Of a stretch of 64,000 nucleotides of DNA, positions 1-64,000 are shown in pieces. The stretch is from an uncultured Gammaproteobacteria bacterium (GTDB lineage: Bacteria; Pseudomonadota; Gammaproteobacteria; Nitrosococcales; Methylophagaceae): the NCBI GenBank assembly GCA_905479075.1, contig CAJQLA010000005.1, forward strand, positions 124,001-188,000, read 5' to 3'. The notes beneath the pieces are model-generated. The model was not told the origin of the DNA, did not search any database, and saw nothing but the letters and a program-made list of their open reading frames with translations. Both the position numbers and the translations under genes were made by a program. Every line of letters starts with the position of its first letter. Within the stretch, counting starts at the first letter, position 1.

Positions 1-820
1 CTGTATTAGCTAAATCGAGATCCATCGTTTTATCCAATAGCTGATCAATACCTTCTAATGCCGAAGTATTTAAACCAAGTTGTTTTGCTACATCTAAAAA
101 TAACTTGGTGTCTTTGGATAAATGCTTACTAGGAAAATTCGGATTCGAAAAATCTCTTTCTAGCATCCTGTCTAGTTTCTTATCGAAAGTAGGAGCATAA
201 AGGGCGCTGCTACGAACTACTTCCATAAATTGATCGACATCAACAGCTTCTTTCTCTATCAAAGATAAACTTAATGAAAAACTTGAGGTTAGTCCGGCAA
301 TCAATTGATTCATAGCAAGTTTAACTGTTGCTGACTGTCCTGATGCGCCGAAAAATTGTGGGTTCTTACCAAGCAAATTTAGTACAGGTAAGCAGGCTTG
401 ATAAGTCATTTTTTCACCTGCTGCCATTAGAATTAAAGTGCCTGTTCTAGCTTCGGGCAGGCTACCCAAGACTGGACACTCTAGATAAAATCCTCGTCGT
501 TGGTGAATATATTTCTCTAGTTCTCTTGATTCTTCAGGTGCGATAGTGCCCATTTGAATAAAATACTTGCCAGCAAAATGATTCGCTTCAACCGTATCAA
601 GCACAGCCGATATTGCTTGGGCATCACTTAGAAGCAAAAGACAGTAATCGCTCGCGTCTATGGCTTGTTGCGCAGATTGGCTCGTACTAGCACCTTGAGC
701 TGTAATTACTGTCGTTTTTTCACTGCTGCGGTTAAACACAGTCAAAGTCTGCTTCTTTTTTAGCAAACGTTTGCTAATAGCTTGTCCCATCAAGCCAACA
801 CCGAGTAAAGTAACTTTCAT
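1..820 (-). CDS. NAD(P)-dependent beta-hydroxyacid dehydrogenase (partial, 3' end outside window)
   Basis: Reading leftwards from ATG at 820 there is an open frame of 273 codons with no stop before the window edge. The product starts MKVTLLGVGLMGQAISKRLL, a Rossmann dinucleotide-binding motif GxGxxG at residues 7-12 followed by the basic stretch KKKQ and FNRSSEK typical of NADP-preferring members. The all-helical C-terminal domain follows, with a GxxGxxxxxKxxxN-type segment (GASGQSATVKLAMNQ) carrying the probable catalytic Lys. This is the 3-hydroxyisobutyrate/6-phosphogluconate-like dehydrogenase superfamily (GLYR1/GarR-like); the substrate cannot be told. Family members are about 290 residues, so only some 15-20 are missing. 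It diverges from glyA. Confidence 0.85.
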   Translation of the reverse strand, partial: MKVTLLGVGLMGQAISKRLLKKKQTLTVFNRSSEKTTVITAQGASTSQSAQQAIDASDYCLLLLSDAQAISAVLDTVEANHFAGKYFIQMGTIAPEESRELEKYIHQRRGFYLECPVLGSLPEARTGTLILMAAGEKMTYQACLPVLNLLGKNPQFFGASGQSATVKLAMNQLIAGLTSSFSLSLSLIEKEAVDVDQFMEVVRSSALYAPTFDKKLDRMLERDFSNPNFPSKHLSKDTKLFLDVAKQLGLNTSALEGIDQLLDKTMDLDLANT

Positions 821-940
821 AATTTAATGTTTCCAATAGAAGTGAACAAAAATAAGTAAACCCTTAGTGACATTGCTGGATGCACTTCACTGAGTGATAT
901 AGAATACAGCCTTATTTTACAGTAGAAACAGGGGAATACT

Positions 941-2194
941 GTGTACAAGAAAGACATGAGCATCGCTGGTTTTGATGATGAATTATTTGAAGCGATTGAA
1001 GCTGAAAATCAACGTCAAGAAGATCATATAGAACTTATCGCTTCTGAAAATTATACTAGTCCACGTGTAATGGAAGCACAAGGCTCATCGTTAACGAATA
1101 AGTATGCAGAAGGTTACCCTAGCAAACGTTATTATGGCGGCTGTGAATTTGTTGATAAAGCTGAACAACTCGCCATTGATCGTGCAAAAGAACTATTTGG
1201 TGCTGATTACGCTAATGTTCAACCGCATTCTGGTTCACAAGCGAACGCGGCAGTTTATTTAGCATTATTGAATGCGGGTGATACGATTTTGGGAATGAGC
1301 CTAGCCCATGGTGGTCATTTAACACACGGTTCAAAAGTCAGTGCATCGGGCAAGATATATAACTCTGTTTCCTATGGCTTAAAAGCAGATACGGGTGAGA
1401 TAGATTATGAAGAAGTTGAACGCCTAGCTAAAGAGCATCAACCTAAAATTGTTGTGGCGGGTTTTTCTGCCTATTCACGAATTATTGATTGGCAGCGTTT
1501 TCGTGATATAGCTGATTCAGTAGGTGCTTTTTTATTGGTCGATATGGCGCATGTTGCAGGTCTTGTTGCTGCAGGTGAATATCCTAATCCAGTACAAATT
1601 GCTGATGTGACAACGACAACGACACATAAAACACTTCGTGGTCCACGTGGTGGCCTTATCTTAGCTAAAGCAAACCCTGAGATTGAGAAAAAACTTAACT
1701 CTGCTGTCTTCCCTGGGTTTCAGGGTGGTCCATTGATGCATGTGATTGCTGCTAAAGCGGTATCATTCAAAGAAGCGATGTTGCCGGAATTTAAAACTTA
1801 TCAGCAACAAGTAGTAAAAAATGCAAGAGTAATGGCCGATGTCTTTATGACACGTGGCTATGATGTTGTATCAAACGGAACAGATGATCATTTATTCTTG
1901 GTGAGTTTTATCGAAGCAGGCTTAACAGGTAAAGATGTTGATGCATGGTTGGGTGATTCATACATTACAGTGAACAAAAATGCCGTACCTAATGATCCAC
2001 AATCACCATTTGTCACTTCTGGCATCCGAGTCGGTACACCTGCTGTCACAACACGTGGTTTTAAAGAGGAAGAATGTAAAGACTTAGCGACATGGATGTG
2101 TGATGTGATTGATAGTCGTGGCGATGAATCCGTGATAGCTTCGGTTAAAGGTTCTGTTTTAGCTATTTGTGCTCGCCATCCAGTTTATTCATAA
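941..2194 (+). CDS. glyA: Serine hydroxymethyltransferase
   Basis: Interconverts serine and glycine with tetrahydrofolate/5,10-methylene-THF, the main cytosolic source of one-carbon units. The 417-residue product is co-linear with E. coli GlyA (417 residues): [11 protein letters not shown] near residue 32, the [11 protein letters not shown] loop near 93, and the PLP-binding Lys in [13 protein letters not shown] near residue 230. The start is GTG at 941, with an SD-like AGGGGA five bases upstream; the N-terminus [12 protein letters not shown] then aligns with E. coli MLKREMNIADYD, so the ATG at 956 is less likely. nrdR follows after 43 bases, a glyA-nrdR-rib order common in Proteobacteria. Confidence 0.98.
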
Positions 2195-2237
2195 ATTTAA
2201 TCGGCTAACTAAAACCTAGTTAAAGGTCTATGTAATT

Positions 2238-2711
2238 ATGCGATGTCCATTCTGTGGTGCTGATGATTCTAAAGTGATTGATTCTCGTTTGTCTGCAGAA
2301 GGTGATTCTATTCGCAGAAGAAGGGCTTGCAGTGAATGTAATGAGCGTTTTACTACTTATGAAACTGCAGAACTGACCTTACCTAGATTGATCAAGCGTG
2401 ATCAATCAAGAGCCTTATTTGATGAAGATAAATTACGTGCTGGCTTTTTGCGTGCTCTAGAAAAGCGTCCTGTTAGTATTGATGCTGTAGACAGTGCAGT
2501 GAAAGGCATTATTCATCGTTTGAGGGCAACTGGCGAGAGAGAAGTCGAAAGCCGTTTGATTGGTGATTGGGTGATGGACGCACTAAGGCAGTTAGATGAA
2601 GTCGCTTATGTACGCTTTGCCTCTGTTTACCGTAGCTTCCAAGATGTGAATGCTTTTCGTGAAGAAATAGAACGCATGGAAAACTTCTCAGAGTCTGGTT
2701 CTAAGGAATAA
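2238..2711 (+). CDS. nrdR: Transcriptional repressor NrdR
   Basis: Zinc-ribbon/ATP-cone repressor that senses ATP/dATP and represses ribonucleotide reductase genes by binding paired NrdR boxes. At 157 residues it has family length. The N-terminal zinc ribbon is intact, with cysteines at 3, 6, 31 and 34 (CPFC and CSEC) and the following basic stretch; residues about 49-139 form the ATP-cone ([19 protein letters not shown]). It sits between glyA and ribD and is probably co-transcribed. A small inverted repeat, TAACTA/TAGTTA, lies in the glyA-nrdR gap. No ribonucleotide reductase gene is in the window, so its targets are elsewhere. Confidence 0.97.
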
Positions 2712-2726
2712 ACTATTACTAGTTCA

Positions 2727-3824
2727 ATGTGTCATGAATCTTTTATGGCTCGTGCCATACACTTGGCTGAGCAGGGCATTTTTACGACGGACCCTAACCC
2801 ATGTGTAGGCTGCGTCATTGTCAAAAATGGCGCTATTATCGCGGAAGGCTGGCATCAAAAAGCAGGTGAACCACATGCAGAAATTAATGCACTAAGTGGA
2901 TTAAGTCATGATCAAACATCGGGTGCAGACTGCTATATAACACTCGAGCCATGTAGCCATACAGGACGTACACCGCCTTGCGCAGATAGTTTAATCCAGT
3001 CGGGTATTAAGCGTGCCTTTGTAGCCATGGTTGACCCTAACCCACTGGTTTCTGGTCAAGGTGTAAAGCGACTAGAGGATGCCGGAATTACTGTTACCGT
3101 TGGTTTATTAGAACAAAGCGCTGTGGCTTTAAATATTGGGTTTTGCCAAAGGATGAGAAGGGGGAGACCCTATATTCGCAGTAAAATAGCGATGAGTTTA
3201 GATGGCCGTACAGCAATGGCTTCTGGTGAGAGTAAATGGATCACAGGTGAGGCTGCTCGTCACGATGTGCAAAAATTAAGAGCGCAAAGCTCAGCGATTT
3301 TGACAGGTATCGGTACTGTGTTAGCAGATGATCCCGAATTGACGGTCAGAGTTGAGCAAGAAGACAGTTTTTATCCTGATGGCATTGAGGTGAGACAGGC
3401 ACTTCGCGTTATTGTCGACAGTCAGTTACAGATTTCACCACAAGCGAGATTGTTTAATGATCCAGCACCCAAACTGATTGTCACCTCATCGAAAGCCCAG
3501 CCAGCCTTGGATGCAGAGATTGTTAGAATAGTCGATACTGAAGATCAAATAGATTTAACTCTGGTCATGGAGGCCTTAGCTAAAAGAGAAGTTAATACAG
3601 TACTAGTTGAAGCAGGTTCCAAGTTAAATGGTGCTTTGCTTGAAGCTGGCTTAATGGATGAGTTGATTATTTATATGGCACCGAAAATAATGGGCGATTC
3701 AGCTAAGGGTTTATTTCATTTGCCTCATTTACAAGCGATGTCAGAGAATATTGAATTGATGATCACTGATATCAGGGCTGTTGGTTCCGATTGGCGTATT
3801 ACAGCAAAACCAATTTGCAAATAG
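2727..3824 (+). CDS. ribD: Bifunctional riboflavin deaminase/reductase RibD
   Basis: Catalyses the deamination of the pyrimidine produced by GTP cyclohydrolase II and then reduction of its ribose side chain, steps two and three of riboflavin synthesis. The N-terminal cytidine-deaminase-like domain has the zinc motif: H50-A-E52, then PC76 and C85 within PCSHTGRTPPC. The C-terminal reductase domain, from about residue 150, shows SKIAMSLDGRTAMASGESKWIT and LVEAGSKLNGALL. The 365 residues match E. coli RibD in length and N-terminus (MCHESFMARA against MQDEYYMARA), which supports the start although the SD is weak. Fifteen bases after nrdR and 37 before ribE. Confidence 0.97.
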   Translation: MCHESFMARAIHLAEQGIFTTDPNPCVGCVIVKNGAIIAEGWHQKAGEPHAEINALSGLSHDQTSGADCYITLEPCSHTGRTPPCADSLIQSGIKRAFVAMVDPNPLVSGQGVKRLEDAGITVTVGLLEQSAVALNIGFCQRMRRGRPYIRSKIAMSLDGRTAMASGESKWITGEAARHDVQKLRAQSSAILTGIGTVLADDPELTVRVEQEDSFYPDGIEVRQALRVIVDSQLQISPQARLFNDPAPKLIVTSSKAQPALDAEIVRIVDTEDQIDLTLVMEALAKREVNTVLVEAGSKLNGALLEAGLMDELIIYMAPKIMGDSAKGLFHLPHLQAMSENIELMITDIRAVGSDWRITAKPICK

Positions 3825-3861
3825 GATTCAGCATGAGCTGTTTTAGAGGAAGATAAAGATT

Positions 3862-4503
3862 ATGTTCACTGGCATTATTGCTGCAACAGGAAAAATTGAA
3901 AAAGTGCTTGAGCAGGGTGGTGATATGCGTTTGCAGGTAGCTTGTGCTGATCTGGACTTATCCGATGTCATCCTTGGAGAGAGTATTGCCATCAATGGGG
4001 TGTGTCTAACTGTCGTCGCTATGACAAATTCGAGTGTTAGTTTTGATGTTTCAAAAGAAAGTTTATCCAGAACTAGCTTAGCGTCTGCTCAGGTAAATAT
4101 AGAGGTAAACCTTGAAAAAGCACTTGCTGTTGGTGACCGCTTAGGTGGCCATTTTGTCAGCGGTCATGTTGATGCGGTGGCAGAATGTGTGGCGTGTCAA
4201 GAAGCTGCTCGCTCAGTACAGTTTAGATTTGAAGTGCCAGATGGCTTAGAACGTTATATCGCAGGAAAGGGATCTATTTGTATTGATGGCACTAGTCTTA
4301 CAGTGAATAATGCAGCAAATAACTGGTTTGAAGTAAATGTTATTCCGCATACACTACAAGAAACGATTATTAAATCGTATCGGGTGGGTAGCAAGGTCAA
4401 TATAGAGGTTGACTTGATTGCACGCTATTTAGAAAAGTTATTACCAAATAACACAACAGGTATAACGCAAGAAACATTGTCGAAACATGGGTTTATAAAA
4501 TGA
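3862..4503 (+). CDS. ribE: Riboflavin synthase, alpha subunit
   Basis: Dismutates two 6,7-dimethyl-8-ribityllumazine molecules to riboflavin, the last step of the pathway. The 213-residue product begins with the invariant MFTGII and contains the two tandem lumazine-binding repeats (about 1-95 and 96-195), with INGVCLTV in the first and IDGTSLTV in the second; GGHFVSGHVD opens the second repeat. An SD-like GAGGAAG lies upstream. Its TGA overlaps the ATG of the next gene in ATGA, so the two are translationally coupled. E. coli calls this gene ribC, most others ribE. Confidence 0.97.
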   Translation: MFTGIIAATGKIEKVLEQGGDMRLQVACADLDLSDVILGESIAINGVCLTVVAMTNSSVSFDVSKESLSRTSLASAQVNIEVNLEKALAVGDRLGGHFVSGHVDAVAECVACQEAARSVQFRFEVPDGLERYIAGKGSICIDGTSLTVNNAANNWFEVNVIPHTLQETIIKSYRVGSKVNIEVDLIARYLEKLLPNNTTGITQETLSKHGFIK

Positions 4504-5612
4504 AGTTAAACACGACTGCTGAAATTATTGATGATTTTAAGCAAGGCAAAATGGTTATTATCATTGATGATGAAGATCGCGAGAATGAAGGCGATTTAGT
4601 CATGGCAGCTGAAAGTATAACGCCTGAGGCTATTAACTTTATGGCTCGCTTTGGCCGTGGTTTAATTTGTTTAACGTTAACAGAGCAACGTTGTCGCCAA
4701 CTGCGTTTACCTTTAATGGTTAATGATAATCAGGCAGCTTATTCAACAAACTTCACGGTATCAATTGAAGCGGCTGAAGGTGTATCAACAGGCATTTCGG
4801 CAACCGATAGAGCCTTAACTGTACAAGCAGCGGTGAAGGCAGATGCTAAACCTGAAGATGTCGTGCAACCCGGTCATATTTTCCCACTAAAAGCACAATT
4901 AGGCGGCGTCCTAACGCGAGCAGGTCATACAGAAGCAGGCTGTGACTTGGCTCAATTAGCAGGAAAAGAACCAGCCAGTGTTATTGTCGAAATTCTTAAT
5001 GAAGACGGCAGTATGGCAAGACGGCCAGATCTTGAACAGTTTGCTGAAACGCATCAATTGAAGATAGGTACGATTGCAGATTTGATCAGCTACCGTCTTG
5101 AAAACGAAATGACAGTGCAACGACTTTCAGAGTGTCAAATGCCTACAGATCATGGTGATTTTCAACTTTATAGTTTTCAAGACACTGTAAATGGACAAGT
5201 CCATCTTGCTCTAGTAGCGGGTGAAATTACAGCAGATGATGAGACCTTAGTACGTGTTCACATGGCCGATCCATTGCATGATTTGTTGGGTGCAACGCGA
5301 GACCCTGCACATTGGCCATTAGATAAGGTGATGAGTCAAATACAGCAAGTTGGCAAAGGCATATTAGTTGTGCTTAGACAGCCAGAACAAAATAAGCGTT
5401 TAGCAGAAAAAATTGAGCGCTATCAGCAGCAGGATATGGGTGATGTTAGCTTTAATCCTAAAATGGGTTGGGACATGAGAACTTTTGGTGTAGGTGCGCA
5501 AATTTTAGCGGATTTGGGTGTCAAGAAAATGCGTGTCATAGGTACACCAACTAAACTAACAGGACTATCTGGGTTTGGGCTTGAGCTTGTTGGCTACGCT
5601 GATGGACAGTAA
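4500..5612 (+). CDS. ribBX: RibBX-type protein: DHBP synthase fused to a degenerate GTP cyclohydrolase II domain
   Basis: Residues 1-205 are 3,4-dihydroxy-2-butanone-4-phosphate synthase: the acidic metal-site segment DDEDRENEGDLVMAAE and the RAGHTEAGCDLA motif are intact, so this half should make the four-carbon precursor from ribulose-5-phosphate. Residues 206-370 align with GTP cyclohydrolase II in outline (GKGILVVLR, FGVGAQILADLGV, end of fold) but lack its three zinc-binding cysteines: where active enzymes read CxxxxxxxxxxCxC this one reads MADPLHDLLGATRD. The GCHII half is therefore almost certainly inactive. The same architecture was described as RibBX in Shewanella. A separate ribA must lie elsewhere. 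ATGA overlap with ribE. Confidence 0.93.
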   Translation: MKLNTTAEIIDDFKQGKMVIIIDDEDRENEGDLVMAAESITPEAINFMARFGRGLICLTLTEQRCRQLRLPLMVNDNQAAYSTNFTVSIEAAEGVSTGISATDRALTVQAAVKADAKPEDVVQPGHIFPLKAQLGGVLTRAGHTEAGCDLAQLAGKEPASVIVEILNEDGSMARRPDLEQFAETHQLKIGTIADLISYRLENEMTVQRLSECQMPTDHGDFQLYSFQDTVNGQVHLALVAGEITADDETLVRVHMADPLHDLLGATRDPAHWPLDKVMSQIQQVGKGILVVLRQPEQNKRLAEKIERYQQQDMGDVSFNPKMGWDMRTFGVGAQILADLGVKKMRVIGTPTKLTGLSGFGLELVGYADGQ

Positions 5613-5615
5613 AGT

Positions 5616-6749
5616 TTGAGCAACAGCGTTTTTATTGTAACTGGTGAAGCTTCAGGCGAGGCCCATGCCGCTCGTGTTATCAATGCGCTAAATCAACTTT
5701 CGCCAGATATTAAATTATCAGGTATAGGCGGTGACAAGTTACGTGCAGAAGGGGTTGATATCGTTGTCGACTTTTCTGAATTAGCCGTAATGGGACTGGT
5801 AGAAGTTTTAAAACGCTACAGAGAAATTAAAGCTATTTTTAATCGTGTCGTAGCACTTCTAAAGCAGCAGCGTCCTGATTTGTTAGTGCTCGTCGATTAT
5901 CCGGGTTTTAATTTAAAGTTAGCAAAAGAGGCAAAAAAACTCGGTATTCCTGTCCTCTATTACATCAGCCCTAAAGTTTGGGCGTGGCGTAAAGGCCGAG
6001 TCAAAACCATTAAAAAAGTGGTTGACCATATGGCAGTATTATTTCCTTTTGAAGTGCCTATTTATCAAGAACAACAAATCCCGGTGAGTTGTGTAGGCCA
6101 TCCACTGGTTGATGCTGTTGTTAGAAATTTTTCTACGGAAGAGGCAAAGCGAAGCTTAAATATTGATCCTGAGCAGAAGGTACTGGGTTTATTTCCAGGA
6201 AGCCGTCGTAGCGAAGTGGATGTTTTATTACCTCTGATGATTAAAGCAGCAGAGCGACTTGTTGCTAAACATGCAGATATTGAGGTCGTGTTACCGCTTG
6301 CACCTGGCCTAAATACAAGCGTGATAGATACTATTTTGGCTGAAACGCAGTTGCCTATCAAAGTGGTATCAGAAGATTTTTATGACTTGACCTCAGCTTG
6401 TGATGCAATTGTTGCAGCTTCCGGTACGGTGACATTGGAGGTTGCTCTTTTAGGCGTGCCTCATTTTATTATTTATCGGGTATCTCCGCTCACCTATAAA
6501 ATATTAAGACGCTTGGTGAAAATCCCATACGTAGGCCTGTGTAATATTGTGACCGGAAAAGGCTTAGTCACTGAACTACTGCAAGACGATGTTACCGTTG
6601 AGCATATTGAGCAAGAGCTGTTAGACAGACTGGAGCGTGTAGATAGTAAGCAAGTTGCCGAAGAGGTTAGGCAAAAGGTTTTAACTGCATTGGGACCCTC
6701 TGGTGGTGCTAAAAATGCGGCACAACAAATTATTACTATGCTTGGATAA
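5616..6749 (+). CDS. lpxB: Lipid-A-disaccharide synthase
   Basis: Membrane-associated GT19 glycosyltransferase that joins UDP-2,3-diacylglucosamine and lipid X in lipid A synthesis. At 377 residues it has normal length. The hallmark N-terminus [12 protein letters not shown], then [32 protein letters not shown] and [12 protein letters not shown] are all present. The start codon is TTG at 5616, three bases after the ribBX stop; no in-frame ATG precedes the conserved motif. lpxA, lpxD and fabZ, the usual upstream neighbours, are absent; instead it follows the rib genes, but rnhB follows as in E. coli. Confidence 0.97.
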
Positions 6750-6757
6750 ACAAGACT

Positions 6758-7333
6758 ATGACCAAACCCTATTATGTTGTTGGTGTCGATGAGGTGGGTC
6801 GTGGCCCACTAGCGGGCCCTGTTGTGACTGCAGCCGTTATTCTTGATCCAACTAATCCGATTGACGGTCTTGCTGATTCTAAAAAGTTAACAGAAAAACG
6901 ACGTGAACAATTAGAACCAATTATTAAGCAGCATGCGCTGGCTTGGGCGTTAGGTAGGGCTGAACCGAATGAAATCGACCAGATTAATATTTTGCAAGCG
7001 ACCCTATTGGCAATGAAAAGAGCCGTTGAAAATTTGCACATCGCACCAGACCACGCCTTGGTAGATGGAAATCAATCACCACAACTACACTGTTCAGTAA
7101 CAACTATCATTAAAGGCGATCAGTCAGAGCCGGTTATTGCTGCAGCATCAGTACTGGCAAAAGTCGCCAGAGATAGAGAGATGAAGCTGATGGAAGCGCA
7201 TTATCCAGGCTATGGTTTTGCCCAGCATAAAGGGTATCCAACACGGTTTCATCAACAAGCATTGATGGATTTAGGTGTTACAGATATTCACCGACGATCA
7301 TTTCGACCAGTGCAACTGGCTTTAAAGTCGTAA
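6758..7333 (+). CDS. rnhB: Ribonuclease HII
   Basis: Cleaves the RNA strand of RNA/DNA hybrids and single embedded ribonucleotides. The 191-residue protein begins with the family motif [16 protein letters not shown], giving catalytic D11 and E12; the other acidic residues are in HALVDGN and in [26 protein letters not shown] is also typical. It lies eight bases after lpxB and ends the glyA-rnhB gene string; pcnB, 67 bases on, has its own promoter-like sequence. Confidence 0.97.
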
Positions 7334-7355
7334 TGAACGCTAGTTACATAGGCTT

Positions 7356-7400
7356 TTGCAGTAGATAGCGTTGATACCAACCATGCTATGATACGTGGCA
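7356..7400 (+). promoter_or_regulatory. Extended -10 promoter immediately before pcnB
   Basis: TGCTATGAT at 7384-7392 is an extended -10 (TG-n-TATGAT). A TTGCAG at 7356 is too far away (25 bases) for a good -35, as is usual for extended -10 promoters. A start of transcription about seven bases after the -10 would fall at 7399-7401, on the pcnB ATG, leaving no room for a ribosome binding site. Confidence 0.5.
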
Positions 7401-8747
7401 ATGTTACTAACTAAAATGTTTAATAGACCTAACTCTGCTTCAAATTTATCATCAGAAGATCTTATGGATGAGCCGTTAATTATTCCGCGTCCGGAACACA
7501 CGATTTCACGGAAACAGATAAGTTCTCATGCTTTAAAAGTACTTTATGGTCTTAAAGATGCCGGTTATGAAGCTTATTTAGTGGGTGGTTGTGTTCGTGA
7601 TTTGTTATTAGGCCATATACCAAAAGATTTTGATGTCGCAACAGATGCATCTCCAGAACAAGTGCATAGCTTGTTTCGGAAAAGTCGCTTAATTGGTCGT
7701 CGCTTTAAACTGGTTCATGTTGGTTTTGGTCGTGATGTGATCGAGGTGGCAACATTTAGAGCACCGCCTGAGCAAGAACAGCATGTTGATGGACAGGGTC
7801 GCATCGTTAGAGATAATGTCTTTGGCACACTACAACAAGATGCTTGGCGTAGAGATTTCACAGTTAATGCACTTTATTACAATATAAAAGACTTTTCGAT
7901 CGTTGATTATACTGGTGGCATCGCAGATTTACAGGAAGGTAAAATTCGTTTAATTGGTGATGTCGAAACCCGATATCGTGAAGATCCAGTGCGAATGCTA
8001 AGAGCCATACGATTCGTTGGTAAATTAGGGCTGAAGCTAGATGGAGATACAGAACGCTTTATTCCTAAATTAGCAAGCCTACTAGATGATATCCCAGCCG
8101 CTCGTTTATTTGATGAAGTGCTGAAACTATATCTTTCGGGCAATGCGGCAGTGACAAACGAGTTGCTCGGGCATTATGGTGTCTTTGATTATTTATTTCC
8201 AGAAACGGGAAAATTGTTGCACAGTGAAGTAGATCATTTTCCACGTACTCTTATTACAAAAGCATTAGAGAACACAGATACCCGTATTAATATTGCTAAG
8301 CCGGTCACGCCAGCCTTTCTGATTGCTGCTTTATTGTGGGAACCACTACGTCAACGGTGGCAGCATTACCAGAATAAAAAACTACCGCCCATCCCAGCGC
8401 TACAAGCGGCTGCAACCGATGTGATTAGTGAACAAGTTAAACGTATCGCTGTCCCTAAGCGCTTTACTATCGTTACACGTGATATTTGGACCATGCAAAT
8501 AAGATTAACTCAGCGAAATGGCAAGCGAGCTTTTCGCTTATTAGAGCATCCAAAGTTTCGTGCCGGCTATGATTTTTTATTGCTCAGAGCAGAGACGGGT
8601 GAAGCGCCAACTGAATTAGCTGAGTGGTGGACCGTATTCCAGTTTGCTTCAACTGAAGATAAACAGAAAATGGTGAATGAGTTATCACCTGCAGCACCTC
8701 GAAAACGTCGCCGTCGTCGAAGAAAACCAACGACTAAGAAAGACTAA
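7401..8747 (+). CDS. pcnB: Poly(A) polymerase I / CCA-adding-family nucleotidyltransferase
   Basis: Adds 3' poly(A) tails to RNA and promotes RNA decay. The class II nucleotidyltransferase core is clear: LVGGCVRDLLLG, the catalytic KDFDVATDA, RRFKLVHVGFG, RRDFTVNALYY and the RYREDPVRMLRAIRF motif. The C-terminus is a strongly basic tail (RKRRRRRRK), as in E. coli PcnB and unlike CCA transferases. An open frame begins at GTG 7395, but ATG 7401 is preferred because the -10 of the likely promoter ends at 7392; that gives 448 residues. ATG 7416 is a further alternative. Its TAA overlaps the folK ATG by one base, starting a fully coupled folK-dgk-panB-panC string. Confidence 0.93.
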   Translation: MLLTKMFNRPNSASNLSSEDLMDEPLIIPRPEHTISRKQISSHALKVLYGLKDAGYEAYLVGGCVRDLLLGHIPKDFDVATDASPEQVHSLFRKSRLIGRRFKLVHVGFGRDVIEVATFRAPPEQEQHVDGQGRIVRDNVFGTLQQDAWRRDFTVNALYYNIKDFSIVDYTGGIADLQEGKIRLIGDVETRYREDPVRMLRAIRFVGKLGLKLDGDTERFIPKLASLLDDIPAARLFDEVLKLYLSGNAAVTNELLGHYGVFDYLFPETGKLLHSEVDHFPRTLITKALENTDTRINIAKPVTPAFLIAALLWEPLRQRWQHYQNKKLPPIPALQAAATDVISEQVKRIAVPKRFTIVTRDIWTMQIRLTQRNGKRAFRLLEHPKFRAGYDFLLLRAETGEAPTELAEWWTVFQFASTEDKQKMVNELSPAAPRKRRRRRRKPTTKKD

Positions 8748-9235
8748 TGCGAGCATTTATAGGTTTAGGAAGTAACTTGGCAAACCCAGCGGTACAGGTT
8801 CAAACGGCAATAGCAGATATTGAAAAACTTGTGGCAGTGCAATTGATTAACTGTTCATCCTTATATAAAAGTCCGCCAATGGGACCTCAAGATCAGCCTG
8901 ATTATATCAATGCAGTTGTTGAGATAGAGACTGATTTATCAGCACATGACTTATTAGATCATTTACAAATGATCGAGCTACAACATGGACGAGTACGTCA
9001 ACGACATTGGGGTGAAAGAACGCTTGATTTAGATCTGCTAGTTTTTGGAGACAGTCGAATAAATGATGCGCGTTTACAAGTCCCACATCCAGGGATAGCA
9101 CAACGTTCATTTGTGCTTTATCCTTTAGCTGAAATAGCGCCTGAATTAGTAATTTCTGATTTGGGTGAAATCAATACATTATTAAAACATTGTCCCGTTG
9201 ATGGATTAATAAGAATAGAAAATAGTGAAATATGA
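8747..9235 (+). CDS. folK: 2-amino-4-hydroxy-6-hydroxymethyldihydropteridine pyrophosphokinase (HPPK)
   Basis: Transfers pyrophosphate from ATP to the pterin in folate synthesis. The 162-residue product has IGLGSNLANP at the N-terminus, MGPQDQPDYINAVVEIET, and the diagnostic RHWGERTLDLDLLVFG with the metal-binding acidic residues. folK following pcnB is the usual gammaproteobacterial order. Its stop overlaps the next start in ATGA at 9232, so it is translationally coupled on both sides. Confidence 0.97.
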   Translation: MRAFIGLGSNLANPAVQVQTAIADIEKLVAVQLINCSSLYKSPPMGPQDQPDYINAVVEIETDLSAHDLLDHLQMIELQHGRVRQRHWGERTLDLDLLVFGDSRINDARLQVPHPGIAQRSFVLYPLAEIAPELVISDLGEINTLLKHCPVDGLIRIENSEI

Positions 9236-9891
9236 ATACAACGTCACATCGTTATATTGTTGTTGAAGGGCCCATTGGTGTCGGTAAAACCCATTTGGTG
9301 AAACGCCTTGCTGATAGCCTGTCTGGTGAAACCTTATTAGAGCAACCTGAATTAAATCCTTTTTTGGAAAAGTTTTATATTCATCCTAAGCAATCAGCTT
9401 TGCCTACCCAGCTTAGCTTTTTAATGCAACGTATTAAATTAAGCAAAGCGATGCAGCAGGGGGATTTATTTAGTGATACCCAAATTGCAGATTTTATGAT
9501 TGATAAAGATCGATTGTTTGCTCAAATTACCTTAGATGATGATGAATTAGCTTTATATAATATGGTCTATGACAATTTGACCATGTCGACTAGACCTCCT
9601 GATTTGGTCATTTACTTGCAAGCACCGTTATCAGTACTGAAATCAAGAGTTAATCAGCGTGGTATTGGCTATGAGCGAGGAATTGAGGACGTTTACTTGC
9701 AACGTCTTGCCGATAGTTATGCAGACTTCTTCCATTATTATGAAGCCTCACCCTTATTAATTGTTAATGCGGAACAAATTGATTTGGTTAATAGTGAGCA
9801 TGATTATCAAAATTTACTTGCTCAAATTACTACGATAAAAAGTGGTCGCCACTATTACAACCCTTTGCCAGTAACTGGGAATAAAAAATGA
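9232..9891 (+). CDS. Deoxynucleoside kinase family protein
   Basis: A 219-residue P-loop kinase of the dCK/dGK family: Walker A is VVEGPIGVGKTHLVKRL (about 10-26), an ERGIED lid-type segment follows GIGY near residue 145, and DLVIYLQAPLSVLKSRV is the usual strand before the lid. Such enzymes phosphorylate deoxyadenosine, deoxyguanosine or deoxycytidine for nucleotide salvage; specificity is not readable here. It sits between folK and panB with four-base overlaps on both sides. A kinase in this position recurs in several gammaproteobacteria, to my knowledge without an established link to folate or pantothenate. Confidence 0.87.
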   Translation: MNTTSHRYIVVEGPIGVGKTHLVKRLADSLSGETLLEQPELNPFLEKFYIHPKQSALPTQLSFLMQRIKLSKAMQQGDLFSDTQIADFMIDKDRLFAQITLDDDELALYNMVYDNLTMSTRPPDLVIYLQAPLSVLKSRVNQRGIGYERGIEDVYLQRLADSYADFFHYYEASPLLIVNAEQIDLVNSEHDYQNLLAQITTIKSGRHYYNPLPVTGNKK

Positions 9892-10682
9892 GTCGTATAA
9901 GTCTAAGCAAACTCCGAGAAATGAAAGTTGCCGGTGAGAAAATTGCCATTCTAACTGCTTATGATGCCAGCTTTAGTCATGTGCTCGATCAGGCTGGTGT
10001 TGATGTTATTTTGGTCGGTGATTCTTTAGGTATGGTGGTGCAGGGTCAAGAAAGCACTTTACCTGTTACTGTGGATGATATGGTTTATCACACTCGAAAT
10101 GTGGTGCGAGGTAGTGAGTCTGTTTTTGTTATTGCTGATATGCCTTTTATGAGTTACGCCAATCCTGAACAAGCAATTAGCAATGCTGCACGTTTGATGG
10201 CAGAAGGCGGTGCTCATATGGTCAAATTGGAAGGCGGCGCTGTTGTTTGTGAGACATTAAAGCAATTGGCTGATAGAGGTGTTGCTGTTTGTGCACATTT
10301 AGGCTTGCTTCCGCAGTCTGTGCATCGTTTAGGTGGATATCGGGTGCAGGGTAAGAAAGAATCAGAAGCTGCAACCTTGATTGAGGATGCTAAAGCCTTA
10401 CAGCAAGCAGGTGCCGATATGTTGGTCTTAGAATGTGTACCTGCAGATTTAGCCAAACAAATTACAGCGGCTGTCGATATGCCGGTTATTGGTATTGGTG
10501 CTGGTGCTGATTGTGACGGACAAGTATTAGTACTCTATGACATGTTGGGTATCACGCCAGGTAAACGTCCTCGTTTCACCCATGATTTTTTAGCGGATAC
10601 AGGTGCTATTCCTGCTGCAATTGCGAAATATGTCCAAGATGTAAAGTCAGGCGCATTTCCTTCGCCAGAGCAGCAATATTAA
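9888..10682 (+). CDS. panB: 3-methyl-2-oxobutanoate hydroxymethyltransferase
   Basis: Adds a hydroxymethyl group from methylene-THF to ketoisovalerate, the first committed step to pantothenate. The 264-residue TIM-barrel protein shows ILTAYDASFS, GDSLGMVVQGQESTLPV (metal-binding Asp), DMPFMSY, MVKLEGG and GIGAGADCDGQVLVLYDMLG. Its start overlaps the kinase gene in ATGA and its TAA overlaps the panC ATG by one base, so panB and panC are coupled. It uses methylene-THF, which glyA and folK in this window help supply. Confidence 0.98.
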   Translation: MSRISLSKLREMKVAGEKIAILTAYDASFSHVLDQAGVDVILVGDSLGMVVQGQESTLPVTVDDMVYHTRNVVRGSESVFVIADMPFMSYANPEQAISNAARLMAEGGAHMVKLEGGAVVCETLKQLADRGVAVCAHLGLLPQSVHRLGGYRVQGKKESEAATLIEDAKALQQAGADMLVLECVPADLAKQITAAVDMPVIGIGAGADCDGQVLVLYDMLGITPGKRPRFTHDFLADTGAIPAAIAKYVQDVKSGAFPSPEQQY

Positions 10683-11533
10683 TGCAGATAGTTAAAACTG
10701 CTAGAGCACTAAGAAAGCAGATATCACAGTGGCGATTGCATGGATTAACAATTGCTTTTGTGCCGACTATGGGCAACCTCCATGCCGGCCATTTATCTTT
10801 AGTTAAAAAAGCGCAGCAGCTTGCGGATAAGGTGGTCGTGAGCATTTTCGTTAATCCGTTACAGTTCAATGATCAATCTGATTTATCTGCCTATCCTAGA
10901 ACACTGAAAGCCGATACTGAACAGCTGATTGAGTCGCAATGTGACTTATTATTTACACCAAACCAACAAAGCATTTATCCCGAAGGGATGGATGCGCAGA
11001 CTAAAGTTTTTGTGCCTAATATGGATGACAAGCTTTGCGGTCTTCACCGACAGGGACATTTTGATGGTGTCGCGACTATCGTCTTAAAACTATTGAACTT
11101 AGTGCAAGCTGATGTCGCTGTGTTTGGTGAAAAAGATTATCAGCAATTGTTACTGATTAAGAAAATGGTTACTGATTTAAACCTTGCAGTAGAAATAGTC
11201 GGTGCACCCACATGCAGAGAGCCAAATGGTCTTGCAATGAGTTCACGCAATCAATACTTAACCGATCAACAAAGCCATGTTGCAGGTGAATTGTATACTA
11301 CGATGTTATCGATAGTAGAGCAGTTGGTTAATGGTAATAAAGACTTTTCTTTACTATGCGAACAGGCAAAAGATCGACTAATGCACTTTGGTTTCCAGCC
11401 TGAGTACGTCGATATTCGCCGTGATGATGATCTTGAACTCGCAATAAGTGATGATAAAGAGATACGCATTTTTATCGCAGCACGGCTCGGGCAGGCCCGT
11501 TTAATTGATAATTTAGCGTGCAATCTTGCTTGA
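10682..11533 (+). CDS. panC: Pantothenate synthetase
   Basis: Joins pantoate and beta-alanine with ATP, via a pantoyl-adenylate. Class I adenylyltransferase signatures are present: FVPTMGNLHAGHLSLV with the HxGH-type motif, GEKDYQQLLLIKKMV and the KMSKS-like SSRNQYL. At 283 residues it has normal length. A probable separate promoter for panD starts inside its last codons (11526-11554). Confidence 0.98.
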   Translation: MQIVKTARALRKQISQWRLHGLTIAFVPTMGNLHAGHLSLVKKAQQLADKVVVSIFVNPLQFNDQSDLSAYPRTLKADTEQLIESQCDLLFTPNQQSIYPEGMDAQTKVFVPNMDDKLCGLHRQGHFDGVATIVLKLLNLVQADVAVFGEKDYQQLLLIKKMVTDLNLAVEIVGAPTCREPNGLAMSSRNQYLTDQQSHVAGELYTTMLSIVEQLVNGNKDFSLLCEQAKDRLMHFGFQPEYVDIRRDDDLELAISDDKEIRIFIAARLGQARLIDNLACNLA

Positions 11534-11554
11534 TCAGGGCTAAAAAGCGATAAT
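11526..11554 (+). promoter_or_regulatory. Probable panD promoter
   Basis: TTGCTT (11526-11531) and GATAAT (11549-11554) are separated by exactly 17 bases, a reasonable sigma-70 pair. It overlaps the end of panC and lies about 30 bases before the panD start at 11585. panC and panD are otherwise the only loosely spaced pair in this gene string. Confidence 0.45.
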
Positions 11555-11584
11555 ATGACATTGGTTCACTATTGATTGTCGGAT

Positions 11585-11965
11585 ATGCAACTGACTTTAT
11601 TAAAAACAAAATTACATCGCGCTTGTGTTACCCATTCCGAATTGGAATATGAGGGTTCATGCGCTATTGATGCCAATTTGTTGGATGCAGCAGGTATTCA
11701 CGAATACGAGCAAATCCAAATTTATAATGTTGCCAATGGTGAACGTTTCACCACGTATGCAATTCGTGCTGAAGCAGGTTCAAACATTATTTCTGTCAAT
11801 GGTGCCGCTGCCCATAAAGCATCGCCTGGTGATCGAATTATTATCTGTGCCTATACAGTATTAGACGAAAAAGAAATCGCTAGTTTTAAACCAACATTAG
11901 TTTATTTGGATGAGCATAACGATATCACTCATATGCGTCATTCAATTCCTGTTCAAGCGGCATAG
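11585..11965 (+). CDS. panD: Aspartate 1-decarboxylase proenzyme
   Basis: Makes beta-alanine, the partner that PanC joins to pantoate. The pyruvoyl enzyme is made by self-cleavage at Gly-Ser; the site is visible in [10 protein letters not shown], near residue 24. ATG 11585 gives 126 residues beginning [20 protein letters not shown], matching the family start; an upstream in-frame TTG at 11576 is less likely. INGAAAHKA-type active-site residues ([15 protein letters not shown]) are intact. With panB and panC, the window carries the whole route to pantothenate except the ketopantoate reductase. Confidence 0.96.
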
Positions 11966-11985
11966 AGTTCCCAAACTCAAACTAC

Positions 11986-12016
11986 TGTTTTTAATCGATA
12001 GAATTGATTAAAAACA
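11986..12016. terminator. Stem-loop between convergent panD and ychJ
   Basis: TGTTTTTAATC at 11986-11996 pairs perfectly with GATTAAAAACA at 12006-12016 (11-bp stem, 9-base loop) between the two converging genes. It is AT-rich and lacks a clear T-run, so a role as a bidirectional terminator is likely only by position. Confidence 0.4.
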
Positions 12017-12074
12017 AACTCGCCATAAAACCTTAATATAAACGTTATCTATCTTCACAATAACTAGAAGGTGG

Positions 12075-12563
12075 TTAATCTGATTTTCCTATCAGTGTGC
12101 CATGACATTTTTTGAATTTTTTGCCGCTGCCACAATAACATGGATCGTTACGGGAAATGCTCATTGGTGGTAGTGTTTCGCTATCAGCGAAATACCATTC
12201 ATCTTTGTATTTTAGAAAACGTGCTTTCTCATGGAACTGTTCAAGTTCTGAAGTTAAATGGAAGGCAATATATTCTACAAAAGCGCTGTTTTCTTCCATA
12301 GATTGCTTGATGATTTTCAAGCCTGCCCAGCGAGTATTTTTTATCGTTCTCCTGATAGCCCTGGAAATCCCAAAATACCTTGCGCCAGGGTGAATAGTAC
12401 TTACTAAATAGCCAACATCGCCATGACAATACGCCGTGTAACGGGTTTTTACTAAGCGCTCGGGCGTTTCGACCGTTTTCTTACCCATGTGGTAGGGTCT
12501 GCAACAATCTTCGAAGTCTATTCCACTAAAACAAAGACATAGGTGACTGGAATTTTTTGCCAT
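12075..12563 (-). CDS. ychJ: YchJ family SEC-C metal-binding protein
   Basis: A 162-residue protein with a SEC-C-type zinc motif at both ends: CLCFSGIDFEDCC near the N-terminus and the classical NDPCYCGSGKKFKKCHG at the C-terminus (about 140-156). Between them lies the NTF2-like YchJ middle domain (YTAYCHGDVGYLVSTIHP). SEC-C modules bind zinc and often contact ribosomes or SecB, but YchJ's role is unknown. It is the last gene of a three-gene leftward string, 15 bases after the epimerase gene. Confidence 0.88.
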   Translation of the reverse strand: MAKNSSHLCLCFSGIDFEDCCRPYHMGKKTVETPERLVKTRYTAYCHGDVGYLVSTIHPGARYFGISRAIRRTIKNTRWAGLKIIKQSMEENSAFVEYIAFHLTSELEQFHEKARFLKYKDEWYFADSETLPPMSISRNDPCYCGSGKKFKKCHGTLIGKSD

Positions 12564-12578
12564 AAGTAATACTTTTAA

Positions 12579-13373
12579 TCAAAAAGGGATCTGCATTAGA
12601 TCTGGGTAAATAAATTGGTAATTCAACTGTTGCTTAATCTTATCATTACTAACTATTTTATAGTGACTTTCGCTGCTGTCCGAGAAACTAGGTGCTTCTT
12701 GACCAAGTAGTGAGCGAGCATGACTGTAAAATTGTTTTTTACTTGGGTGATTATCAGCGCACGCATTAAATATCTCCCCCCAAACACATTGCTCAATGAT
12801 TGCCTTGATAATAGCAATACAATCATCGCGATGAATGAGGTTAACAGGAGCATCTGGTGAAGGGACCAGCTTACCTTGTTTGAAAAATAGTCCAGGATGA
12901 CGTTGATAACCGATTAAGCCACTCAACCTTAATATAGTCGTGTCGAATCTATTATTTGCGCTAAATAACTGCTCAATTTGGAATAGTTTACTTTCAGGTA
13001 ATTCAGAATGACTCGATTCAGTTACCCATGATTGTGTGTTTTTATAGACAGAAGTTGAACTAATAAATAGTACATATTTAATAGGGGACTTTTCAATCTG
13101 TTTGACAAGTGATTTAAAGGCATCATTGTTTTTTGAGGTGATATTGATAATCACAATATCGGAAATCAGGAAACTAGGATCGATTGTATGAGTATCTATA
13201 TCGACTAGATAGGGTTCACAATGAATCGAATTAATTTCTGCAAACTTCGTGTCGGTGCGTGTTGATAATTTAATTGTATGGCCAAGATTAGCAAACATTC
13301 GAGCTAAGGGCATACCAAGCCAACCACTGCCGAGTATGCTAATTGTTGTTTTACCCGCTGTACTTGATGTCAT
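12579..13373 (-). CDS. NAD(P)-binding epimerase/dehydratase-like protein (YeeZ-like)
   Basis: A Rossmann protein of 264 residues whose N-terminus reads ISILGSGWLGMPLARMF (GxGxxG near residue 13). An extended-SDR pattern follows, with FISSTSVYKN (Ser/Tyr region) and LRLSGLIGYQRHPG. This is the family that includes E. coli YeeZ, with no established substrate. The frame is open from 13421, but ATG 13373 overlaps the upstream gene's stop in ATGA, making it the better start. Co-transcribed with the UDG-like gene and ychJ. Confidence 0.82.
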   Translation of the reverse strand: MTSSTAGKTTISILGSGWLGMPLARMFANLGHTIKLSTRTDTKFAEINSIHCEPYLVDIDTHTIDPSFLISDIVIINITSKNNDAFKSLVKQIEKSPIKYVLFISSTSVYKNTQSWVTESSHSELPESKLFQIEQLFSANNRFDTTILRLSGLIGYQRHPGLFFKQGKLVPSPDAPVNLIHRDDCIAIIKAIIEQCVWGEIFNACADNHPSKKQFYSHARSLLGQEAPSFSDSSESHYKIVSNDKIKQQLNYQFIYPDLMQIPF

Positions 13374-14254
13374 TGGTTTGATATTCCATAAGCTTGACGT
13401 ATGTTGGATACAGCATACCATCGTGATGCCCTTGCCTTTTTATAGTTGTCTTCTGATTGCGGCTTAGTATTTTTCTTTTTTGACCAACTTTGTTTATTTA
13501 GATACGAGTCATACATCGATTGCTGGTAGTCTACAAGTGTAGGAAACTGCTCAGATAGTAATAGAGAAATTGACTCTGCATTAGCACCACTTGGATGCGG
13601 TGGTGCAATCACTTTGTTTTGATGGGTTTTAACGCGCTGTTTTATTAACCCTTCATCACGAAGTATTGTGATTACATTTGCCACCATTTCACCCAGTGGC
13701 ACAAGAGTGGCATCAGGGTTGATTGTCGCCAAATCTTTAACAAATTCTTGGTGTAAAAGTTGGGTTAATTCACCCGAATTAAATAATGCGGGTTGTCCAC
13801 AATAATCTTTATCATGAATAAACACGGGATATTTTAATAAAGAACAGAAATGAACAAGATAATTATTTTCTGACCATAGGCTGCTCGTACAATCTATATT
13901 GAGAGCTTTTGCATAACCCAATTTATTGAGTATCTCGATAATACGTGGTCGCATTGAACCACTTAAACTGGCTTGTTGTTTTACATTTTTTAATATTTGG
14001 TCGATGGTGTCATTATTGACTAAGCCGGTTTGTAATGTATTTAAGGCACGGTTCATTTGAGTGCGGCCGGGTGTAATACCAACAATCACAATCTTGGCGT
14101 CTTGATTGACATGATCGAAGGGGGCGTAAAAGCAACTTAGGCCTTTTTGTGCATGCCGCCAGAGTAATAAATCCTCAATAGCTGGCGTATTGTCTTTGCT
14201 GGGCGCTAAGTGCTTAAAAAAGTCATGATCAAGCGATGTGATTATATCTGACAT
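13370..14254 (-). CDS. Uracil-DNA glycosylase-superfamily protein
   Basis: The 294-residue product carries two motifs of the UDG-like fold: VIVGITPGRTQM near residue 56 (motif A, GxxPG) and IAPPHPSGANAES near residue 215 (the HPSxxN motif). The middle and the extended lysine-rich C-terminus (SWSKKKNTKPQSEDNYKKARASR) are not familiar. It may be a divergent glycosylase or a DNA-binding relative without activity; the family resemblance is firm but the function is not. First gene of the leftward trio; it starts three bases after the stop of the glcF relic. Confidence 0.7.
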   Translation of the reverse strand: MSDIITSLDHDFFKHLAPSKDNTPAIEDLLLWRHAQKGLSCFYAPFDHVNQDAKIVIVGITPGRTQMNRALNTLQTGLVNNDTIDQILKNVKQQASLSGSMRPRIIEILNKLGYAKALNIDCTSSLWSENNYLVHFCSLLKYPVFIHDKDYCGQPALFNSGELTQLLHQEFVKDLATINPDATLVPLGEMVANVITILRDEGLIKQRVKTHQNKVIAPPHPSGANAESISLLLSEQFPTLVDYQQSMYDSYLNKQSWSKKKNTKPQSEDNYKKARASRWYAVSNIRQAYGISNQ

Positions 14255-14256
14255 GA

Positions 14257-14383
14257 CTAGCTATCTAACAATTCAAGCCAATGCATTACTGGGGTATTAC
14301 TTCCTTTAGCAAGATGCATTTGGCAACCTATATTTGATGTCATAATTAAGAAAGAAAATATCATCTTATGTTTGTCATCCTTA
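14257..14383 (-). pseudogene. glcF: C-terminal relic of glcF (glycolate oxidase iron-sulfur subunit)
   Basis: Reading leftwards, an open stretch of about 42 codons ends in TAG at 14259-14257 and encodes MTSNIGCQMHLAKGSNTP followed by VMHWLELLDS. This closely resembles the end of GlcF-type proteins (pattern TaNIGCQxHLxxGxxTPVxHWxELLD), which carries a late Cys ligand. No upstream part of the gene (the two ferredoxin clusters or the CCG domains) is present; 14384-14471 is AT-rich and carries no glcF signature. I read it as the leftover of a deletion. The assignment is from remembered family pattern. Confidence 0.55.
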
Positions 14384-14405
14384 GACGAAGTTCTTAATAG
14401 TTTAT

Positions 14406-14434
14406 AAAACAACAATATAAATAATCAATATAAT
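14406..14434 (+). promoter_or_regulatory. Possible tas promoter
   Basis: A perfect TATAAT at 14429-14434 lies 37 bases before the tas ATG. Seventeen bases further upstream AAAACA (14406-14411) is a poor -35. The surrounding 60 bases are very AT-rich. Confidence 0.35.
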
Positions 14435-14471
14435 GTAAATCATAGATATTATTACAGGCGGTTCATCAACG

Positions 14472-15515
14472 ATGAAATACAATAAACTCGGCAATACCAG
14501 CGTTAAAGTGAGTGCTATTTGTCTTGGTACCATGACATATGGCCAGCAAAATAGTGAAGGGGAAGGACATCAGCAGCTTGACTATGCTGTTGACCAAGGT
14601 ATCAATTTTATCGATACAGCCGAGTTGTATTCTATCCCGCCAGGTGCGGAAACCTATGGCAGCACTGAAACGATTATTGGTTCATGGCTAGCAAAACGTG
14701 GTCGTAGAAATGATATTGTCCTTGCCAGTAAAATAGCGGGTGGTGGTTTTGATTGGGTGAGTCACATTAGGGAGGGGAAAACACGGTTTTCTGCTTATCA
14801 TATTAATCAAGCTTTGGATGCGAGTTTAAATCGCTTACAAACAGATTATATTGATCTTTATCAACTACATTGGCCTGAACGTAATACCAATTATTTTGGC
14901 AAGTTGAACTATCAGCAGCAAGACGAGCGGGAACTTACGCCTATTGAACAAACCTTACGAGCTCTGAAAAAGCAAGTACAGGCTGGGAAAATTCGCTATA
15001 TAGGGCTATCAAATGAAACACCATGGGGAATCATGCAGTTTTTAACTTTAGCAAAGCAATATGATTTACCAGTAATTGCTTCTATACAAAATCCATACAG
15101 TTTATTAAACCGTAGCTATGAAATTGGTTGTGCAGAAATTAGTCATAGAGAAGGAGTAGGCCTACTTGCGTATTCACCACTAGGCTTTGGGGTGCTGAGC
15201 GGTAAGTATCTTAATGGTAGCCAACCTGAGGGTGCGCGTATGACTATCTGGCCTAGTTATAGCCGCTATATTAATCCACAAGCGATATCAGCAACACAAG
15301 CTTATGTTGATTTAGCACAAAAATATGAATTGGATCCATCTCAAATGGCATTGGCATTTGTTAATACTCGCCCATTCTTAACTAGTAATATTATTGGTGC
15401 CACAACGATGCAGCAACTAGAAACCAATATCGCGAGTGGGGATGTTGAATTGTCTAGCGAATTACTGAGTGATATTGAAAGAATACATCAGACTTATTCA
15501 AACCCTGCACCTTAA
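14472..15515 (+). CDS. tas: Aldo/keto reductase, Tas family
   Basis: NADPH-dependent aldo/keto reductase, co-linear over its 347 residues with E. coli Tas: KLGNTSVKVSAICLGTMTYG at the start, then FIDTAELY (catalytic Asp and Tyr), ASKIAGGG (Lys), YQLHWPERNTNYFGKL (His), SIQNPYSLLNRSYEIG, LLAYSPLGFGVLSGKYLNG and the NADP-binding end NIIGATTMQQLETNI. Tas was found in E. coli as a suppressor of tyrosine auxotrophy; its physiological substrate is unsettled. It stands alone, converging on ygfZ, whose stop lies within four bases. Confidence 0.93.
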   Translation: MKYNKLGNTSVKVSAICLGTMTYGQQNSEGEGHQQLDYAVDQGINFIDTAELYSIPPGAETYGSTETIIGSWLAKRGRRNDIVLASKIAGGGFDWVSHIREGKTRFSAYHINQALDASLNRLQTDYIDLYQLHWPERNTNYFGKLNYQQQDERELTPIEQTLRALKKQVQAGKIRYIGLSNETPWGIMQFLTLAKQYDLPVIASIQNPYSLLNRSYEIGCAEISHREGVGLLAYSPLGFGVLSGKYLNGSQPEGARMTIWPSYSRYINPQAISATQAYVDLAQKYELDPSQMALAFVNTRPFLTSNIIGATTMQQLETNIASGDVELSSELLSDIERIHQTYSNPAP

Positions 15516-16450
15516 CTCGCTTGTTCTGGTTGTTTGGTAATAACGAGCTGACTATCATCGTTGATCACTAGCTCCTGTTCATGCTCGCTTAATTTCAAGC
15601 TGGCTAAGACCTTAATGGAGTTGGCATCTTGTTGAATAGCATTAACAATATGTCCTGCAATTGTGCCATCTATTGTTTTAATGTCACTCCCGATAGCAGG
15701 TAGTACATCAGATTTTGCTTGGGCTACGAACATACGTCTGCTCGGGTTACCAAGGTAATGCAGACGGGCAACGACCTCTTGTCCAGGGTAACAGCCTTTT
15801 TTGAAACTGACTCCATCGCTTAAGTCTAGGTTAACTTGTTGAGGCGTGAACTTTTCTTGCGTTTCAGTTGTTACTTTGGCAATACCCGCATTAATATCTA
15901 ATGACTCCCATAATGAACTTGGTGCGAGTTGATAACCTGCTTGAATTATTTGTTCATAATACTGTTCTAGCAAATCAATAGGTGCTAGTAATAATCCACG
16001 TTTATTGTCTGGTATTTTAACGATGGCTGGCTGGATACTATTGTCAGTTTCTGTATGAGTCTGGCTTAAACCGATAAAGGCAATATTTTCACTTTGGCTA
16101 GTGATAGTGACTTTAGAACGCAGTACATACATTGTTAGTCTTTGCTGAAAGCTTTGGCATACATCTTTTGGCAAAACAATTTGATAACAATCTTGACGAC
16201 GAATTAATAAAAAAAGTGCTAGTAAGCGACCTTTTGGATTACAAAAACCTGTGTATTGCGACTGATCAATTTCAAGTGAGTTAACATCATTGGTTAGCAA
16301 GTTTTGTAAAAAACTGCTTGCATCCTTACCCGCCACTTCTATGACGGCAAATTGATCCAAAGGCATAACGTGAGATGTATAGATGCTTTCAAAGGGTAAT
16401 GTTGTTTGTTTTGCTTGTTGAACTAGTTTTTGCCAAAAGTCATTCATCAT
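15512..16450 (-). CDS. ygfZ: tRNA-modifying / iron-sulfur repair folate-binding protein YgfZ
   Basis: Folate-dependent protein related to GcvT that supports assembly or repair of some Fe-S enzymes such as MiaB. The family signature KGCYPGQEVVARLHYLGNPSRR is intact, with the required Cys. The N-terminus (VIEVAGKDASSFLQNLLTND) gives the folate-binding fold; total 312 residues, close to the E. coli 326. The start is ATG 16450 (or the next codon, also ATG). It diverges from ygfX, and no sdhE lies beside it. Confidence 0.93.
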   Translation of the reverse strand: MMNDFWQKLVQQAKQTTLPFESIYTSHVMPLDQFAVIEVAGKDASSFLQNLLTNDVNSLEIDQSQYTGFCNPKGRLLALFLLIRRQDCYQIVLPKDVCQSFQQRLTMYVLRSKVTITSQSENIAFIGLSQTHTETDNSIQPAIVKIPDNKRGLLLAPIDLLEQYYEQIIQAGYQLAPSSLWESLDINAGIAKVTTETQEKFTPQQVNLDLSDGVSFKKGCYPGQEVVARLHYLGNPSRRMFVAQAKSDVLPAIGSDIKTIDGTIAGHIVNAIQQDANSIKVLASLKLSEHEQELVINDDSQLVITKQPEQAS

Positions 16451-16530
16451 TGTTTTTGTAGACTAAAAAGGAAAGGGACGTTATTGTAGCGGCTCTAGAA
16501 AATTGCTGCTATCGAAAGGAATCGTAAAGT

Positions 16531-16971
16531 ATGGCTAGGATAGCCTATAAATTGGACATTGGACGTTCAGATTATTTAGTGTTTTGTATCTTTGTACTAC
16601 ATATCATTGTAGTCTTTACCGCCTTAACTATTAATGTTGCTATTCAATATCAAGTTTTGCTGCTGCTGGTGGTCGCTGCTAGTGCTTATTACTATGGATA
16701 TTGTTATTACTTAAGGCAAAGTTCGTTAGCTATCAAAGCAATAGAGCGGACTATAGAAGGTGGCTGGACTATCCATTATGGTGATGGCCATAAAAGCGAA
16801 GTGTTGAAGTTAAAAGGAAGTTATGTATCGGCTTTAGTCGTCATATTACATTTTAGACGAACACGTTTTTTCTCCTCAAAGTCTGTTGTCATTATGTTTG
16901 ATGCTGTTGATCAAGAATTATTTCGTCAATTACGTGTGTATTGTCGCGATCCTAAGATCTTCCAGAAATAA
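16531..16971 (+). CDS. ygfX: YgfX-like (CptA) inner-membrane protein
   Basis: A 146-residue protein with two adjacent hydrophobic helices (about 18-36 and 40-60, YLVFCIFVLHIIVVFTALTI and VLLLLVVAASAYYYGYCYYL) followed by a short cytoplasmic domain ending in a basic/aromatic patch and FRQLRVYCRDP. This layout and the place between ygfZ and nadB match YgfX, the membrane partner of SdhE (YgfY) reported as a toxin affecting MreB/FtsZ. SdhE itself is missing here. An AAAGGAA-type SD precedes ATG 16531. The 3' end overlaps the opposing nadB by 20 bases. Sequence identity is low; the call leans on topology and context. Confidence 0.72.
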   Translation: MARIAYKLDIGRSDYLVFCIFVLHIIVVFTALTINVAIQYQVLLLLVVAASAYYYGYCYYLRQSSLAIKAIERTIEGGWTIHYGDGHKSEVLKLKGSYVSALVVILHFRRTRFFSSKSVVIMFDAVDQELFRQLRVYCRDPKIFQK

Positions 16972-18556
16972 GTGTGTTTTTTGCTGGTTGACTATTATCC
17001 GTATCGGGATAATCCAAGGTGTAATGCAAACCACGGCTTTCTTTGCGTTGTAATGCCGAATCAATGATTAATTCTGCCACATCCGCAATGTTTCGTAACT
17101 CTAATAAGTCGCTGCTGATATGGTGTTGACTATAATATTCGGCAATCTCTTGTTGTAATAATTGTAAACGTAGCTTGGCTTTATGTAAGCGACCATCGGT
17201 TCTTACTATGCCAACATAATCCCACATAAACCGCCGCAATTCATCCCAGTTATGGCTAATAGCAATAGCTTCTTTAGCAGGTTTAACTCTACTTTCATCC
17301 CATGCGGGGATAGCTGGAGTTTGTTTATCTAAAGGTAATTGAGTCTTAATATGGTTTGCTGCGGCTTGACCAAACACGAGACATTCCAATATGGAATTGC
17401 TCGCCATACGGTTGGCACCATGCAATCCGGTATGCGATGTTTCTCCTATGGCATATAAACCATTTACGTTTGTTCTGCCTTGCATATCAACATCAAGGCC
17501 ACCACATGTGTAATGTGCTGCTGGTACAACGGGGATAGGTTCGCGTGTCATATCAATGCCGAACTCAAGACAGCGTTTATGAATAGTAGGGAAGTGTTGT
17601 TCAATAAACGCTGGGGATTTGTGGCTTATATCTAGGTAAACACAATCATCACCTAAGCGTTTCATTTCATGGTCTATCGCTCTAGCAACAACGTCTCGTG
17701 GAGCAAGTTCCGCTTGAGGATGGAATTTATCCATAAATGGCTTGCCATCGGCAAGCAGCAGCTTAGCACCTTCACCGCGTAATGCTTCGCTAATCAAAAA
17801 TGATTTTGCTTTTGGGTGATATAAACAAGTAGGATGAAATTGAACAAACTCCATATTGGCGACCTTACAGCCAGCTCGCCAGCCCATAGCAATGCCATCA
17901 CCCGTAGATACATCAGGGTTACTGGTATAGAGATAAACCTTTCCTGCACCTCCTGTGGCCATGACTGTGATAGGTGCTGTGAAGGTTTGTACGGTATCAG
18001 ATTTGATGTCTAGGACATAACTACCTAAACACTGATTTTCTTGCTGGTGGCCAACTTGGCTGTCACTAGTTATAAGATCGATGCCAATATGAAAAGGAAA
18101 TAAGCTGATATTTGCATGCTGTTTTACTTTACTTAGTAGGGTCGTTTCTACTTCTCGGCCAGTTGCATCAGCAGAGTGGATAATACGGCGATGACTATGG
18201 CCACCTTCTTGTGTTAAATGATAAGTTTCAGAGGTGAGGCCATCTTTGGTAAACGAGACGCCTTGTTCGATGAGCCATTCAATATTTTCACGCGCGTGTT
18301 CTACGGTATATCGAACACAATAAGGATCACATAAACCTGCTCCCGCCAATATCGTGTCATTGATGTGTGACTCTATGGAGTCACATTGGTCTAGAACAAC
18401 CGATATACCTCCTTGTGCATAGAGAGACGCACTTTCTTCCAGTTGGTCCTTGGATATTACAGCGACTTTGCAATGATCAGCTAACTGTAACGCTAAAGAT
18501 AAACCAGCAGTACCACTGCCTATTATAAGAACTTCAAAGTGATAATTTTCAGTCAT
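16952..18556 (-). CDS. nadB: L-aspartate oxidase
   Basis: FAD enzyme that oxidises aspartate to iminoaspartate, the first step of de novo NAD synthesis. The 534-residue protein begins with the FAD motif VLIIGSGTAGLSLALQLA and has SLYAQGGISVVL, GGHSHRRIIHSADATG, FVQFHPTCLYH, RGEGAKLLLADG, HYTCGGLDVDMQGRTNVNGLYAIGE and LHGANRMASNSILE, all typical of NadB. The helical C-terminus contains YVGIVRTDGRLHKA. It diverges from rpoE, the gene order known from Escherichia and Pseudomonas. No nadA or nadC in the window. Confidence 0.97.
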   Translation of the reverse strand: MTENYHFEVLIIGSGTAGLSLALQLADHCKVAVISKDQLEESASLYAQGGISVVLDQCDSIESHINDTILAGAGLCDPYCVRYTVEHARENIEWLIEQGVSFTKDGLTSETYHLTQEGGHSHRRIIHSADATGREVETTLLSKVKQHANISLFPFHIGIDLITSDSQVGHQQENQCLGSYVLDIKSDTVQTFTAPITVMATGGAGKVYLYTSNPDVSTGDGIAMGWRAGCKVANMEFVQFHPTCLYHPKAKSFLISEALRGEGAKLLLADGKPFMDKFHPQAELAPRDVVARAIDHEMKRLGDDCVYLDISHKSPAFIEQHFPTIHKRCLEFGIDMTREPIPVVPAAHYTCGGLDVDMQGRTNVNGLYAIGETSHTGLHGANRMASNSILECLVFGQAAANHIKTQLPLDKQTPAIPAWDESRVKPAKEAIAISHNWDELRRFMWDYVGIVRTDGRLHKAKLRLQLLQQEIAEYYSQHHISSDLLELRNIADVAELIIDSALQRKESRGLHYTLDYPDTDNSQPAKNTLISGRS

Positions 18557-18590
18557 TAAAAATACGTAAATAAGTCCAATGTTAATGATA

Positions 18591-18649
18591 ATTTTTCAAG
18601 AAAACTCTTAGTAGATAGTGGTTAGTGAGCAAGTATTTTCTTGAAAAAT
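18591..18649. repeat. Perfect 14-base inverted repeat, 31-base spacer
   Basis: ATTTTTCAAGAAAA at 18591-18604 is the exact reverse complement of TTTTCTTGAAAAAT at 18636-18649. It lies 35 bases upstream of the nadB start. It could form a stem-loop in RNA or mark the ends of a small excised or inserted element; no T-run follows on either strand beyond the repeat itself. Confidence 0.75.
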
Positions 18650-18655
18650 GACTTT

Positions 18656-18690
18656 GCCAGTATAGCTCAGTGGATAGGGTTTTGTTGGGA
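18656..18690 (+). pseudogene. tRNA 5'-half-like relic
   Basis: GCCAGTATAGCTCAGTGGAT at 18656-18675 has the look of a tRNA start: a seven-base acceptor strand, TA at positions 8-9, then the GCTCAGTGGATAG D-arm. The D-stem does not close properly (GGGT instead of GAGC), and no anticodon stem, T-arm (GGTTCGAxTCC) or 3' acceptor strand follows. It is not a functional tRNA gene. Confidence 0.5.
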
Positions 18691-18815
18691 AAAAGTAATT
18701 ATTTAGTCGGCTTGAAAACGCATTGGTTTTTATAAAAAGTTAATCATTTTTTCAATGTTATCGTCTGATGGACTATTCATTTGTTAACAAAGGATGTATT
18801 TTTAGTTAGTATTTT

Positions 18816-18844
18816 GGAACAAAATTGAAACTCAACGGTCGTAT
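18816..18844 (+). promoter_or_regulatory. Sigma-E (RpoE)-type promoter of rpoE
   Basis: GGAACAA at 18816-18822 and TCGTAT at 18839-18844, exactly 16 bases apart, with ACGG before the TC. This fits the RpoE pattern (GGAACtt, 16 bases, TCtgA/TCnnA) and resembles the rpoH P3 promoter of E. coli. Transcription from here would make rpoE autoregulated. The leader to the ATG at 18898 is about 45 bases. Confidence 0.75.
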
Positions 18845-18897
18845 ATGCCAATCAATATAGATAATCTCCGGTTTGTCGGAGTACTTCGAGAAACAGG

Positions 18898-19479
18898 ATG
18901 AGTGTCGATAACGAACTAGTACTTCGTGTGCAGGAGGGTGATAAGAAAGCATTTGACGTGTTGATTATGAAATATCAACAAAGAATAGTGCATGTTATTA
19001 CAGGGTTTGTTCATGATCCAGTTGAGGCCTTAGATGTGGCACAAGAAACTTTTATAAAAGCGTATCGCGCTATTCCTAATTTTCGCGGTGATAGTGCCTT
19101 TTATACTTGGCTATATCGAATTGCAATTAATACTTCGAAAAATTACTTAACAGCGCGTGCACGCAGACCGCCAGCAACGGATGTGGATGCTGCTGATGCC
19201 ACTAATGTTTACGAAGCACCAGAACTAAAAGAGTTCGAGACACCAGAAAGTAGTATGTTGAGTAACGAGTTGGAACTGGTTATTCATCAAGCCATCGAAG
19301 GTTTACAAGAAGATACAGCGACAGCCATAAAGTTGAGAGAGCTCGAAGGTATGAGTTATGAGGAAATTTCTCAAGTAATGGAGTGTCCAATAGGTACTGT
19401 GCGATCACGAATTTTTCGTGCCCGTGAGGCGATAGATAAGAAAATACAAGAAGTGATGGGTGAGGGGGAGCAACGATGA
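18898..19479 (+). CDS. rpoE: RNA polymerase sigma-E factor (AlgU type)
   Basis: ECF sigma factor for cell-envelope stress. The 193-residue product has region 2 (DKKAFDVLIMKYQQRI and ALDVAQETFIKAYRAIPNFRGDSAFYTWLYRIAINTSKNYL) and region 4 (YEEISQVMECPIGTVRSRIFRAREAI) in full family form. It is followed by its anti-sigma factor with an ATGA overlap and then rseB, rseC and a DegP-type protease, as in Pseudomonas algU-mucABCD. A sigma-E-type promoter lies 54 bases upstream of the ATG. Confidence 0.98.
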   Translation: MSVDNELVLRVQEGDKKAFDVLIMKYQQRIVHVITGFVHDPVEALDVAQETFIKAYRAIPNFRGDSAFYTWLYRIAINTSKNYLTARARRPPATDVDAADATNVYEAPELKEFETPESSMLSNELELVIHQAIEGLQEDTATAIKLRELEGMSYEEISQVMECPIGTVRSRIFRAREAIDKKIQEVMGEGEQR

Positions 19480-20054
19480 CAATGAATGATTCCGAATTAT
19501 TGTCGGCGTTAGTTGATGGGGAGCTTGAAGGCGATGCGTTAGATCAGGCATTGCTACTGTTAAGCACCGATGATAAAGCGCGTGAACAGTTTCAACGTTT
19601 TCAAAGAGGTAGCGATTCACTGCGTGGTTATTCGATACCAGCACAAGCCATTGATTTATCGTCAAATATAGCTGCTGAAATCAGTAGTGATCAGGCATTT
19701 GATGTTAATGTGGAGAAAAGTAAGGAACCAAAAGCGAACGTGACTTTTATGCCACAATGGTTTTGGCAACAAGCCTTGGGTATGGCCATTGCCGCGTCAG
19801 TTGGGGCACTTGCCGTGGTGAGTGTGATGACGCAGCAACCACAATCTACGATAGATTCAATTCCTGTAATGGCCAATGTTGAAAATACAACCATTATGGC
19901 TGTTTCACACGAGCCTAAAACAAGTAATCGATGGACCGTCACTGAGCCTGAAGTACAAGACAGATTGAATACTTATTTACTCGATCATAATGAGTATGCA
20001 GGTGTTTCTGATGTCTTTTCTAATGCACGTGTTATTGCTTATGAAGTGGAGTAA
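19476..20054 (+). CDS. rseA: Anti-sigma-E factor RseA (MucA-like)
   Basis: Holds RpoE inactive at the inner membrane until cleaved by DegS and RseP. The 192-residue protein starts with the RseA N-terminal domain (ELLSALVDGELEGDALDQAL), has one transmembrane helix near residues 101-123 (QALGMAIAASVGALAVVSVM) and a periplasmic C-terminal domain of about 70 residues. The rpoE TGA overlaps its ATG; a second ATG two codons on is possible. The C-terminus ends ARVIAYEVE rather than the E. coli form, so the DegS-type cleavage site cannot be read off. Confidence 0.93.
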   Translation: MTMNDSELLSALVDGELEGDALDQALLLLSTDDKAREQFQRFQRGSDSLRGYSIPAQAIDLSSNIAAEISSDQAFDVNVEKSKEPKANVTFMPQWFWQQALGMAIAASVGALAVVSVMTQQPQSTIDSIPVMANVENTTIMAVSHEPKTSNRWTVTEPEVQDRLNTYLLDHNEYAGVSDVFSNARVIAYEVE

Positions 20055-20060
20055 TCAATA

Positions 20061-21032
20061 ATGCAGCAAATGCTTAGACTTGCTGTAGGTATATGTCTAG
20101 TTTTCTTTTCAATAACGGTAAAAGCTGATTCCGATGCTATGTCGTTACTTGAAAGGATGGTTACGGCAACTAAACAGCTCAATTATGACGGTGTGTTTAC
20201 CTATCAAACAGGCAATAAAGTACAAGCTATCCGAATCATCCATAAAGCGAATGAGAATGGCGAGGTTGAACGTCTTCTTTCCTTAGATGGTGCTGCGAGA
20301 GAGATGATCCGTACCGATGATATCGTGACATGCATTTTCCCTGAAGGTAAAAAAGTTAATGTTAACCGCAGGCCATTTGGTAGAGGTTTTCCAAGTGATT
20401 TACTAAGAAAATTGAAGTCGGCGACACCCTATTACAATGTTGCATTAGGAAAAGAAGGCCGGGTTGCTAACCGAATTGCGCAACAACTCGTGGTGACGCC
20501 AGTTGATAATGATCGTTATGGCTATCATCTTTGGGTGGATAAAGAGAGCGCTTTATTACTGCAGTCGGATTTATTAACAGAAAAAGGTGAAGTATTAGAA
20601 AAATTCTCTTTTTCTTCGGTTAATTTAGATATTGCCATTCCTGATGAGGCCTTAGCACCTGAAATGACAGGGCATCAGATGACATGGAACCGTGTCGAAA
20701 CAGTCGATCCAGATCTGATTGAAGATAAGGGGTCTGCATGGACAATCGGCTGGCTGCCGACGGGATATGGACTTGTTGCACAGCAACATAGACGTAAGAT
20801 GAGTAATAAGCATTTAGTTGAGCAACGCGTATATAGTGATGGCATGAGTTCTATTTCCGTTTTCATTGAGCCGGGTAGAACTAAACACGGTCACTTTAAA
20901 GGGCATTCTAAAATGGGTGCTGTGAACGCTTATGGCGCTGTGGTTGGAGATGATTTTGTAACCGTAGTCGGTCAAGCGCCTCAACATACAGTAGAGAAAA
21001 TAGGTCACTCTATTCATTTTTCTGGACAATAG
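20061..21032 (+). CDS. rseB: Sigma-E regulatory periplasmic protein RseB (MucB-like)
   Basis: Periplasmic protein that binds RseA and protects it from proteolysis until lipoprotein or LPS signals release it. The 323-residue product has a signal peptide (MLRLAVGICLVFFSITVKA), then a LolA-like N-terminal domain (LLERMVTATKQLNYDGVFTY) and the smaller C-terminal MucB/RseB domain from about residue 220 (WTIGWLPTGYGLVAQ). Six bases after rseA. Confidence 0.95.
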   Translation: MQQMLRLAVGICLVFFSITVKADSDAMSLLERMVTATKQLNYDGVFTYQTGNKVQAIRIIHKANENGEVERLLSLDGAAREMIRTDDIVTCIFPEGKKVNVNRRPFGRGFPSDLLRKLKSATPYYNVALGKEGRVANRIAQQLVVTPVDNDRYGYHLWVDKESALLLQSDLLTEKGEVLEKFSFSSVNLDIAIPDEALAPEMTGHQMTWNRVETVDPDLIEDKGSAWTIGWLPTGYGLVAQQHRRKMSNKHLVEQRVYSDGMSSISVFIEPGRTKHGHFKGHSKMGAVNAYGAVVGDDFVTVVGQAPQHTVEKIGHSIHFSGQ

Positions 21033-21034
21033 AC

Positions 21035-21460
21035 ATGCTTTACCAACGTGCTACAGTTGTCGAAATTAATGATCGTACGATCAGCCTTGAAGTAGAAAGA
21101 CAATCTACTTGTGGTCAATGTCAACTTAAGAAGGGTTGTGGAACAGGCCTATTAGCAGAACATGTGGGCAAACGTTTTTCACGAATTGTCATTGATAAAA
21201 CTACAGAAGTAACTCCTAGTCAACAAGTTAATTTAGCTATTCCAGAACAAAGCCTATTACAAGGTGCTGCATTAATGTATTTGTTGCCATTATTGTCTAT
21301 GTTGTTGTTTGCTGTTGTTGCTAGATGGCTAGGGTTTAATTCTATTGCAGAAATTATATTAGGGCTATTAGGCCTATCTTGTGGCTTTACAGTTGTTAGA
21401 AAATTTATAGAAAGTAGAAAAGTAGGCTTTAAAGCCAAGCTTGTCGAGGAGAAAGAATGA
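21035..21460 (+). CDS. rseC: RseC/MucC family regulator
   Basis: Inner-membrane protein of 141 residues. The N-terminal part has four cysteines (STCGQCQLKKGCGTG), typical of RseC and possibly a metal or redox site. Two transmembrane helices follow (ALMYLLPLLSMLLFAVVARW and IILGLLGLSCGFTVV). RseC has been linked to sigma-E control and to reduction of SoxR; its exact job is unclear. Two bases after rseB, and its stop overlaps the protease start in ATGA. Confidence 0.93.
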   Translation: MLYQRATVVEINDRTISLEVERQSTCGQCQLKKGCGTGLLAEHVGKRFSRIVIDKTTEVTPSQQVNLAIPEQSLLQGAALMYLLPLLSMLLFAVVARWLGFNSIAEIILGLLGLSCGFTVVRKFIESRKVGFKAKLVEEKE

Positions 21461-22893
21461 AACAAAATAAAATGTGGGCTACTTTTGTTTTAGCGTTGTT
21501 TGTAGGATCACTTTTTAGTGTCAATGTGCAAGCACGGGGTTTGCCTGAGTTTACAGAATTAGTGTCAGAAAATAGTGCGGCTGTGATTAATATTAGTACG
21601 ACTAAAAATGTTAAGCGTCGTCAAATGCCAGGCTTACCTCCAGGTATGCAATTACCAGAAGGTACACCTTTTGATGATTTGTTTAAGCATTTCTTTGATG
21701 GCCAACCAGGCCAAGGTGGTTCAGGTACGTATGAAACGCATTCATTAGGCTCTGGTTTCGTTTTATCCTCAGATGGTTATATTTTGACTAATCATCATGT
21801 CATTAAGGATGCGGATGAGATTATTGTTCGTTTTAATGACCGTAATGAGTTAGAAGCTAAAGTGTTAGGTAGTGATGAAAGAAGCGATATAGCACTATTA
21901 AAAGTGCAAGCGACTGGACTGAAAGCCGTTAAATTGGGAGACTCTACTAAACTTAAAGTGGGTGAATGGGTACTGGCTATAGGTTCACCATTTGGTTTTG
22001 ATTCTTCAGCTACAGCTGGGATTGTCAGTGCGCTTGGCCGTAATTTACCGAGCGATAACTATGTGCCTTTCATACAAACTGATGTGGCTATTAATCCAGG
22101 GAATTCGGGTGGTCCATTATTCAATATGAACGGTGAAGTTATAGGGATTAACTCACAGATCTATAGCAGAACGGGTGGTTTTATGGGAGTGTCTTTCGCC
22201 ATTCCGATGGATGTGGTGATGGATGTAGCCAATCAAATAAAAGAGCAAGGCTATGTGAGCCGAGGTTGGTTAGGGGTTGTTATTCAAAATGTCACGCGTG
22301 AGTTAGCAGAATCATTTGGCCTGAAAAAACCTGAAGGTGCACTTGTTTCAAGAGTAATGCCTGGAAGCCCAGCAGAGAAGGCAGGTATCAAAGCGGGCGA
22401 TATCATTCTTAAATATAATGGAAAAGCGGTAGGTACTTCTTCTGGTCTTCCTCCGTTAGTTGGGAGAACTAAGATAGGTGATTCCGTGCCTGTATTGGTC
22501 ATGCGCGACAAGAAAAAACAAACGCTCAATGTCATTATAGAAAAATTAGCAGACGAAGCTAAAGTGATTAAAACCAGTGGTCCAGCATCAAAAAAATTAT
22601 TTGATCAAGGTTTAGCTGTTGAAGTAGCGGATCTCACCGATGAGTTACGTGAAGCTCAAGATATTGAAGCAGGTGGGGTACGGATACTAAATGTTGAAGC
22701 TGGTGCAGCTAGTAAAGCTGGTATGCGTAAAGGTGACATTATTATGAGCCTGGATAATGAGAAAATTAAAGATAGTGAACATTTCTTAGCTGTTGCTAAA
22801 GCCTTGGAGAAAGGTAAAGCTATTCCAGTGTTAGTGCAGCGTGGCCAGAGTGCGCTTTTCTTAGCAGTACGTATTGAGAAAACTGATAAGTAA
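21457..22893 (+). CDS. mucD: Periplasmic serine protease MucD/DegP
   Basis: HtrA-family protease that removes misfolded envelope proteins. The 478-residue product has a signal peptide (WATFVLALFVGSLFSVNVQA), the catalytic triad His in ILTNHHVIKDA, Asp in ERSDIALLKV and Ser in INPGNSGGPLF, then two PDZ domains (about 280-370 and 385-475; GWLGVVIQNVTRELAESFG and GVRILNVEAGAASKAGMRKGD). As last gene of the rpoE operon it corresponds to mucD of Pseudomonas. A strong terminator follows 81 bases downstream. Confidence 0.96.
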   Translation: MKQNKMWATFVLALFVGSLFSVNVQARGLPEFTELVSENSAAVINISTTKNVKRRQMPGLPPGMQLPEGTPFDDLFKHFFDGQPGQGGSGTYETHSLGSGFVLSSDGYILTNHHVIKDADEIIVRFNDRNELEAKVLGSDERSDIALLKVQATGLKAVKLGDSTKLKVGEWVLAIGSPFGFDSSATAGIVSALGRNLPSDNYVPFIQTDVAINPGNSGGPLFNMNGEVIGINSQIYSRTGGFMGVSFAIPMDVVMDVANQIKEQGYVSRGWLGVVIQNVTRELAESFGLKKPEGALVSRVMPGSPAEKAGIKAGDIILKYNGKAVGTSSGLPPLVGRTKIGDSVPVLVMRDKKKQTLNVIIEKLADEAKVIKTSGPASKKLFDQGLAVEVADLTDELREAQDIEAGGVRILNVEAGAASKAGMRKGDIIMSLDNEKIKDSEHFLAVAKALEKGKAIPVLVQRGQSALFLAVRIEKTDK

Positions 22894-22909
22894 GGTGTTT
22901 GACAGTTAA

Positions 22910-22938
22910 TTAGCATTGATGCACGACAGCAATATAGT
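22910..22938 (+). promoter_or_regulatory. Possible lepA promoter upstream of the terminator hairpin
   Basis: TTAGCA (22910-22915) and TATAGT (22933-22938) are 17 bases apart. A perfect TTGACA at 22899-22904 has no matching -10. If this pair is used, the lepA leader of about 90 bases would contain the hairpin at 22975-23006, an attenuator-like layout. Confidence 0.3.
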
Positions 22939-22974
22939 TTTGCAGTAAAATCTATCAGTTAGACAGACATAAGT

Positions 22975-23006
22975 CGGCCGGAACGTTTTGTTCCGGCCGT
23001 TTTTTT
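22975..23006 (+). terminator. Strong Rho-independent terminator after mucD
   Basis: CGGCCGGAA pairs with TTCCGGCCG (9-bp GC-rich stem, seven-base loop CGTTTTG) and is followed by seven T. It ends the rpoE-mucD operon. It stands only 30 bases before the lepA start, so it may also act on transcripts that enter lepA. Confidence 0.9.
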
Positions 23007-23035
23007 ACTATTGCAAGGTGACGAACTCTTCAAAT

Positions 23036-24829
23036 ATGGATCATATCCGTAACTTTTCTATTATTGCCCATATTGATCACGGTAAATCGACGATTGCCGA
23101 TCGCTTTATTCAAGTTTGTGGTGGTTTGACTGAGCGTGAAATGTCTTCACAAGTGCTTGATTCAATGGATATTGAACGTGAACGAGGTATCACGATTAAG
23201 GCGCAAAGTGTGTCCTTGGACTACCACGCACGCAATGGTGAAACCTATCACCTCAATTTTATTGATACACCAGGCCATGTTGATTTTTCTTATGAAGTAT
23301 CACGATCATTAGCTGCCTGTGAGGGAGCATTACTGGTGGTTGATGCCGCGCAAGGTGTCGAAGCGCAAAGTGTAGCCAATTGCTATACGGCTATAGATTT
23401 GGATTTAGAAGTACTCCCTGTTCTTAATAAAATAGATTTACCTTCTGCTGAACCCGAACGAGTTGCACAAGAAATTGAAGATATTATTGGTGTTGATGCC
23501 CTCGATGCGGTGCAATGTAGTGCAAAAACAGGACTTGGAATCGAAGACCTTTTAGAAGCATTAGTTGAACGAATTCCAGCACCCAGTGGGGATGCAGATG
23601 GAGCCTTAAAAGCCCTTATTATTGATTCTTGGTTTGATAGTTATGTTGGCGTGATCTCCTTAGTACGTATCATGCAAGGTTCAATCAAAACACGAGATAA
23701 GATTAAGGTGATGTCGACGGGACATGAATATCAAGTTGAACAAGTGGGTGTTTTTACCCCGAAGAGAACTAAACGTGATCAATTATTTTGTGGTGAAGTG
23801 GGTTATGTAATATCAGGTGTTAAAGATATAGATGGTGCACCGGTAGGGGATACCTTAACGCATTCCCATCATGGCGCAACAGAGATGTTGCCTGGTTTTA
23901 AGTCTGCGACACCCCAGGTTTATGCGGGTATTTTCCCTGTTAGCTCTGATGATTTTGAAGGGCTTCGAGAGGCTTTAGGAAAGTTAAGGTTAAATGATGC
24001 GGCCCTATTCTTTGAACCTGAAAATTCACAAGCCCTGGGCTTCGGCTTTCGCTGTGGTTTTCTCGGGTTATTACATATGGAAATCATCCAAGAGCGCTTA
24101 GAGCGCGAATATGATCTTGATTTGATTACTACTGCCCCAACGGTTGTTTTTGAGGTGCTGTCAACAAAAGGTGAAGTTCTAAAGATAGAAAACCCCGCTT
24201 TACTCCCGGACGTGGGTACGATTGATGAAGTTCGTGAACCTATTGTCATTGCAGATATTTTAGTGCCACAAGAACACTTGGGTGCAGTGATAACCTTGTG
24301 TGTCGAAAAACGTGGTGTTCAAAAGTCGATGCAATATGTAGGTAAGCAAGTATCACTTAGTTATGAAATTCCAATGAACGAAGTCGTGATTGATTTTTTT
24401 GATCGGATTAAATCAGTTAGTCGAGGCTATGCTTCGTTGGATTATCACTTTATTCGTTTTCAACAGGCTGATTTGGTTAAATTGGATGTTTTAATTAACG
24501 GGGAACGTGTTGACGCTTTGTCAATGATCGTTCATCGAGAACAAAGCCTGTCACGCGGGCGAGACCTTGTTGAAAAAATGAAAGAGTTAATACCGAGGCA
24601 AATGTTCGATATCGCTATTCAAGCAGCCATTGGTGGTCATATTATTTCTCGGTCAACTGTGAAAGCGATGCGTAAAAATGTATTAGCAAAATGCTATGGT
24701 GGTGATGTTTCACGGAAGCGTAAATTGCTAGAAAAACAAAAAAAAGGTAAGAAGAGAATGAAGTCAATAGGTAAAGTTGATGTCCCTCAAGAGGCATTTT
24801 TAGCCGTTTTACAGCTTTCAAAGAAATAG
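23036..24829 (+). CDS. lepA: Elongation factor 4 (LepA)
   Basis: Ribosome-bound GTPase that acts on stalled or misassembled ribosomes. ATG 23036 gives 597 residues beginning [20 protein letters not shown], the invariant LepA start with the G1 motif; the frame is open further upstream (22988) but those codons cross the terminator and are unlike the family. G2 RGITIK, G3 DTPGHVDF and G4 NKID follow, and the C-terminus has [20 protein letters not shown]. No convincing SD. It heads the lepA-lepB-rnc-era-recO-pdxJ-acpS string. Confidence 0.97.
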
Positions 24830-24846
24830 TAAAAGGATAAAGGACA

Positions 24847-25614
24847 GTGAGTTTTCCAGCATTTATGCTCAGTCTAGTTGTCATAACAGGATTGATTTGG
24901 TTATTAGATAAATTAGTATTAGCACCTAAACGTGCAAGTAACCAGGCTGAGCCCCTGTTTGTCGAATACGCTAAATCTTTTTTCCCCATTATTTTAGCCG
25001 TACTTGTTATACGATCTTTTATCGCAGAACCGTTTCGTATACCATCAGCTTCAATGGTGCCGACATTGCATATCGGTGACTTTATTTTAGTGAATAAGTT
25101 TTCTTATGGACTTCGTTTGCCTGTAACTAATACTAAAATAATTGAGATGGAACAACCTAAGCGTGGAGATGTGGTTGTTTTTCGCTATCCACCTAAACCT
25201 GGAATTGATTATATTAAGCGTGTTGTAGGTTTGCCAGGTGATAGAGTGGGGTATTTTAATAAAACCATTTATATTAACGGTGAAGCAATAAGACAAGATG
25301 AACATGAAAAAACAGTTGAGCACTTAGGTATAGTGCCAACAAGTCATACTCTAAAATATGAACATTTAGGAGCACTTGGACATCAAATTGCTTTAGCACC
25401 TAACATGCAAAGAAAAGAAGTCGATATTATTATTCCTGAAGGTGAATATTTTGTGATGGGTGATAACCGTGATAATAGTAGCGATAGTCGCTTTTGGGGA
25501 ACAGTGCCGGAGAAAAATTTAGTCGGAAAAGCATTTTATATATGGATGAGTTGGGATTGTAATGTGAGCTGGGCTTGTATTGCATGGAACAGGTTAGGCA
25601 ATTCAATTAACTAA
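24847..25614 (+). CDS. lepB: Signal peptidase I
   Basis: Inner-membrane protease that removes signal peptides from exported proteins. Start is GTG 24847 with AGGA upstream. Two transmembrane helices (about 4-22 and 45-60) precede the catalytic Ser69 in RIPSASMVPTL; the Lys of the dyad is in YIKRVVGLPGDRVGY and the GDNRDNSSDSRFWG box is complete. The 255 residues are shorter than E. coli (324), lacking its large insertion. It is 17 bases after lepA. Confidence 0.96.
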   Translation: MSFPAFMLSLVVITGLIWLLDKLVLAPKRASNQAEPLFVEYAKSFFPIILAVLVIRSFIAEPFRIPSASMVPTLHIGDFILVNKFSYGLRLPVTNTKIIEMEQPKRGDVVVFRYPPKPGIDYIKRVVGLPGDRVGYFNKTIYINGEAIRQDEHEKTVEHLGIVPTSHTLKYEHLGALGHQIALAPNMQRKEVDIIIPEGEYFVMGDNRDNSSDSRFWGTVPEKNLVGKAFYIWMSWDCNVSWACIAWNRLGNSIN

Positions 25615-25627
25615 AAGGGTTTTTGAT

Positions 25628-26005
25628 ATGAAAAAACAAGCTGGAATGACACTGATTGGCTGGGTCTTGGTGTTGGGGATTATTGCTTTTTTTGCCACGT
25701 TAGCTATGCGTCTTATTCCCATGTACCAAGAGTATTATGGAGTGTTGCAAATTATGGATGGTATGAAAACTGAGCTCAAGAATAATAGAATGGGTAAGAA
25801 CGAGACTTTGCTTATGCTGTACAAACGTTTCGATACTGGCTATATCTTCAGTGTTAAAGAAGATAATATCGAAATTTCTCGTGGTAAGAATAATGTACAA
25901 GTGACCAAAATAGCGATTGATTATGAAGTTCGTAAACCCTTTATCGCTCAAATTGATTTAATTGGACATTTCCAAACTGAAATAGATGTGGAACAAGAAA
26001 AGTAA
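25628..26005 (+). CDS. DUF4845 family membrane protein
   Basis: A 125-residue protein whose N-terminus, MKKQAGMTLIGWVLVLGIIAFFATLAM, looks like a prepilin-type hydrophobic helix, followed by a small periplasmic domain. Proteins of this type, DUF4845, are commonly encoded between lepB and rnc in gamma- and betaproteobacteria; their role is unknown. The reading frame ends exactly where rnc begins (TAA at 26003-26005, ATG 26006). The E-less pilin motif makes a true type IV pilin unlikely. Confidence 0.85.
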   Translation: MKKQAGMTLIGWVLVLGIIAFFATLAMRLIPMYQEYYGVLQIMDGMKTELKNNRMGKNETLLMLYKRFDTGYIFSVKEDNIEISRGKNNVQVTKIAIDYEVRKPFIAQIDLIGHFQTEIDVEQEK

Positions 26006-26689
26006 ATGCTAAGTAAACGTCAGTTGGTTTTATGTGAGAGGCTTTGCTATCAATTTAAAGATCTCACTTTATTACAGCGTGCTTTAACGCATCGAAGTGC
26101 CGATACCAACAATAATGAACGTTTGGAATACTTAGGGGATGCGATACTGAGTTTTGTGATAGCAGAAGACTTATTTAATCGTTTTCCACAAGTCAAAGAG
26201 GGTAAATTAAGTCGCTTGCGAGCATCACTTGTAAAAGGAGTAACCTTGGCAGAAATTGCACGCGAACTAGATTTAAGTGATGTGTTGATTTTAGGTCCTG
26301 GTGAACTAAAAAGTGGTGGTTTTCGCCGTGAATCTATCTTAGCGGACACTTTTGAAGCAATTATAGGTGCAGTGTATTTAGATAGTGATTTTATTGAAAC
26401 AAAAACTGTTATTTTGCGATTATATGAAGAGCGTTTAAATTCAATCGATGTCAATGAAGTGATAAAAGATGCAAAAACACGGCTGCAAGAGTTATTACAA
26501 AGTCGAAAACAGCCGCTACCACTTTATTCTGTTCATCAGCTTAAGACAGAAAGTGATTCTCCATTATTTGAAGCAAGTTGTCAGGTAGCTTTACTGAATA
26601 AAGTGGTAATTGCGACAGGGGCGAGTCATCGCAAAGCGGAGCAAAAATCTGCGGAGCGAGCTTTAACCTTATTAGAAGGTAAAGTATGA
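26006..26689 (+). CDS. rnc: Ribonuclease III
   Basis: Double-strand-specific endonuclease that processes rRNA precursors and structured mRNA. The 227-residue product has the signature NNERLEYLGDAILSFV with its catalytic acidic residues, a second metal-site segment in DTFEAIIGAVYLDSDF, and a C-terminal dsRNA-binding domain (KTRLQELLQSRKQPLPLYS to GASHRKAEQKSAERAL). Its stop overlaps the era start in ATGA, a coupling found also in E. coli. Confidence 0.98.
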   Translation: MLSKRQLVLCERLCYQFKDLTLLQRALTHRSADTNNNERLEYLGDAILSFVIAEDLFNRFPQVKEGKLSRLRASLVKGVTLAEIARELDLSDVLILGPGELKSGGFRRESILADTFEAIIGAVYLDSDFIETKTVILRLYEERLNSIDVNEVIKDAKTRLQELLQSRKQPLPLYSVHQLKTESDSPLFEASCQVALLNKVVIATGASHRKAEQKSAERALTLLEGKV

Positions 26690-27597
26690 CTCAGGAAAAT
26701 GAAAGCTTTAAATCGGGTTATGTCGCCATCATTGGTCGGCCCAATGTGGGCAAATCTACATTGATTAATCGGGTGCTCGGTCAGAAATTGTGTATTACGT
26801 CACGACGTCCACAAACAACACGCCATCGAATTCTTGGAATTAAAACAACAGATGACAGCCAATTAATTTATGTTGACACACCAGGTCTTCATACTGATAG
26901 CAAGCGGGCGATGAACCGTTATATGAATAGAGCCGCAGCTTCATCGATCGATGATGTCGATGTGATTCTGTTTGTTATTGATGGCTTAAGTTGGACCGAT
27001 GAAGATAAGCAAGTTTTAGAGCGTTTGAAAAAAAATGCGGTTGCTCCTGTTATTTTAGTGCTGAATAAAGTGGATAAATTAGCGGATAAAGATTTGCTAT
27101 TGCCTCAGATAGAAACACTATCAAGTCAGTTTGACTTTGCCAAAGTGGTTCCTATTTCTGCCAGAAAAGGCATTAATGTTGAGCAATTAGAAAATGAACT
27201 TAAACAGTTCGTGCCTTTAGGCGATCTTATTTTTCCTGAAGATCAGTTTACCGATCGTAGCTCACGCTTTTTAGCTGCCGAATTAATAAGAGAAAAATTG
27301 TTCAGACAGCTAGGCCAAGAATTACCTTATTCCTTAACAGTAGAAATAGAAGAGTTTAAACAAGAGAATAAATTATATCGAATTGGCGCAGTGATTTATG
27401 TTGAGCGCAGTGGACAGAAATCAATCGTCATCGGTAAAAAAGGGGAGTTATTAAAATCGGTTGGCAGAGAAGCACGGATAGAAATGGAATCGCTATTCGA
27501 TAGCAAAGTTTTTTTACAGCTCTGGGTAAAAGTCCGTGATGGCTGGTCAGATAACGAGCGAATGTTAAAAAATTTAGGCTATAACGACGAGTTATAA
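26686..27597 (+). CDS. era: GTPase Era
   Basis: Essential GTPase for 30S subunit maturation that binds near the 3' end of 16S rRNA. The 303 residues show G1 GRPNVGKSTL, G2 region RRPQTTRHRILG, G3 DTPGLH and G4 NKVD, then the KH domain with KSIVIGKKGELLKSVGREAR. Spacing to recO is 11 bases. Confidence 0.98.
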   Translation: MTQENESFKSGYVAIIGRPNVGKSTLINRVLGQKLCITSRRPQTTRHRILGIKTTDDSQLIYVDTPGLHTDSKRAMNRYMNRAAASSIDDVDVILFVIDGLSWTDEDKQVLERLKKNAVAPVILVLNKVDKLADKDLLLPQIETLSSQFDFAKVVPISARKGINVEQLENELKQFVPLGDLIFPEDQFTDRSSRFLAAELIREKLFRQLGQELPYSLTVEIEEFKQENKLYRIGAVIYVERSGQKSIVIGKKGELLKSVGREARIEMESLFDSKVFLQLWVKVRDGWSDNERMLKNLGYNDEL

Positions 27598-27608
27598 GAC
27601 TCACAGCA

Positions 27609-28328
27609 TTGAATATAAAACTATGTCCAGCTTTTATTCTTCATCAAAGACCTTATCGAGAGAACAGTCTTTTACTCGATATTTTTAGCGAGCAGTTTGG
27701 CCGAATTAGCCTAGTTGCCAAGGGTTCAAAACAAAATAAGCGTGGGCAATCCGGATTATTACAGCTTTACCAGCCTTTGTTATTATCTTGGTACGGTCAA
27801 AAAGAACTTTGTACGCTAACAGCCTGTGAAGCCGATGGACCACGGTTTATATTAAAAGCAGAGTCAGCATTGTGTGGTCTATATTTAAACGAACTGCTTG
27901 TTCGTTTTTTACCGATAACAGAAATTGATAGCAGCAGGTTATTTAATAATTACAAGCAGGCACTAGATGCTTTGCAATCAGCCAATCATAATGAAATTAT
28001 ACTTCGATTATTTGAAAAGTATTTATTAAATTATCTAGGTTATGCCCTAGTGTTAGATCATGAAGTTGAAACTGGACAACTGATTGATGACCAGCAACGT
28101 TATTATTATCAACCGGATTCAGGACTATACCGTTGGCGGCAAGGACTAAGTCTACCCAGCATTTCAGGTCGAAGTTTGCAGCATTTAATAGATGAGCAAG
28201 GCTTTGATAAAACAAGTCTTAATGAGATTAAGCATGTAATGCGAACAGTAATAAATTTTTACTTAGGTGGTAAAGAATTGCAAAGTCGCCAACTATTTGG
28301 TCAACTACAACAATATTCAGCAAAATAA
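27609..28328 (+). CDS. recO: DNA repair protein RecO
   Basis: Mediator of RecA loading in the RecF pathway. The 239-residue product starts with the OB-fold domain ([36 protein letters not shown]) and continues with the helical domain; no zinc-finger cysteines are evident, as in E. coli RecO. The start codon is TTG at 27609; no ATG lies in a suitable place before the conserved residues. Part of the lepA-acpS string. Confidence 0.95.
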
Positions 28329-28345
28329 CAAGGTTAATAACATCA

Positions 28346-29074
28346 ATGGCAATTCAATTAGGCGTAAATATTGATCATATTGCAACATTACGTCAGGCAA
28401 GAGGTACACGATACCCAGATCCGGTACAAGCAGCGATAGAAGCTGAACAGGCAGGTGCAGATGGCATTACTTTGCATTTACGTGAAGACAGACGTCATAT
28501 TCAAGATCGTGATGTCGCTATGCTGGCTGATATATTACAAACCAAGATGAACCTTGAAATGGCAGTCACAGACGAAATGTTAGCCATCGCTGATAAATAT
28601 AAGCCAGCAGATTGTTGTTTGGTGCCAGAGCGTAGACAAGAGTTAACAACCGAAGGTGGGTTGGAAGTCGCAGGGCAACTAGATCGAATGAAAACAGCCT
28701 GTCATCGCCTTGCCGATGCAGGTATTGCTGTTTCGTTATTTATAGCACCAGATTTAAAACAGATAGATGCGGCTGTTGCATGCGGTGCCCCAGTTATTGA
28801 ATTACATACAGGTTGTTATGCAGATGCAAAGACAACTAAAGAGGCTGAACAAGAAAGACAAACTATCGTTAAAGCGGTTGATTATGCAGTTGAGTGCGGC
28901 TTGCAGGTGAATGCTGGACATGGCTTGCATTATCATAATGTTGAACCCATTGCCGAAATAAAAGATATCGTCGAATTAAATATCGGACATGCCATTATTG
29001 CCCGATCTATGTTTACAGGTCTACAAACAGCTGTACGAGAAATGAAAACACTGATGATAGAAGCACGCAGATGA
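28346..29074 (+). CDS. pdxJ: Pyridoxine 5'-phosphate synthase
   Basis: Condenses 1-deoxyxylulose-5-phosphate with 3-amino-2-oxopropyl phosphate to make pyridoxine phosphate. The TIM-barrel protein of 242 residues has [41 protein letters not shown] and [15 protein letters not shown], all PdxJ signatures. It follows recO by 17 bases and overlaps acpS by four (ATGA), the same recO-pdxJ-acpS order as E. coli. Confidence 0.98.
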
Positions 29075-29463
29075 TTTCAGGTATTGGCACCGATATAGTC
29101 TATATCCCTCGCATGAAGTCATTATTAGTTAAACATGGTGACAAAATTGCAAAACGGATATTAAGTGATGATGAGTTCACTAGTTTTGAAGATACAGCTA
29201 ATCAAGCTGCTTTTTTAGCGAAACGATTTGCTGCAAAGGAAGCGGCATCGAAAGCCCTAGGAACGGGTTTTAGAGATGGTTTGAGCTTACGCCATATTAG
29301 TGTAAAAAATAATAGCTTAGGTCGTCCAGAATTATCGTTCCAGCAACGTGCTAAGCTGTTATTAGAGGAACTGAATATAGGCAAAACGTTTCTAAGTTTA
29401 AGCGACGAACAAGATTATGCTATTGCCTATGTGATATTAATGGAGCGGACAGATGTCCTATAA
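29071..29463 (+). CDS. acpS: Holo-[acyl-carrier-protein] synthase
   Basis: Transfers the 4'-phosphopantetheine group of CoA to ACP. The 130-residue product has the two family motifs: [12 protein letters not shown] at the N-terminus and [17 protein letters not shown] near residue 47. It ends inside the next gene (11-base overlap with cysM), so the two are probably coupled. Pantothenate genes supplying CoA are in the same window. Confidence 0.97.
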
Positions 29464-30337
29464 AACAATTGACAGTTGTATTGGTAATACACCATTAGTG
29501 CGGTTACAACGGCTGCCTGGCAATACATCGAATACCATCCTCGTTAAGTTAGAGGGCGATAACCCAGCGGGCTCCGTTAAAGATAGACCGGCTATGTATA
29601 TGATCAAGCTGGCACAAGCACGCGGCGATATAACACCTGGCGATACTTTAATCGAGGCAACTAGCGGTAATACGGGAATAGCGCTGGCGATGATTGCGGC
29701 TATATTAGGTTACAAAATGGTGTTGATTATGCCAGCTAATATGAGTCAAGAACGTCGAGCTTCTATGCGTGCTTATGGCGCTGATATTGTTTTAACTGAT
29801 TCTATGGAAAATGCACGCGACCTAGCATTTGAAATGGAGCAGCAAGGCAAGGGTGTTGTACTCAATCAATTTGGTAATTTGGATAACCCAACAGCCCATT
29901 ACGAAACAACAGGACCTGAAATTTGGCGTGATACACAAGGCGCTGTAACGCATTTTGTCAGTGCTATGGGGACAACAGGCACAATAATGGGTGTATCTCG
30001 TTATTTGAAAGAACAAAACCCAGAAGTCAGGATTGTTGGTGTACAACCTACAGATGAATCATGTATTCCAGGTATTCGTCGCTGGCCTAAAGCATATTTA
30101 CCTACAATTTTTGAGGCAGAACGTGTTGATCAAATAATCGATATGGATCAAAGTTTAGCCGAAGAAACTATGCGACGATTGGCGACAGATGAAGGTATTT
30201 TCTGTGGTGTTTCATCAGGAGGCGCAGTAGCAGCAGCTCTACAACTATCACAACAGTTAGAAAACTCTGTCATTGTAAGTATTATTTGTGACCGTGGTGA
30301 TCGATATTTATCAACAGGTGTGTTTCCGGCCGAGTAA
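29453..30337 (+). CDS. cysM: Cysteine synthase B
   Basis: PLP enzyme that makes cysteine from O-acetylserine and sulfide or thiosulfate. The 294-residue protein has the CysM form of the PLP Lys segment (NPAGSVKDRPAMYMI), the phosphate loop TSGNTGIALAM, and IPGIRRWPKAYLP, a stretch characteristic of CysM rather than CysK. The O-acetylserine maker cysE is also in the window, at 39357. Confidence 0.96.
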   Translation: MSYKTIDSCIGNTPLVRLQRLPGNTSNTILVKLEGDNPAGSVKDRPAMYMIKLAQARGDITPGDTLIEATSGNTGIALAMIAAILGYKMVLIMPANMSQERRASMRAYGADIVLTDSMENARDLAFEMEQQGKGVVLNQFGNLDNPTAHYETTGPEIWRDTQGAVTHFVSAMGTTGTIMGVSRYLKEQNPEVRIVGVQPTDESCIPGIRRWPKAYLPTIFEAERVDQIIDMDQSLAEETMRRLATDEGIFCGVSSGGAVAAALQLSQQLENSVIVSIICDRGDRYLSTGVFPAE

Positions 30338-30338
30338 A

Positions 30339-32390
30339 GTGGTTAGAAACCTAATCGTATTTACCGTTAGTTTTTTATGGCTGACATTAGCACATGCAAG
30401 TACGATTCAGCTTTCAATAGCAAAATGGCAGTTTGATGATCTTGATGCGTCAGGACTCAAGTTTGAGATAGCTGTAGATTCTGAAGGTTTAGCGCTAATC
30501 GCTAAAGCTGAAACAATCACATTACCAGAGCCCTTAAATAAGATTAATAATGTAGTACTTTATTGTCATAATATTGAACTACTAGCAGCTCAAAGTTCAT
30601 GCAAAAAAGGTGAGCTTAACTTTCATCATAAAACACTGGGTCAACAGCGATTACGGTTTAAAATAATCGCAAAATCAGAACAGCAGTATTATCAAATCCA
30701 GATTAAAGATTTGAATATAGACTCGACAAAGCTTGATGTTGATATAGAGCTAAAAAAAGATCGTTGGTATCTAGCACTTGTTACGAATGAGACATCGTAT
30801 GATTCCCTTCATCGCATCGCTTCACACTTCTTGTCACAACAAAAATTAAGTCTCTTAACGCAGTGGCAGTTTACTGGCAATATTGCAATTAATTCGTATA
30901 TTTATGGTGTTGGTTCCAGGCTTAACAAATTGCAACTGGATTTGGCATTGAACGATATGACCGGTGGTGATAGTGAAGGCAATTTTGTTACAGAAGCCGC
31001 AACAAGCCTTATCAATATCGATGCCTTGAATAAAAGTGGTATATGGCAATGGCAAGCAGCTATGCAATTGACCGTCGGTCAAGGTTATGGTGACCCTATT
31101 TTTTTAGATTTCTCAGAAAACCCTATCGATATAAATGGCATTGGGACATGGAAACCAGAGACTAACCGATTTGAAGTAAGCAAACTAGATTTCAAACATA
31201 AAAATGTTTTGCAAGGGCAGGCCCAAATAGTGATGCAGTCTAATGTACTAGCGTCATTGGACGTTAATATTGAGCAGACTGCGATAGCCCCTTTTTATGA
31301 AAATTGGCTGCAACCATTTTTCGTCGGAACAGCTGCAGATACGGTCTCACTGGAAGGTGAAGTCGAGGTGAATTTTCAGAAAAAAATAGACAATTATTTT
31401 ATTGATTTAAGCTTCGACAATGTCAAAATTGATGATGAAAATAAGCGGTTTGGACTTAATGGGTTCAACGGCAAAGTTGCCTGGACAAGCTTTGCTTCAC
31501 CAGTACAGTCAGATATTAAGTGGCAAAGTGCCTATCTTTATGCCATCCCAATTGGTGAAACAAGGTTTAAAGCCAAAGTCGCTGATTCAAAATTGAGTTT
31601 ATTAGCACCATTAACGGTGCCTGTATTGGATGGTGAATTACAAGTCGAATCACTCAATCTAGAGAATAATGATAAAAAGACAGAGTGGGCCTTCGAAGGC
31701 TTACTCACGCCCATTTCTATGGAATCACTGAGTTCTGTATTAGAGTGGCCACTTTTACATGGTAAATTGTCAGGTGTTATTCCTCAGTTAAGCTATAAAA
31801 ATCAGCAGATAAATGTTGATGGTGCGCTAATGGTTAAATTATTTGAAGGAACAAGTATTATTCGTGATTTACGCTTAACCAAACCTTTTGGTTCTCTACC
31901 ACAGCTATATGCCAATATTGATTTACTCAATATGGACTTGGAAACACTGACTGAGACATTTGAGTTCGGCAAAATTACCGGTAAGTTAGATGGCAAAATT
32001 AACAACCTTAGGTTATCAAATTGGCACCCTGTGCAGTTTGATGCCCACTTTTTATCCTCAGAAAAAAATAAAACAAAAAAACGTATTAGCCAACAAGCTG
32101 TAAATAATCTCTCGCAGGTTGGCGGCGGGGCGGGTGGCGTGTTATCTAGGAGTTTCTTAAGATTTTTCGAGGATTTTTCATACCAACGCTTAGGTCTAAG
32201 CTGTAAATTGCGTAATGAAGTTTGCCAAATGTCAGGTGTGGGCGAGATAAAAGGTGGTTATTATATTGTTAGAGGCGGTGGCTTACCGCCTAGAATTAAT
32301 GTTATTGGTCATACAAGAAGAGTTAATTGGCCTGAATTAATAGCACGTTTAAAGGCGGTCAGTAATAGTTCAGGCCCCGTAGTGAGGTAA
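30339..32390 (+). CDS. YdbH-like periplasmic/inner-membrane protein (AsmA/TamB-like)
   Basis: GTG 30339, one base after the cysM stop, gives 683 residues with an N-terminal signal or anchor (RNLIVFTVSFLWLTLAHA). The frame is open from 30288 inside cysM but those codons are not needed. The rest is rich in beta-strand repeats with alternating hydrophobic residues, and the end (GKLDGKINNLRLSNWHPVQF and GGAGGVLSRSFLRFFEDFSY) resembles the C-terminus of YdbH proteins of the AsmA-like group. YdbH, with TamB and YhdP, moves phospholipid to the outer membrane in E. coli, using the lipoprotein YnbE. The next gene encodes a lipoprotein, in agreement. Confidence 0.68.
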   Translation: MVRNLIVFTVSFLWLTLAHASTIQLSIAKWQFDDLDASGLKFEIAVDSEGLALIAKAETITLPEPLNKINNVVLYCHNIELLAAQSSCKKGELNFHHKTLGQQRLRFKIIAKSEQQYYQIQIKDLNIDSTKLDVDIELKKDRWYLALVTNETSYDSLHRIASHFLSQQKLSLLTQWQFTGNIAINSYIYGVGSRLNKLQLDLALNDMTGGDSEGNFVTEAATSLINIDALNKSGIWQWQAAMQLTVGQGYGDPIFLDFSENPIDINGIGTWKPETNRFEVSKLDFKHKNVLQGQAQIVMQSNVLASLDVNIEQTAIAPFYENWLQPFFVGTAADTVSLEGEVEVNFQKKIDNYFIDLSFDNVKIDDENKRFGLNGFNGKVAWTSFASPVQSDIKWQSAYLYAIPIGETRFKAKVADSKLSLLAPLTVPVLDGELQVESLNLENNDKKTEWAFEGLLTPISMESLSSVLEWPLLHGKLSGVIPQLSYKNQQINVDGALMVKLFEGTSIIRDLRLTKPFGSLPQLYANIDLLNMDLETLTETFEFGKITGKLDGKINNLRLSNWHPVQFDAHFLSSEKNKTKKRISQQAVNNLSQVGGGAGGVLSRSFLRFFEDFSYQRLGLSCKLRNEVCQMSGVGEIKGGYYIVRGGGLPPRINVIGHTRRVNWPELIARLKAVSNSSGPVVR

Positions 32391-32404
32391 TGAAGGAGCA
32401 TATG

Positions 32405-33001
32405 ATGAAGTTTTTTAAGTATTTGAGTGGGAGTTTAGTGACAGCCATGATGTTGGTATCGTGTGTCACGATTAATATCTATTTTCCTGCTGCTGCAGCT
32501 GAAAAAGCCGCAGATAGGATTATTGAGGATATTTGGGGCCCTGAATCTGAAAAAAGTAAAGCTAATGAATCAGAACAACACAGCTATAACATTCAACCTC
32601 AAAATTTCATAGTGACAGTATTGGACTGGGTTATTTCACCGGCTGCTGCTGAAGCTGACCTCAATATCAGTTCAGATGCAATCAGCACCCTGCAACAAAA
32701 AATGAAAGATCGACATACTTCGCTAAAACCTTATTACGATAATGGTGCTATAGGCTTAACTGAACAGGGTCTGTTAACCATGCATAATGCTAAAGCCGTT
32801 TCTTTAAAAAACCGCAATTTGGTTAAAGGGTTATTGGCTGACGAAAATAAAGATCGTATGGCCTTGTATGCTGAAATCGCACGCGCTAATGGCCATCCAG
32901 AGTGGCAGGACGATATCCAAGCTACTTTTTCTCGTCGGTGGGTAGATAAGGCGGCTAAGGGGTGGTGGTTTAAAGCGAGTGGTCAATGGAAGCAGAAGTA
33001 A
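32405..33001 (+). CDS. DUF1318 (YdbL-like) lipoprotein
   Basis: ATG 32405 has AAGGAG six bases upstream, better than the ATGs at 32390 or 32402, and gives 198 residues. The signal peptide ends in a lipobox, MLVSC with Cys20, so the protein should be lipid-anchored. After CVTINIYFPAAAAEKAAD and a linker comes the DUF1318 domain (from about 115: GAIGLTEQGLLTMHNAKAV to WWFKASGQW). In E. coli the lipoprotein YnbE and the DUF1318 protein YdbL are separate genes beside ydbH; here both features lie in one protein. Terminator at 33039. Confidence 0.8.
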   Translation: MKFFKYLSGSLVTAMMLVSCVTINIYFPAAAAEKAADRIIEDIWGPESEKSKANESEQHSYNIQPQNFIVTVLDWVISPAAAEADLNISSDAISTLQQKMKDRHTSLKPYYDNGAIGLTEQGLLTMHNAKAVSLKNRNLVKGLLADENKDRMALYAEIARANGHPEWQDDIQATFSRRWVDKAAKGWWFKASGQWKQK

Positions 33002-33038
33002 GTTATTAGCTTATAAATTTGTATAAAACACTTTTAAT

Positions 33039-33072
33039 AATCCAGTGATGCTGTACCATCACTGGATTTTTT
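33039..33072 (+). terminator. Rho-independent terminator after the DUF1318 lipoprotein gene
   Basis: AATCCAGTGATG (33039-33050) pairs perfectly with CATCACTGGATT (33057-33068) around the loop CTGTAC, and a run of six T ends at 33072. It separates the cysM/YdbH-like transcript from rlmD. Confidence 0.9.
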
Positions 33073-33095
33073 ATTGCAAAAAATAGAGTATTTAA

Positions 33096-34427
33096 ATGGC
33101 AAGGCGTAATCGAAGACAAAGACTCCCTAAAGATCCTGTAGAAACAGAAATTGAATCACTATCGCATGATGGTCGTGGTGTCGCTAGAATCGATGGTAAA
33201 GCTATTTTTATTGCTGGCGCTTTGGCGGGAGAGACAGTTAAATTCCTATATACCCGCAGGCATAGTAAATATGATGAAGGAAAGACAGTAGAGGTACTAC
33301 AGGGGGCTGAGGATAGGGTAGAGCCAAAGTGTCAGCACTTTAGTATTTGCGGTGGTTGTAGTCTGATGCACTTATCACCAGAAGCACAGCTAGAATTAAA
33401 GCAAAACACTTTAACAGAGCATCTCAGCCATTTTGGTGGTCTAGAGCCAGCACAATGGTTAGCGCCTTTAAAAGGACCCCTGTGGGGTTATCGGCGTAAA
33501 GCTCGCTTAGGTGTCAAGCATGTGCCAAAGAAAGAACGTGTGTTAGTCGGTTTTCGTGAAAAAGGTTCCCCTTATTTAGCGCTTTTAGACCAGTGCGAAG
33601 TCTTAGATCAAAGAGTCGGTTCACGTTTAGCAGAACTGGGAGAAATGATAGCAGGCCTCGAAGCATATAACCGTATTGCTCAAATAGAAGTCGCGATGGA
33701 TGATGACAATGTTGCACTCATTTTTAGAAACCTTGATAGTTTGTCTGAAGCCGATCAACAAGCTTTAGTTGATTATGGTCAGAAAAATAAGCTTTGGATT
33801 TATCTACAATCAGGTGGACCTGATACAGTAACGCCACTTTGGCCAGTATCGCCTCAATTAAGCTATCAACCGGAAGCCGATCTCACGCTTAATTTTGAAC
33901 CTAATGATTTCACACAAGTTAATGATGATATCAATAAAGACATGATTCAGCGCGTAATTGAATTGTTAGAGCTAAAGGACCAAGATAGAGTGCTTGATCT
34001 GTTTTGTGGTTTGGGTAATTTTACCCTGCCATTGGCTAAGCGAGTTGGACAAGTCATTGGTGTAGAAGGAGATGCGGCTTTAGTAAAGCATGCAGAAAAT
34101 AATGCGATTAAAAACAAATTGGATAATGCCATATTCGAGCAGGCTGATTTAACCCAAACAGAATTAAAAAATTATGCGTGGGCAAAGCCAGGCTTTAATA
34201 AAATTCTGCTTGATCCGCCAAGAAGTGGGGCTTTTGAAGTATTACATCAATTGGCGGCTTTAGGTGCAGAGCGGATTGTTTATGTGTCATGTAACCCAGC
34301 AACACTTGCACGCGATGCCGGTGAATTAGTCAGTAATCACGGTTATAAACTTATTTCAGCTGGTATTATGGATATGTTTCCACATACCAGCCACGTTGAG
34401 TCTATCGCCTTATTTATTAAAGAGTGA
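33096..34427 (+). CDS. rlmD: 23S rRNA (uracil(1939)-C(5))-methyltransferase
   Basis: RumA-type methyltransferase. The 443 residues hold an N-terminal TRAM domain (about 10-70, VETEIESLSHDGRGVARIDG), the four-cysteine Fe-S site (CQHFSICGGCSLMHL plus the earlier/later Cys in VLDQCEVLD), the SAM motif VLDLFCGLGNFTLPLA, LLDPPRSGAFEVL and the catalytic Cys in YVSCNPATLARD. It is a single gene between two terminators. The ATG has no strong SD. Confidence 0.95.
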   Translation: MARRNRRQRLPKDPVETEIESLSHDGRGVARIDGKAIFIAGALAGETVKFLYTRRHSKYDEGKTVEVLQGAEDRVEPKCQHFSICGGCSLMHLSPEAQLELKQNTLTEHLSHFGGLEPAQWLAPLKGPLWGYRRKARLGVKHVPKKERVLVGFREKGSPYLALLDQCEVLDQRVGSRLAELGEMIAGLEAYNRIAQIEVAMDDDNVALIFRNLDSLSEADQQALVDYGQKNKLWIYLQSGGPDTVTPLWPVSPQLSYQPEADLTLNFEPNDFTQVNDDINKDMIQRVIELLELKDQDRVLDLFCGLGNFTLPLAKRVGQVIGVEGDAALVKHAENNAIKNKLDNAIFEQADLTQTELKNYAWAKPGFNKILLDPPRSGAFEVLHQLAALGAERIVYVSCNPATLARDAGELVSNHGYKLISAGIMDMFPHTSHVESIALFIKE

Positions 34428-34450
34428 GCGGGTTTTCGAAAGTCAAAGAT

Positions 34451-34486
34451 AAAAAAGCCGTGGTGTTGAAACCCACGGCTTTTTTA
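34451..34486. terminator. Bidirectional terminator between rlmD and ppsA
   Basis: AAAAAGCCGTGG pairs with CCACGGCTTTTT around a nine-base loop; the A-run and T-run flank the stem, so the structure works on both strands for the converging genes. Confidence 0.93.
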
Positions 34487-34510
34487 TTTAAGTAAGCAGT
34501 GTCGAAAAGT

Positions 34511-36922
34511 TTACGACGATTTGCTTTCCATATCTGCTATAACATGTGCCATTTGAACTACACTATCAGGGTTAACAGAGACGGTGCTAACACCTTGTTC
34601 AACTAAGAACTTCGTGATTTCTGGGAAATCAGAAGGTGCTTGACCACAAATACCAACATATTTCCCTGCTTTTCTACAGGCAGAAATAGCCATTTCTAGC
34701 ATTTTAAGCACGGCCTCATTACGTTCATCATAATGACCCAATAAGTTAGAGTCTCTATCGACACCGAGTGTAAGCTGAGTCAAATCGTTGGAACCAATAG
34801 AGAAACCATCGACGAGGTCAAGGAATTGGTCAGCTAAAATAACATTAGCTGGAATCTCACACATCAGATAGAGTTTGAGGCCTCTTTTACCACGAACTAA
34901 ACCGTGTGATGCTAACAACTCAATAACTTGCTTCGTTTCAGCAACGGTACGTGCAAAAGGAATCATAACAGTTATGTTATCTAACCCCATTGTCGTACGT
35001 GCAATGCGGAGTGCATTACATTCTAAAGCGAATGATTCGCTGAAGGAATCGCTTAAGTAGCGCGTAGCGCCACGGAAGCCTAGCATTGGGTTTTCTTCTT
35101 CCGGCTCGTAGAGCGGTCCACCGATTAAATTGGCATATTCATTCGATTTAAAATCACTTAGGCGAACAATAACGGGTTTAGGATAGAAGGCTGAAGCGAT
35201 GGTAGCAATACCTTCTGCCAACTTGTGGACATAGAATGAAATCGGGTTAGGGTAACCTGCCATTTTTGGCGCAATTTCTTTTTGAAGCGACTTAGGTAAT
35301 TTATCATAATCAATCAGTGCATTAGGATGGACGCCAATACTGTTGTTGATAATGAATTCCATTCTAGCTAAACCAACACCGGAGTTGGGCATATTACTTG
35401 TTTTAAATGCAATTTCAGGGTTAGCAAGGTTAAGCATGATCCCGGTATTTTTTGGTACAGGAATGCTTGCTATATCTATATTTTCAACATGATGCTTTAA
35501 CGCACCCTGATAAACTGTACCCGTATCACCTTCAGCACAACTTACAGTGACAATGTCACCTGTTTTAATGACTTTGGTCGCTGTATTGGTACTGACAATA
35601 GCGGCGATTCCTAATTCACGAGCAATAATGGCTGCATGACAAGTACGACCACCTCGGTTAGTGACAATCGCACCCGCGATTTTCATTACAGGTTCCCAAT
35701 CAGGATCTGTAATATCCGTAATTAATATTTCACCTGGCCTTAGATCTGCCATTTGACTTGTTTTAAGGATAACGCGCGCTTTACCACTTGCAACTTTACT
35801 ACCGACACTTTTACCTTGAATGATAACTTTGCCTTTTTCTTCAAGGACATGATTTTCCAGCGCTTGTAAAGATTTGCCTGATTCAACTGTTTCAGGACGA
35901 GCTTGAACAACAAACAGTTCACCACTGTCACCATCTTTTGCCCACTCAACATCCATTGGCATCGGACGACCTGCTTTTTTCGAATAATGTTTTTCAATAA
36001 TGACAGCAGTTCTTGCGAGCTCTAATACCTCATCATCATTGATACAAAATTGTTGCTGCTCCTCTATAGGCACTTTAGTATTGACGACTACACCGGTATC
36101 ACCTGAAGGTGAATCTTTCTCAGCATAGACCATTCTTAAAGCTTTGCTACCAAGATTGTGTTTAATGATTGGCTGATATTTAGTATCTAGGGTTGGCTTG
36201 AAAACATAAAACTCATCAGGGTTAACGGCACCTTGTACTACATTTTCACCTAGTCCCCATGCGCCAGTGATAAAGACGATGTCACGGAAACCACTTTCAG
36301 TATCAATAGTGAACATAACACCAGACGAGGCTTTATCAGACCGCACCATTTTTTGTACGGCGATGGCGAGTGCGACACTCATGTGGTCAAAGCCTTGATG
36401 TACGCGATAAGAAATTGCGCGATTAGTAAATAGGGATGCGAAAATCTGGCGGCAGCTATTGATTAACGCTGCTGTACCTGTAATATTTAAATGTGATTCT
36501 TGCTGGCCGGCGAAAGAGGCGTCTGGTAAGTCTTCTGCTGTGGCTGAACTTCGCACCGCGACATCAACGTTTCTGCCATATTCTTCTTCTAGCTTGCTAT
36601 AAGCATCTTCAATTTCAGTAACAATAGCATCGGGCATTGCTGCTTGGTTGATTAATGTACGTATATACTCACCAGTTTTTGCTAATGCTTTAGTATCATC
36701 TACATCTAAGTCATCCAAAGCTTTCGTAATGGGGGCAACAAGGTTGTTTTCGTCTAAAAATATTCGGTAGGCTTCGGCCGTAGTTGCAAAACCATTCGGG
36801 ACATTCACCCCTTCACGACTCAACTCACTATACATTTCACCTAAAGAAGCATTCTTACCACCGACGGTATCAACATCACCAATACTAATATCTGCAAAAA
36901 AACGAATATACTTATAACTCAT
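34511..36922 (-). CDS. ppsA: Phosphoenolpyruvate synthase
   Basis: Converts pyruvate and ATP to PEP, AMP and phosphate for gluconeogenesis. The 803-residue product has the ATP-binding N-terminal domain (GGKNASLGEM, RSSATAEDLPDASFAGQQES), the phospho-His in GGRTCHAAIIARELGI near residue 420, and the PEP-utilising C-terminal barrel with SIGSNDLTQLTLGVDRDS and the catalytic Cys in GICGQAPSDFPE. No ppsR kinase/phosphatase gene lies beside it. The ATG at 36922 has an AGG-type SD upstream. Confidence 0.97.
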   Translation of the reverse strand: MSYKYIRFFADISIGDVDTVGGKNASLGEMYSELSREGVNVPNGFATTAEAYRIFLDENNLVAPITKALDDLDVDDTKALAKTGEYIRTLINQAAMPDAIVTEIEDAYSKLEEEYGRNVDVAVRSSATAEDLPDASFAGQQESHLNITGTAALINSCRQIFASLFTNRAISYRVHQGFDHMSVALAIAVQKMVRSDKASSGVMFTIDTESGFRDIVFITGAWGLGENVVQGAVNPDEFYVFKPTLDTKYQPIIKHNLGSKALRMVYAEKDSPSGDTGVVVNTKVPIEEQQQFCINDDEVLELARTAVIIEKHYSKKAGRPMPMDVEWAKDGDSGELFVVQARPETVESGKSLQALENHVLEEKGKVIIQGKSVGSKVASGKARVILKTSQMADLRPGEILITDITDPDWEPVMKIAGAIVTNRGGRTCHAAIIARELGIAAIVSTNTATKVIKTGDIVTVSCAEGDTGTVYQGALKHHVENIDIASIPVPKNTGIMLNLANPEIAFKTSNMPNSGVGLARMEFIINNSIGVHPNALIDYDKLPKSLQKEIAPKMAGYPNPISFYVHKLAEGIATIASAFYPKPVIVRLSDFKSNEYANLIGGPLYEPEEENPMLGFRGATRYLSDSFSESFALECNALRIARTTMGLDNITVMIPFARTVAETKQVIELLASHGLVRGKRGLKLYLMCEIPANVILADQFLDLVDGFSIGSNDLTQLTLGVDRDSNLLGHYDERNEAVLKMLEMAISACRKAGKYVGICGQAPSDFPEITKFLVEQGVSTVSVNPDSVVQMAHVIADMESKSS

Positions 36923-36993
36923 ATACCACTACCTTACTAGTTGAAACTAACCCGATATTAGATTAGTTATTATGTTAGCCGAATAATGACTAA

Positions 36994-37002
36994 ACCATAG
37001 CA
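36994..37002 (-). promoter_or_regulatory. Possible extended -10 for ppsA
   Basis: On the minus strand TGCTATGGT reads as an extended -10 element, with TATGGT at 36999-36994. It would give ppsA a leader of about 65 bases. No good -35 is seen, which extended -10 promoters tolerate. Confidence 0.35.
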
Positions 37003-37092
37003 GAATTGACGCAGTTTTTATAGTAAAAGGTTGCCAGAATTAGATAGCAAAGGGTAACTAAAGTTTTTTACGGTCAATTCGTGCTAGTTTAG

Positions 37093-37206
37093 TTATGAAT
37101 TCAACCAACCAATGAAGACAAGCCCTATCCAGAAAATGGATAATGAGAAGATAATTAAAGGAAAATGATCAATGATGAGTTTTTCAATTTGCTCTAGTTT
37201 TTCCAT
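37093..37206 (-). CDS. Unrecognised 37-residue single-span membrane microprotein
   Basis: ATG 37206 is preceded by GGGGAG with a seven-base spacing, an excellent ribosome binding site for a stretch otherwise free of genes. The product starts MEKLEQIEKLIIDHFP and continues in one hydrophobic helix (LIIFSLSIFWIGLVFIGWL, about 17-35) that ends NS. A charged amphipathic N-terminus plus one membrane helix is the layout of many bacterial membrane microproteins that bind larger complexes. I do not recognise a family. It lies between tRNA-Leu and ppsA on the same strand; no obvious promoter of its own was found. Confidence 0.6.
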   Translation of the reverse strand: MEKLEQIEKLIIDHFPLIIFSLSIFWIGLVFIGWLNS

Positions 37207-37255
37207 GCTTGTACTCCCCGAAATAACTTTTTATCAATAACGATATCAGAAGCTT

Positions 37256-37287
37256 TTTATCTTTGCGAGTTTCGCAGATAAAAATTT
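37256..37287. other. Hairpin-forming sequence between tRNA-Leu and the microprotein gene
   Basis: TTTTTATCT(TT)GCG and CGCAGATAAAAA form a stem with a two-base bulge and a short loop. It stands where tRNA-Leu transcripts should end, but no T-run follows the stem on the minus strand, so its role as a terminator or processing site is uncertain. Confidence 0.4.
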
Positions 37288-37360
37288 TGTATGGGATAAA
37301 AACTTAAATTACTGAAGATTATGTTTTAGAGAATAATTGGAGAGTAAATAGGTATCTTAT

Positions 37361-37445
37361 TGGTACCGGGGGCGGGAATCGAACCCGCACTTCCGAAGAA
37401 ACTGGATTTTGAATCCAGCGCGTCTACCAGTTCCGCCACCCCGGC
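37361..37445 (-). tRNA. tRNA-Leu (anticodon CAA)
   Basis: On the minus strand the 85-base sequence folds as a type II tRNA: acceptor GCCGGGG paired with CCCCGGT, D-arm with GGTAGACGCG, anticodon stem CTGGA/TCCAG around loop TTCAAAA (anticodon CAA, reading UUG), a long variable arm TTTCTTCGGAAGT, T-arm GCGGGTTCGATTCCCGC and an encoded CCA. Long variable arm and anticodon both fit leucine. Confidence 0.97.
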
Positions 37446-37460
37446 AATAAGAAGCAAAGG

Positions 37461-37489
37461 ATTATAGCTATCCAAGCCGTTTTAGGAAA
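37461..37489 (-). promoter_or_regulatory. tRNA-Leu promoter
   Basis: On the minus strand a perfect TATAAT (37466-37461) lies 15 bases before the mature tRNA 5' end, with TTTCCT (37489-37484) 17 bases upstream. Transcription would start a few bases before the tRNA. Confidence 0.6.
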
Positions 37490-37581
37490 GCGTTAATTTG
37501 TTATATAAGCTGTGGCTCAGACTTAATGACGTTAGTTTTTACAGAAATTTTCAGCGAGTTAGATGAAAGTAGCGATGAGTT

Positions 37582-37590
37582 TGTTATGAT
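37582..37590 (+). promoter_or_regulatory. Extended -10 promoter directly before queA
   Basis: TGTTATGAT: the -10 hexamer TATGAT at 37585-37590 with TG one base upstream. A start seven bases on falls at 37597, next to the queA ATG (37598), so the mRNA would have no 5' leader. Confidence 0.55.
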
Positions 37591-37597
37591 CTCGTTC

Positions 37598-38629
37598 ATG
37601 CAACGTACAGATTTCCAATTTGATTTACCATCTGAATTAATTGCCCAATTTCCATCTCAACAAAGAAGCGCAAGTCGTCTTTTATCTTTGGATGGAAATA
37701 CGGCCGTTATTGACGATCTTCAATTTACCGATTTACCTGAGCTTTTAAAGGCAGGAGACTTATTAGTATTTAATAATACAAAAGTAATTCCAGCACGCTT
37801 GTTAGGGAAAAAAGACAGTGGTGGAAAGATTGAAATCCTAGTTGAAAGAGTGATTGACGATGAAAGGGTTTTGGCTCACGTCAGAAGCAGTAAATCGCCT
37901 GGCGTTGGCCGTCGTTTAATTTTAGAAGATGCAGTAGAAATGGAAGTGCTTGCAAGGCAAGGTGCTCTATTCGAGCTTGTTTTTCTTGGTGAGGGTACGG
38001 TAACAGATGCGCTTGAGGAATATGGACGCTTGCCGTTACCTCCTTATATTGAGCGTAGTGTTGAACAAGGCGATCTAGATCGTTATCAAACAGTTTATGC
38101 TCAGCAGAAGGGAGCGGTTGCGGCGCCAACTGCTGGTCTTCATTTTGATAATGATATTTTGGATAAAATTAACGAACAGGGTATTGAGACCGCCCATGTG
38201 ACATTACATGTTGGCGCTGGGACATTTCAGCCTGTTCGTGTTGATGATATTAAAACGCATCAAATGCACTCGGAAAGAATTGAAGTTTCATCCGAGGTGT
38301 GTCGGAAAATAAAAGCAGCTCAACAGCGTGGCGGTCGTGTTATTGCTGTTGGCACAACCAGTGTTAGGGCGATAGAGAGTGCAGCACAATCGGGTGAAAT
38401 AAAACCATTTAGTGGTGAAACAGATATTTTTATTTATCCTGGTTATCAATTTCGTCATATTGATGCGATGATTACCAACTTTCACTTATCTGAGTCAACC
38501 CTGTTAATGTTAGTTTCTGCATTTTCAGGGAGAGAAAATATATTGAAAGCCTATCAACATGCGATACAACAGAAATACCGTTTTTTTAGTTATGGTGATG
38601 CTATGTTCCTGACAAGGAAACAACAATGA
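37598..38629 (+). CDS. queA: S-adenosylmethionine:tRNA ribosyltransferase-isomerase
   Basis: Transfers and isomerises the ribose of SAM onto preQ1-tRNA to make epoxyqueuosine. ATG 37598 gives 343 residues starting [19 protein letters not shown], matching E. coli QueA (MRVTDFSFELPESLIAHYP); the frame is open from 37526 but those residues are unlike the family. [40 protein letters not shown] and FIYPGYQF are all present. It lacks a ribosome binding site. ATGA overlap with trmJ; tgt is not in the window. Confidence 0.96.
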
Positions 38630-39357
38630 GTCGTTTTGATAATATTCGTTTTATATTAGTTGGTACTACGCATCCCGGTAATATTGGTGCAGCGGCGCGT
38701 GCTATGAAAACGATGGGGCTTTCTAATCTGCATTTAGTAGAACCATTACATTATCCTAGTGCTGAGGCAACGGCACGGGCCTCTGGTGCAGATGATGTTT
38801 TAGCAAAAGCAGTTGTTCACAAAGATTTAGTTTCTGCGATAGAAGGCTGCAATAAGGTTTTTGGTATGAGTGCCCGCCTTAGACATTTACCTGTTCCAGT
38901 AGTCGATCCACGACAGGCTGTGGAGCAGATCCAACAGTATCCAGACGATACTAATGTGGCTATATTGTTTGGGCGGGAACATTCTGGCTTAACCAATGAT
39001 GAGTTAGATCGATGCCAACATTTAATTAATGTACCTGCTAATCCCGACTACAGTTCGCTTAATTTAGCTGCAGCGGTACAAGTATTGGCTTATGAGTTTA
39101 AAATGAGTTTTGACCCTACTATTGTTGTTGGACGTGTTGGAGAGGAACGTGAAGTCATAGAAGCAAAAGATTTAGAACACCTTTACCAACATTTTGAACA
39201 AAGTTTAACAGCGATAGGTTTTTTAGATCCTCAACAGCCTAAGAATTTAATGCGACGTTTAAGGCGTCTATTCAACCGCGCTGATCTAGATAGAAATGAA
39301 GTACAGATTCTACACGGTATTTTAAGAGCGGCAGAAAACGGACGAGGAGAGTCTTAA
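38626..39357 (+). CDS. trmJ: tRNA (cytidine/uridine-2'-O-)-methyltransferase TrmJ
   Basis: SPOUT-fold methyltransferase that modifies the wobble-loop nucleotide 32. The 243 residues start [21 protein letters not shown] and have [16 protein letters not shown] and [22 protein letters not shown], the SPOUT motifs. The C-terminal extension is typical of TrmJ. It overlaps queA (ATGA) and cysE (TAATG); trmJ-cysE-iscR is a conserved order upstream of isc operons. Confidence 0.94.
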
Positions 39358-40157
39358 TGACAGAAAAAGTAACATTTTGGCAACAAGCTCAAGAAGATGT
39401 GAAATGCGTGTTTGACCGTGACCCTGCTGCTCGTAATACATTTGAAATCGTCACGACCTATCCGGGAGTTCACGCCATTTTGTGGCATAGGGTAAGTCAT
39501 TGCCTATGGAAACGAAACATCAAATGGTTAGCACGATGGTTGTCAGCAATAAGCCGCTGGTTAACGGGGATTGAAATTCATCCTGGCGCTAAAATTGGTC
39601 GACGCTTTTTTATAGACCATGGAATGGGCGTGGTTGTCGGTGAAACGGCTGAAATAGGTGATGATTGCACACTTTATCATGGGGTTACGCTTGGCGGGAC
39701 TTCGTGGAAAGAGGGGAAAAGGCATCCGACATTAGCAAATAATGTTGTCGTGGGTGCTGGTGCAAAAGTCTTAGGGCCGATTCATTTACATGATGGCGCA
39801 AGGATTGGTTCAAATGCTGTAGTCGTTAAGGATGTAGCTGCTGGCGAAAGTGTGATTGGTGTCCCCGGTAGAGTAGTGAAAAATGCTCAAACAGAAGACC
39901 AAAAACAAAAGCAAAAACTAGCACAAGAAGTGGGGTTTGATGCCTACGGTACATCGAGTGAAACATTAGATCCTGTTGCGGCAGCTATTCACGGTTTAAT
40001 CGAACATATTCATGCTTTAGACAAGCGGATTGATGCGATGTCCGACACAATTGAACAATTGGGTGGGGAACTACCAAACGTTGCCATGCCTGAGTTAAAC
40101 GACTGCGAATTAAGAGACGAATTAGTCGAAAAAGAGGAATCAAATAAATCCGAGTAA
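39357..40157 (+). CDS. cysE: Serine O-acetyltransferase
   Basis: Makes O-acetylserine for cysteine synthesis. The 266-residue protein has the N-terminal helical region ([20 protein letters not shown]) and then left-handed beta-helix hexapeptide repeats with the active-site [18 protein letters not shown] and [18 protein letters not shown], ending in a charged tail. It works with cysM (29453), and supplies sulfur chemistry near the Fe-S genes iscR/iscA downstream. Confidence 0.95.
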
Positions 40158-40170
40158 AACACTGGGATTT

Positions 40171-40203
40171 ATAGTTGACTAAAATAGTAGGAAATGTAAA
40201 AAT
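40171..40203 (+). promoter_or_regulatory. IscR-type operator overlapping the iscR promoter
   Basis: 40171-40195 begins ATAGTTGACTAAAATAGT, which matches the first 18 positions of the type 1 IscR consensus (ATASYYGACTRWWWYAGTCRRSTAT) completely; four of the last seven also match. The embedded TTGACT (40175-40180) is a good -35, with TAAAAA or AAAAAT about 16-17 bases downstream as a weak -10. Holo-IscR binding here would repress iscR, as in E. coli. Confidence 0.8.
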
Positions 40204-40236
40204 TCCTTATACCATATAAATTTAGGGGGTATTAGG

Positions 40237-40686
40237 ATGCGTTTGACTACTAAAGGTCGTTATGCGGTTACAGCCATGTTAGATTTAAGTTTGAACTATG
40301 GTTTAAAGCCGATCACCTTGTCTGATATCTCAGAGAGACAGGGCATTTCTTTGTCCTACCTAGAACAATTATTTGCCCATTTACGTCGGCATGGTCTTGT
40401 CAGCAGCTCAAGAGGGCCAGGTGGTGGATATAGACTCAGTCGTTCTGCTGATGAGGTCACAGTTTTAGATGTGATTGCCGCCGTGGATGAAAAAGTGGAT
40501 ACCACATTGTGTGAAGGCAAGGAAAACTGTCAGGGACACGAACAATGTTTGAGCCATGAAATTTGGTTCAGCTTAAGTGAGCAAATTAAAAGTTACTTGG
40601 CCAGTATTACGCTTGGTCAAGTGGTTAAAAACCATCAGAGCTCGCGAGAAGGTACTGATAAAGTGATCAACTTCGAGGTCGCTTAA
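40237..40686 (+). CDS. iscR: Iron-sulfur cluster regulator IscR
   Basis: Rrf2-family repressor that senses [2Fe-2S] status. The 149 residues start [17 protein letters not shown] (winged-helix DNA-binding part, [18 protein letters not shown]) and place the cluster ligands exactly where E. coli has them: C92, C98, C104 and H107 in [22 protein letters not shown]-rich SD stands before the ATG. An IscR-type operator overlaps its promoter. The next gene is iscA-like, not iscS. Confidence 0.97.
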
Positions 40687-40720
40687 ACAGATAACGACGC
40701 GGTTATTCTTTCCAAATTTT

Positions 40721-40742
40721 ATTGTCTAATTCAATAGACAAT
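40721..40742 (+). other. Stem-loop in the iscR-iscA intergenic region
   Basis: ATTGTCTA (40721-40728) and TAGACAAT (40735-40742) form a perfect 8-bp stem with a six-base loop, 22 bases before the iscA-like ATG. No T-run follows, so it is more likely an RNA stability or processing element than a terminator. Confidence 0.5.
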
Positions 40743-40764
40743 AGTGTATTGCTTGGTGCTCTAA

Positions 40765-41091
40765 ATGATTAAATTAACAGACTCAGCTGTGAAGCGAATT
40801 CACGATATCGTTGAAAAGCGAGGTTCGGGTATTGGTTTAAGAATAGGTGTGGTTGAAAGTGGCTGCTCTGGTTATAGCTATGCTTTAGATTATGCTGAAT
40901 CAGTTTCAGATGATGATGTTGTAATTGAACAAGATGAAGCTAAAGTTGTTATTGATAAAAAGAGCTTACCTATCTTAGATGAGATGGAGCTTGATTTTGT
41001 CAAAGAAGGCTTAAATCAAAGTTTCAAGTTTAATAACCCTAATGCTGTGTCATCTTGTGGTTGTGGCGAGAGTTTTAGTACAACTAAATAG
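40765..41091 (+). CDS. iscA: A-type iron-sulfur carrier protein, IscA-like
   Basis: Small carrier that passes Fe-S clusters to target enzymes. The 108 residues have the three A-type cysteines: C34 in SGCSG and C98/C100 in CGCGES. It is closer in motif spacing to IscA (LDFVKEGLNQSFKFNNPNA) than to ErpA or SufA, though the choice is not certain. It directly follows iscR, where iscS and iscU are expected in other Gammaproteobacteria. Its end overlaps the converging M14 gene by eight bases. Confidence 0.9.
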   Translation: MIKLTDSAVKRIHDIVEKRGSGIGLRIGVVESGCSGYSYALDYAESVSDDDVVIEQDEAKVVIDKKSLPILDEMELDFVKEGLNQSFKFNNPNAVSSCGCGESFSTTK

Positions 41092-42100
41092 CCAAGCGTT
41101 CCATTAAATAACATAGACAATCTTGCCGGATAACTTTTTCATCCAAGGTCAACATTGACGGCATTGTGGGTCTTTTGATAGCAAGATAGCCTTGTTCATT
41201 GCTGAAAAACCGTTCAGTGATATTTTCTCCTGTTTCACTCATAGCTATAAGCGGCAAACCTTTATTGCTAGTTACTTTTCCAAAAGGGGTGCCTCTGGCA
41301 ATTTCTGTAAAATTGAGTCGTTCAATATCGCTGTTTAATAGTAATTCAGCCTGCTCATCATCGAAGCTAAATTCGATATCGTCTTTGACACAAACTTGAG
41401 CGACGGTATGAAATAAATCGATATCATGCGCATGAACATCGTGCTGAGGGATTTCTGTTAGGTTGAGCGCGGCATTCACAAAATCTAGCGCATGCTCGAC
41501 ACCATATTGTTGTCCTGGCCTTCCACATTCTAAAGTAACAGCAGGACAATACTGGGCGAAAGCTGATGATTGAACGCCTTTAGGCCGAATAAAATAAACA
41601 ACAAAGCGTCCGAATAAAGTGGCCAATTGTAGGAATTCTGGCTCGAGTTTGTTAACGCAACTGTAGTGTGGGTTGAGTCCGGTATTATTATGGATGTCGA
41701 TGCTAGCAAACAGTTGTTTTTCACTCATGATTTCAACGATTTGGCTTGCCATTTTTGTTTCAGGACATTCCGCAAGCTCAGTACCGGGCCATATACGATT
41801 ATAGTCAGCCTGTTCATCCAAGCGTCGAGCCCTTTTAGATGCCGCACTGACATTGCCAAAAAAAATAGAAAGAGAACGAGGCAGTATTTTATCCTTATAA
41901 CGCTGAAGAAGAGATTGTATAGCTAATAGACCGGTTGGCTCATTACCATGTAATAACACCGATACAAAAAGCGGTTCTGCATGGTTTCCTTGCAGATGAA
42001 TGAGCGTAGGTCCTTCCAGTAACGATTCTAATTCATCTGGTGAGGCAGTAAGTAGGCCTTCTGGTAAATAGTCGAGCTGGCGAAGTAAGGAAGTTGTCAT
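41084..42100 (-). CDS. M14-family zinc deacylase (succinylglutamate desuccinylase/aspartoacylase-like)
   Basis: A 338-residue zinc carboxypeptidase-fold protein: HGNEPTGLLAI holds the first His and the Glu of the zinc site, RRLDEQADYNRIWPG the arginine/Asn substrate segment, FASIDIHNNTGLNPHYSC the second His, and AVTLECGRPGQQYG the catalytic Glu. The family hydrolyses N-acyl amino acids or small peptides; this one's substrate is unknown. ATG 42100 overlaps the stop of the upstream ligase gene in ATGA (an upstream ATG at 42112 is possible), so ligase and deacylase are coupled. It converges on iscA with eight bases of overlap. Confidence 0.85.
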   Translation of the reverse strand: MTTSLLRQLDYLPEGLLTASPDELESLLEGPTLIHLQGNHAEPLFVSVLLHGNEPTGLLAIQSLLQRYKDKILPRSLSIFFGNVSAASKRARRLDEQADYNRIWPGTELAECPETKMASQIVEIMSEKQLFASIDIHNNTGLNPHYSCVNKLEPEFLQLATLFGRFVVYFIRPKGVQSSAFAQYCPAVTLECGRPGQQYGVEHALDFVNAALNLTEIPQHDVHAHDIDLFHTVAQVCVKDDIEFSFDDEQAELLLNSDIERLNFTEIARGTPFGKVTSNKGLPLIAMSETGENITERFFSNEQGYLAIKRPTMPSMLTLDEKVIRQDCLCYLMERLAI

Positions 42101-43530
42101 GATAAAGGCCACTCACTAACAGGCACATTTGATTGTTGGTTATGTATATAGTGTTCAGTCATTTTCCTGAACTCATTAGGATGCTTTTTGATAAATTGTC
42201 GTTGCCATTGAGAGCCAGTTTGCTGGCTTTCAATACGTTGTTGAATAATACCAAGATAGCGTTGGCTTTCATCCTCTGGAATGCCAAGTTGTGTCAACCC
42301 ATCCAAAGCGCGTGGAATTAAATCAGAAATCAATAATGATTGAAGTCGTATACTTTGTTCATCTATCCAGCTTACATGACTAGATATGCCTTGTTTAGCT
42401 GCATGATAAAAGTTATCACGAGCAACAGTAAATTCAATAGGTAAACCATCATTGCTAATTAACTCAAATAAATTTTGAGTGAGCCCATAATAAAATGCAG
42501 CGTTGGCAACAGTATCAATCAGAGTCGGCCCTGCGGCAGGTGTCCGATGTTCAATGCGGATATGAGGTGTTCCATCGTCATTGATGCCTACCAACGGCCT
42601 ATTCCAACGCCAAATCGTGCCATTGTGAAGCTTTAAATGAGCAAAAGAAGCACTGTCTTCATCAAGATATTCGGGCAATAACACAGGAAAATGCTCTAAG
42701 TTTTCTTGGAAACATTCAAATAACGAATGTCGAGCATAGCCTGTCCCAAAACTGACACGTTTAATAGGACCTTGTGCCGCTCCATTATAGCCACCAATAT
42801 CAACAGCCTGTTCAAACAGTGGAATACGAGATTCATACCAAAGATCTTTTTGGAATAGATAAGGTGCATTACCACAAATAGCGACCATCGCAGCCGAAGC
42901 AATTATCGCAGCATTGTAATAATGGTGGGCTGTATGCACTGGCACTTTGGTATGTAATTGCAACGACGTTGTGGCAGACTCAAGCATAATATCATCATGG
43001 TCGAGATCTAAGTGCTCGTTGCCTGTTATATCAAGATGAATAGGGTGCTCTCGAATAGCTAATATTTGTCTATTTAAAGCACGATAGCGATTCAGATCTG
43101 ACATATTGGCAATAGTCAGATCAGAGGGTAGCAATGTAGGCAATATACCGATCATCATTAGCCGACTATCCAGCAGTTCTGCATGTGCAACTGCATTTGA
43201 CCAAGTTGATTGCAATTGACGATGGAGATCACTAAAAATAGTGCCCTCAAGCGTAAGAGGGTGGGTATTTAATTCAATATTAAATTTTGCTAGTTCGGCG
43301 CTTGCCAGCGGTTCATCAATGGTTGATAAATAATGTTCATTAATAGGTGAGGGACGCATGGCATCATTAATGAGCCATGCCTCTATTTCTAAGCCAGCAA
43401 TTGGCTTGTCATTATTGGGAGAAGCATCTGAAAAAAACTGGCCTAACCGTTCTGTTTCGACGCTTAGGCGGTGAAGAAATCGAGTAAAATCTGCTGCACT
43501 AAACTGTGTCTGAGAAATTTCCTGTCCCAT
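42097..43530 (-). CDS. Glutamate-cysteine-ligase-like amidoligase (GCS2 family)
   Basis: A 477-residue protein of the glutamine-synthetase-fold ligases: GLEIEAWLIND near residue 47 is the acidic metal-binding strand, ELNTHPLTLEG the second, ITGNEHLDLDHDDIMLESATTSLQLHTKVP the core, HIRIEHRTPAAGPTLIDTVANAAFYYGL the nucleotide/metal region and FTVARDNFYHAAKQG the C-terminal Arg segment. It is not the classical GshA of E. coli; related proteins join amino acids or modify peptides with ATP. The substrate cannot be told. It is coupled to the M14 gene and diverges from bioA. Confidence 0.78.
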   Translation of the reverse strand: MGQEISQTQFSAADFTRFLHRLSVETERLGQFFSDASPNNDKPIAGLEIEAWLINDAMRPSPINEHYLSTIDEPLASAELAKFNIELNTHPLTLEGTIFSDLHRQLQSTWSNAVAHAELLDSRLMMIGILPTLLPSDLTIANMSDLNRYRALNRQILAIREHPIHLDITGNEHLDLDHDDIMLESATTSLQLHTKVPVHTAHHYYNAAIIASAAMVAICGNAPYLFQKDLWYESRIPLFEQAVDIGGYNGAAQGPIKRVSFGTGYARHSLFECFQENLEHFPVLLPEYLDEDSASFAHLKLHNGTIWRWNRPLVGINDDGTPHIRIEHRTPAAGPTLIDTVANAAFYYGLTQNLFELISNDGLPIEFTVARDNFYHAAKQGISSHVSWIDEQSIRLQSLLISDLIPRALDGLTQLGIPEDESQRYLGIIQQRIESQQTGSQWQRQFIKKHPNEFRKMTEHYIHNQQSNVPVSEWPLS

Positions 43531-43663
43531 CTTAGTTTCCTATCAATTCCTGTCGTTTTATTTATAGCATAATGCTGTTGGCAGTGGTATTACTATCGTG
43601 GCTTTTACAAGATTGATTTTTTGCTGTGTTGGCCAATTTTTAGCAGTTTTATCGCATCACTCT

Positions 43664-43672
43664 TGCTATGAT
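43664..43672 (+). promoter_or_regulatory. Extended -10 promoter directly before bioA
   Basis: TGCTATGAT: hexamer TATGAT at 43667-43672 with TG one base upstream. A start seven bases on falls at 43679, beside the ATG at 43680. TTAGCA at 43640-43645 is a distant -35-like hexamer (21-base spacer). Confidence 0.5.
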
Positions 43673-43679
43673 GTTGGCT

Positions 43680-44996
43680 ATGCAAAATTCAGATAATTTA
43701 AACTTCGATGCCAAACATATTTGGCACCCCTATAGTAGTGTGACCAAACCGTCGCCCATGCATGAGGTGGTTTCTGCAAATGGCGTTCGACTCACCTTAA
43801 AAGACGGTCGAGAAATTATTGATGGAATGTCTTCATGGTGGTCGACTATTCATGGCTACAATCATCCACGATTAAACCAAGCGGCTAAGCAGCAAATAGA
43901 TCAGATGTCACATGTGATGTTTGGCGGCTTAACCCATCAACCAGCGATTGATTTAGCTAGAAAGCTCATCGATATCACAGCTGAACCATTGCAATATGTC
44001 TTTTTTGCCGATTCCGGTTCTGTGTCTGTTGAAGTTGCCATCAAAATGGCGATTCAGTATTGGATGGCACAAGGCCAAACAAATAAACAACGTCTACTCA
44101 CCATTCGTAGTGGCTATCATGGTGATACCTTTGGGGCGATGGCCGTGTGCGATCCTGAAAATGGTATGCATAACGTGTTTGAACAAGTTTTGGCTAAACA
44201 TCTTTTTGCACCCGCACCAGAATGTAAAACGGATGAAGAATGGGATGATAGCGATATAGCCGAGTTTAAAAGCTTAGTAGAACAGCATCATTCAGAATTA
44301 GCAGCCGTAATTTTAGAACCACTAGTGCAAGGTGCCGGAGGAATGCGTGTCTACTGCCCAGAATATTTAAGACAAGTCAGGCAACTATGTGATCAATATG
44401 ACTTGTTATTGATTTTAGATGAAATTGCTACAGGCTTTGGCCGAACTGGTTCCTTATTTGCCTATGAACAAGCTGATATTTATCCAGATATTCTTTGTCT
44501 GGGTAAGGCCTTAACAGGTGGTTATATGACCTTAGCGGCGACACTGTGTACTGGCAAGGTTGCAAAAGGCATTGGTGCAGATGGCAGTGGTGTTTTAATG
44601 CATGGCCCAACTTTTATGGCCAATCCATTAGCGTGTCGTGTGGCCTGTGAAAGTTTAGATTTATTAACGGAATCAAACTGGCAACAACAGGTGCAAAACA
44701 TAGAACAACAACTGTCGAAAGAATTGATGCGTTACCAAACGATGTCTTTAGTCAAAGAAGTGCGGGTTAAAGGAGCAATAGGGGTTGTAGAGCTAAAGCA
44801 AGAATTATGGGATCAGATGGATTGGTTACCCCAATTTATTGTGGATCAAGGTGTTTGGATACGGCCTTTTAGAAATCTGATATACATCATGCCACCTTAT
44901 ATTATTAACACTGAAGATCTTAAGAAACTAACAACAGCGATTGGCAACATAATCGAAGCATTAACTGAAAAATTGGCGATAAAAAAATCACAGTAA
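43680..44996 (+). CDS. bioA: Adenosylmethionine-8-amino-7-oxononanoate aminotransferase
   Basis: PLP enzyme using SAM as amino donor to make diaminopelargonate in biotin synthesis. ATG 43680 gives 438 residues; the frame is open from 43668, but those codons overlap the promoter. HIWHPYSSVTKPSPMHEVVSA, DGMSSWWSTIHGYNHP, the loop DSGSVSVEVAIKMA, LDEIATGFGRTGSLFA and the PLP Lys in LCLGKALTGGYM are present and match E. coli BioA throughout. No other biotin genes are in the window. Confidence 0.97.
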   Translation: MQNSDNLNFDAKHIWHPYSSVTKPSPMHEVVSANGVRLTLKDGREIIDGMSSWWSTIHGYNHPRLNQAAKQQIDQMSHVMFGGLTHQPAIDLARKLIDITAEPLQYVFFADSGSVSVEVAIKMAIQYWMAQGQTNKQRLLTIRSGYHGDTFGAMAVCDPENGMHNVFEQVLAKHLFAPAPECKTDEEWDDSDIAEFKSLVEQHHSELAAVILEPLVQGAGGMRVYCPEYLRQVRQLCDQYDLLLILDEIATGFGRTGSLFAYEQADIYPDILCLGKALTGGYMTLAATLCTGKVAKGIGADGSGVLMHGPTFMANPLACRVACESLDLLTESNWQQQVQNIEQQLSKELMRYQTMSLVKEVRVKGAIGVVELKQELWDQMDWLPQFIVDQGVWIRPFRNLIYIMPPYIINTEDLKKLTTAIGNIIEALTEKLAIKKSQ

Positions 44997-45045
44997 TGGG
45001 TTATGATTGTGAACAGACTGGCTAAAAAAAGGAGAACATGCCGCT

Positions 45046-45138
45046 ATGGTGTTGGAATGGATACGACGACAAGATCCAGCCATGGATAAAGAACTAAAAG
45101 GTTACTTATTTACCGATAAGCAGATAGCCCATACCTAA
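45046..45138 (+). CDS. Doubtful 30-codon ORF after bioA
   Basis: An AAAAAAAGGAG tract (45025-45034) stands before two overlapping tiny frames: ATG 45038 (19 codons, three bases after GGAG) and ATG 45046 (30 codons, 11 bases after). The longer product starts MVLEWIRRQDPAMDKELKGY. I see no family. It may be the scrap of a lost gene, or nothing; the SD-like tract is the only positive sign. Confidence 0.25.
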   Translation: MVLEWIRRQDPAMDKELKGYLFTDKQIAHT

Positions 45139-45152
45139 ACACATGCTTTTGA

Positions 45153-45178
45153 GGCATTGGCTGCTTTTAGTCAATGCC
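45153..45178. terminator. Stem-loop between bioA and the converging lipoprotein gene
   Basis: GGCATTG (45153-45159) pairs with CAATGCC (45172-45178) around a 12-base loop, next to the stop of the leftward lipoprotein gene. No strong T-run; assigned by position between converging genes. Confidence 0.45.
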
Positions 45179-45802
45179 TTAATTCCTTTCAGTAAAAGCA
45201 GTTATATCAAAGTACCAGTCAAAAAAATCTTCATTTCGTGAGTCGCGAAGTGACACCTGTTTGTACATTTTGTCCTCAATAACAATAGTCCGTTGTTTAA
45301 TGATATCAAGCGCATGAAACTCAATAAATTGGCTTATTTCCTGCTCTGACAGTGCTACAAAAGCAGATTCAAAACTTTCACCATTAGCCCCATTCCATAT
45401 AGTTTCTAGCAACATATTAATCATGTTTTGGTGTTGAAGACTATGTTGCTTTTGGCCTAACTCGAGCTGACAAACCATCGCGCCATAATGACCAGGTAAA
45501 CTAGTGTAGTTACCTTCTAATAGTTGCTGAGAATACGCTAAACAATCTTGCCAAGCATTGTCAGTGATGGCATTAAGGATCGGTTGGTGTAATTGCTTTT
45601 CAACAATCAGGTTTTGTCGATATTGTGTTGTATGCGGATAGACTTCTCGTAATTGCGTCACTGTAGTGATTGAGGGATTAGTCTGAGATTGAACAAGCAA
45701 TGTCTGATAATGAAGATTATCGCCATCCATTTCTTGTATACCCTGTGAAGAAACGCAGGCAGTCAGAATGAGAGAGGCAATAAGCGTAAATAAAATTTTC
45801 AT
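45179..45802 (-). CDS. Lipoprotein of unknown function
   Basis: 207 residues with a lipoprotein signal peptide, MKILFTLIASLILTAC (Cys16 in the LTAC lipobox), and a mainly helical rest. The stretches TVTQLREVYPHTTQYRQN and the ending DSRNEDFFDWYFDITAF recall DUF4919-type lipoproteins, but I am not confident of the family. It is 27 bases downstream of the antiporter gene and probably in its transcript. Confidence 0.72.
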   Translation of the reverse strand: MKILFTLIASLILTACVSSQGIQEMDGDNLHYQTLLVQSQTNPSITTVTQLREVYPHTTQYRQNLIVEKQLHQPILNAITDNAWQDCLAYSQQLLEGNYTSLPGHYGAMVCQLELGQKQHSLQHQNMINMLLETIWNGANGESFESAFVALSEQEISQFIEFHALDIIKQRTIVIEDKMYKQVSLRDSRNEDFFDWYFDITAFTERN

Positions 45803-45829
45803 GGTTGTTTCTGTTAGAAAATAGCCATT

Positions 45830-47029
45830 TTAATCGGCTTTATGATCAGTGTCGTTAGTAGCCGGGTTAGAACTTGTTTTATCTATGGCTAAACGCGTAA
45901 AAATAGGTCCGATAATTTCGAAGAAGATGGTGGTGCTGATAACAAGGGGTAACAAGACTTGGCGGTATTCAGGGAATTGATTGGCGGCGACTAAGGCCAT
46001 ACCGACCGCGACACCAGCTTGAGGTAATAATGCTGGGCCGATCCATCGTTTTGTCGCTGGATCTGTTTTTGTTACTTGAGCGCCTAGTTTGGCACCTAGG
46101 TATTTGCCTGCGATACGGCTGACGATATATACCAGGCCAATGATGCCGATGGTATTGAGTGCACTTAGTTCTAAGGATGCACCTGCTAAGATAAAGAACA
46201 CCAGCATGAATAAGGATTCGATGCCCTCAATAGTATGAAAAGGGTAATCATGATGTTTTGCTGTATTAGCAATCACGGCGCCCATGGTCATCGCGGCAAT
46301 TAAATAGGAAACCTCGAGGTACATAGCGAGACCACCACAGAGGAAAACAATACTGAGCGCTTCGGTTAGCATCGGTTGGCCGGGTTTGATTCTTCCGGTT
46401 AAGTAGGCAGCAGGCAGGCCAATGACGAGGCCAAGTAACAGCGCGCCGCTAATTTCTTGCACGGCGAGTAATAGGAAGTTGATGTCGCTACCATGACCAT
46501 TTAAGGCACTGACAAAGGTGATGCCAAAGGCAAACAACATCAATGCCCAGAGATCATCAAGGGCGACAATGGCAAGGAGTAATTGGGTAAATTTATTACT
46601 TTGTTTGGTTTCTGTTACAACATCAATCATGGCGGCCGGTGCGGTCGCGGCAGCAATGCAGCCCAAGATGATGGCGATCTCTGCTTTAAGACCAGAAAAG
46701 ATTAACGCTAGACTGACAAGTAGGGTGGTGAATATAGCTGCGCTAAGTGAAATGCCGATGGTTTGCTTGGCAGAGTGTGCCAAGGCATTTTTGGTCAGTT
46801 TGCCGCCGAGTAGAAAACCAACCATCAGTAATGTGATATCAGCGATCAGTTCGAAATGATCGGCAAACAATGTTGGAATAAGGTTAAAACCACTTTGACC
46901 GATAGTGATGCCAAAAATGAGTAGCAGGGTGACACGAGGTAGAAAGCTGCGCCGTGCGAGTTCAGCTGTGAGTAGACCCAGTAAGAGAATACTACCTAAG
47001 GTTAATAGAAACGCTGAGGATGTTTCCAT
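45830..47029 (-). CDS. Cation:proton antiporter, CPA2-like
   Basis: A 399-residue membrane protein with about 12 helices and the CPA2/Na+(K+)-H+ exchanger fold: TLMLVGFLLGGKLTK, the helix 5 region IILGCIAAATAPAAMIDVVTE and LAIVALDDLWALMLFAFGI, where the paired Asp residues stand for the ion-binding site. Such transporters exchange sodium or potassium for protons. No C-terminal RCK/TrkA-N domain is present, so it is not a Kef-type channel. It lies between HugZ-like and lipoprotein genes. Confidence 0.82.
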   Translation of the reverse strand: METSSAFLLTLGSILLLGLLTAELARRSFLPRVTLLLIFGITIGQSGFNLIPTLFADHFELIADITLLMVGFLLGGKLTKNALAHSAKQTIGISLSAAIFTTLLVSLALIFSGLKAEIAIILGCIAAATAPAAMIDVVTETKQSNKFTQLLLAIVALDDLWALMLFAFGITFVSALNGHGSDINFLLLAVQEISGALLLGLVIGLPAAYLTGRIKPGQPMLTEALSIVFLCGGLAMYLEVSYLIAAMTMGAVIANTAKHHDYPFHTIEGIESLFMLVFFILAGASLELSALNTIGIIGLVYIVSRIAGKYLGAKLGAQVTKTDPATKRWIGPALLPQAGVAVGMALVAANQFPEYRQVLLPLVISTTIFFEIIGPIFTRLAIDKTSSNPATNDTDHKAD

Positions 47030-47120
47030 TTAGAGGTTTACCTTTTATATAAAGCTAAAAGCAATTCTACGCCAATTTGTTTTTAGTATTTTGCTGAGGT
47101 TAGTTTTTTTGAGGGTATAG

Positions 47121-47831
47121 TCACTTTGGCTTTCTAGCTAATTCAACTAAGGCTGTTCGAACTTCCATTGCATTAGTTACTGCTTGTTCAAATTCAATAC
47201 GATTAATTTTGTTAGCGCTTATTAGATGAAAGCCATTGGCATCTATGCCAATTAGGGTGGCTGGATTATCAGCATCTATTTCGATATTAAATAACTCACA
47301 GTAATGTTGAATTGCCTCGAGATGATCATGGTTCATATGTTCGATCATGCCATTTTCATCAGCATGGGAAAAAGGTGTTTCTGATAAGAAATTGTCTGGT
47401 TCAACCCAATGAATTTGTCCAAAACCGCCGATATAACGTAATCGTTTAAGGGTGATTGTATAGAAGCTAAAATCATGTGTTCTGTGGAAGTCACGAGACT
47501 CTGGAAAATAGCGGTAATAACGTTCAGCCATTTCTTCGTCATTTAATAGAACTGCATCACCTATATAAGTCGCTCTCGCGGAGGCTTGAGGGTCAGTAGC
47601 TAGCGTGTCATGACAGAGCAGGGATACTTTATTATCGCTGCTAATATTGCGAGTGTGTTGTGCTATAGAGCTAATCAATATGACAGGCTGACCAAGGCTA
47701 TCAAGACAATAGGGTGTAATTGAGCCAAAAGGGTAGCCCGCTAGGTCAGTTGAATGGGTACTTAAAACGCCATAGCTTTGTGAATAAAATAATGCCCGTG
47801 CTTGTTTTGCAGCTTGTTCTGTTTTAGCCAT
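47121..47831 (-). CDS. HugZ-type haem-utilisation / split-barrel FMN-fold protein with DUF2470 domain
   Basis: A 236-residue protein with an N-terminal pyridoxamine-phosphate-oxidase-like split barrel (ARALFYSQSYGVLSTHS, PVILISSIAQHTRNISSDNKVSLL) and a C-terminal DUF2470 domain starting with the HMNHDHLEAIQHYC motif. HugZ proteins bind and degrade haem in some pathogens, and close relatives occur widely as uncharacterised proteins. The Helicobacter-type C-terminal haem-His loop cannot be confirmed. A role in iron reuse would fit the feoAB genes nearby, but that is guesswork. Confidence 0.78.
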   Translation of the reverse strand: MAKTEQAAKQARALFYSQSYGVLSTHSTDLAGYPFGSITPYCLDSLGQPVILISSIAQHTRNISSDNKVSLLCHDTLATDPQASARATYIGDAVLLNDEEMAERYYRYFPESRDFHRTHDFSFYTITLKRLRYIGGFGQIHWVEPDNFLSETPFSHADENGMIEHMNHDHLEAIQHYCELFNIEIDADNPATLIGIDANGFHLISANKINRIEFEQAVTNAMEVRTALVELARKPK

Positions 47832-47866
47832 GAAAACGACCTTTTATTTGAGAAGCTGGATTTTGA

Positions 47867-48139
47867 TTAGGAGAGATTGATTTTGACGACTTTCATATAC
47901 TCAAAGTCCATACCAGCAATATTTTCTTTTGCTGGGTAATAGATGATATCGACAAAGGCACCTTGTAGTGATTTGTAGCGTTTTTTGCGCTTGTATTTGA
48001 AAGGTACGTCATAACCTTCAACCAGCACAGTATTGAGAAACCACTCTTCTTTTTGACGCTGTACATGAGATTCTATTTTTTGCATTTGAGAATGAACCAA
48101 ATGCTCATTATCAGTAAGAAATTTCTTGATCGACTTCAT
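47867..48139 (-). CDS. Small conserved-looking protein of unknown function
   Basis: 90 residues, charged and basic: an N-terminal helix (KKFLTDNEHLVHSQMQKIES, coiled-coil-like) and a beta-rich second half (WFLNTVLVEGYDVPFKYKRK, VDIIYYPAKENIAGMDFEYM). No signal peptide or membrane helix. It starts two bases after the stop of the lytic transglycosylase gene and precedes the HugZ-like gene by 35 bases, so it is probably translated from the same mRNA. I do not recognise a family. Confidence 0.65.
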   Translation of the reverse strand: MKSIKKFLTDNEHLVHSQMQKIESHVQRQKEEWFLNTVLVEGYDVPFKYKRKKRYKSLQGAFVDIIYYPAKENIAGMDFEYMKVVKINLS

Positions 48140-48141
48140 AT

Positions 48142-48825
48142 TTAGCTAGCCTGTTGGTAGCGTTTGTGGAGTATACCTACACGCTCAACATAGACCTCTG
48201 TTTCTTTATAAGGTGGAATGCCATTGTATTTTTTTACGGCATTTGGGCCGGCATTATAGGCGGCGGTTGCTAGTTTTATATTACCATTAAATCGCTTGAG
48301 TAATTGGGCGATGTACTTGGTGCCACCCGATATATTCTGTTTTGGTTCCATGGCATTATTAACGCCTAATTCTCTTGCCGTTGCCGGCATTAATTGCATC
48401 AAACCTTGTGCACCTTTATTAGAACGAGCTTTAGGGTTGAAAGCCGACTCAGCATGGATGAGCGCGCGGACTAAGGCGGGATCGACTTGGTGTCGTTGTG
48501 AAGCATGCTGAATTGGAGCAGAAAAGGCGGTTAGATTGAGCTTAACTGTATTCCAATTGATAGTTGAGTTTGGGTTACAGGCAAAGCAGTCGAATTTTAA
48601 AACTTCATAATTAGCGATATGAGTTGGGCGTTGATCGGTAAAAACGGTGACATTGCCTGATTGTGGATATTTGTAAATCGTCGTTTGTCTGGAGCGGTTA
48701 CTTTTCTTAGTTGGCACATTAGTAAACTCAATGGCGCCATCATCAGCTTCAATTTTTTGTATACCTGCTGCCGATGCCGTAAAAATAGGGATCAGTGCTG
48801 TCAGAATAAGGGGACGAATTAACAT
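48142..48825 (-). CDS. Lytic transglycosylase, Slt-type
   Basis: Cleaves the glycan strands of peptidoglycan, leaving 1,6-anhydro-muramyl ends. The 227-residue product has a signal peptide (LILTALIPIFTASAAG), a short DUF4124-like segment (IEADDGAIEFTNVP), and from about residue 105 the Slt domain: DPALVRALIHAESAFNPKARS with the catalytic Glu, GAQGLMQLMPATARELGV, and ATAAYNAGPNAVKKYNGIPPYKET. It is a small, MltC/Slt-like enzyme. Ten bases after the CopD-like gene. Confidence 0.9.
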   Translation of the reverse strand: MLIRPLILTALIPIFTASAAGIQKIEADDGAIEFTNVPTKKSNRSRQTTIYKYPQSGNVTVFTDQRPTHIANYEVLKFDCFACNPNSTINWNTVKLNLTAFSAPIQHASQRHQVDPALVRALIHAESAFNPKARSNKGAQGLMQLMPATARELGVNNAMEPKQNISGGTKYIAQLLKRFNGNIKLATAAYNAGPNAVKKYNGIPPYKETEVYVERVGILHKRYQQAS

Positions 48826-48834
48826 GATAATGAC

Positions 48835-49287
48835 TTAAAGATAACGTCCACCAGATGCTATGACCACCACAATAAGACCAAAGCTTAGATTGATGGCAAT
48901 AAGGTGGCGAATAGTATTAAGTGCAGCGCTCGCTGCTTGCCAATCTTCACTTGTTACAGCACGTTTTAGTTTTTTATAAGGGCTGAAAAACAAGTGCATG
49001 AATATCAAGATCATGATAATGCCGAGTAGTAGCATGATATGAATATGTATGCCTACTGCACCCATACCACCAAAAATTTTGATGATCCAAAACCCTGTCG
49101 CTAATAATGCCACGACACTGATCCAAACCCATGGGAAAAAGCGGCTAAAGACATGACACCACATTGTGAGTCGCACCGGTGGTTCGAATAATGTTGCTGC
49201 CACTGGACGTAAGGACATATAAGCGAAAAACATACCGCCGACCCAAATTACTGCGGCCAATAGATGTAAAGGAATAGCAATCGTCAT
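48835..49287 (-). CDS. CopD-like four-helix membrane protein
   Basis: 150 residues with four predicted transmembrane helices and the pattern IPLHLLAAVIWVGGMFFAYM, CHVFSRFFPWVWISVVALL, HIHIMLLLGIIMILIFMH and HLIAINLSFGLIVVVIASGG. This is the CopD/DUF2214-like group, often with paired histidines in helices 1, 3 and 4 that could bind copper or haem. Copper function is not shown by context: the neighbours are a transglycosylase and fumarase. Confidence 0.7.
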   Translation of the reverse strand: MTIAIPLHLLAAVIWVGGMFFAYMSLRPVAATLFEPPVRLTMWCHVFSRFFPWVWISVVALLATGFWIIKIFGGMGAVGIHIHIMLLLGIIMILIFMHLFFSPYKKLKRAVTSEDWQAASAALNTIRHLIAINLSFGLIVVVIASGGRYL

Positions 49288-49311
49288 TTTATCTCCAAGG
49301 CTTTTAAGCGT

Positions 49312-50829
49312 TTATTTAAGTTTAATATCTGCAATTTTCAGGCGCCACTCTTTTGGGCCTGTTGTGTGAACTGATTCACCTTGGCTATCAACAGCGACAG
49401 TGACGGGCATATTTTCAACATAAAATTCTCGAATCGCTTCCATGCCGAGCTCTTCAAAGGCCACAATGCGTGATGATTTAATGGCTTTAGAGACTAAGTA
49501 AGCCGAGCCACCTACAGCAATGAGAGACACTGATTTATGTTGTTTGATCGCTGCAATGGCGCTAGGTCCACGTTCGGCTTTACCTATCATACCGAGTAAG
49601 CCCGTTTTAGCGAGCATCATATCGGTAAACTTATCCATTCTTGTCGCGGTTGTTGGGCCAGCAGGACCGACAACTTCATCTTTAACGGGATCAACAGGGC
49701 CAACATAATAAATAAAGCGATTGGTAAAATCTAAGTTATCGGGTAGGGGTTGGTTATTTGCAAACAAATCAGCAATTTGTTTATGGGCTGCATCACGGCC
49801 CGTTAATAAATGCCCAGTCAGAAGTAGGGTGTCACCAGGTTGCCATTGCTGTATGTCTTCATGGCTTAGGGTGTCGAGATTAATATTGCGTGTGTTTTTG
49901 GCTACTTTCCAGGTTATCTGTGGCCAATCAGATAAGGCTGGTGGCTCAAACTCTGCTGGGCCAGTGCCATCAAGTGTGAAGTGAACATGACGGGTCGCAG
50001 CACAGTTAGGAATAATGGCAACAGGGAGGGAGGCAGCATGGGTTGCAAAGTCATTGACCTTAACATCAAGCACGGTTGTTAAGCCGCCTAAACCTTGTGC
50101 GCCGATGCCCAGTTGATTAATTTTGGTGTAGAGCTCGACGCGTAATTTTTCGGCCGAGGTTCTAGGGCCGCGGTCGATAAGTTCTTGTATATCTATTGGA
50201 TCCATTAGTGATTCTTTTGCCATTAACATGGCTTTTTCGGCAGTACCACCGACACCAATACCAATCATGCCAGGTGGACACCAACCAGCACCCATTTTAG
50301 GAATAGTATCTAGCACCCAATCGACTAAATTATCACTGGGATTGAGTACAGCAAACTTGGCTTTGTTTTCAGAGCCTGCCCCTTTAGCGGCAATTTGAAT
50401 GTCTACTTTATCTCCGGGAACAACTTCACTATGAATGACAGCAGGGGTGTTATCGCGGGTATTTGTACGTGAACCAAGTGGGTCAGTAACAATAGATGCA
50501 CGCAGTATATTATCTGGATGTGTGTAGGCACGTCGGACACCTTCATTGACCATATCGTCAATGCTTTGATCTGTATGCCAATCAACATCCATACCTATTT
50601 TAATAAAGATGTTTACAATGCCAGTATCTTGGCAAATAGGTCGTTTATCTTCCGCACACATCCGAGAGTTAATCAGGATTTGGGCAATAGCATCTTTGGC
50701 GGCTGGCGATTGTTCTTTATCGTAAGCTTCCGACATCGCTTTAATAAAGTCTTTTGGGTGATAACAGGCGATAAACTGCAGTGCATCTGCGATGCTATCG
50801 ATAAAATCATTTTTCGATATAACAGTCAT
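49312..50829 (-). CDS. fumA: Class I fumarate hydratase (iron-sulfur, FumA/B type)
   Basis: Hydrates fumarate to malate using a [4Fe-4S] cluster. The 505-residue protein holds the alpha and beta domains in one chain: CAEDKRPICQDTGIVNIFI, GWCPPGMIGIGVGGTAEKAM and IPNCAATRHVHF carry the three cluster cysteines; the beta part has VGPAGPTTATRMDKFTDMML and LIAVGGSAYL. It is oxygen-sensitive and its cluster would need the Fe-S system. It is 19 bases downstream of proS. Confidence 0.95.
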   Translation of the reverse strand: MTVISKNDFIDSIADALQFIACYHPKDFIKAMSEAYDKEQSPAAKDAIAQILINSRMCAEDKRPICQDTGIVNIFIKIGMDVDWHTDQSIDDMVNEGVRRAYTHPDNILRASIVTDPLGSRTNTRDNTPAVIHSEVVPGDKVDIQIAAKGAGSENKAKFAVLNPSDNLVDWVLDTIPKMGAGWCPPGMIGIGVGGTAEKAMLMAKESLMDPIDIQELIDRGPRTSAEKLRVELYTKINQLGIGAQGLGGLTTVLDVKVNDFATHAASLPVAIIPNCAATRHVHFTLDGTGPAEFEPPALSDWPQITWKVAKNTRNINLDTLSHEDIQQWQPGDTLLLTGHLLTGRDAAHKQIADLFANNQPLPDNLDFTNRFIYYVGPVDPVKDEVVGPAGPTTATRMDKFTDMMLAKTGLLGMIGKAERGPSAIAAIKQHKSVSLIAVGGSAYLVSKAIKSSRIVAFEELGMEAIREFYVENMPVTVAVDSQGESVHTTGPKEWRLKIADIKLK

Positions 50830-50848
50830 AATGTCTGTGCCTTCGCCC

Positions 50849-52564
50849 TTATTCGCCGTTGAGTCTTTTGCTTAATTCAGCGACAACATCACCGATTGCA
50901 AACTCATCACCTTCACCGTTTGCCCGGCATTTGTATTCAACCATACCACTATCTAGACCACGCTCACCTAGAATAAGTCTATGAGGAATACCAATTAAAT
51001 CCATATCTGCAAAAGCAACACCTGGCCTCAGACCACGATCATCAAACAAAATATCAACACCAGCATCACGTAATTGCAGATACATTTGCTCTGCTGCTTC
51101 ACGAAGACGTGCCGATTTATGCGCATTAATAGGCACTAGAACGACTTCGAAAGGGGCGATAGCTTTAGGCCAAATAATACCGCGGTCATCGTGGTTTTGT
51201 TCAATAGTTGCTGCGACTACACGTGATACGCCAATGCCATAACAACCCATGGTCATTATTTGTGATTTGCCTGATTCAGCCAATACATTGGCATTGAGTT
51301 TTTTACTGTAGTTATCTCCGAGCTGGAAGATATGACCTACTTCAATACCTCTAGCGATTTCTAATGTACCTTCACCATCGGGGCTTGGATCGCCTACAAC
51401 GACATTTCGGATATCGGCTACTTCGGGTTCAACTAAATCGCGTCCCCAATTAACACCTGTTAAATGTTGTTCATCTTTATTGGCACCACAGATAAAGTCA
51501 GCACAGTGGGCTGCACTTCTGTCAACGATGACAGGAATGTCCAAGCCAACAGGGCCGATAGAACCGATATTAGCGCCACAACTTTCAAGCACCTGTTCAG
51601 GCGTGATAAAGGTCAAAGGTGAAGCGACGGATTCGATTTTTTCAGCTTTTATTTCGTTTAATTCGTGATCGCCTCGTAACACTAAGGCGATTACAGAACC
51701 TTCCTCTGAACCTTCCACTAACAATGTTTTCAAACACTGCTCAGCTTTGACATTAAGAAAGTCCGAGAGCTGTTCAATAGTATGTTGTTTTGGTGTGTCG
51801 ACTACAGTCATTTCTGCTGAAGCAGCAGATCTGTCACCTGTCGGAGCGACGGCTTCTGCTAATTCAACATTGGCGGCATAGTCACTTTGATCACTAAAAG
51901 CGATGGCATCTTCGCCGGAACTGGCTAATACATGAAATTCATGTGAGGCATTTCCGCCAATACTACCTGTGTCTGCGATAACGGGTCTAAAGTCTAAGCC
52001 GATACGCTCAAAAATACGTGAGTAAGCGGCATACATATCATCGTAAGTCTGTTGTAAAGAATCCTGATCTAGATGAAAGGAATAAGCATCTTTCATTAGA
52101 AATTCACGTGCGCGCATCAAGCCAAAGCGAGGGCGAATTTCATCACGGAACTTAGTCTGAACTTGGTAAAAATTGATAGGTAATTGCTTGTAACTACGGA
52201 TTTCTTGTCTGACCAGGTCGGTAATCACTTCTTCATGGGTTGGGCCATAACAAAACTCGCGGTTATGCCGATCATTAATGCGAAGCAATTCAGGGCCATA
52301 CTTATCCCAGCGCTGGCTTTCATGCCATAACTCTGCTGGCTGAATTGAAGGCATCAATAATTCTTGTGCGCCTGCATTATCCATTTCTTCACGGACAATG
52401 GCTTCTGTTTTGCGTAAAACCCTTAAGCCCATAGGCAACCATGTATAAAGGCCAGAGGCTAAACGGCGAATAAGGCCTGCACGCAGCATAAGCTGATGGC
52501 TGGCAATTTCAGCATCAGCAGGTGTTTCTTTAAGAGTAGAGATCAAGACTTGTGAAGTACGCAT
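50849..52564 (-). CDS. proS: Prolyl-tRNA synthetase (bacterial type, with editing domain)
   Basis: Charges tRNA-Pro. The 571-residue enzyme has the class II motifs (motif 1 near [21 protein letters not shown], motif 2 [25 protein letters not shown], motif 3 [17 protein letters not shown]), an INS/YbaK-like editing domain inserted between motifs 2 and 3 (about 230-400), and the anticodon-binding C-terminus. Length equals the E. coli enzyme (572). Confidence 0.98.
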
Positions 52565-52647
52565 ATGCGAGGATGGATCCTATTGATAAATGTGTTAAAA
52601 AGGGTTTTTTATAAAGGTTGATGTGGTTACTAGGCTTGTAATGCTGG

Positions 52648-52980
52648 CTAAAATGTAGCGTGATTCCAACCCCAATCTTGGCGCGCTGAATCGGTCATAC
52701 CGATATAAATTCTATCGCCATTAATGCCGAGTTGCTGATTAATCATAGAACATAAGGCATCAGAAAATGCAGCACGTTCACTAGGCAGTCCGAGTGAACG
52801 GTAATCTAGAAATGCAGCTGGACCTTGTTCACCAGACATGGACATATTTTGTGATTGGACAGTCACCATCACATAAGTTTCAGGTTTTCCAGAAGCTTGA
52901 CTGACCGTTTGACTTGCCGCTTTGATTAAAGCTGCTTCATCATCAATTTGGCTGTTAGTAACTATATTTAGAAAAGGCAT
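52648..52980 (-). CDS. Tautomerase/MIF-like protein
   Basis: A 110-residue protein with MPFLNI at the start: Pro1 after Met removal is the catalytic base of the MIF/tautomerase superfamily. KPETYVMVTVQSQNMSMSG, PAAFLDYRSLG and INGDRIYIGMTDSARQDWGWN are the phenylpyruvate tautomerase/MIF pattern. The physiological reaction is unknown. It lies between proS and the DUF4124 gene, 13 bases from the latter. Confidence 0.88.
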   Translation of the reverse strand: MPFLNIVTNSQIDDEAALIKAASQTVSQASGKPETYVMVTVQSQNMSMSGEQGPAAFLDYRSLGLPSERAAFSDALCSMINQQLGINGDRIYIGMTDSARQDWGWNHATF

Positions 52981-52993
52981 ACGCTATTATCTC

Positions 52994-53455
52994 CTATTGG
53001 CAAAATTCTGTTAGGGCTTCTTGAAATCTTTTTATCATTTCTTGGCGGTCTTCTTCGGAAGGTCTTGTTACATTGCCTTCTGAATCCATAACGCGCCTGC
53101 CGGGGTTGTCTTGATATTGTTGTAAATTGTGTCGGGCTAATTTACATTTTTCAGCACTTTCTTCAGCTAACTGTGCTTGTTGTCGCTGTTCTGCCAGTTC
53201 TTGTTGTTGTTTTTTTTTGGCTTCTGCTTGTTGTTGTATCAGCGAGTCAATCTCTTTTTGCTGACTTTCTACATCAACTAAAGGTGGTTTGTCAGTCTCA
53301 ATAAGCTTAGCAGACTGACCAGCTGGCGGGGGTGATTGTGAATAATGTGTTTGACCTTGTGCATCAACCCATTTATAAACATCTGCATGGACAACGCCAG
53401 TCATCGACATAAATATAAGAGCAGAACAGCAATATCGTATGAATGAAGTCAACAT
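52994..53455 (-). CDS. DUF4124 domain periplasmic protein
   Basis: ATG 53455 has AAGGGA six bases upstream and begins a clean signal peptide (LTSFIRYCCSALIFMSMTGVVHA); the open frame extends to 53506 but those codons lack an SD and overlap the start of the divergent gene. The 153-residue product has DUF4124 (DVYKWVDAQGQTHYSQSPPPAGQSAKLI) followed by a long glutamine/lysine-rich coiled coil (QQKEIDSLIQQQAEAKKKQQ). DUF4124 proteins are common in gammaproteobacteria and uncharacterised. Confidence 0.85.
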   Translation of the reverse strand: MLTSFIRYCCSALIFMSMTGVVHADVYKWVDAQGQTHYSQSPPPAGQSAKLIETDKPPLVDVESQQKEIDSLIQQQAEAKKKQQQELAEQRQQAQLAEESAEKCKLARHNLQQYQDNPGRRVMDSEGNVTRPSEEDRQEMIKRFQEALTEFCQ

Positions 53456-53497
53456 ATACAATCCCTTAGTCAAATAGAATAATTTTACGCCAAAGTA

Positions 53498-54346
53498 ATG
53501 GAACATAAAATGTCTGATAGTTTAAGTCGCTTTGAAAAACACATTACGGTGACCAGCGAGACTAGCATAGCTATAGATATACTTGCATCTGAGTCTGGCT
53601 TATCTAAACAATTAGTTAAGCAATTAATGCAAAAAGGCGCAGTTTGGCAGACGGTCGGTAAAAAAACACAGCGCCTGCGTCGCGCTAAAAAAATAATAAG
53701 ACGCGGACATCAACTTCACCTCTATTATGATAAATTGGTGTTGGCTATGGTTGCGCCAGAACCTGTGCTCTTGGCAGATGAGAGCCATTATAGTGTTTGG
53801 AATAAGCCTTATGGCATGCTGTCGCAAGGATCAAAATGGGGAGATCATTGCACTATTACACGCTGGGCTGAACAACATTTAAAGCCTCAGCGTAATAGTT
53901 TTGTCGTTCATCGCTTAGATAGAGCCGCTAACGGCATTATTATTATTGCCCATACCAAATCAGCAGCAGCAGCATTGTCCGGGTTGTTTCAGCAGAGGCA
54001 GGTAGATAAACGATATCAAATATGGGTGGAAGGCGAGTTCGATAACAAGGCATCTACATCCAACCCAATAACCGTCAATAGCGATATAGATGAGCGTAAA
54101 GCTGTCAGTCATTTTAGTTTTGTTGAATATGATGCCGAATTGGACAGGACCTTACTTGATGTTCAGATTGAAACAGGGCGAAAACATCAGATCCGTAGGC
54201 ATAGTGCAGAATTGGGATTTCCTATTGTTGGCGATAGGCTGTATGGAGGTGATAAGCACACCGAAAACTTACAATTATCAGCTTATTACCTGTCTTTTTT
54301 ATGCCCTTTTTCAGGTCAAAAAAAAGAATTTGACCTTCTAGTCTAG
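53498..54346 (+). CDS. RluA-family pseudouridine synthase
   Basis: Isomerises uridine to pseudouridine in rRNA or tRNA. Residues about 10-80 form a small basic S4-like region (SKQLVKQLMQKGAVWQTVG); the catalytic domain follows, with the Asp in VVHRLDRAANGIII, KRYQIWVEG and ETGRKHQIRRHSAELGFPIVGDRLYG. It is 282 residues from ATG 53498; ATG 53510, with GGAA eight bases upstream, is also possible. Target site cannot be told (RluC-, RluD- or TruC-like). Confidence 0.9.
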   Translation: MEHKMSDSLSRFEKHITVTSETSIAIDILASESGLSKQLVKQLMQKGAVWQTVGKKTQRLRRAKKIIRRGHQLHLYYDKLVLAMVAPEPVLLADESHYSVWNKPYGMLSQGSKWGDHCTITRWAEQHLKPQRNSFVVHRLDRAANGIIIIAHTKSAAAALSGLFQQRQVDKRYQIWVEGEFDNKASTSNPITVNSDIDERKAVSHFSFVEYDAELDRTLLDVQIETGRKHQIRRHSAELGFPIVGDRLYGGDKHTENLQLSAYYLSFLCPFSGQKKEFDLLV

Positions 54347-54407
54347 ATTGACATTTTGTGGCTGACGGGAGTAACTTGTTCATAAAGATATTGCTAGGAG
54401 GACAACC

Positions 54408-54608
54408 ATGTCAGACTCAAATCATAAGGCAATGAGTGAAGAAGGCCATTGGCATCATACAGGGAACGAGGACAGACGCGAACAAGAAAGGCGCGTAGCT
54501 CATGATAGACGTGAGATGATCAGGTTCGAGCTCGAGAAGGAAGATCGTCGCAAGGGTAAAGATAGAAGAGGCCAAGCCACTTCATGGGGAACAGATAGAC
54601 CTGTTTGA
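54408..54608 (+). CDS. Small charged protein with repeated DRR/ERR motifs, unknown function
   Basis: A 66-residue, strongly charged protein with a textbook ribosome binding site (AGGAGGA, five bases before ATG). It has a His/Glu N-terminus and then repeats of the acidic-Arg-Arg unit: EDRREQERR, HDRREM, EDRRKGKDRR, with spacing close to one helical turn or two. No signal, membrane helix or enzyme motif. Probably helical; binding of nucleic acid or partner proteins is conceivable but not shown. No gene of the same transcript follows. Confidence 0.7.
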   Translation: MSDSNHKAMSEEGHWHHTGNEDRREQERRVAHDRREMIRFELEKEDRRKGKDRRGQATSWGTDRPV

Positions 54609-54644
54609 TCTTTTTAGCGACGGAGATGACCTTCCTTTTTTACC

Positions 54645-56432
54645 TTAATAACCTAAATAACGAGCACCCTGATAAAAAGCGGTGCTGATACTCCATGCCA
54701 TTGTCAGCGGCCATACTAAAGATAGCGTGGTGAACCAAGCTGATTTTGCCTCCGCGCGTAATGTGGCGATAGTCGATAGACAAGGCGTATAAATCAAAGT
54801 AAACAACATAAAACTGTAGGCTTGTACCCAGTCTATTTGTTGGGCAATACCTTGCATTAAGGCGCTTCCTTCAAGCCCATAAATAACAGCCAGTGCTCCA
54901 ATTACAATTTCTTTTGCGACAAAACCAAAAATGAGTGCAATGGTAAGTTCGGGGTTAATCCCTGCTGGCGATAGTACAGGGGACATAAAGTCGCCGATCA
55001 TGCCAGACCAGCTCGCTGAACTGGCGGGTTCAACACCAAAAGGCATATTCGTTAAGATCCAAACCATTATTACGCCAAGTGTAATAAATTTAGTAGCGCG
55101 CTTTAGAAAATGGCTGATTTCATGCCAACCACGCAGAAACATTTGACGGACTGTTGGCAAACGGTAGGGCGGTAATTCAAGAGCAAAAGGTTCTTGACTG
55201 TTAAAGCGTCCTTTAAAAATGAGTGCGGTCAGGATGACAATCACAAATGTCATTAGATAAAGACTGAATAAGACGATAGGCGCTTGTTGAGGTGTGAACA
55301 AGGCAGTTGTCATAAATACAAAGACTTGAAGCCGAGCACTACACAGTGAAAAAGGGATCACCAGCATAGTGAGAAGACGCAAACCACGGCTTCGCATTGT
55401 TCTCGTGCCCATTAATGCAGGCACATTACAACCAAAACCCATTAGCAACATCACAAAACTACGTCCGTCTAGGCCCATTTTGCTCATCAATGCATCCATT
55501 AAAAAGGCAGCACGGGACAAATAGCCACTGTCTTCGACAATAGCCATAAATAAGAAGAACACTACAATAATGGGAACAAATGAGGCGACGGTTGCTACGC
55601 CATCATAAACACCACCAATTAAGAAACCATTTAATAATGGCGGAGCATTAGCCAGCAAGGGAACTAAAGCGATGTCTCGGAAGGATTCAAACAACCATGC
55701 CATAGCATCTTGTAATGGCCCCCCAATAGTGTAAACACCCTGGAACATCAAGAACATAAAGCCAAAGAATAGTGGGAGTCCTAGCAGGGGATGTAGGGTA
55801 ATTTTATCTATTTTTTCAGTTAGAGAATGACCGATTTGAGTCGGGAAATCGACACTATGTTTTACCAGATCTTCTAGTTGGGTTTCCATTTCTTGATCAA
55901 GGGCAAAGTCTTCTCGTAATTCCTGGGCTGGTGTCGCATGACTTGTCTTTAATGCAGATTCAATCTTTTTGTAAGCATCAGCATAACCTTGGCCGTATTT
56001 TGCACTGATTAAGCACGTAGGAAAACCAATTTCATGACCGAGTTGTTCGGTATTAATGGTGATGCCAGATTGTTTAGCTTCATCGGCCATATTTAGAATT
56101 AATACTGCAGGCAAATTAAGCGTTTTAATTTGTAGGGCAAGGCTTAATTGGCGATCTATTTGTGAGGCGTTAGCAACGATTAATACAAGATCGACAGTAT
56201 TATTGGCTAGGAAATGACGAACAACTTGCTCATCGTCTGAAAAACCGTGTAAATCATAAATACCGGGTAGGTCGACAAGCTCTACTATATCGCCAGCAAG
56301 TAACAGTTTTGAACTTAATAAATCGACAGTGACACCTGGCCAATTAGCCACTTTGGCACTCGCGCCACTCATTCTATTAAATAGTGTTGATTTCCCAGCA
56401 TTTGGCATGCCGATTAGGGCGATGCGTTTCAC
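54645..56432 (-). CDS. feoB: Ferrous iron transport protein B (compact form)
   Basis: Inner-membrane Fe2+ transporter with a cytosolic G-protein domain. The 595 residues show G1 GMPNAGKSTLFNRM, G2 region WPGVTVD, G3 DLPGIYDLHG and the G4-like LNMAD, then the membrane core with FGCNVPALMGTRTMRSRG (gate 1) and FSLCSARLQVFV (gate 2). At 595 residues it is nearly 180 shorter than E. coli FeoB (773) but carries all the core motifs. It overlaps feoA by four bases; no feoC follows. Confidence 0.96.
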   Translation of the reverse strand: MKRIALIGMPNAGKSTLFNRMSGASAKVANWPGVTVDLLSSKLLLAGDIVELVDLPGIYDLHGFSDDEQVVRHFLANNTVDLVLIVANASQIDRQLSLALQIKTLNLPAVLILNMADEAKQSGITINTEQLGHEIGFPTCLISAKYGQGYADAYKKIESALKTSHATPAQELREDFALDQEMETQLEDLVKHSVDFPTQIGHSLTEKIDKITLHPLLGLPLFFGFMFLMFQGVYTIGGPLQDAMAWLFESFRDIALVPLLANAPPLLNGFLIGGVYDGVATVASFVPIIVVFFLFMAIVEDSGYLSRAAFLMDALMSKMGLDGRSFVMLLMGFGCNVPALMGTRTMRSRGLRLLTMLVIPFSLCSARLQVFVFMTTALFTPQQAPIVLFSLYLMTFVIVILTALIFKGRFNSQEPFALELPPYRLPTVRQMFLRGWHEISHFLKRATKFITLGVIMVWILTNMPFGVEPASSASWSGMIGDFMSPVLSPAGINPELTIALIFGFVAKEIVIGALAVIYGLEGSALMQGIAQQIDWVQAYSFMLFTLIYTPCLSTIATLRAEAKSAWFTTLSLVWPLTMAWSISTAFYQGARYLGY

Positions 56433-56662
56433 ATTAGCACCTCGATATTATTAGCGTCTTGGCGGCGTAACATGATATCGGTACTACCAACACGGACTTG
56501 TAATGGTCCATTGAAAGGCGCACTTCTCACTATTTCGAATGATTTACCTATTCGAAGGCCTAAAGCATTGAGTCTGAACTGAAATCCTGTATCGACATGC
56601 AATGCTTGTATAGTGGCTGATTGGCCTACCTGCACCGCGGAGAGAGCTTGTAACGTTTTCAT
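56429..56662 (-). CDS. feoA: Ferrous iron transport protein A
   Basis: Small SH3-like cytosolic partner of FeoB. The 77 residues have LSAVQVGQSATIQAL, LNALGLRIGKSFEIVR and GPLQVRVGSTDIMLRRQDANNIEV, the FeoA pattern. It is the first gene of a Fur-controlled feoAB pair. Its TGA overlaps the feoB ATG. Confidence 0.96.
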   Translation of the reverse strand: MKTLQALSAVQVGQSATIQALHVDTGFQFRLNALGLRIGKSFEIVRSAPFNGPLQVRVGSTDIMLRRQDANNIEVLM

Positions 56663-56681
56663 TATTTACCCGTAATCTAAA

Positions 56682-56721
56682 TGATAATGATTATCATATA
56701 GTTCTCTATCAAATAGTACAA
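56682..56721 (-). promoter_or_regulatory. Fur-box-covered feoAB promoter
   Basis: TGATAATgATTATCA at 56682-56696 is a perfect 7-1-7 inverted repeat, the Fur-box core. On the minus strand TTGTAC (56721-56716) and TATGAT (56698-56693) are 17 bases apart, and the -10 overlaps the Fur box. Fe2+-Fur binding would block feoAB transcription when iron is plentiful. Confidence 0.92.
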
Positions 56722-56725
56722 CAAT

Positions 56726-58036
56726 TTATACAGATTTAAATTTGAAAATTAGGGGTAAATAGCACGCTTGGCTGATACCTCTAGCAGCAAGAAAAATAAG
56801 TAATGCTATCCAGAGGCCATCATTACCCATATCTTGTAAAAAATACCAAGCAGGTAAATAGCATATGAATGTTGAAAACAGCATGGTATTACGCATTTCA
56901 CGACTTCGCGTTGCGCCGATAAAGAGACCATCAAACAAATAACTCCAAAAGCCAATAAGTGGTGCGATAGCCAGCCAGGTTAGGTGTTGGTTAGCAATAT
57001 TGATGACGTCTGGGATACTAGTGAGAAGTGTGATGATATGACGACCAAAAAGTTGATAACTTAGGCTAAATACTATGGCCATACTTAAAGACAAAATTCC
57101 AGTAATGAAAACCACACGATAAAGCTGTTGATGATTTTTTCGTCCAATGGCTTTCCCACTGAGGACCTCTGTGGCGTTTGCAAACCCATCGAGTACAAAA
57201 GCCATAAAAGTAATGAAATTGAGTAACACTGAATTAGCTGCAAGTACATTATCGCCGTACTTTGCACTTTGGATAGTGAAAAATGCGAAGCTAAAAATTA
57301 AACACAAAGTGCGAAGAAAAATATTACCGTGAAGTGTCAGTACTTCATAAGGTTGTTTTTTATTGAAACTATCGAGCGTGCTTTTAAAACTAATAAGTTC
57401 AATGCCTCTTTTATGCAACATAAAGAGGCCAAGTAGCAATCCACTGTATTCAGCGATAACAGATGCTAAAGCTACACCGTTAACATCCATGCCTAAGAAA
57501 TTAACGAACAAGATATCGAGAATAATATTGGTGATGTTGACAGTAAGTACTAAGTATAAGGTTGATTTAGTTGCCTCATTACCTATCAACCAACCCCAGA
57601 TGACATAATTGACAAGAATTGCTGGCGTACTCCAGATACGGATGTCAAAGTATTGTCTAGCACTTGTTTTTACCAGCTCACTGCTGTCGATATAATGAAA
57701 AGCAATTTGGCTAATAGCTTGCTGGAATAGCAATATAAACAAGGCTATTAGGAGAGCAAAATAAATAGCTTGTAATAATATTTGTTGGCTTTGTGAAGAA
57801 TCTTGATTACCAAAAGCTTGTGCTGTTAGACCCGTCGTAGCCATGCGTAAAAAACCGAATCCCCAAAAAAGGAAGCTGAAGATTAAAGTCCCAATAGCCA
57901 CAGCACCCAGATAATGGGCTGAATCCAAATGACCAACAACAGCTGTATCAACCATGCCCAGAATAGGGATAGAGATATTTGCCATTATCATTGGCATTGC
58001 TAATTTCCATACGTAATGATGGGTTACAGCAGTCAT
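56726..58036 (-). CDS. MATE-family multidrug/organic cation exporter (DinF-like)
   Basis: A 436-residue 12-helix exporter with both MATE halves: PMIMANISIPILGMVDTAVVGHL at the start of the first and, in the second, the FVLDGFANATEVLSGKAIGRKNHQQLY stretch that marks the DinF subgroup. Substrates are usually drugs or organic cations exchanged for Na+ or H+. It is transcribed in the same direction as hppA, beyond that gene's terminator. Confidence 0.88.
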   Translation of the reverse strand: MTAVTHHYVWKLAMPMIMANISIPILGMVDTAVVGHLDSAHYLGAVAIGTLIFSFLFWGFGFLRMATTGLTAQAFGNQDSSQSQQILLQAIYFALLIALFILLFQQAISQIAFHYIDSSELVKTSARQYFDIRIWSTPAILVNYVIWGWLIGNEATKSTLYLVLTVNITNIILDILFVNFLGMDVNGVALASVIAEYSGLLLGLFMLHKRGIELISFKSTLDSFNKKQPYEVLTLHGNIFLRTLCLIFSFAFFTIQSAKYGDNVLAANSVLLNFITFMAFVLDGFANATEVLSGKAIGRKNHQQLYRVVFITGILSLSMAIVFSLSYQLFGRHIITLLTSIPDVINIANQHLTWLAIAPLIGFWSYLFDGLFIGATRSREMRNTMLFSTFICYLPAWYFLQDMGNDGLWIALLIFLAARGISQACYLPLIFKFKSV

Positions 58037-58051
58037 TGGTTTTCCAAAAGA

Positions 58052-58079
58052 AAAGCCACCTGATAAAACAGGTGGCTTT
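58052..58079 (-). terminator. Rho-independent terminator of hppA
   Basis: AAAGCCACCTG and CAGGTGGCTTT form an 11-bp stem with a six-base loop; on the minus strand the stem is followed by TTTTCTTTT. It separates hppA from the MATE gene. Confidence 0.88.
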
Positions 58080-58102
58080 GATAGGTTAAAAGGGAGTTGA
58101 AT

Positions 58103-60115
58103 TTAAACTAATAATGGTGCTATGACCAAACTTACGATAGCCATAACATTAATCAAAATGTTCATAGATGGACCAGAGGTGTCTTTAAGTGGATCACCGA
58201 CTGTGTCACCGACAACAGCTGCAGTGTGAACATCAGAGCCTTTACCACCTAGATTACCTTTTTCGACATGTTTTTTAGCATTGTCCCAAGCCCCACCAGC
58301 ATTCGCCATCATCAGGGCCATCATAACGCCTGTGATAAGAGCACCACCCAGCATACCACCTAGTGCTTCAGGCCCTAGGATAAAGCCGACAAATACCGGA
58401 GCTAAAACAGCTAATGTTCCTGGCATTATCATTTTGTTTAATGCTGCTTTTGTTGCAATATCAACACATCGAGCGGTATCAGGTTTTGCTGTACCTTCCA
58501 GCAAACCTGGGATATCTCGAAATTGTCGACGTATTTCATGAATCATATCAAAGGCAGCATCACCTACCGCTTTCATGGTCATTGAGCTCACTAGAAACGG
58601 GAATATACCACCTAAAAACATACCGACTAAAACGATAGGATTATTGATTAATAACTGAAACTCACTATTGCCAAGACTGATAGTTTCAATAAAGGCGCTA
58701 ATTAATGCCAGTGCAGCCAATGCAGCTGCTCCAATCGCAAAGCCTTTACCAATGGCTGCAGTAGTGTTACCTAACTCATCAAGGGAATCAGTGATCTCAC
58801 GTGTTTCAGCACCCATTTCAGCCATCTCAGCGATACCGCCCGCATTATCTGCAACAGGGCCATAGGCATCTATTGCCATAGTAATACCCACGGTTGCCAA
58901 CATACCTACAGCAGCAATACCAACACCATAGAGTCCAGCAAAATGACTGGAAATAAAGATGATTGCAGCAATGGTAATAACGGGAATAGCAACAGATTGC
59001 ATTCCTAAAGCAAGTCCACTGATCATGACAGTAGCAGGGCCAGTTTCGCCATCTTTAGCCAGTTTTCTAACAGGCGGCCCACCTGTGTAATATTCAGTGA
59101 CGAGACCAATTATGATACCCCCCACCGAACCAACCAAAACTGCTGCCCATAAGCTAGCTGTTCCACCCATAATTAAAATAAGTATGAGTGATGCAACAAT
59201 AAATAAAACGGAAGAGCCCATCGTACCCATTCTTAAAGCGACATCTGGACTTTTAGTTGAAAATTCTTTAACGGCGAAAATACCGCCAATGGAACAAAGT
59301 AAGCCAAGCGATGCCAATGCAAGAGGCATAAACATTAAAGTTTGTTGGCTGTCAGCTAATGTCATTATTGACGCAGCTGTCATCGTTGAAGCGATTGCGA
59401 TACTGGCAATCATAGAACCACAATAAGATTCAAAAATATCTGAACCCATGCCTGCAACATCACCGACATTATCACCAACGTTATCAGCAATTACGCCAGG
59501 GTTTCGAGGATCATCTTCTGGAATGCCCGCTTCAACTTTACCCACTAAGTCAGCACCGACATCTGCACTTTTGGTGAAAATACCACCACCAACACGAGAG
59601 AAGAGTGCGACAGATGAAGCCCCCATACCAAAACCATGTATGACATGTGCAGTGTGTGGATCACCACCGAAAAGTAAATATAAAATTCCTAGACCTAATA
59701 GTCCCATTGCAGCAACAGTGAGACCCATAACAGAGCCACCAAAAAAAGCGACAGTTAATGCCTCTGAAGCCCCTTTATCATTGGCTGCAGTCGCTGTGCG
59801 AACATTAGCCTGCGTAGCCGCGTACATACCGATAAAGCCAGCGATACCAGATGAGATAGCACCTACGAAGAAAGCGAATGCTGTAGAAAAGCCAAGATCG
59901 CTTATCCAGATAGCCAAAAAGACGACAGCACAAAATATAGCTAGGCGGCTGTATTCAGCTTTCATGAAAACCATCGCACCTAAGTGTATTTGGTCCCCAA
60001 TTTCGATGACTTTACCTGAACCTGCTGGTACTTCCATGATTTTTTTATAGACTAGGTAGGCGCAATATAGCCCAAAAATACCTAGCAGGGCAGGAAAGAA
60101 ACTCAATACCGTCAT
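58103..60115 (-). CDS. hppA: Membrane-bound ion-pumping pyrophosphatase, K+-dependent type
   Basis: Hydrolyses pyrophosphate and uses the energy to pump H+ (or Na+) across the inner membrane. The 670-residue, 16-helix protein has the pyrophosphate-binding motifs [40 protein letters not shown] and [12 protein letters not shown], and [17 protein letters not shown] near the end. At the subtype-determining position it reads [10 protein letters not shown]: Ala where K+-independent enzymes have Lys, so it should need potassium. H+ against Na+ use cannot be read. A soluble pyrophosphatase gene (ppa) is only 1.2 kb away. Confidence 0.95.
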
Positions 60116-60250
60116 AAATATAACCTCGTATTAATTATCAAAAAAGTAACAAAGATCTAACATTTTTAACTGTTTACTATGACAAGCTAACAGTTCTTAT
60201 ACATCGTCTCACCGTGGTATGTAAAGTCGTGTTGCCAGTGTTGAAAAATC

Positions 60251-60260
60251 TGCTAAATTA
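60251..60260 (+). promoter_or_regulatory. Possible extended -10 before the TauE/SafE gene
   Basis: TGCTAAATT at 60251-60259: TG, one base, then TAAATT, nine bases before the ATG at 60269. No ribosome binding site intervenes. Weaker than the queA, bioA and pcnB cases. Confidence 0.3.
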
Positions 60261-60268
60261 ACAAGCAT

Positions 60269-61060
60269 ATGTTTGAGTTATTTGTTTTTGCTCTTATAGG
60301 TGTTTTTGCAGGTCTAAGCGCCGGACTACTTGGCTTGGGCGGTGGTCTTGTGACTGTACCAGCATTGCTTGTTGTCTTTTCTGTAATGGATATGCATTCG
60401 ACATATGCCATGCATATTGCGGTAACGACATCGCTTATGGCTATTATCTTTACTTCAATCTCATCAATGCTTGCGCATCATAAAAGACAAAATATTAATT
60501 GGCATTTAATAAAAATTTTATTGCCGGGCTTATGGCTTGGTGGGTTAATAGGCGCTTATTTTGCTACTTTATTGAGTAGTGAATTATTGCAAAGATGTTT
60601 TGCTGTCTACGCATTATTGATGTCGATACGATTATGGGTCCCTATGTCGATAAGCGGTATCTCAACAAGTTTGTTAAAATCGAACTATTTACTGACTTCT
60701 GGCAGCATTTTTGGCGCTATCTCGGCTTTGGTAGGTATGGGTGGCGGCACAATGGTTGTACCTTACCTTGTGATGGCAAGACTGCCAATTCAAAAAGCGA
60801 TTGGCACTTCGGCTGCCTGTGCATTTCCAATTTCAGTATCCGCTATCATTGGTTTTATGGTTTTCGGTCAGCAGATATCTATAGTTGGTGAGTGGCAAAC
60901 AGGTTTTATTGATTGGAAAGCAGTTCTAAGCGTGACAAGCACTAGCGTTTTATGTGCACCCTTAGGCGCTAAATTAGCTGCTGAATTGCCTATTGTGCGC
61001 TTAAGGCAGGTTTTTGCTGTTGTTTTGTTATTAGTATCGATTGATTTATTTTTTAGTTAA
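60269..61060 (+). CDS. TauE/SafE (TSUP) family permease
   Basis: 263 residues with eight hydrophobic helices in two similar halves: the first starts ALIGVFAGLSAGLLGLGGGLVTVPALL and the second SIFGAISALVGMGGGTMVVPYLV, the hallmark GLGGG repeats of the TSUP family. Members export sulfite, sulfoacetate or other anions, or import them; no neighbour settles the substrate. It lacks a ribosome binding site before its ATG. Rubredoxin follows after 15 bases. Confidence 0.88.
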   Translation: MFELFVFALIGVFAGLSAGLLGLGGGLVTVPALLVVFSVMDMHSTYAMHIAVTTSLMAIIFTSISSMLAHHKRQNINWHLIKILLPGLWLGGLIGAYFATLLSSELLQRCFAVYALLMSIRLWVPMSISGISTSLLKSNYLLTSGSIFGAISALVGMGGGTMVVPYLVMARLPIQKAIGTSAACAFPISVSAIIGFMVFGQQISIVGEWQTGFIDWKAVLSVTSTSVLCAPLGAKLAAELPIVRLRQVFAVVLLLVSIDLFFS

Positions 61061-61075
61061 CTGTGGGTGAAAGTA

Positions 61076-61246
61076 GTGAAAAAGTGGATTTGTATAATTT
61101 GTGGTTATGTTTATGACGAAGCGAAAGGACTGCCTGAAGAGGGCATAGCGCCTGGTACACGTTGGGAGGATATTCCTGATGACTGGATCTGCCCTGATTG
61201 TTCTGCAGGCAAATCAGATTTTGAAATGGTAGTGATGGAAGATTAG
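61076..61246 (+). CDS. Rubredoxin
   Basis: A 56-residue iron protein with one Fe bound by four Cys: C6 and C9 in [13 protein letters not shown], and C39 and C42 in [15 protein letters not shown]. The WEDIPDDW and KSDFEM stretches are also typical. It starts with GTG at 61076 after GGTGA, 15 bases downstream of the TSUP gene. The electron partner (a rubredoxin reductase, alkane hydroxylase or oxidase) is not in the window. It is too short to be found by length-based gene calling. Confidence 0.92.
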
Positions 61247-61295
61247 AACTACCTTAAATCTCATAGTTAAAGTTTAATCACCAGGTTATTTCTTA

Positions 61296-61301
61296 TATAA
61301 T
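61296..61301 (+). promoter_or_regulatory. Probable ppa promoter -10
   Basis: A perfect TATAAT lies 38 bases before the ppa ATG in the rubredoxin-ppa gap. Seventeen bases upstream only TTTAAT is seen, a weak -35. Confidence 0.45.
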
Positions 61302-61339
61302 TATCCGATTTACTTGCTTATTTAGGGAGCTTCCTCACT

Positions 61340-61879
61340 ATGAATCTTGACCGCGTTGGTTCAGGCAAAAATCTTCCCGATGATATTAACGTCATCATCG
61401 AGATCCCATCTCATTCTGATCCCGTTAAATATGAGGTAGATAAAGAAACGGGTGCACTATTTGTCGACCGTTTTATGAATACAGCCATGTTTTACCCTTG
61501 TAACTATGGTTATGTTCCTCATACTTTGTCTGACGATGGTGATCCGGTAGATGTGTTAGTGGTGAGCCCATATGCCTTGATTAGTGGTTCAGTTGTTCAA
61601 TGTCGACCGGTTGGTATGCTTAAAATGACTGATGAATCTGGTGAAGATGCCAAAATCATTGCAGTGCCACATGACAAAATGTATGAGCATATTGAAAATA
61701 TTGATGATGTATCGACTCGCTTGCTTGATCAACTCGCCCATTTTTTCGAACACTACAAAGACCTTGAAAAGAGCAAATGGGTCAAGGTTGAAGGCTGGGT
61801 AGGCATGGATGAAGCAAAAGCTGAAATTATGGATAGTGTTAAACGATTTAATGAGGCACCAGTTAAGCCTCACTTCTAA
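61340..61879 (+). CDS. ppa: Inorganic pyrophosphatase (soluble, family I)
   Basis: Mg2+-dependent hydrolysis of pyrophosphate in the cytosol. The 179-residue product matches family I length (E. coli 176) with [37 protein letters not shown] (the metal-binding acidic motif DDGDPVDV) and [26 protein letters not shown] precedes ATG 61340. A terminator follows. Confidence 0.97.
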
Positions 61880-61907
61880 TCATATAATATATTTGAGAAC
61901 AAGCTGT

Positions 61908-61947
61908 CGGCGAGCTGGGATTTTAACCAGACTCGCCGATATTTTTT
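61908..61947 (+). terminator. Rho-independent terminator after ppa
   Basis: CGGCGAG-CTGG pairs with CCAG-a-CTCGCCG (11-bp stem with one bulged base) and is followed by six T after AT. It separates ppa from serB. Confidence 0.88.
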
Positions 61948-61961
61948 AAACGGGATGAATA

Positions 61962-62807
61962 ATGACGACATTAATAGTGCAAGGTGAACAATTAACCTTG
62001 GAGGCAGCACAAGCGTTAGCGACTGAGCTTGCAGGTGAGTTAATAGATAAAAGCCTTTACTTCATCATCGAAACAACGCAAGAAGTGTCTAGAGAGCAGG
62101 TGCAAGTACTTCGTCAGCGTTACACTTTTGATGTCAATGTGATCCCTGCTCATTTTTCTGTTGAAAAAGCGGCACTGCTTGTCACAGATATGGATTCAAC
62201 TTTAATTACAATTGAGTGTGTCGATGAAATAGCTGATTTTATTGGTGCAAAACCCCAGGTTGCAGCGATTACCGAGTCAGCAATGCGTGGAGAAATTGAT
62301 TTCGAAACTTCATTGTGTCAGCGCGTGTCTTTATTGAAAGGATTGGATGTCAATGTGCTTGATAAGGTGTATCAACAACGTTTAGATCTCAACCCTGGTG
62401 CAAAAACATTATTAAAAGGGCTAAAAGAACGAGGCATAAAAACGGCATTAGTATCTGGCGGTTTTACCTTTTTCACTGAACGTTTGAAAAAAGAACTGGA
62501 TCTCGACTATACAATGGCAAATGTATTGGAAGAACAACACGGACAATTAACTGGAAAGGTGGTGGGTGATATCTGTGGCGCGCAAGCCAAAGCTGATTTT
62601 TTGTTAGCACATTGTCAGAAGCTTTCTATTTCTCCTTCACAGGTGATTGCGATGGGAGATGGGGCAAATGATTTGCTGATGATGCATGAAGCGGGATTGA
62701 GCGTTGCTTATCATGCTAAACCCAAGGTTCAAACAGAGGCGAGCACAGTCATAAATCACAATGGCTTAGATGGTGTACTTGCAATATTGCAACACGATTT
62801 TATCTAA
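61962..62807 (+). CDS. serB: Phosphoserine phosphatase
   Basis: Last step of serine synthesis. The 281-residue product has an N-terminal ACT-like regulatory part (about 1-75) and a HAD-fold phosphatase: motif I VTDMDSTLI with the nucleophile Asp, EIDFETSLCQRVSLLKG, motif II VSGGF, and motif III with VIAMGDGANDLLMM. Serine from here feeds glyA and cysE in the same window. Confidence 0.96.
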   Translation: MTTLIVQGEQLTLEAAQALATELAGELIDKSLYFIIETTQEVSREQVQVLRQRYTFDVNVIPAHFSVEKAALLVTDMDSTLITIECVDEIADFIGAKPQVAAITESAMRGEIDFETSLCQRVSLLKGLDVNVLDKVYQQRLDLNPGAKTLLKGLKERGIKTALVSGGFTFFTERLKKELDLDYTMANVLEEQHGQLTGKVVGDICGAQAKADFLLAHCQKLSISPSQVIAMGDGANDLLMMHEAGLSVAYHAKPKVQTEASTVINHNGLDGVLAILQHDFI

Positions 62808-62882
62808 ATAGAACTTGAAAAAACACTAACTACCCCCATTTTGGTCAACGCGGGTATACAATAATAAATAGAGGTTATAAAG

Positions 62883-63197
62883 ATGGATGTAATGGATCGA
62901 ATTAAGCAAGCAGTTGAGGCAAACAATATTATATTGTTTATGAAGGGAACGCCTGATTTTCCACAATGTGGTTTTTCTAGTCGTTCATCAGCTGCATTGA
63001 CTGAATGTGGTGTGGAGTTTGCTTATATAAATGTACTTGCCGAACCTGAAGTTCGTGAAAATTTACATCGATATGCGGACTGGCCAACTTTTCCTCAACT
63101 TTATATTGAAGGTGAATTGGTGGGTGGGTGTGACATCGTTATGGAATTGTACGAAACGGGCGAATTGAAAAAAATGGTAGAAACAGCAGGTAAATAG
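62883..63197 (+). CDS. grxD: Monothiol glutaredoxin (Grx4 type)
   Basis: Binds and transfers [2Fe-2S] clusters with glutathione. The 104-residue protein has the monothiol CGFS motif at Cys29 ([18 protein letters not shown]), [30 protein letters not shown] and CDIV. It would work with the iscA-like carrier at 40765. No neighbouring Fe-S gene. Confidence 0.96.
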
Positions 63198-63202
63198 CTA
63201 CT

Positions 63203-63529
63203 ATGAGTAATGAATTTGATCATGATTGGCATGGTGATAATGAGTTAACGGTATCGCCATTAAAGCCTGATTTAAAAGAGCCACCTAAATTTAAGGTGCT
63301 AATGCTCAATGATGATTACACGCCGATGGATTTTGTTATCGAGGTGTTAGAAGGTTTGTTTCGAATGGAAAGAGAGCGTGCGACCAAAACGATGATGCAA
63401 GTCCATACTGAAGGTCTGGCACAATGTGGCATCTTTACATTTGAGATTGCTGAAGCAAAGGTTGAGCAGGCTAATAGCTATGCACAACAGCATGGACACC
63501 CTTTGCAATGTACAATGGAAGAAGAGTAG
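63203..63529 (+). CDS. clpS: ATP-dependent Clp protease adaptor ClpS
   Basis: Delivers N-degron substrates to ClpAP. The 108-residue product has the substrate-binding motif [21 protein letters not shown] and the conserved MMQVHTEG and [15 protein letters not shown]. It ends 30 bases before clpA, as in most gammaproteobacteria. Confidence 0.97.
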
Positions 63530-63559
63530 AAAGGATTTTGTCAGATAAGGGGACAAAAC

Positions 63560-64000
63560 ATGCTGAGTAAAGAGCTAGAACAAACATTAAGCCAGGCATT
63601 TAGTCATGCTCGTAAAAGTGGTCATGAGTTTTTGACTGTTGAACATCTTCTACTCGCATTATTGGAGAATGGCCAAGCACTTGCGGTGTTAAAAACCTGT
63701 GATGTCAATATTGCTGTTCTTAGACAAGAGCTAGCGGATTTTCTTGCCGATAATTTACTAACGCTATCTGAAGACAGTGAACGTGAAACTCAGCCGACAT
63801 TGGCTTTCCAGCGTGTATTGCAACGTGCGGTCATGCATGTCCAATCCTCTGGTGGTACTGAAGTGACGGGTGCGAATGTACTGGTCTCTATTTTTTCAGA
63901 ACAACAATCTCAAGCAGTTTATTCCTTACAAAAACAAGATGTTATGAGGCTTGATGTGGTCAATGCCATCAGCCAAGGTGTAGATGAGGATTTTATTGAA
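63560..64000 (+). CDS. clpA: ATP-dependent Clp protease ATP-binding subunit ClpA (5' part only)
   Basis: Only the first 147 codons fall in the window; the frame is open to the edge. They cover the Clp N-terminal domain that docks ClpS: MLSKELEQTLSQAFSHARKS, FLTVEHLLLALLENGQALAVL and TLAFQRVLQRAVMHVQSSGGTEVTGANVL. The AAA+ domains lie outside. Preceded by GGGGAC eight bases upstream of ATG. Confidence 0.96.
   Translation, partial: MLSKELEQTLSQAFSHARKSGHEFLTVEHLLLALLENGQALAVLKTCDVNIAVLRQELADFLADNLLTLSEDSERETQPTLAFQRVLQRAVMHVQSSGGTEVTGANVLVSIFSEQQSQAVYSLQKQDVMRLDVVNAISQGVDEDFIE

Follow-up and report, generated by a model that had tools for sequence, protein, structure and literature searches.

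Is an open reading frame (ORF) of 37 residues, lying between a tRNA gene and ppsA in a genome of the Methylophagaceae, a real gene, and if so what might its product do? The window analysed here, a stretch of 64,000 nt, contains the ORF and the following features around it.

34511..36922, minus strand: ppsA (phosphoenolpyruvate synthase), downstream neighbour of the ORF on the same strand
37093..37206, minus strand, stop codon included: CDS for a 37-aa single-span membrane protein of the A type (family profile E=1.7e-14 in its own genome; 50.6 bits with the A model versus 40.0 with the B model, see below)
37214..37219, minus strand: Shine-Dalgarno sequence GGGGAG, 7 nt 5′ of the ATG, read from the sequence
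37224..37237, minus strand: weak FNR-like site TTGATAAAAAGTTA with 3/10 mismatches, at the place of a good FNR box in a few relatives; probably non-functional
37240..37248, minus strand: extended -10 promoter element TGATATCGT, conserved 5′ of A copies
37361..37445, minus strand: tRNA-Leu(caa), upstream neighbour of the ORF; this neighbourhood is not conserved

A short conserved gene of the Methylophagaceae

An earlier note, made from the sequence, had proposed the position, length and surroundings of the ORF, and these are borne out. The frame occupies exactly 37093-37206, with its ATG at 37206 and its stop at 37093, and encodes 37 residues (MEKLEQIEKLIIDHFPLIIFSLSIFWIGLVFIGWLNS); the GGGGAG proposed as its ribosome-binding site is present 7 nt from the start, and the gene sits between tRNA-Leu and ppsA. 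The strand, which the note left unstated, is minus for all three, in the order tRNA-Leu(caa), ORF, ppsA. No open frame was found on the plus strand at 37093-37206, nor a terminator-like site in the interval between the ORF and ppsA in the window. Linkage to the tRNA is mostly incidental, tRNA-Leu being found within 2.5 kb of the gene in just three of the 48 gene-bearing stretches, the window included.

The product has one membrane span, whose best 19-residue Kyte-Doolittle window (LIIFSLSIFWIGLVFIGWL) scores 2.43, and a charged amphipathic stretch N-terminal to it, confirming the architecture that had been read from the sequence. AlphaFold2, supplied with 31 aligned sequences, predicts helices at residues 2-13 and 15-36 (mean pLDDT 93), a model that says little beyond 'helical'. 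In 34 members the residues F15, W26 and L29 (window numbering) never vary and G33 hardly does; among 49 more diverse members F15 and G33 are still invariant.

A protein search of 40 genomes, comprising the window's own and its relatives, gave matches in 21, two of which were weak and outside the genus. With a profile built from 49 sequences, members without internal stops were identified in 44 of 57 Methylophagaceae genomes at E<=1.8e-10, a count that excludes weaker partial rows in G009 and G071 (E=0.025 each); stop-free homologues are therefore found in 43 genomes besides that of the window. Family members are about 34 aa long (34-37), all with a single span, and most are preceded by a plausible ribosome-binding site. 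The ratio dN/dS (NG86) was below 1 in 198/198 testable pairs, defined by 0.05<pS<0.6 and many of them near saturation, with medians of 0.35 for A copies (116 pairs) and 0.33 for B copies (82 pairs). The ORF is thus, with near certainty as judged from sequence comparison, a real gene under purifying selection. Its very short length would suit a chance open frame, a reading to which we give next to no credence, since the conservation of frame, start and residues, together with the dN/dS values, already excludes it. Conservation of frame and start in relatives had been named beforehand as a test able to refute the gene, which it passed.

The RlmD neighbours that carry species names (Methylophaga sulfidovorans, M. 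thiooxydans, M. aminisulfidivorans and M. muralis), alongside many marine MAGs, place the family in the Methylophagaceae, a group of marine methanol consumers, by sequence relationship. At 19 of 80 species-named rlmD loci the small gene is present, including those of M. sulfidovorans, M. thiooxydans and M. aminisulfidivorans; that of M. muralis is on a contig which stops a short distance from rlmD. In the other family of the same order, 0/6 genomes had a credible member. Moreover, among 369 genomes of the class and 398 of the phylum, samples that contain some Methylophagaceae, no full-length member was found outside this family. An apparent distant homologue in G766 (E=1e-4) was rejected as spurious, because just 16 residues match and the frame, of 32 aa, lacks the N-terminus typical of the family; the other class and phylum matches (E>=6.8e-4) were partial, many of them within long frames.

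Searches of Pfam, NCBIfam, PADLOC, PHROGs and PDB sequences returned nothing significant for the family. Of 31 members searched in PHROGs, between 1 and 4 matched each of 16 families (best E=0.0089), and the window protein matched none. The earlier statement that no named family fits thus holds for Pfam and NCBIfam. The titles and opening lines of abstracts in the open-access literature on Methylophaga, cbb3/CcoM and FNR contain no apparent description of the family.

Two paralogues with different promoters

The gene is usually one of two. In 34 of the 48 gene-bearing stretches it is paired, with a gap of 236-308 bp (about 270 bp) in 32 and wider gaps, of 428 and 1053 bp, in the remaining pairs. 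Models of the first (A) and second (B) copies trained on Methylophaga sorted 16/16 first and 15/16 second copies of other genera correctly, and models trained the other way round were right for 18/18 of each. Therefore, the divergence of A and B predates the genera. The window protein is of the A type, and the family profile found no B copy in its genome. The earlier note missed the tandem pair that is usual elsewhere, of which this genome has A alone.

Each copy has its own upstream signature, and in the two aligned sets the interval from A to B contains a terminator-like hairpin. Upstream of A, an extended -10 element (TGnTATnnT, a motif picked after inspection of the alignment) occurs in 38/41 copies versus 0.87 expected from shuffles, and in 0/34 B copies. 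Upstream of B, an FNR/Anr box (TTGATnnnnATCAA) with at most one mismatch occurs in 34/34 pairs versus 0.67 expected from shuffles, in every case at -100 to -70 relative to the start; no A copy has one at this position (0/34). In many B promoters a -10-like sequence (TAATAAT, TAATCA) follows the box by about 22-23 nt, which we take to be the spacing of FNR class II promoters. One paralogue, B, is thus apparently switched on at low oxygen, to judge from its promoter.

The lone A copy of the window, with three of ten positions mismatched, has no FNR box by this measure. The first copies of L030 and L036 carry a perfect FNR box at -38/-37, directly after the -10, and the lone A of L034 has one with a single mismatch in the same place. 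By its placement such a box would be in a repressor position, in these few species only. Among the 14 single copies, an FNR box is in position in L025, L083 and L101; the box of L033 has two mismatches, that of L080 is at -129, L028 has none and L029 is truncated where its contig stops, and the remainder are A-type or undecided. FNR-like genes were found in 51/57 genomes, with two in that of the window. In M. nitratireducenticrescens, for which transcriptomes of oxic and anoxic cells are available, an FNR-like regulator has been studied alongside denitrification genes, according to excerpts of PMC11526790.

Several other features of these loci were observed. Loci L076-L100 (e.g. L087:7562-8173) commonly have a lexA-like gene upstream of the pair and divergent to it, in many cases with a gene for a Y-family polymerase beside it; both names were assigned by eye from sequence. 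LexA control was rejected, as CTG[T/A]-N8-[A/T]CAG is absent from the 350 nt 5′ of the first copy in 48/48 stretches. In most loci (33, e.g. L033:1966-3084) a protein of about 370 aa is encoded between the small genes and rlmD, with weak HEAT-repeat/DNA-alkylation matches and none in NCBIfam. A c-di-GMP-I riboswitch (45.4 bits, above the gathering threshold) is located at L085:7227-7305, slightly beyond the small genes of a Methylophaga locus. The A-B spacer of L030 contains an inserted stretch with a palindrome (GGGTATATACCCG, arms TTGAATGATT/AATCATTCAA), and many MAG contigs (e.g. G008, G019, G024) break at or between A and B, possibly owing to a dispersed repeat. In three loci from which the gene has been lost (L203, L205, L206), an element like the A promoter (TGGTATCTTT/TGATATCTTT) persists before ppsA, as if the A-type promoter also served ppsA in this clade.

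Co-occurrence with the cbb3 oxidase

The gene ccoN, for a subunit of the high-affinity cbb3 oxidase, is present in 53/57 genomes and in all 44 that are family-positive. rlmD could be inspected in 11 of the 13 family-negative genomes. Four of these negatives (G010, G011, G018, G022) have an assembled ppsA-rlmD locus in which the gene is missing or broken, and these are exactly the four genomes that lack ccoN. G011 retains a remnant whose frame breaks inside the membrane helix; at the corresponding site the gene is intact in its sister G003 (100/99 support), which has ccoN. Trees of 42 and 18 rows point to at least two independent co-losses of gene and ccoN, all in one clade.

The other nine of the 57 genomes, all with ccoN, are not judgeable, because contigs end at the locus or rlmD was not found. 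In G009, G044, G052, G060 and G066 the contig stops shortly beyond rlmD in the direction in which the genes are expected; the contigs of G005 and G046 end too early, and rlmD was not found in G047 and G057. If these nine truly lack the gene, the correlation between gene and ccoN would be only one-way. Moreover, the four co-loss genomes are small and from one clade, and three have also lost fnr, so the co-loss could be explained by the loss of a low-oxygen lifestyle. Two of the four are only 81-84% complete.

Neither cytochrome bd nor aa3 oxidase follows the family in this way. CoxA was found in 16/44 positives, and 13/44 have neither CoxA nor CydA (lists intersected by hand); in these cbb3 is therefore the sole oxidase of the three types tested. 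The ccoN-less four have CoxA (three genomes) or CydA (the fourth), and thus these organisms have switched oxidase. The earlier note had guessed at a regulator of transporters, oxidases or stress responses; the co-occurrence with cbb3 and the FNR box of one paralogue narrow this to oxidases. In the stretches examined the gene is never beside a cco operon. Across the phylum most genomes lack the gene, and it is therefore dispensable for cbb3 in general.

On contig C12 of the window genome the second ccoN operon is preceded by a perfect FNR box (TTGATCTAGATCAA, L216:2061-2074), after which come a 196-aa ORF and then ccoN.

A putative role at the oxidase and its alternatives

Small single-span subunits of cbb3 are known: excerpts of PMC10433244 and PMC9264385 describe CcoM, a 36-aa subunit of the Pseudomonas stutzeri enzyme. 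The family resembles CcoM in size (~36 aa), in its single span, in a gene too short for routine annotation and in its link to cbb3, being present alongside it in 44/44 positives while 4/4 judged negatives lack ccoN. The charged residues are placed differently, at the C-terminus in CcoM and at the N-terminus here. We do not file the family as CcoM because sequence homology was not found, a comparison with small oxidase subunits made by sequence only: a search of PDB chains with the family profile at E<=10 did not return the CcoM chain 5djq_N, which the CcoM sequence itself does find. To our knowledge CcoM does not occur as an A/B pair.

A further parallel is found in P. aeruginosa, where, as excerpts of PMC5697931 have it, the cbb3 operon cco1 is constitutive and cco2 is Anr-induced. 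There too a component of cbb3 comes in a constitutive and an Anr/FNR-induced form; however, whole oxidase operons are paired in that case, whereas here it is only a 34-aa protein encoded away from the cco operons. Another oxidase, cytochrome bd, likewise has single-span accessory peptides, CydX and CydH (excerpts of PMC11742914). Of the 44 family-positive genomes, however, 23 have no CydA, and a CydX-like reading was rejected because CydA is present in only 21/44 positives and absent from the window genome (G000). Nor is the protein a substitute CcoQ: its gene does not lie between ccoO and ccoP, and each of the two cco operons of the window genome already contains a CcoQ-like ORF (identified by eye and from its position).

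We infer cbb3 as the partner, and consider it about an even chance that the family is an accessory subunit or regulator of this oxidase, with constitutive and low-oxygen isoforms. Its main competitor, a serious one though on balance unlikely, is a small regulator of some other FNR-controlled membrane process of low oxygen, such as a respiratory complex, nitrate/NO respiration or membrane stress, with gene and cbb3 lost together because the whole lifestyle was lost. An FNR box indicates low oxygen and not a partner, and the absence of FNR from three of the four ccoN-less genomes would suit this. However, FNR fits the distribution less well than ccoN does, since G010 keeps FNR though it has lost both ccoN and the gene, and G042 keeps both with only a degenerate FNR match. 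Moreover, A has no FNR box in most species, yet it is retained where B has been lost.

The length, hydrophobicity and tandem copies of the family are also typical of type I toxin-like hydrophobic peptides paired with an antisense RNA, and the NCBIfam model PepG1 was matched by 5/34 members (best E=0.016), with none of the 34 reaching its cut-off and no match to the window protein. Such a toxin is quite improbable, as the A/B pair is ancient, vertically inherited and in one syntenic place, each copy with its own conserved promoter, no family match was found in a search of plasmids, and Rfam searches of the window stretch and of three relatives gave no antitoxin RNA. The net charge, near zero in A copies and about -2 in B copies and the window protein, argues against it too. 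It is very improbable that the protein regulates an adjoining SulP-type transporter or ppsA. SulP lies directly upstream in 12 loci and ppsA downstream in 14, and the A-type element before ppsA in three gene-less genomes would fit the latter; but SulP, rejected as a partner on this mismatch, is missing from 2/44 positives, including a genome that is 100% complete, and occurs in 4/4 judged negatives, and ppsA is kept in 4/4 negatives and is not adjacent in most positives.

Under the cbb3 reading, the protein would use its conserved helix to dock on the cbb3-type cytochrome c oxidase and would serve either as an accessory subunit or as a regulator of the enzyme's activity or assembly. The A isoform would be made regardless of oxygen, with B joining it once low oxygen has activated FNR; the oxidase would thereby receive an isoform matched to the prevailing oxygen. 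The window genome retains the A isoform only. That this amounts to an undescribed oxygen-controlled isoform switch, in which ancient A and B subunits of about 34 aa, one constitutive and one FNR-induced, are swapped on the cbb3 of the Methylophagaceae, is a tentative suggestion. Small oxidase-associated membrane proteins are of an already known kind; the unusual feature would be the oxygen-switched isoform pair.

If this is true, these proteins would form a new family of small subunits of cbb3 oxidases, and oxygen tuning would be achieved by swapping a 34-residue protein instead of whole operons. It would also mean that regulation, synteny and co-loss together can give a testable function to a gene below the length that routine callers accept. 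Species of Methylophaga are in culture, which makes such a role in this family practical to test.
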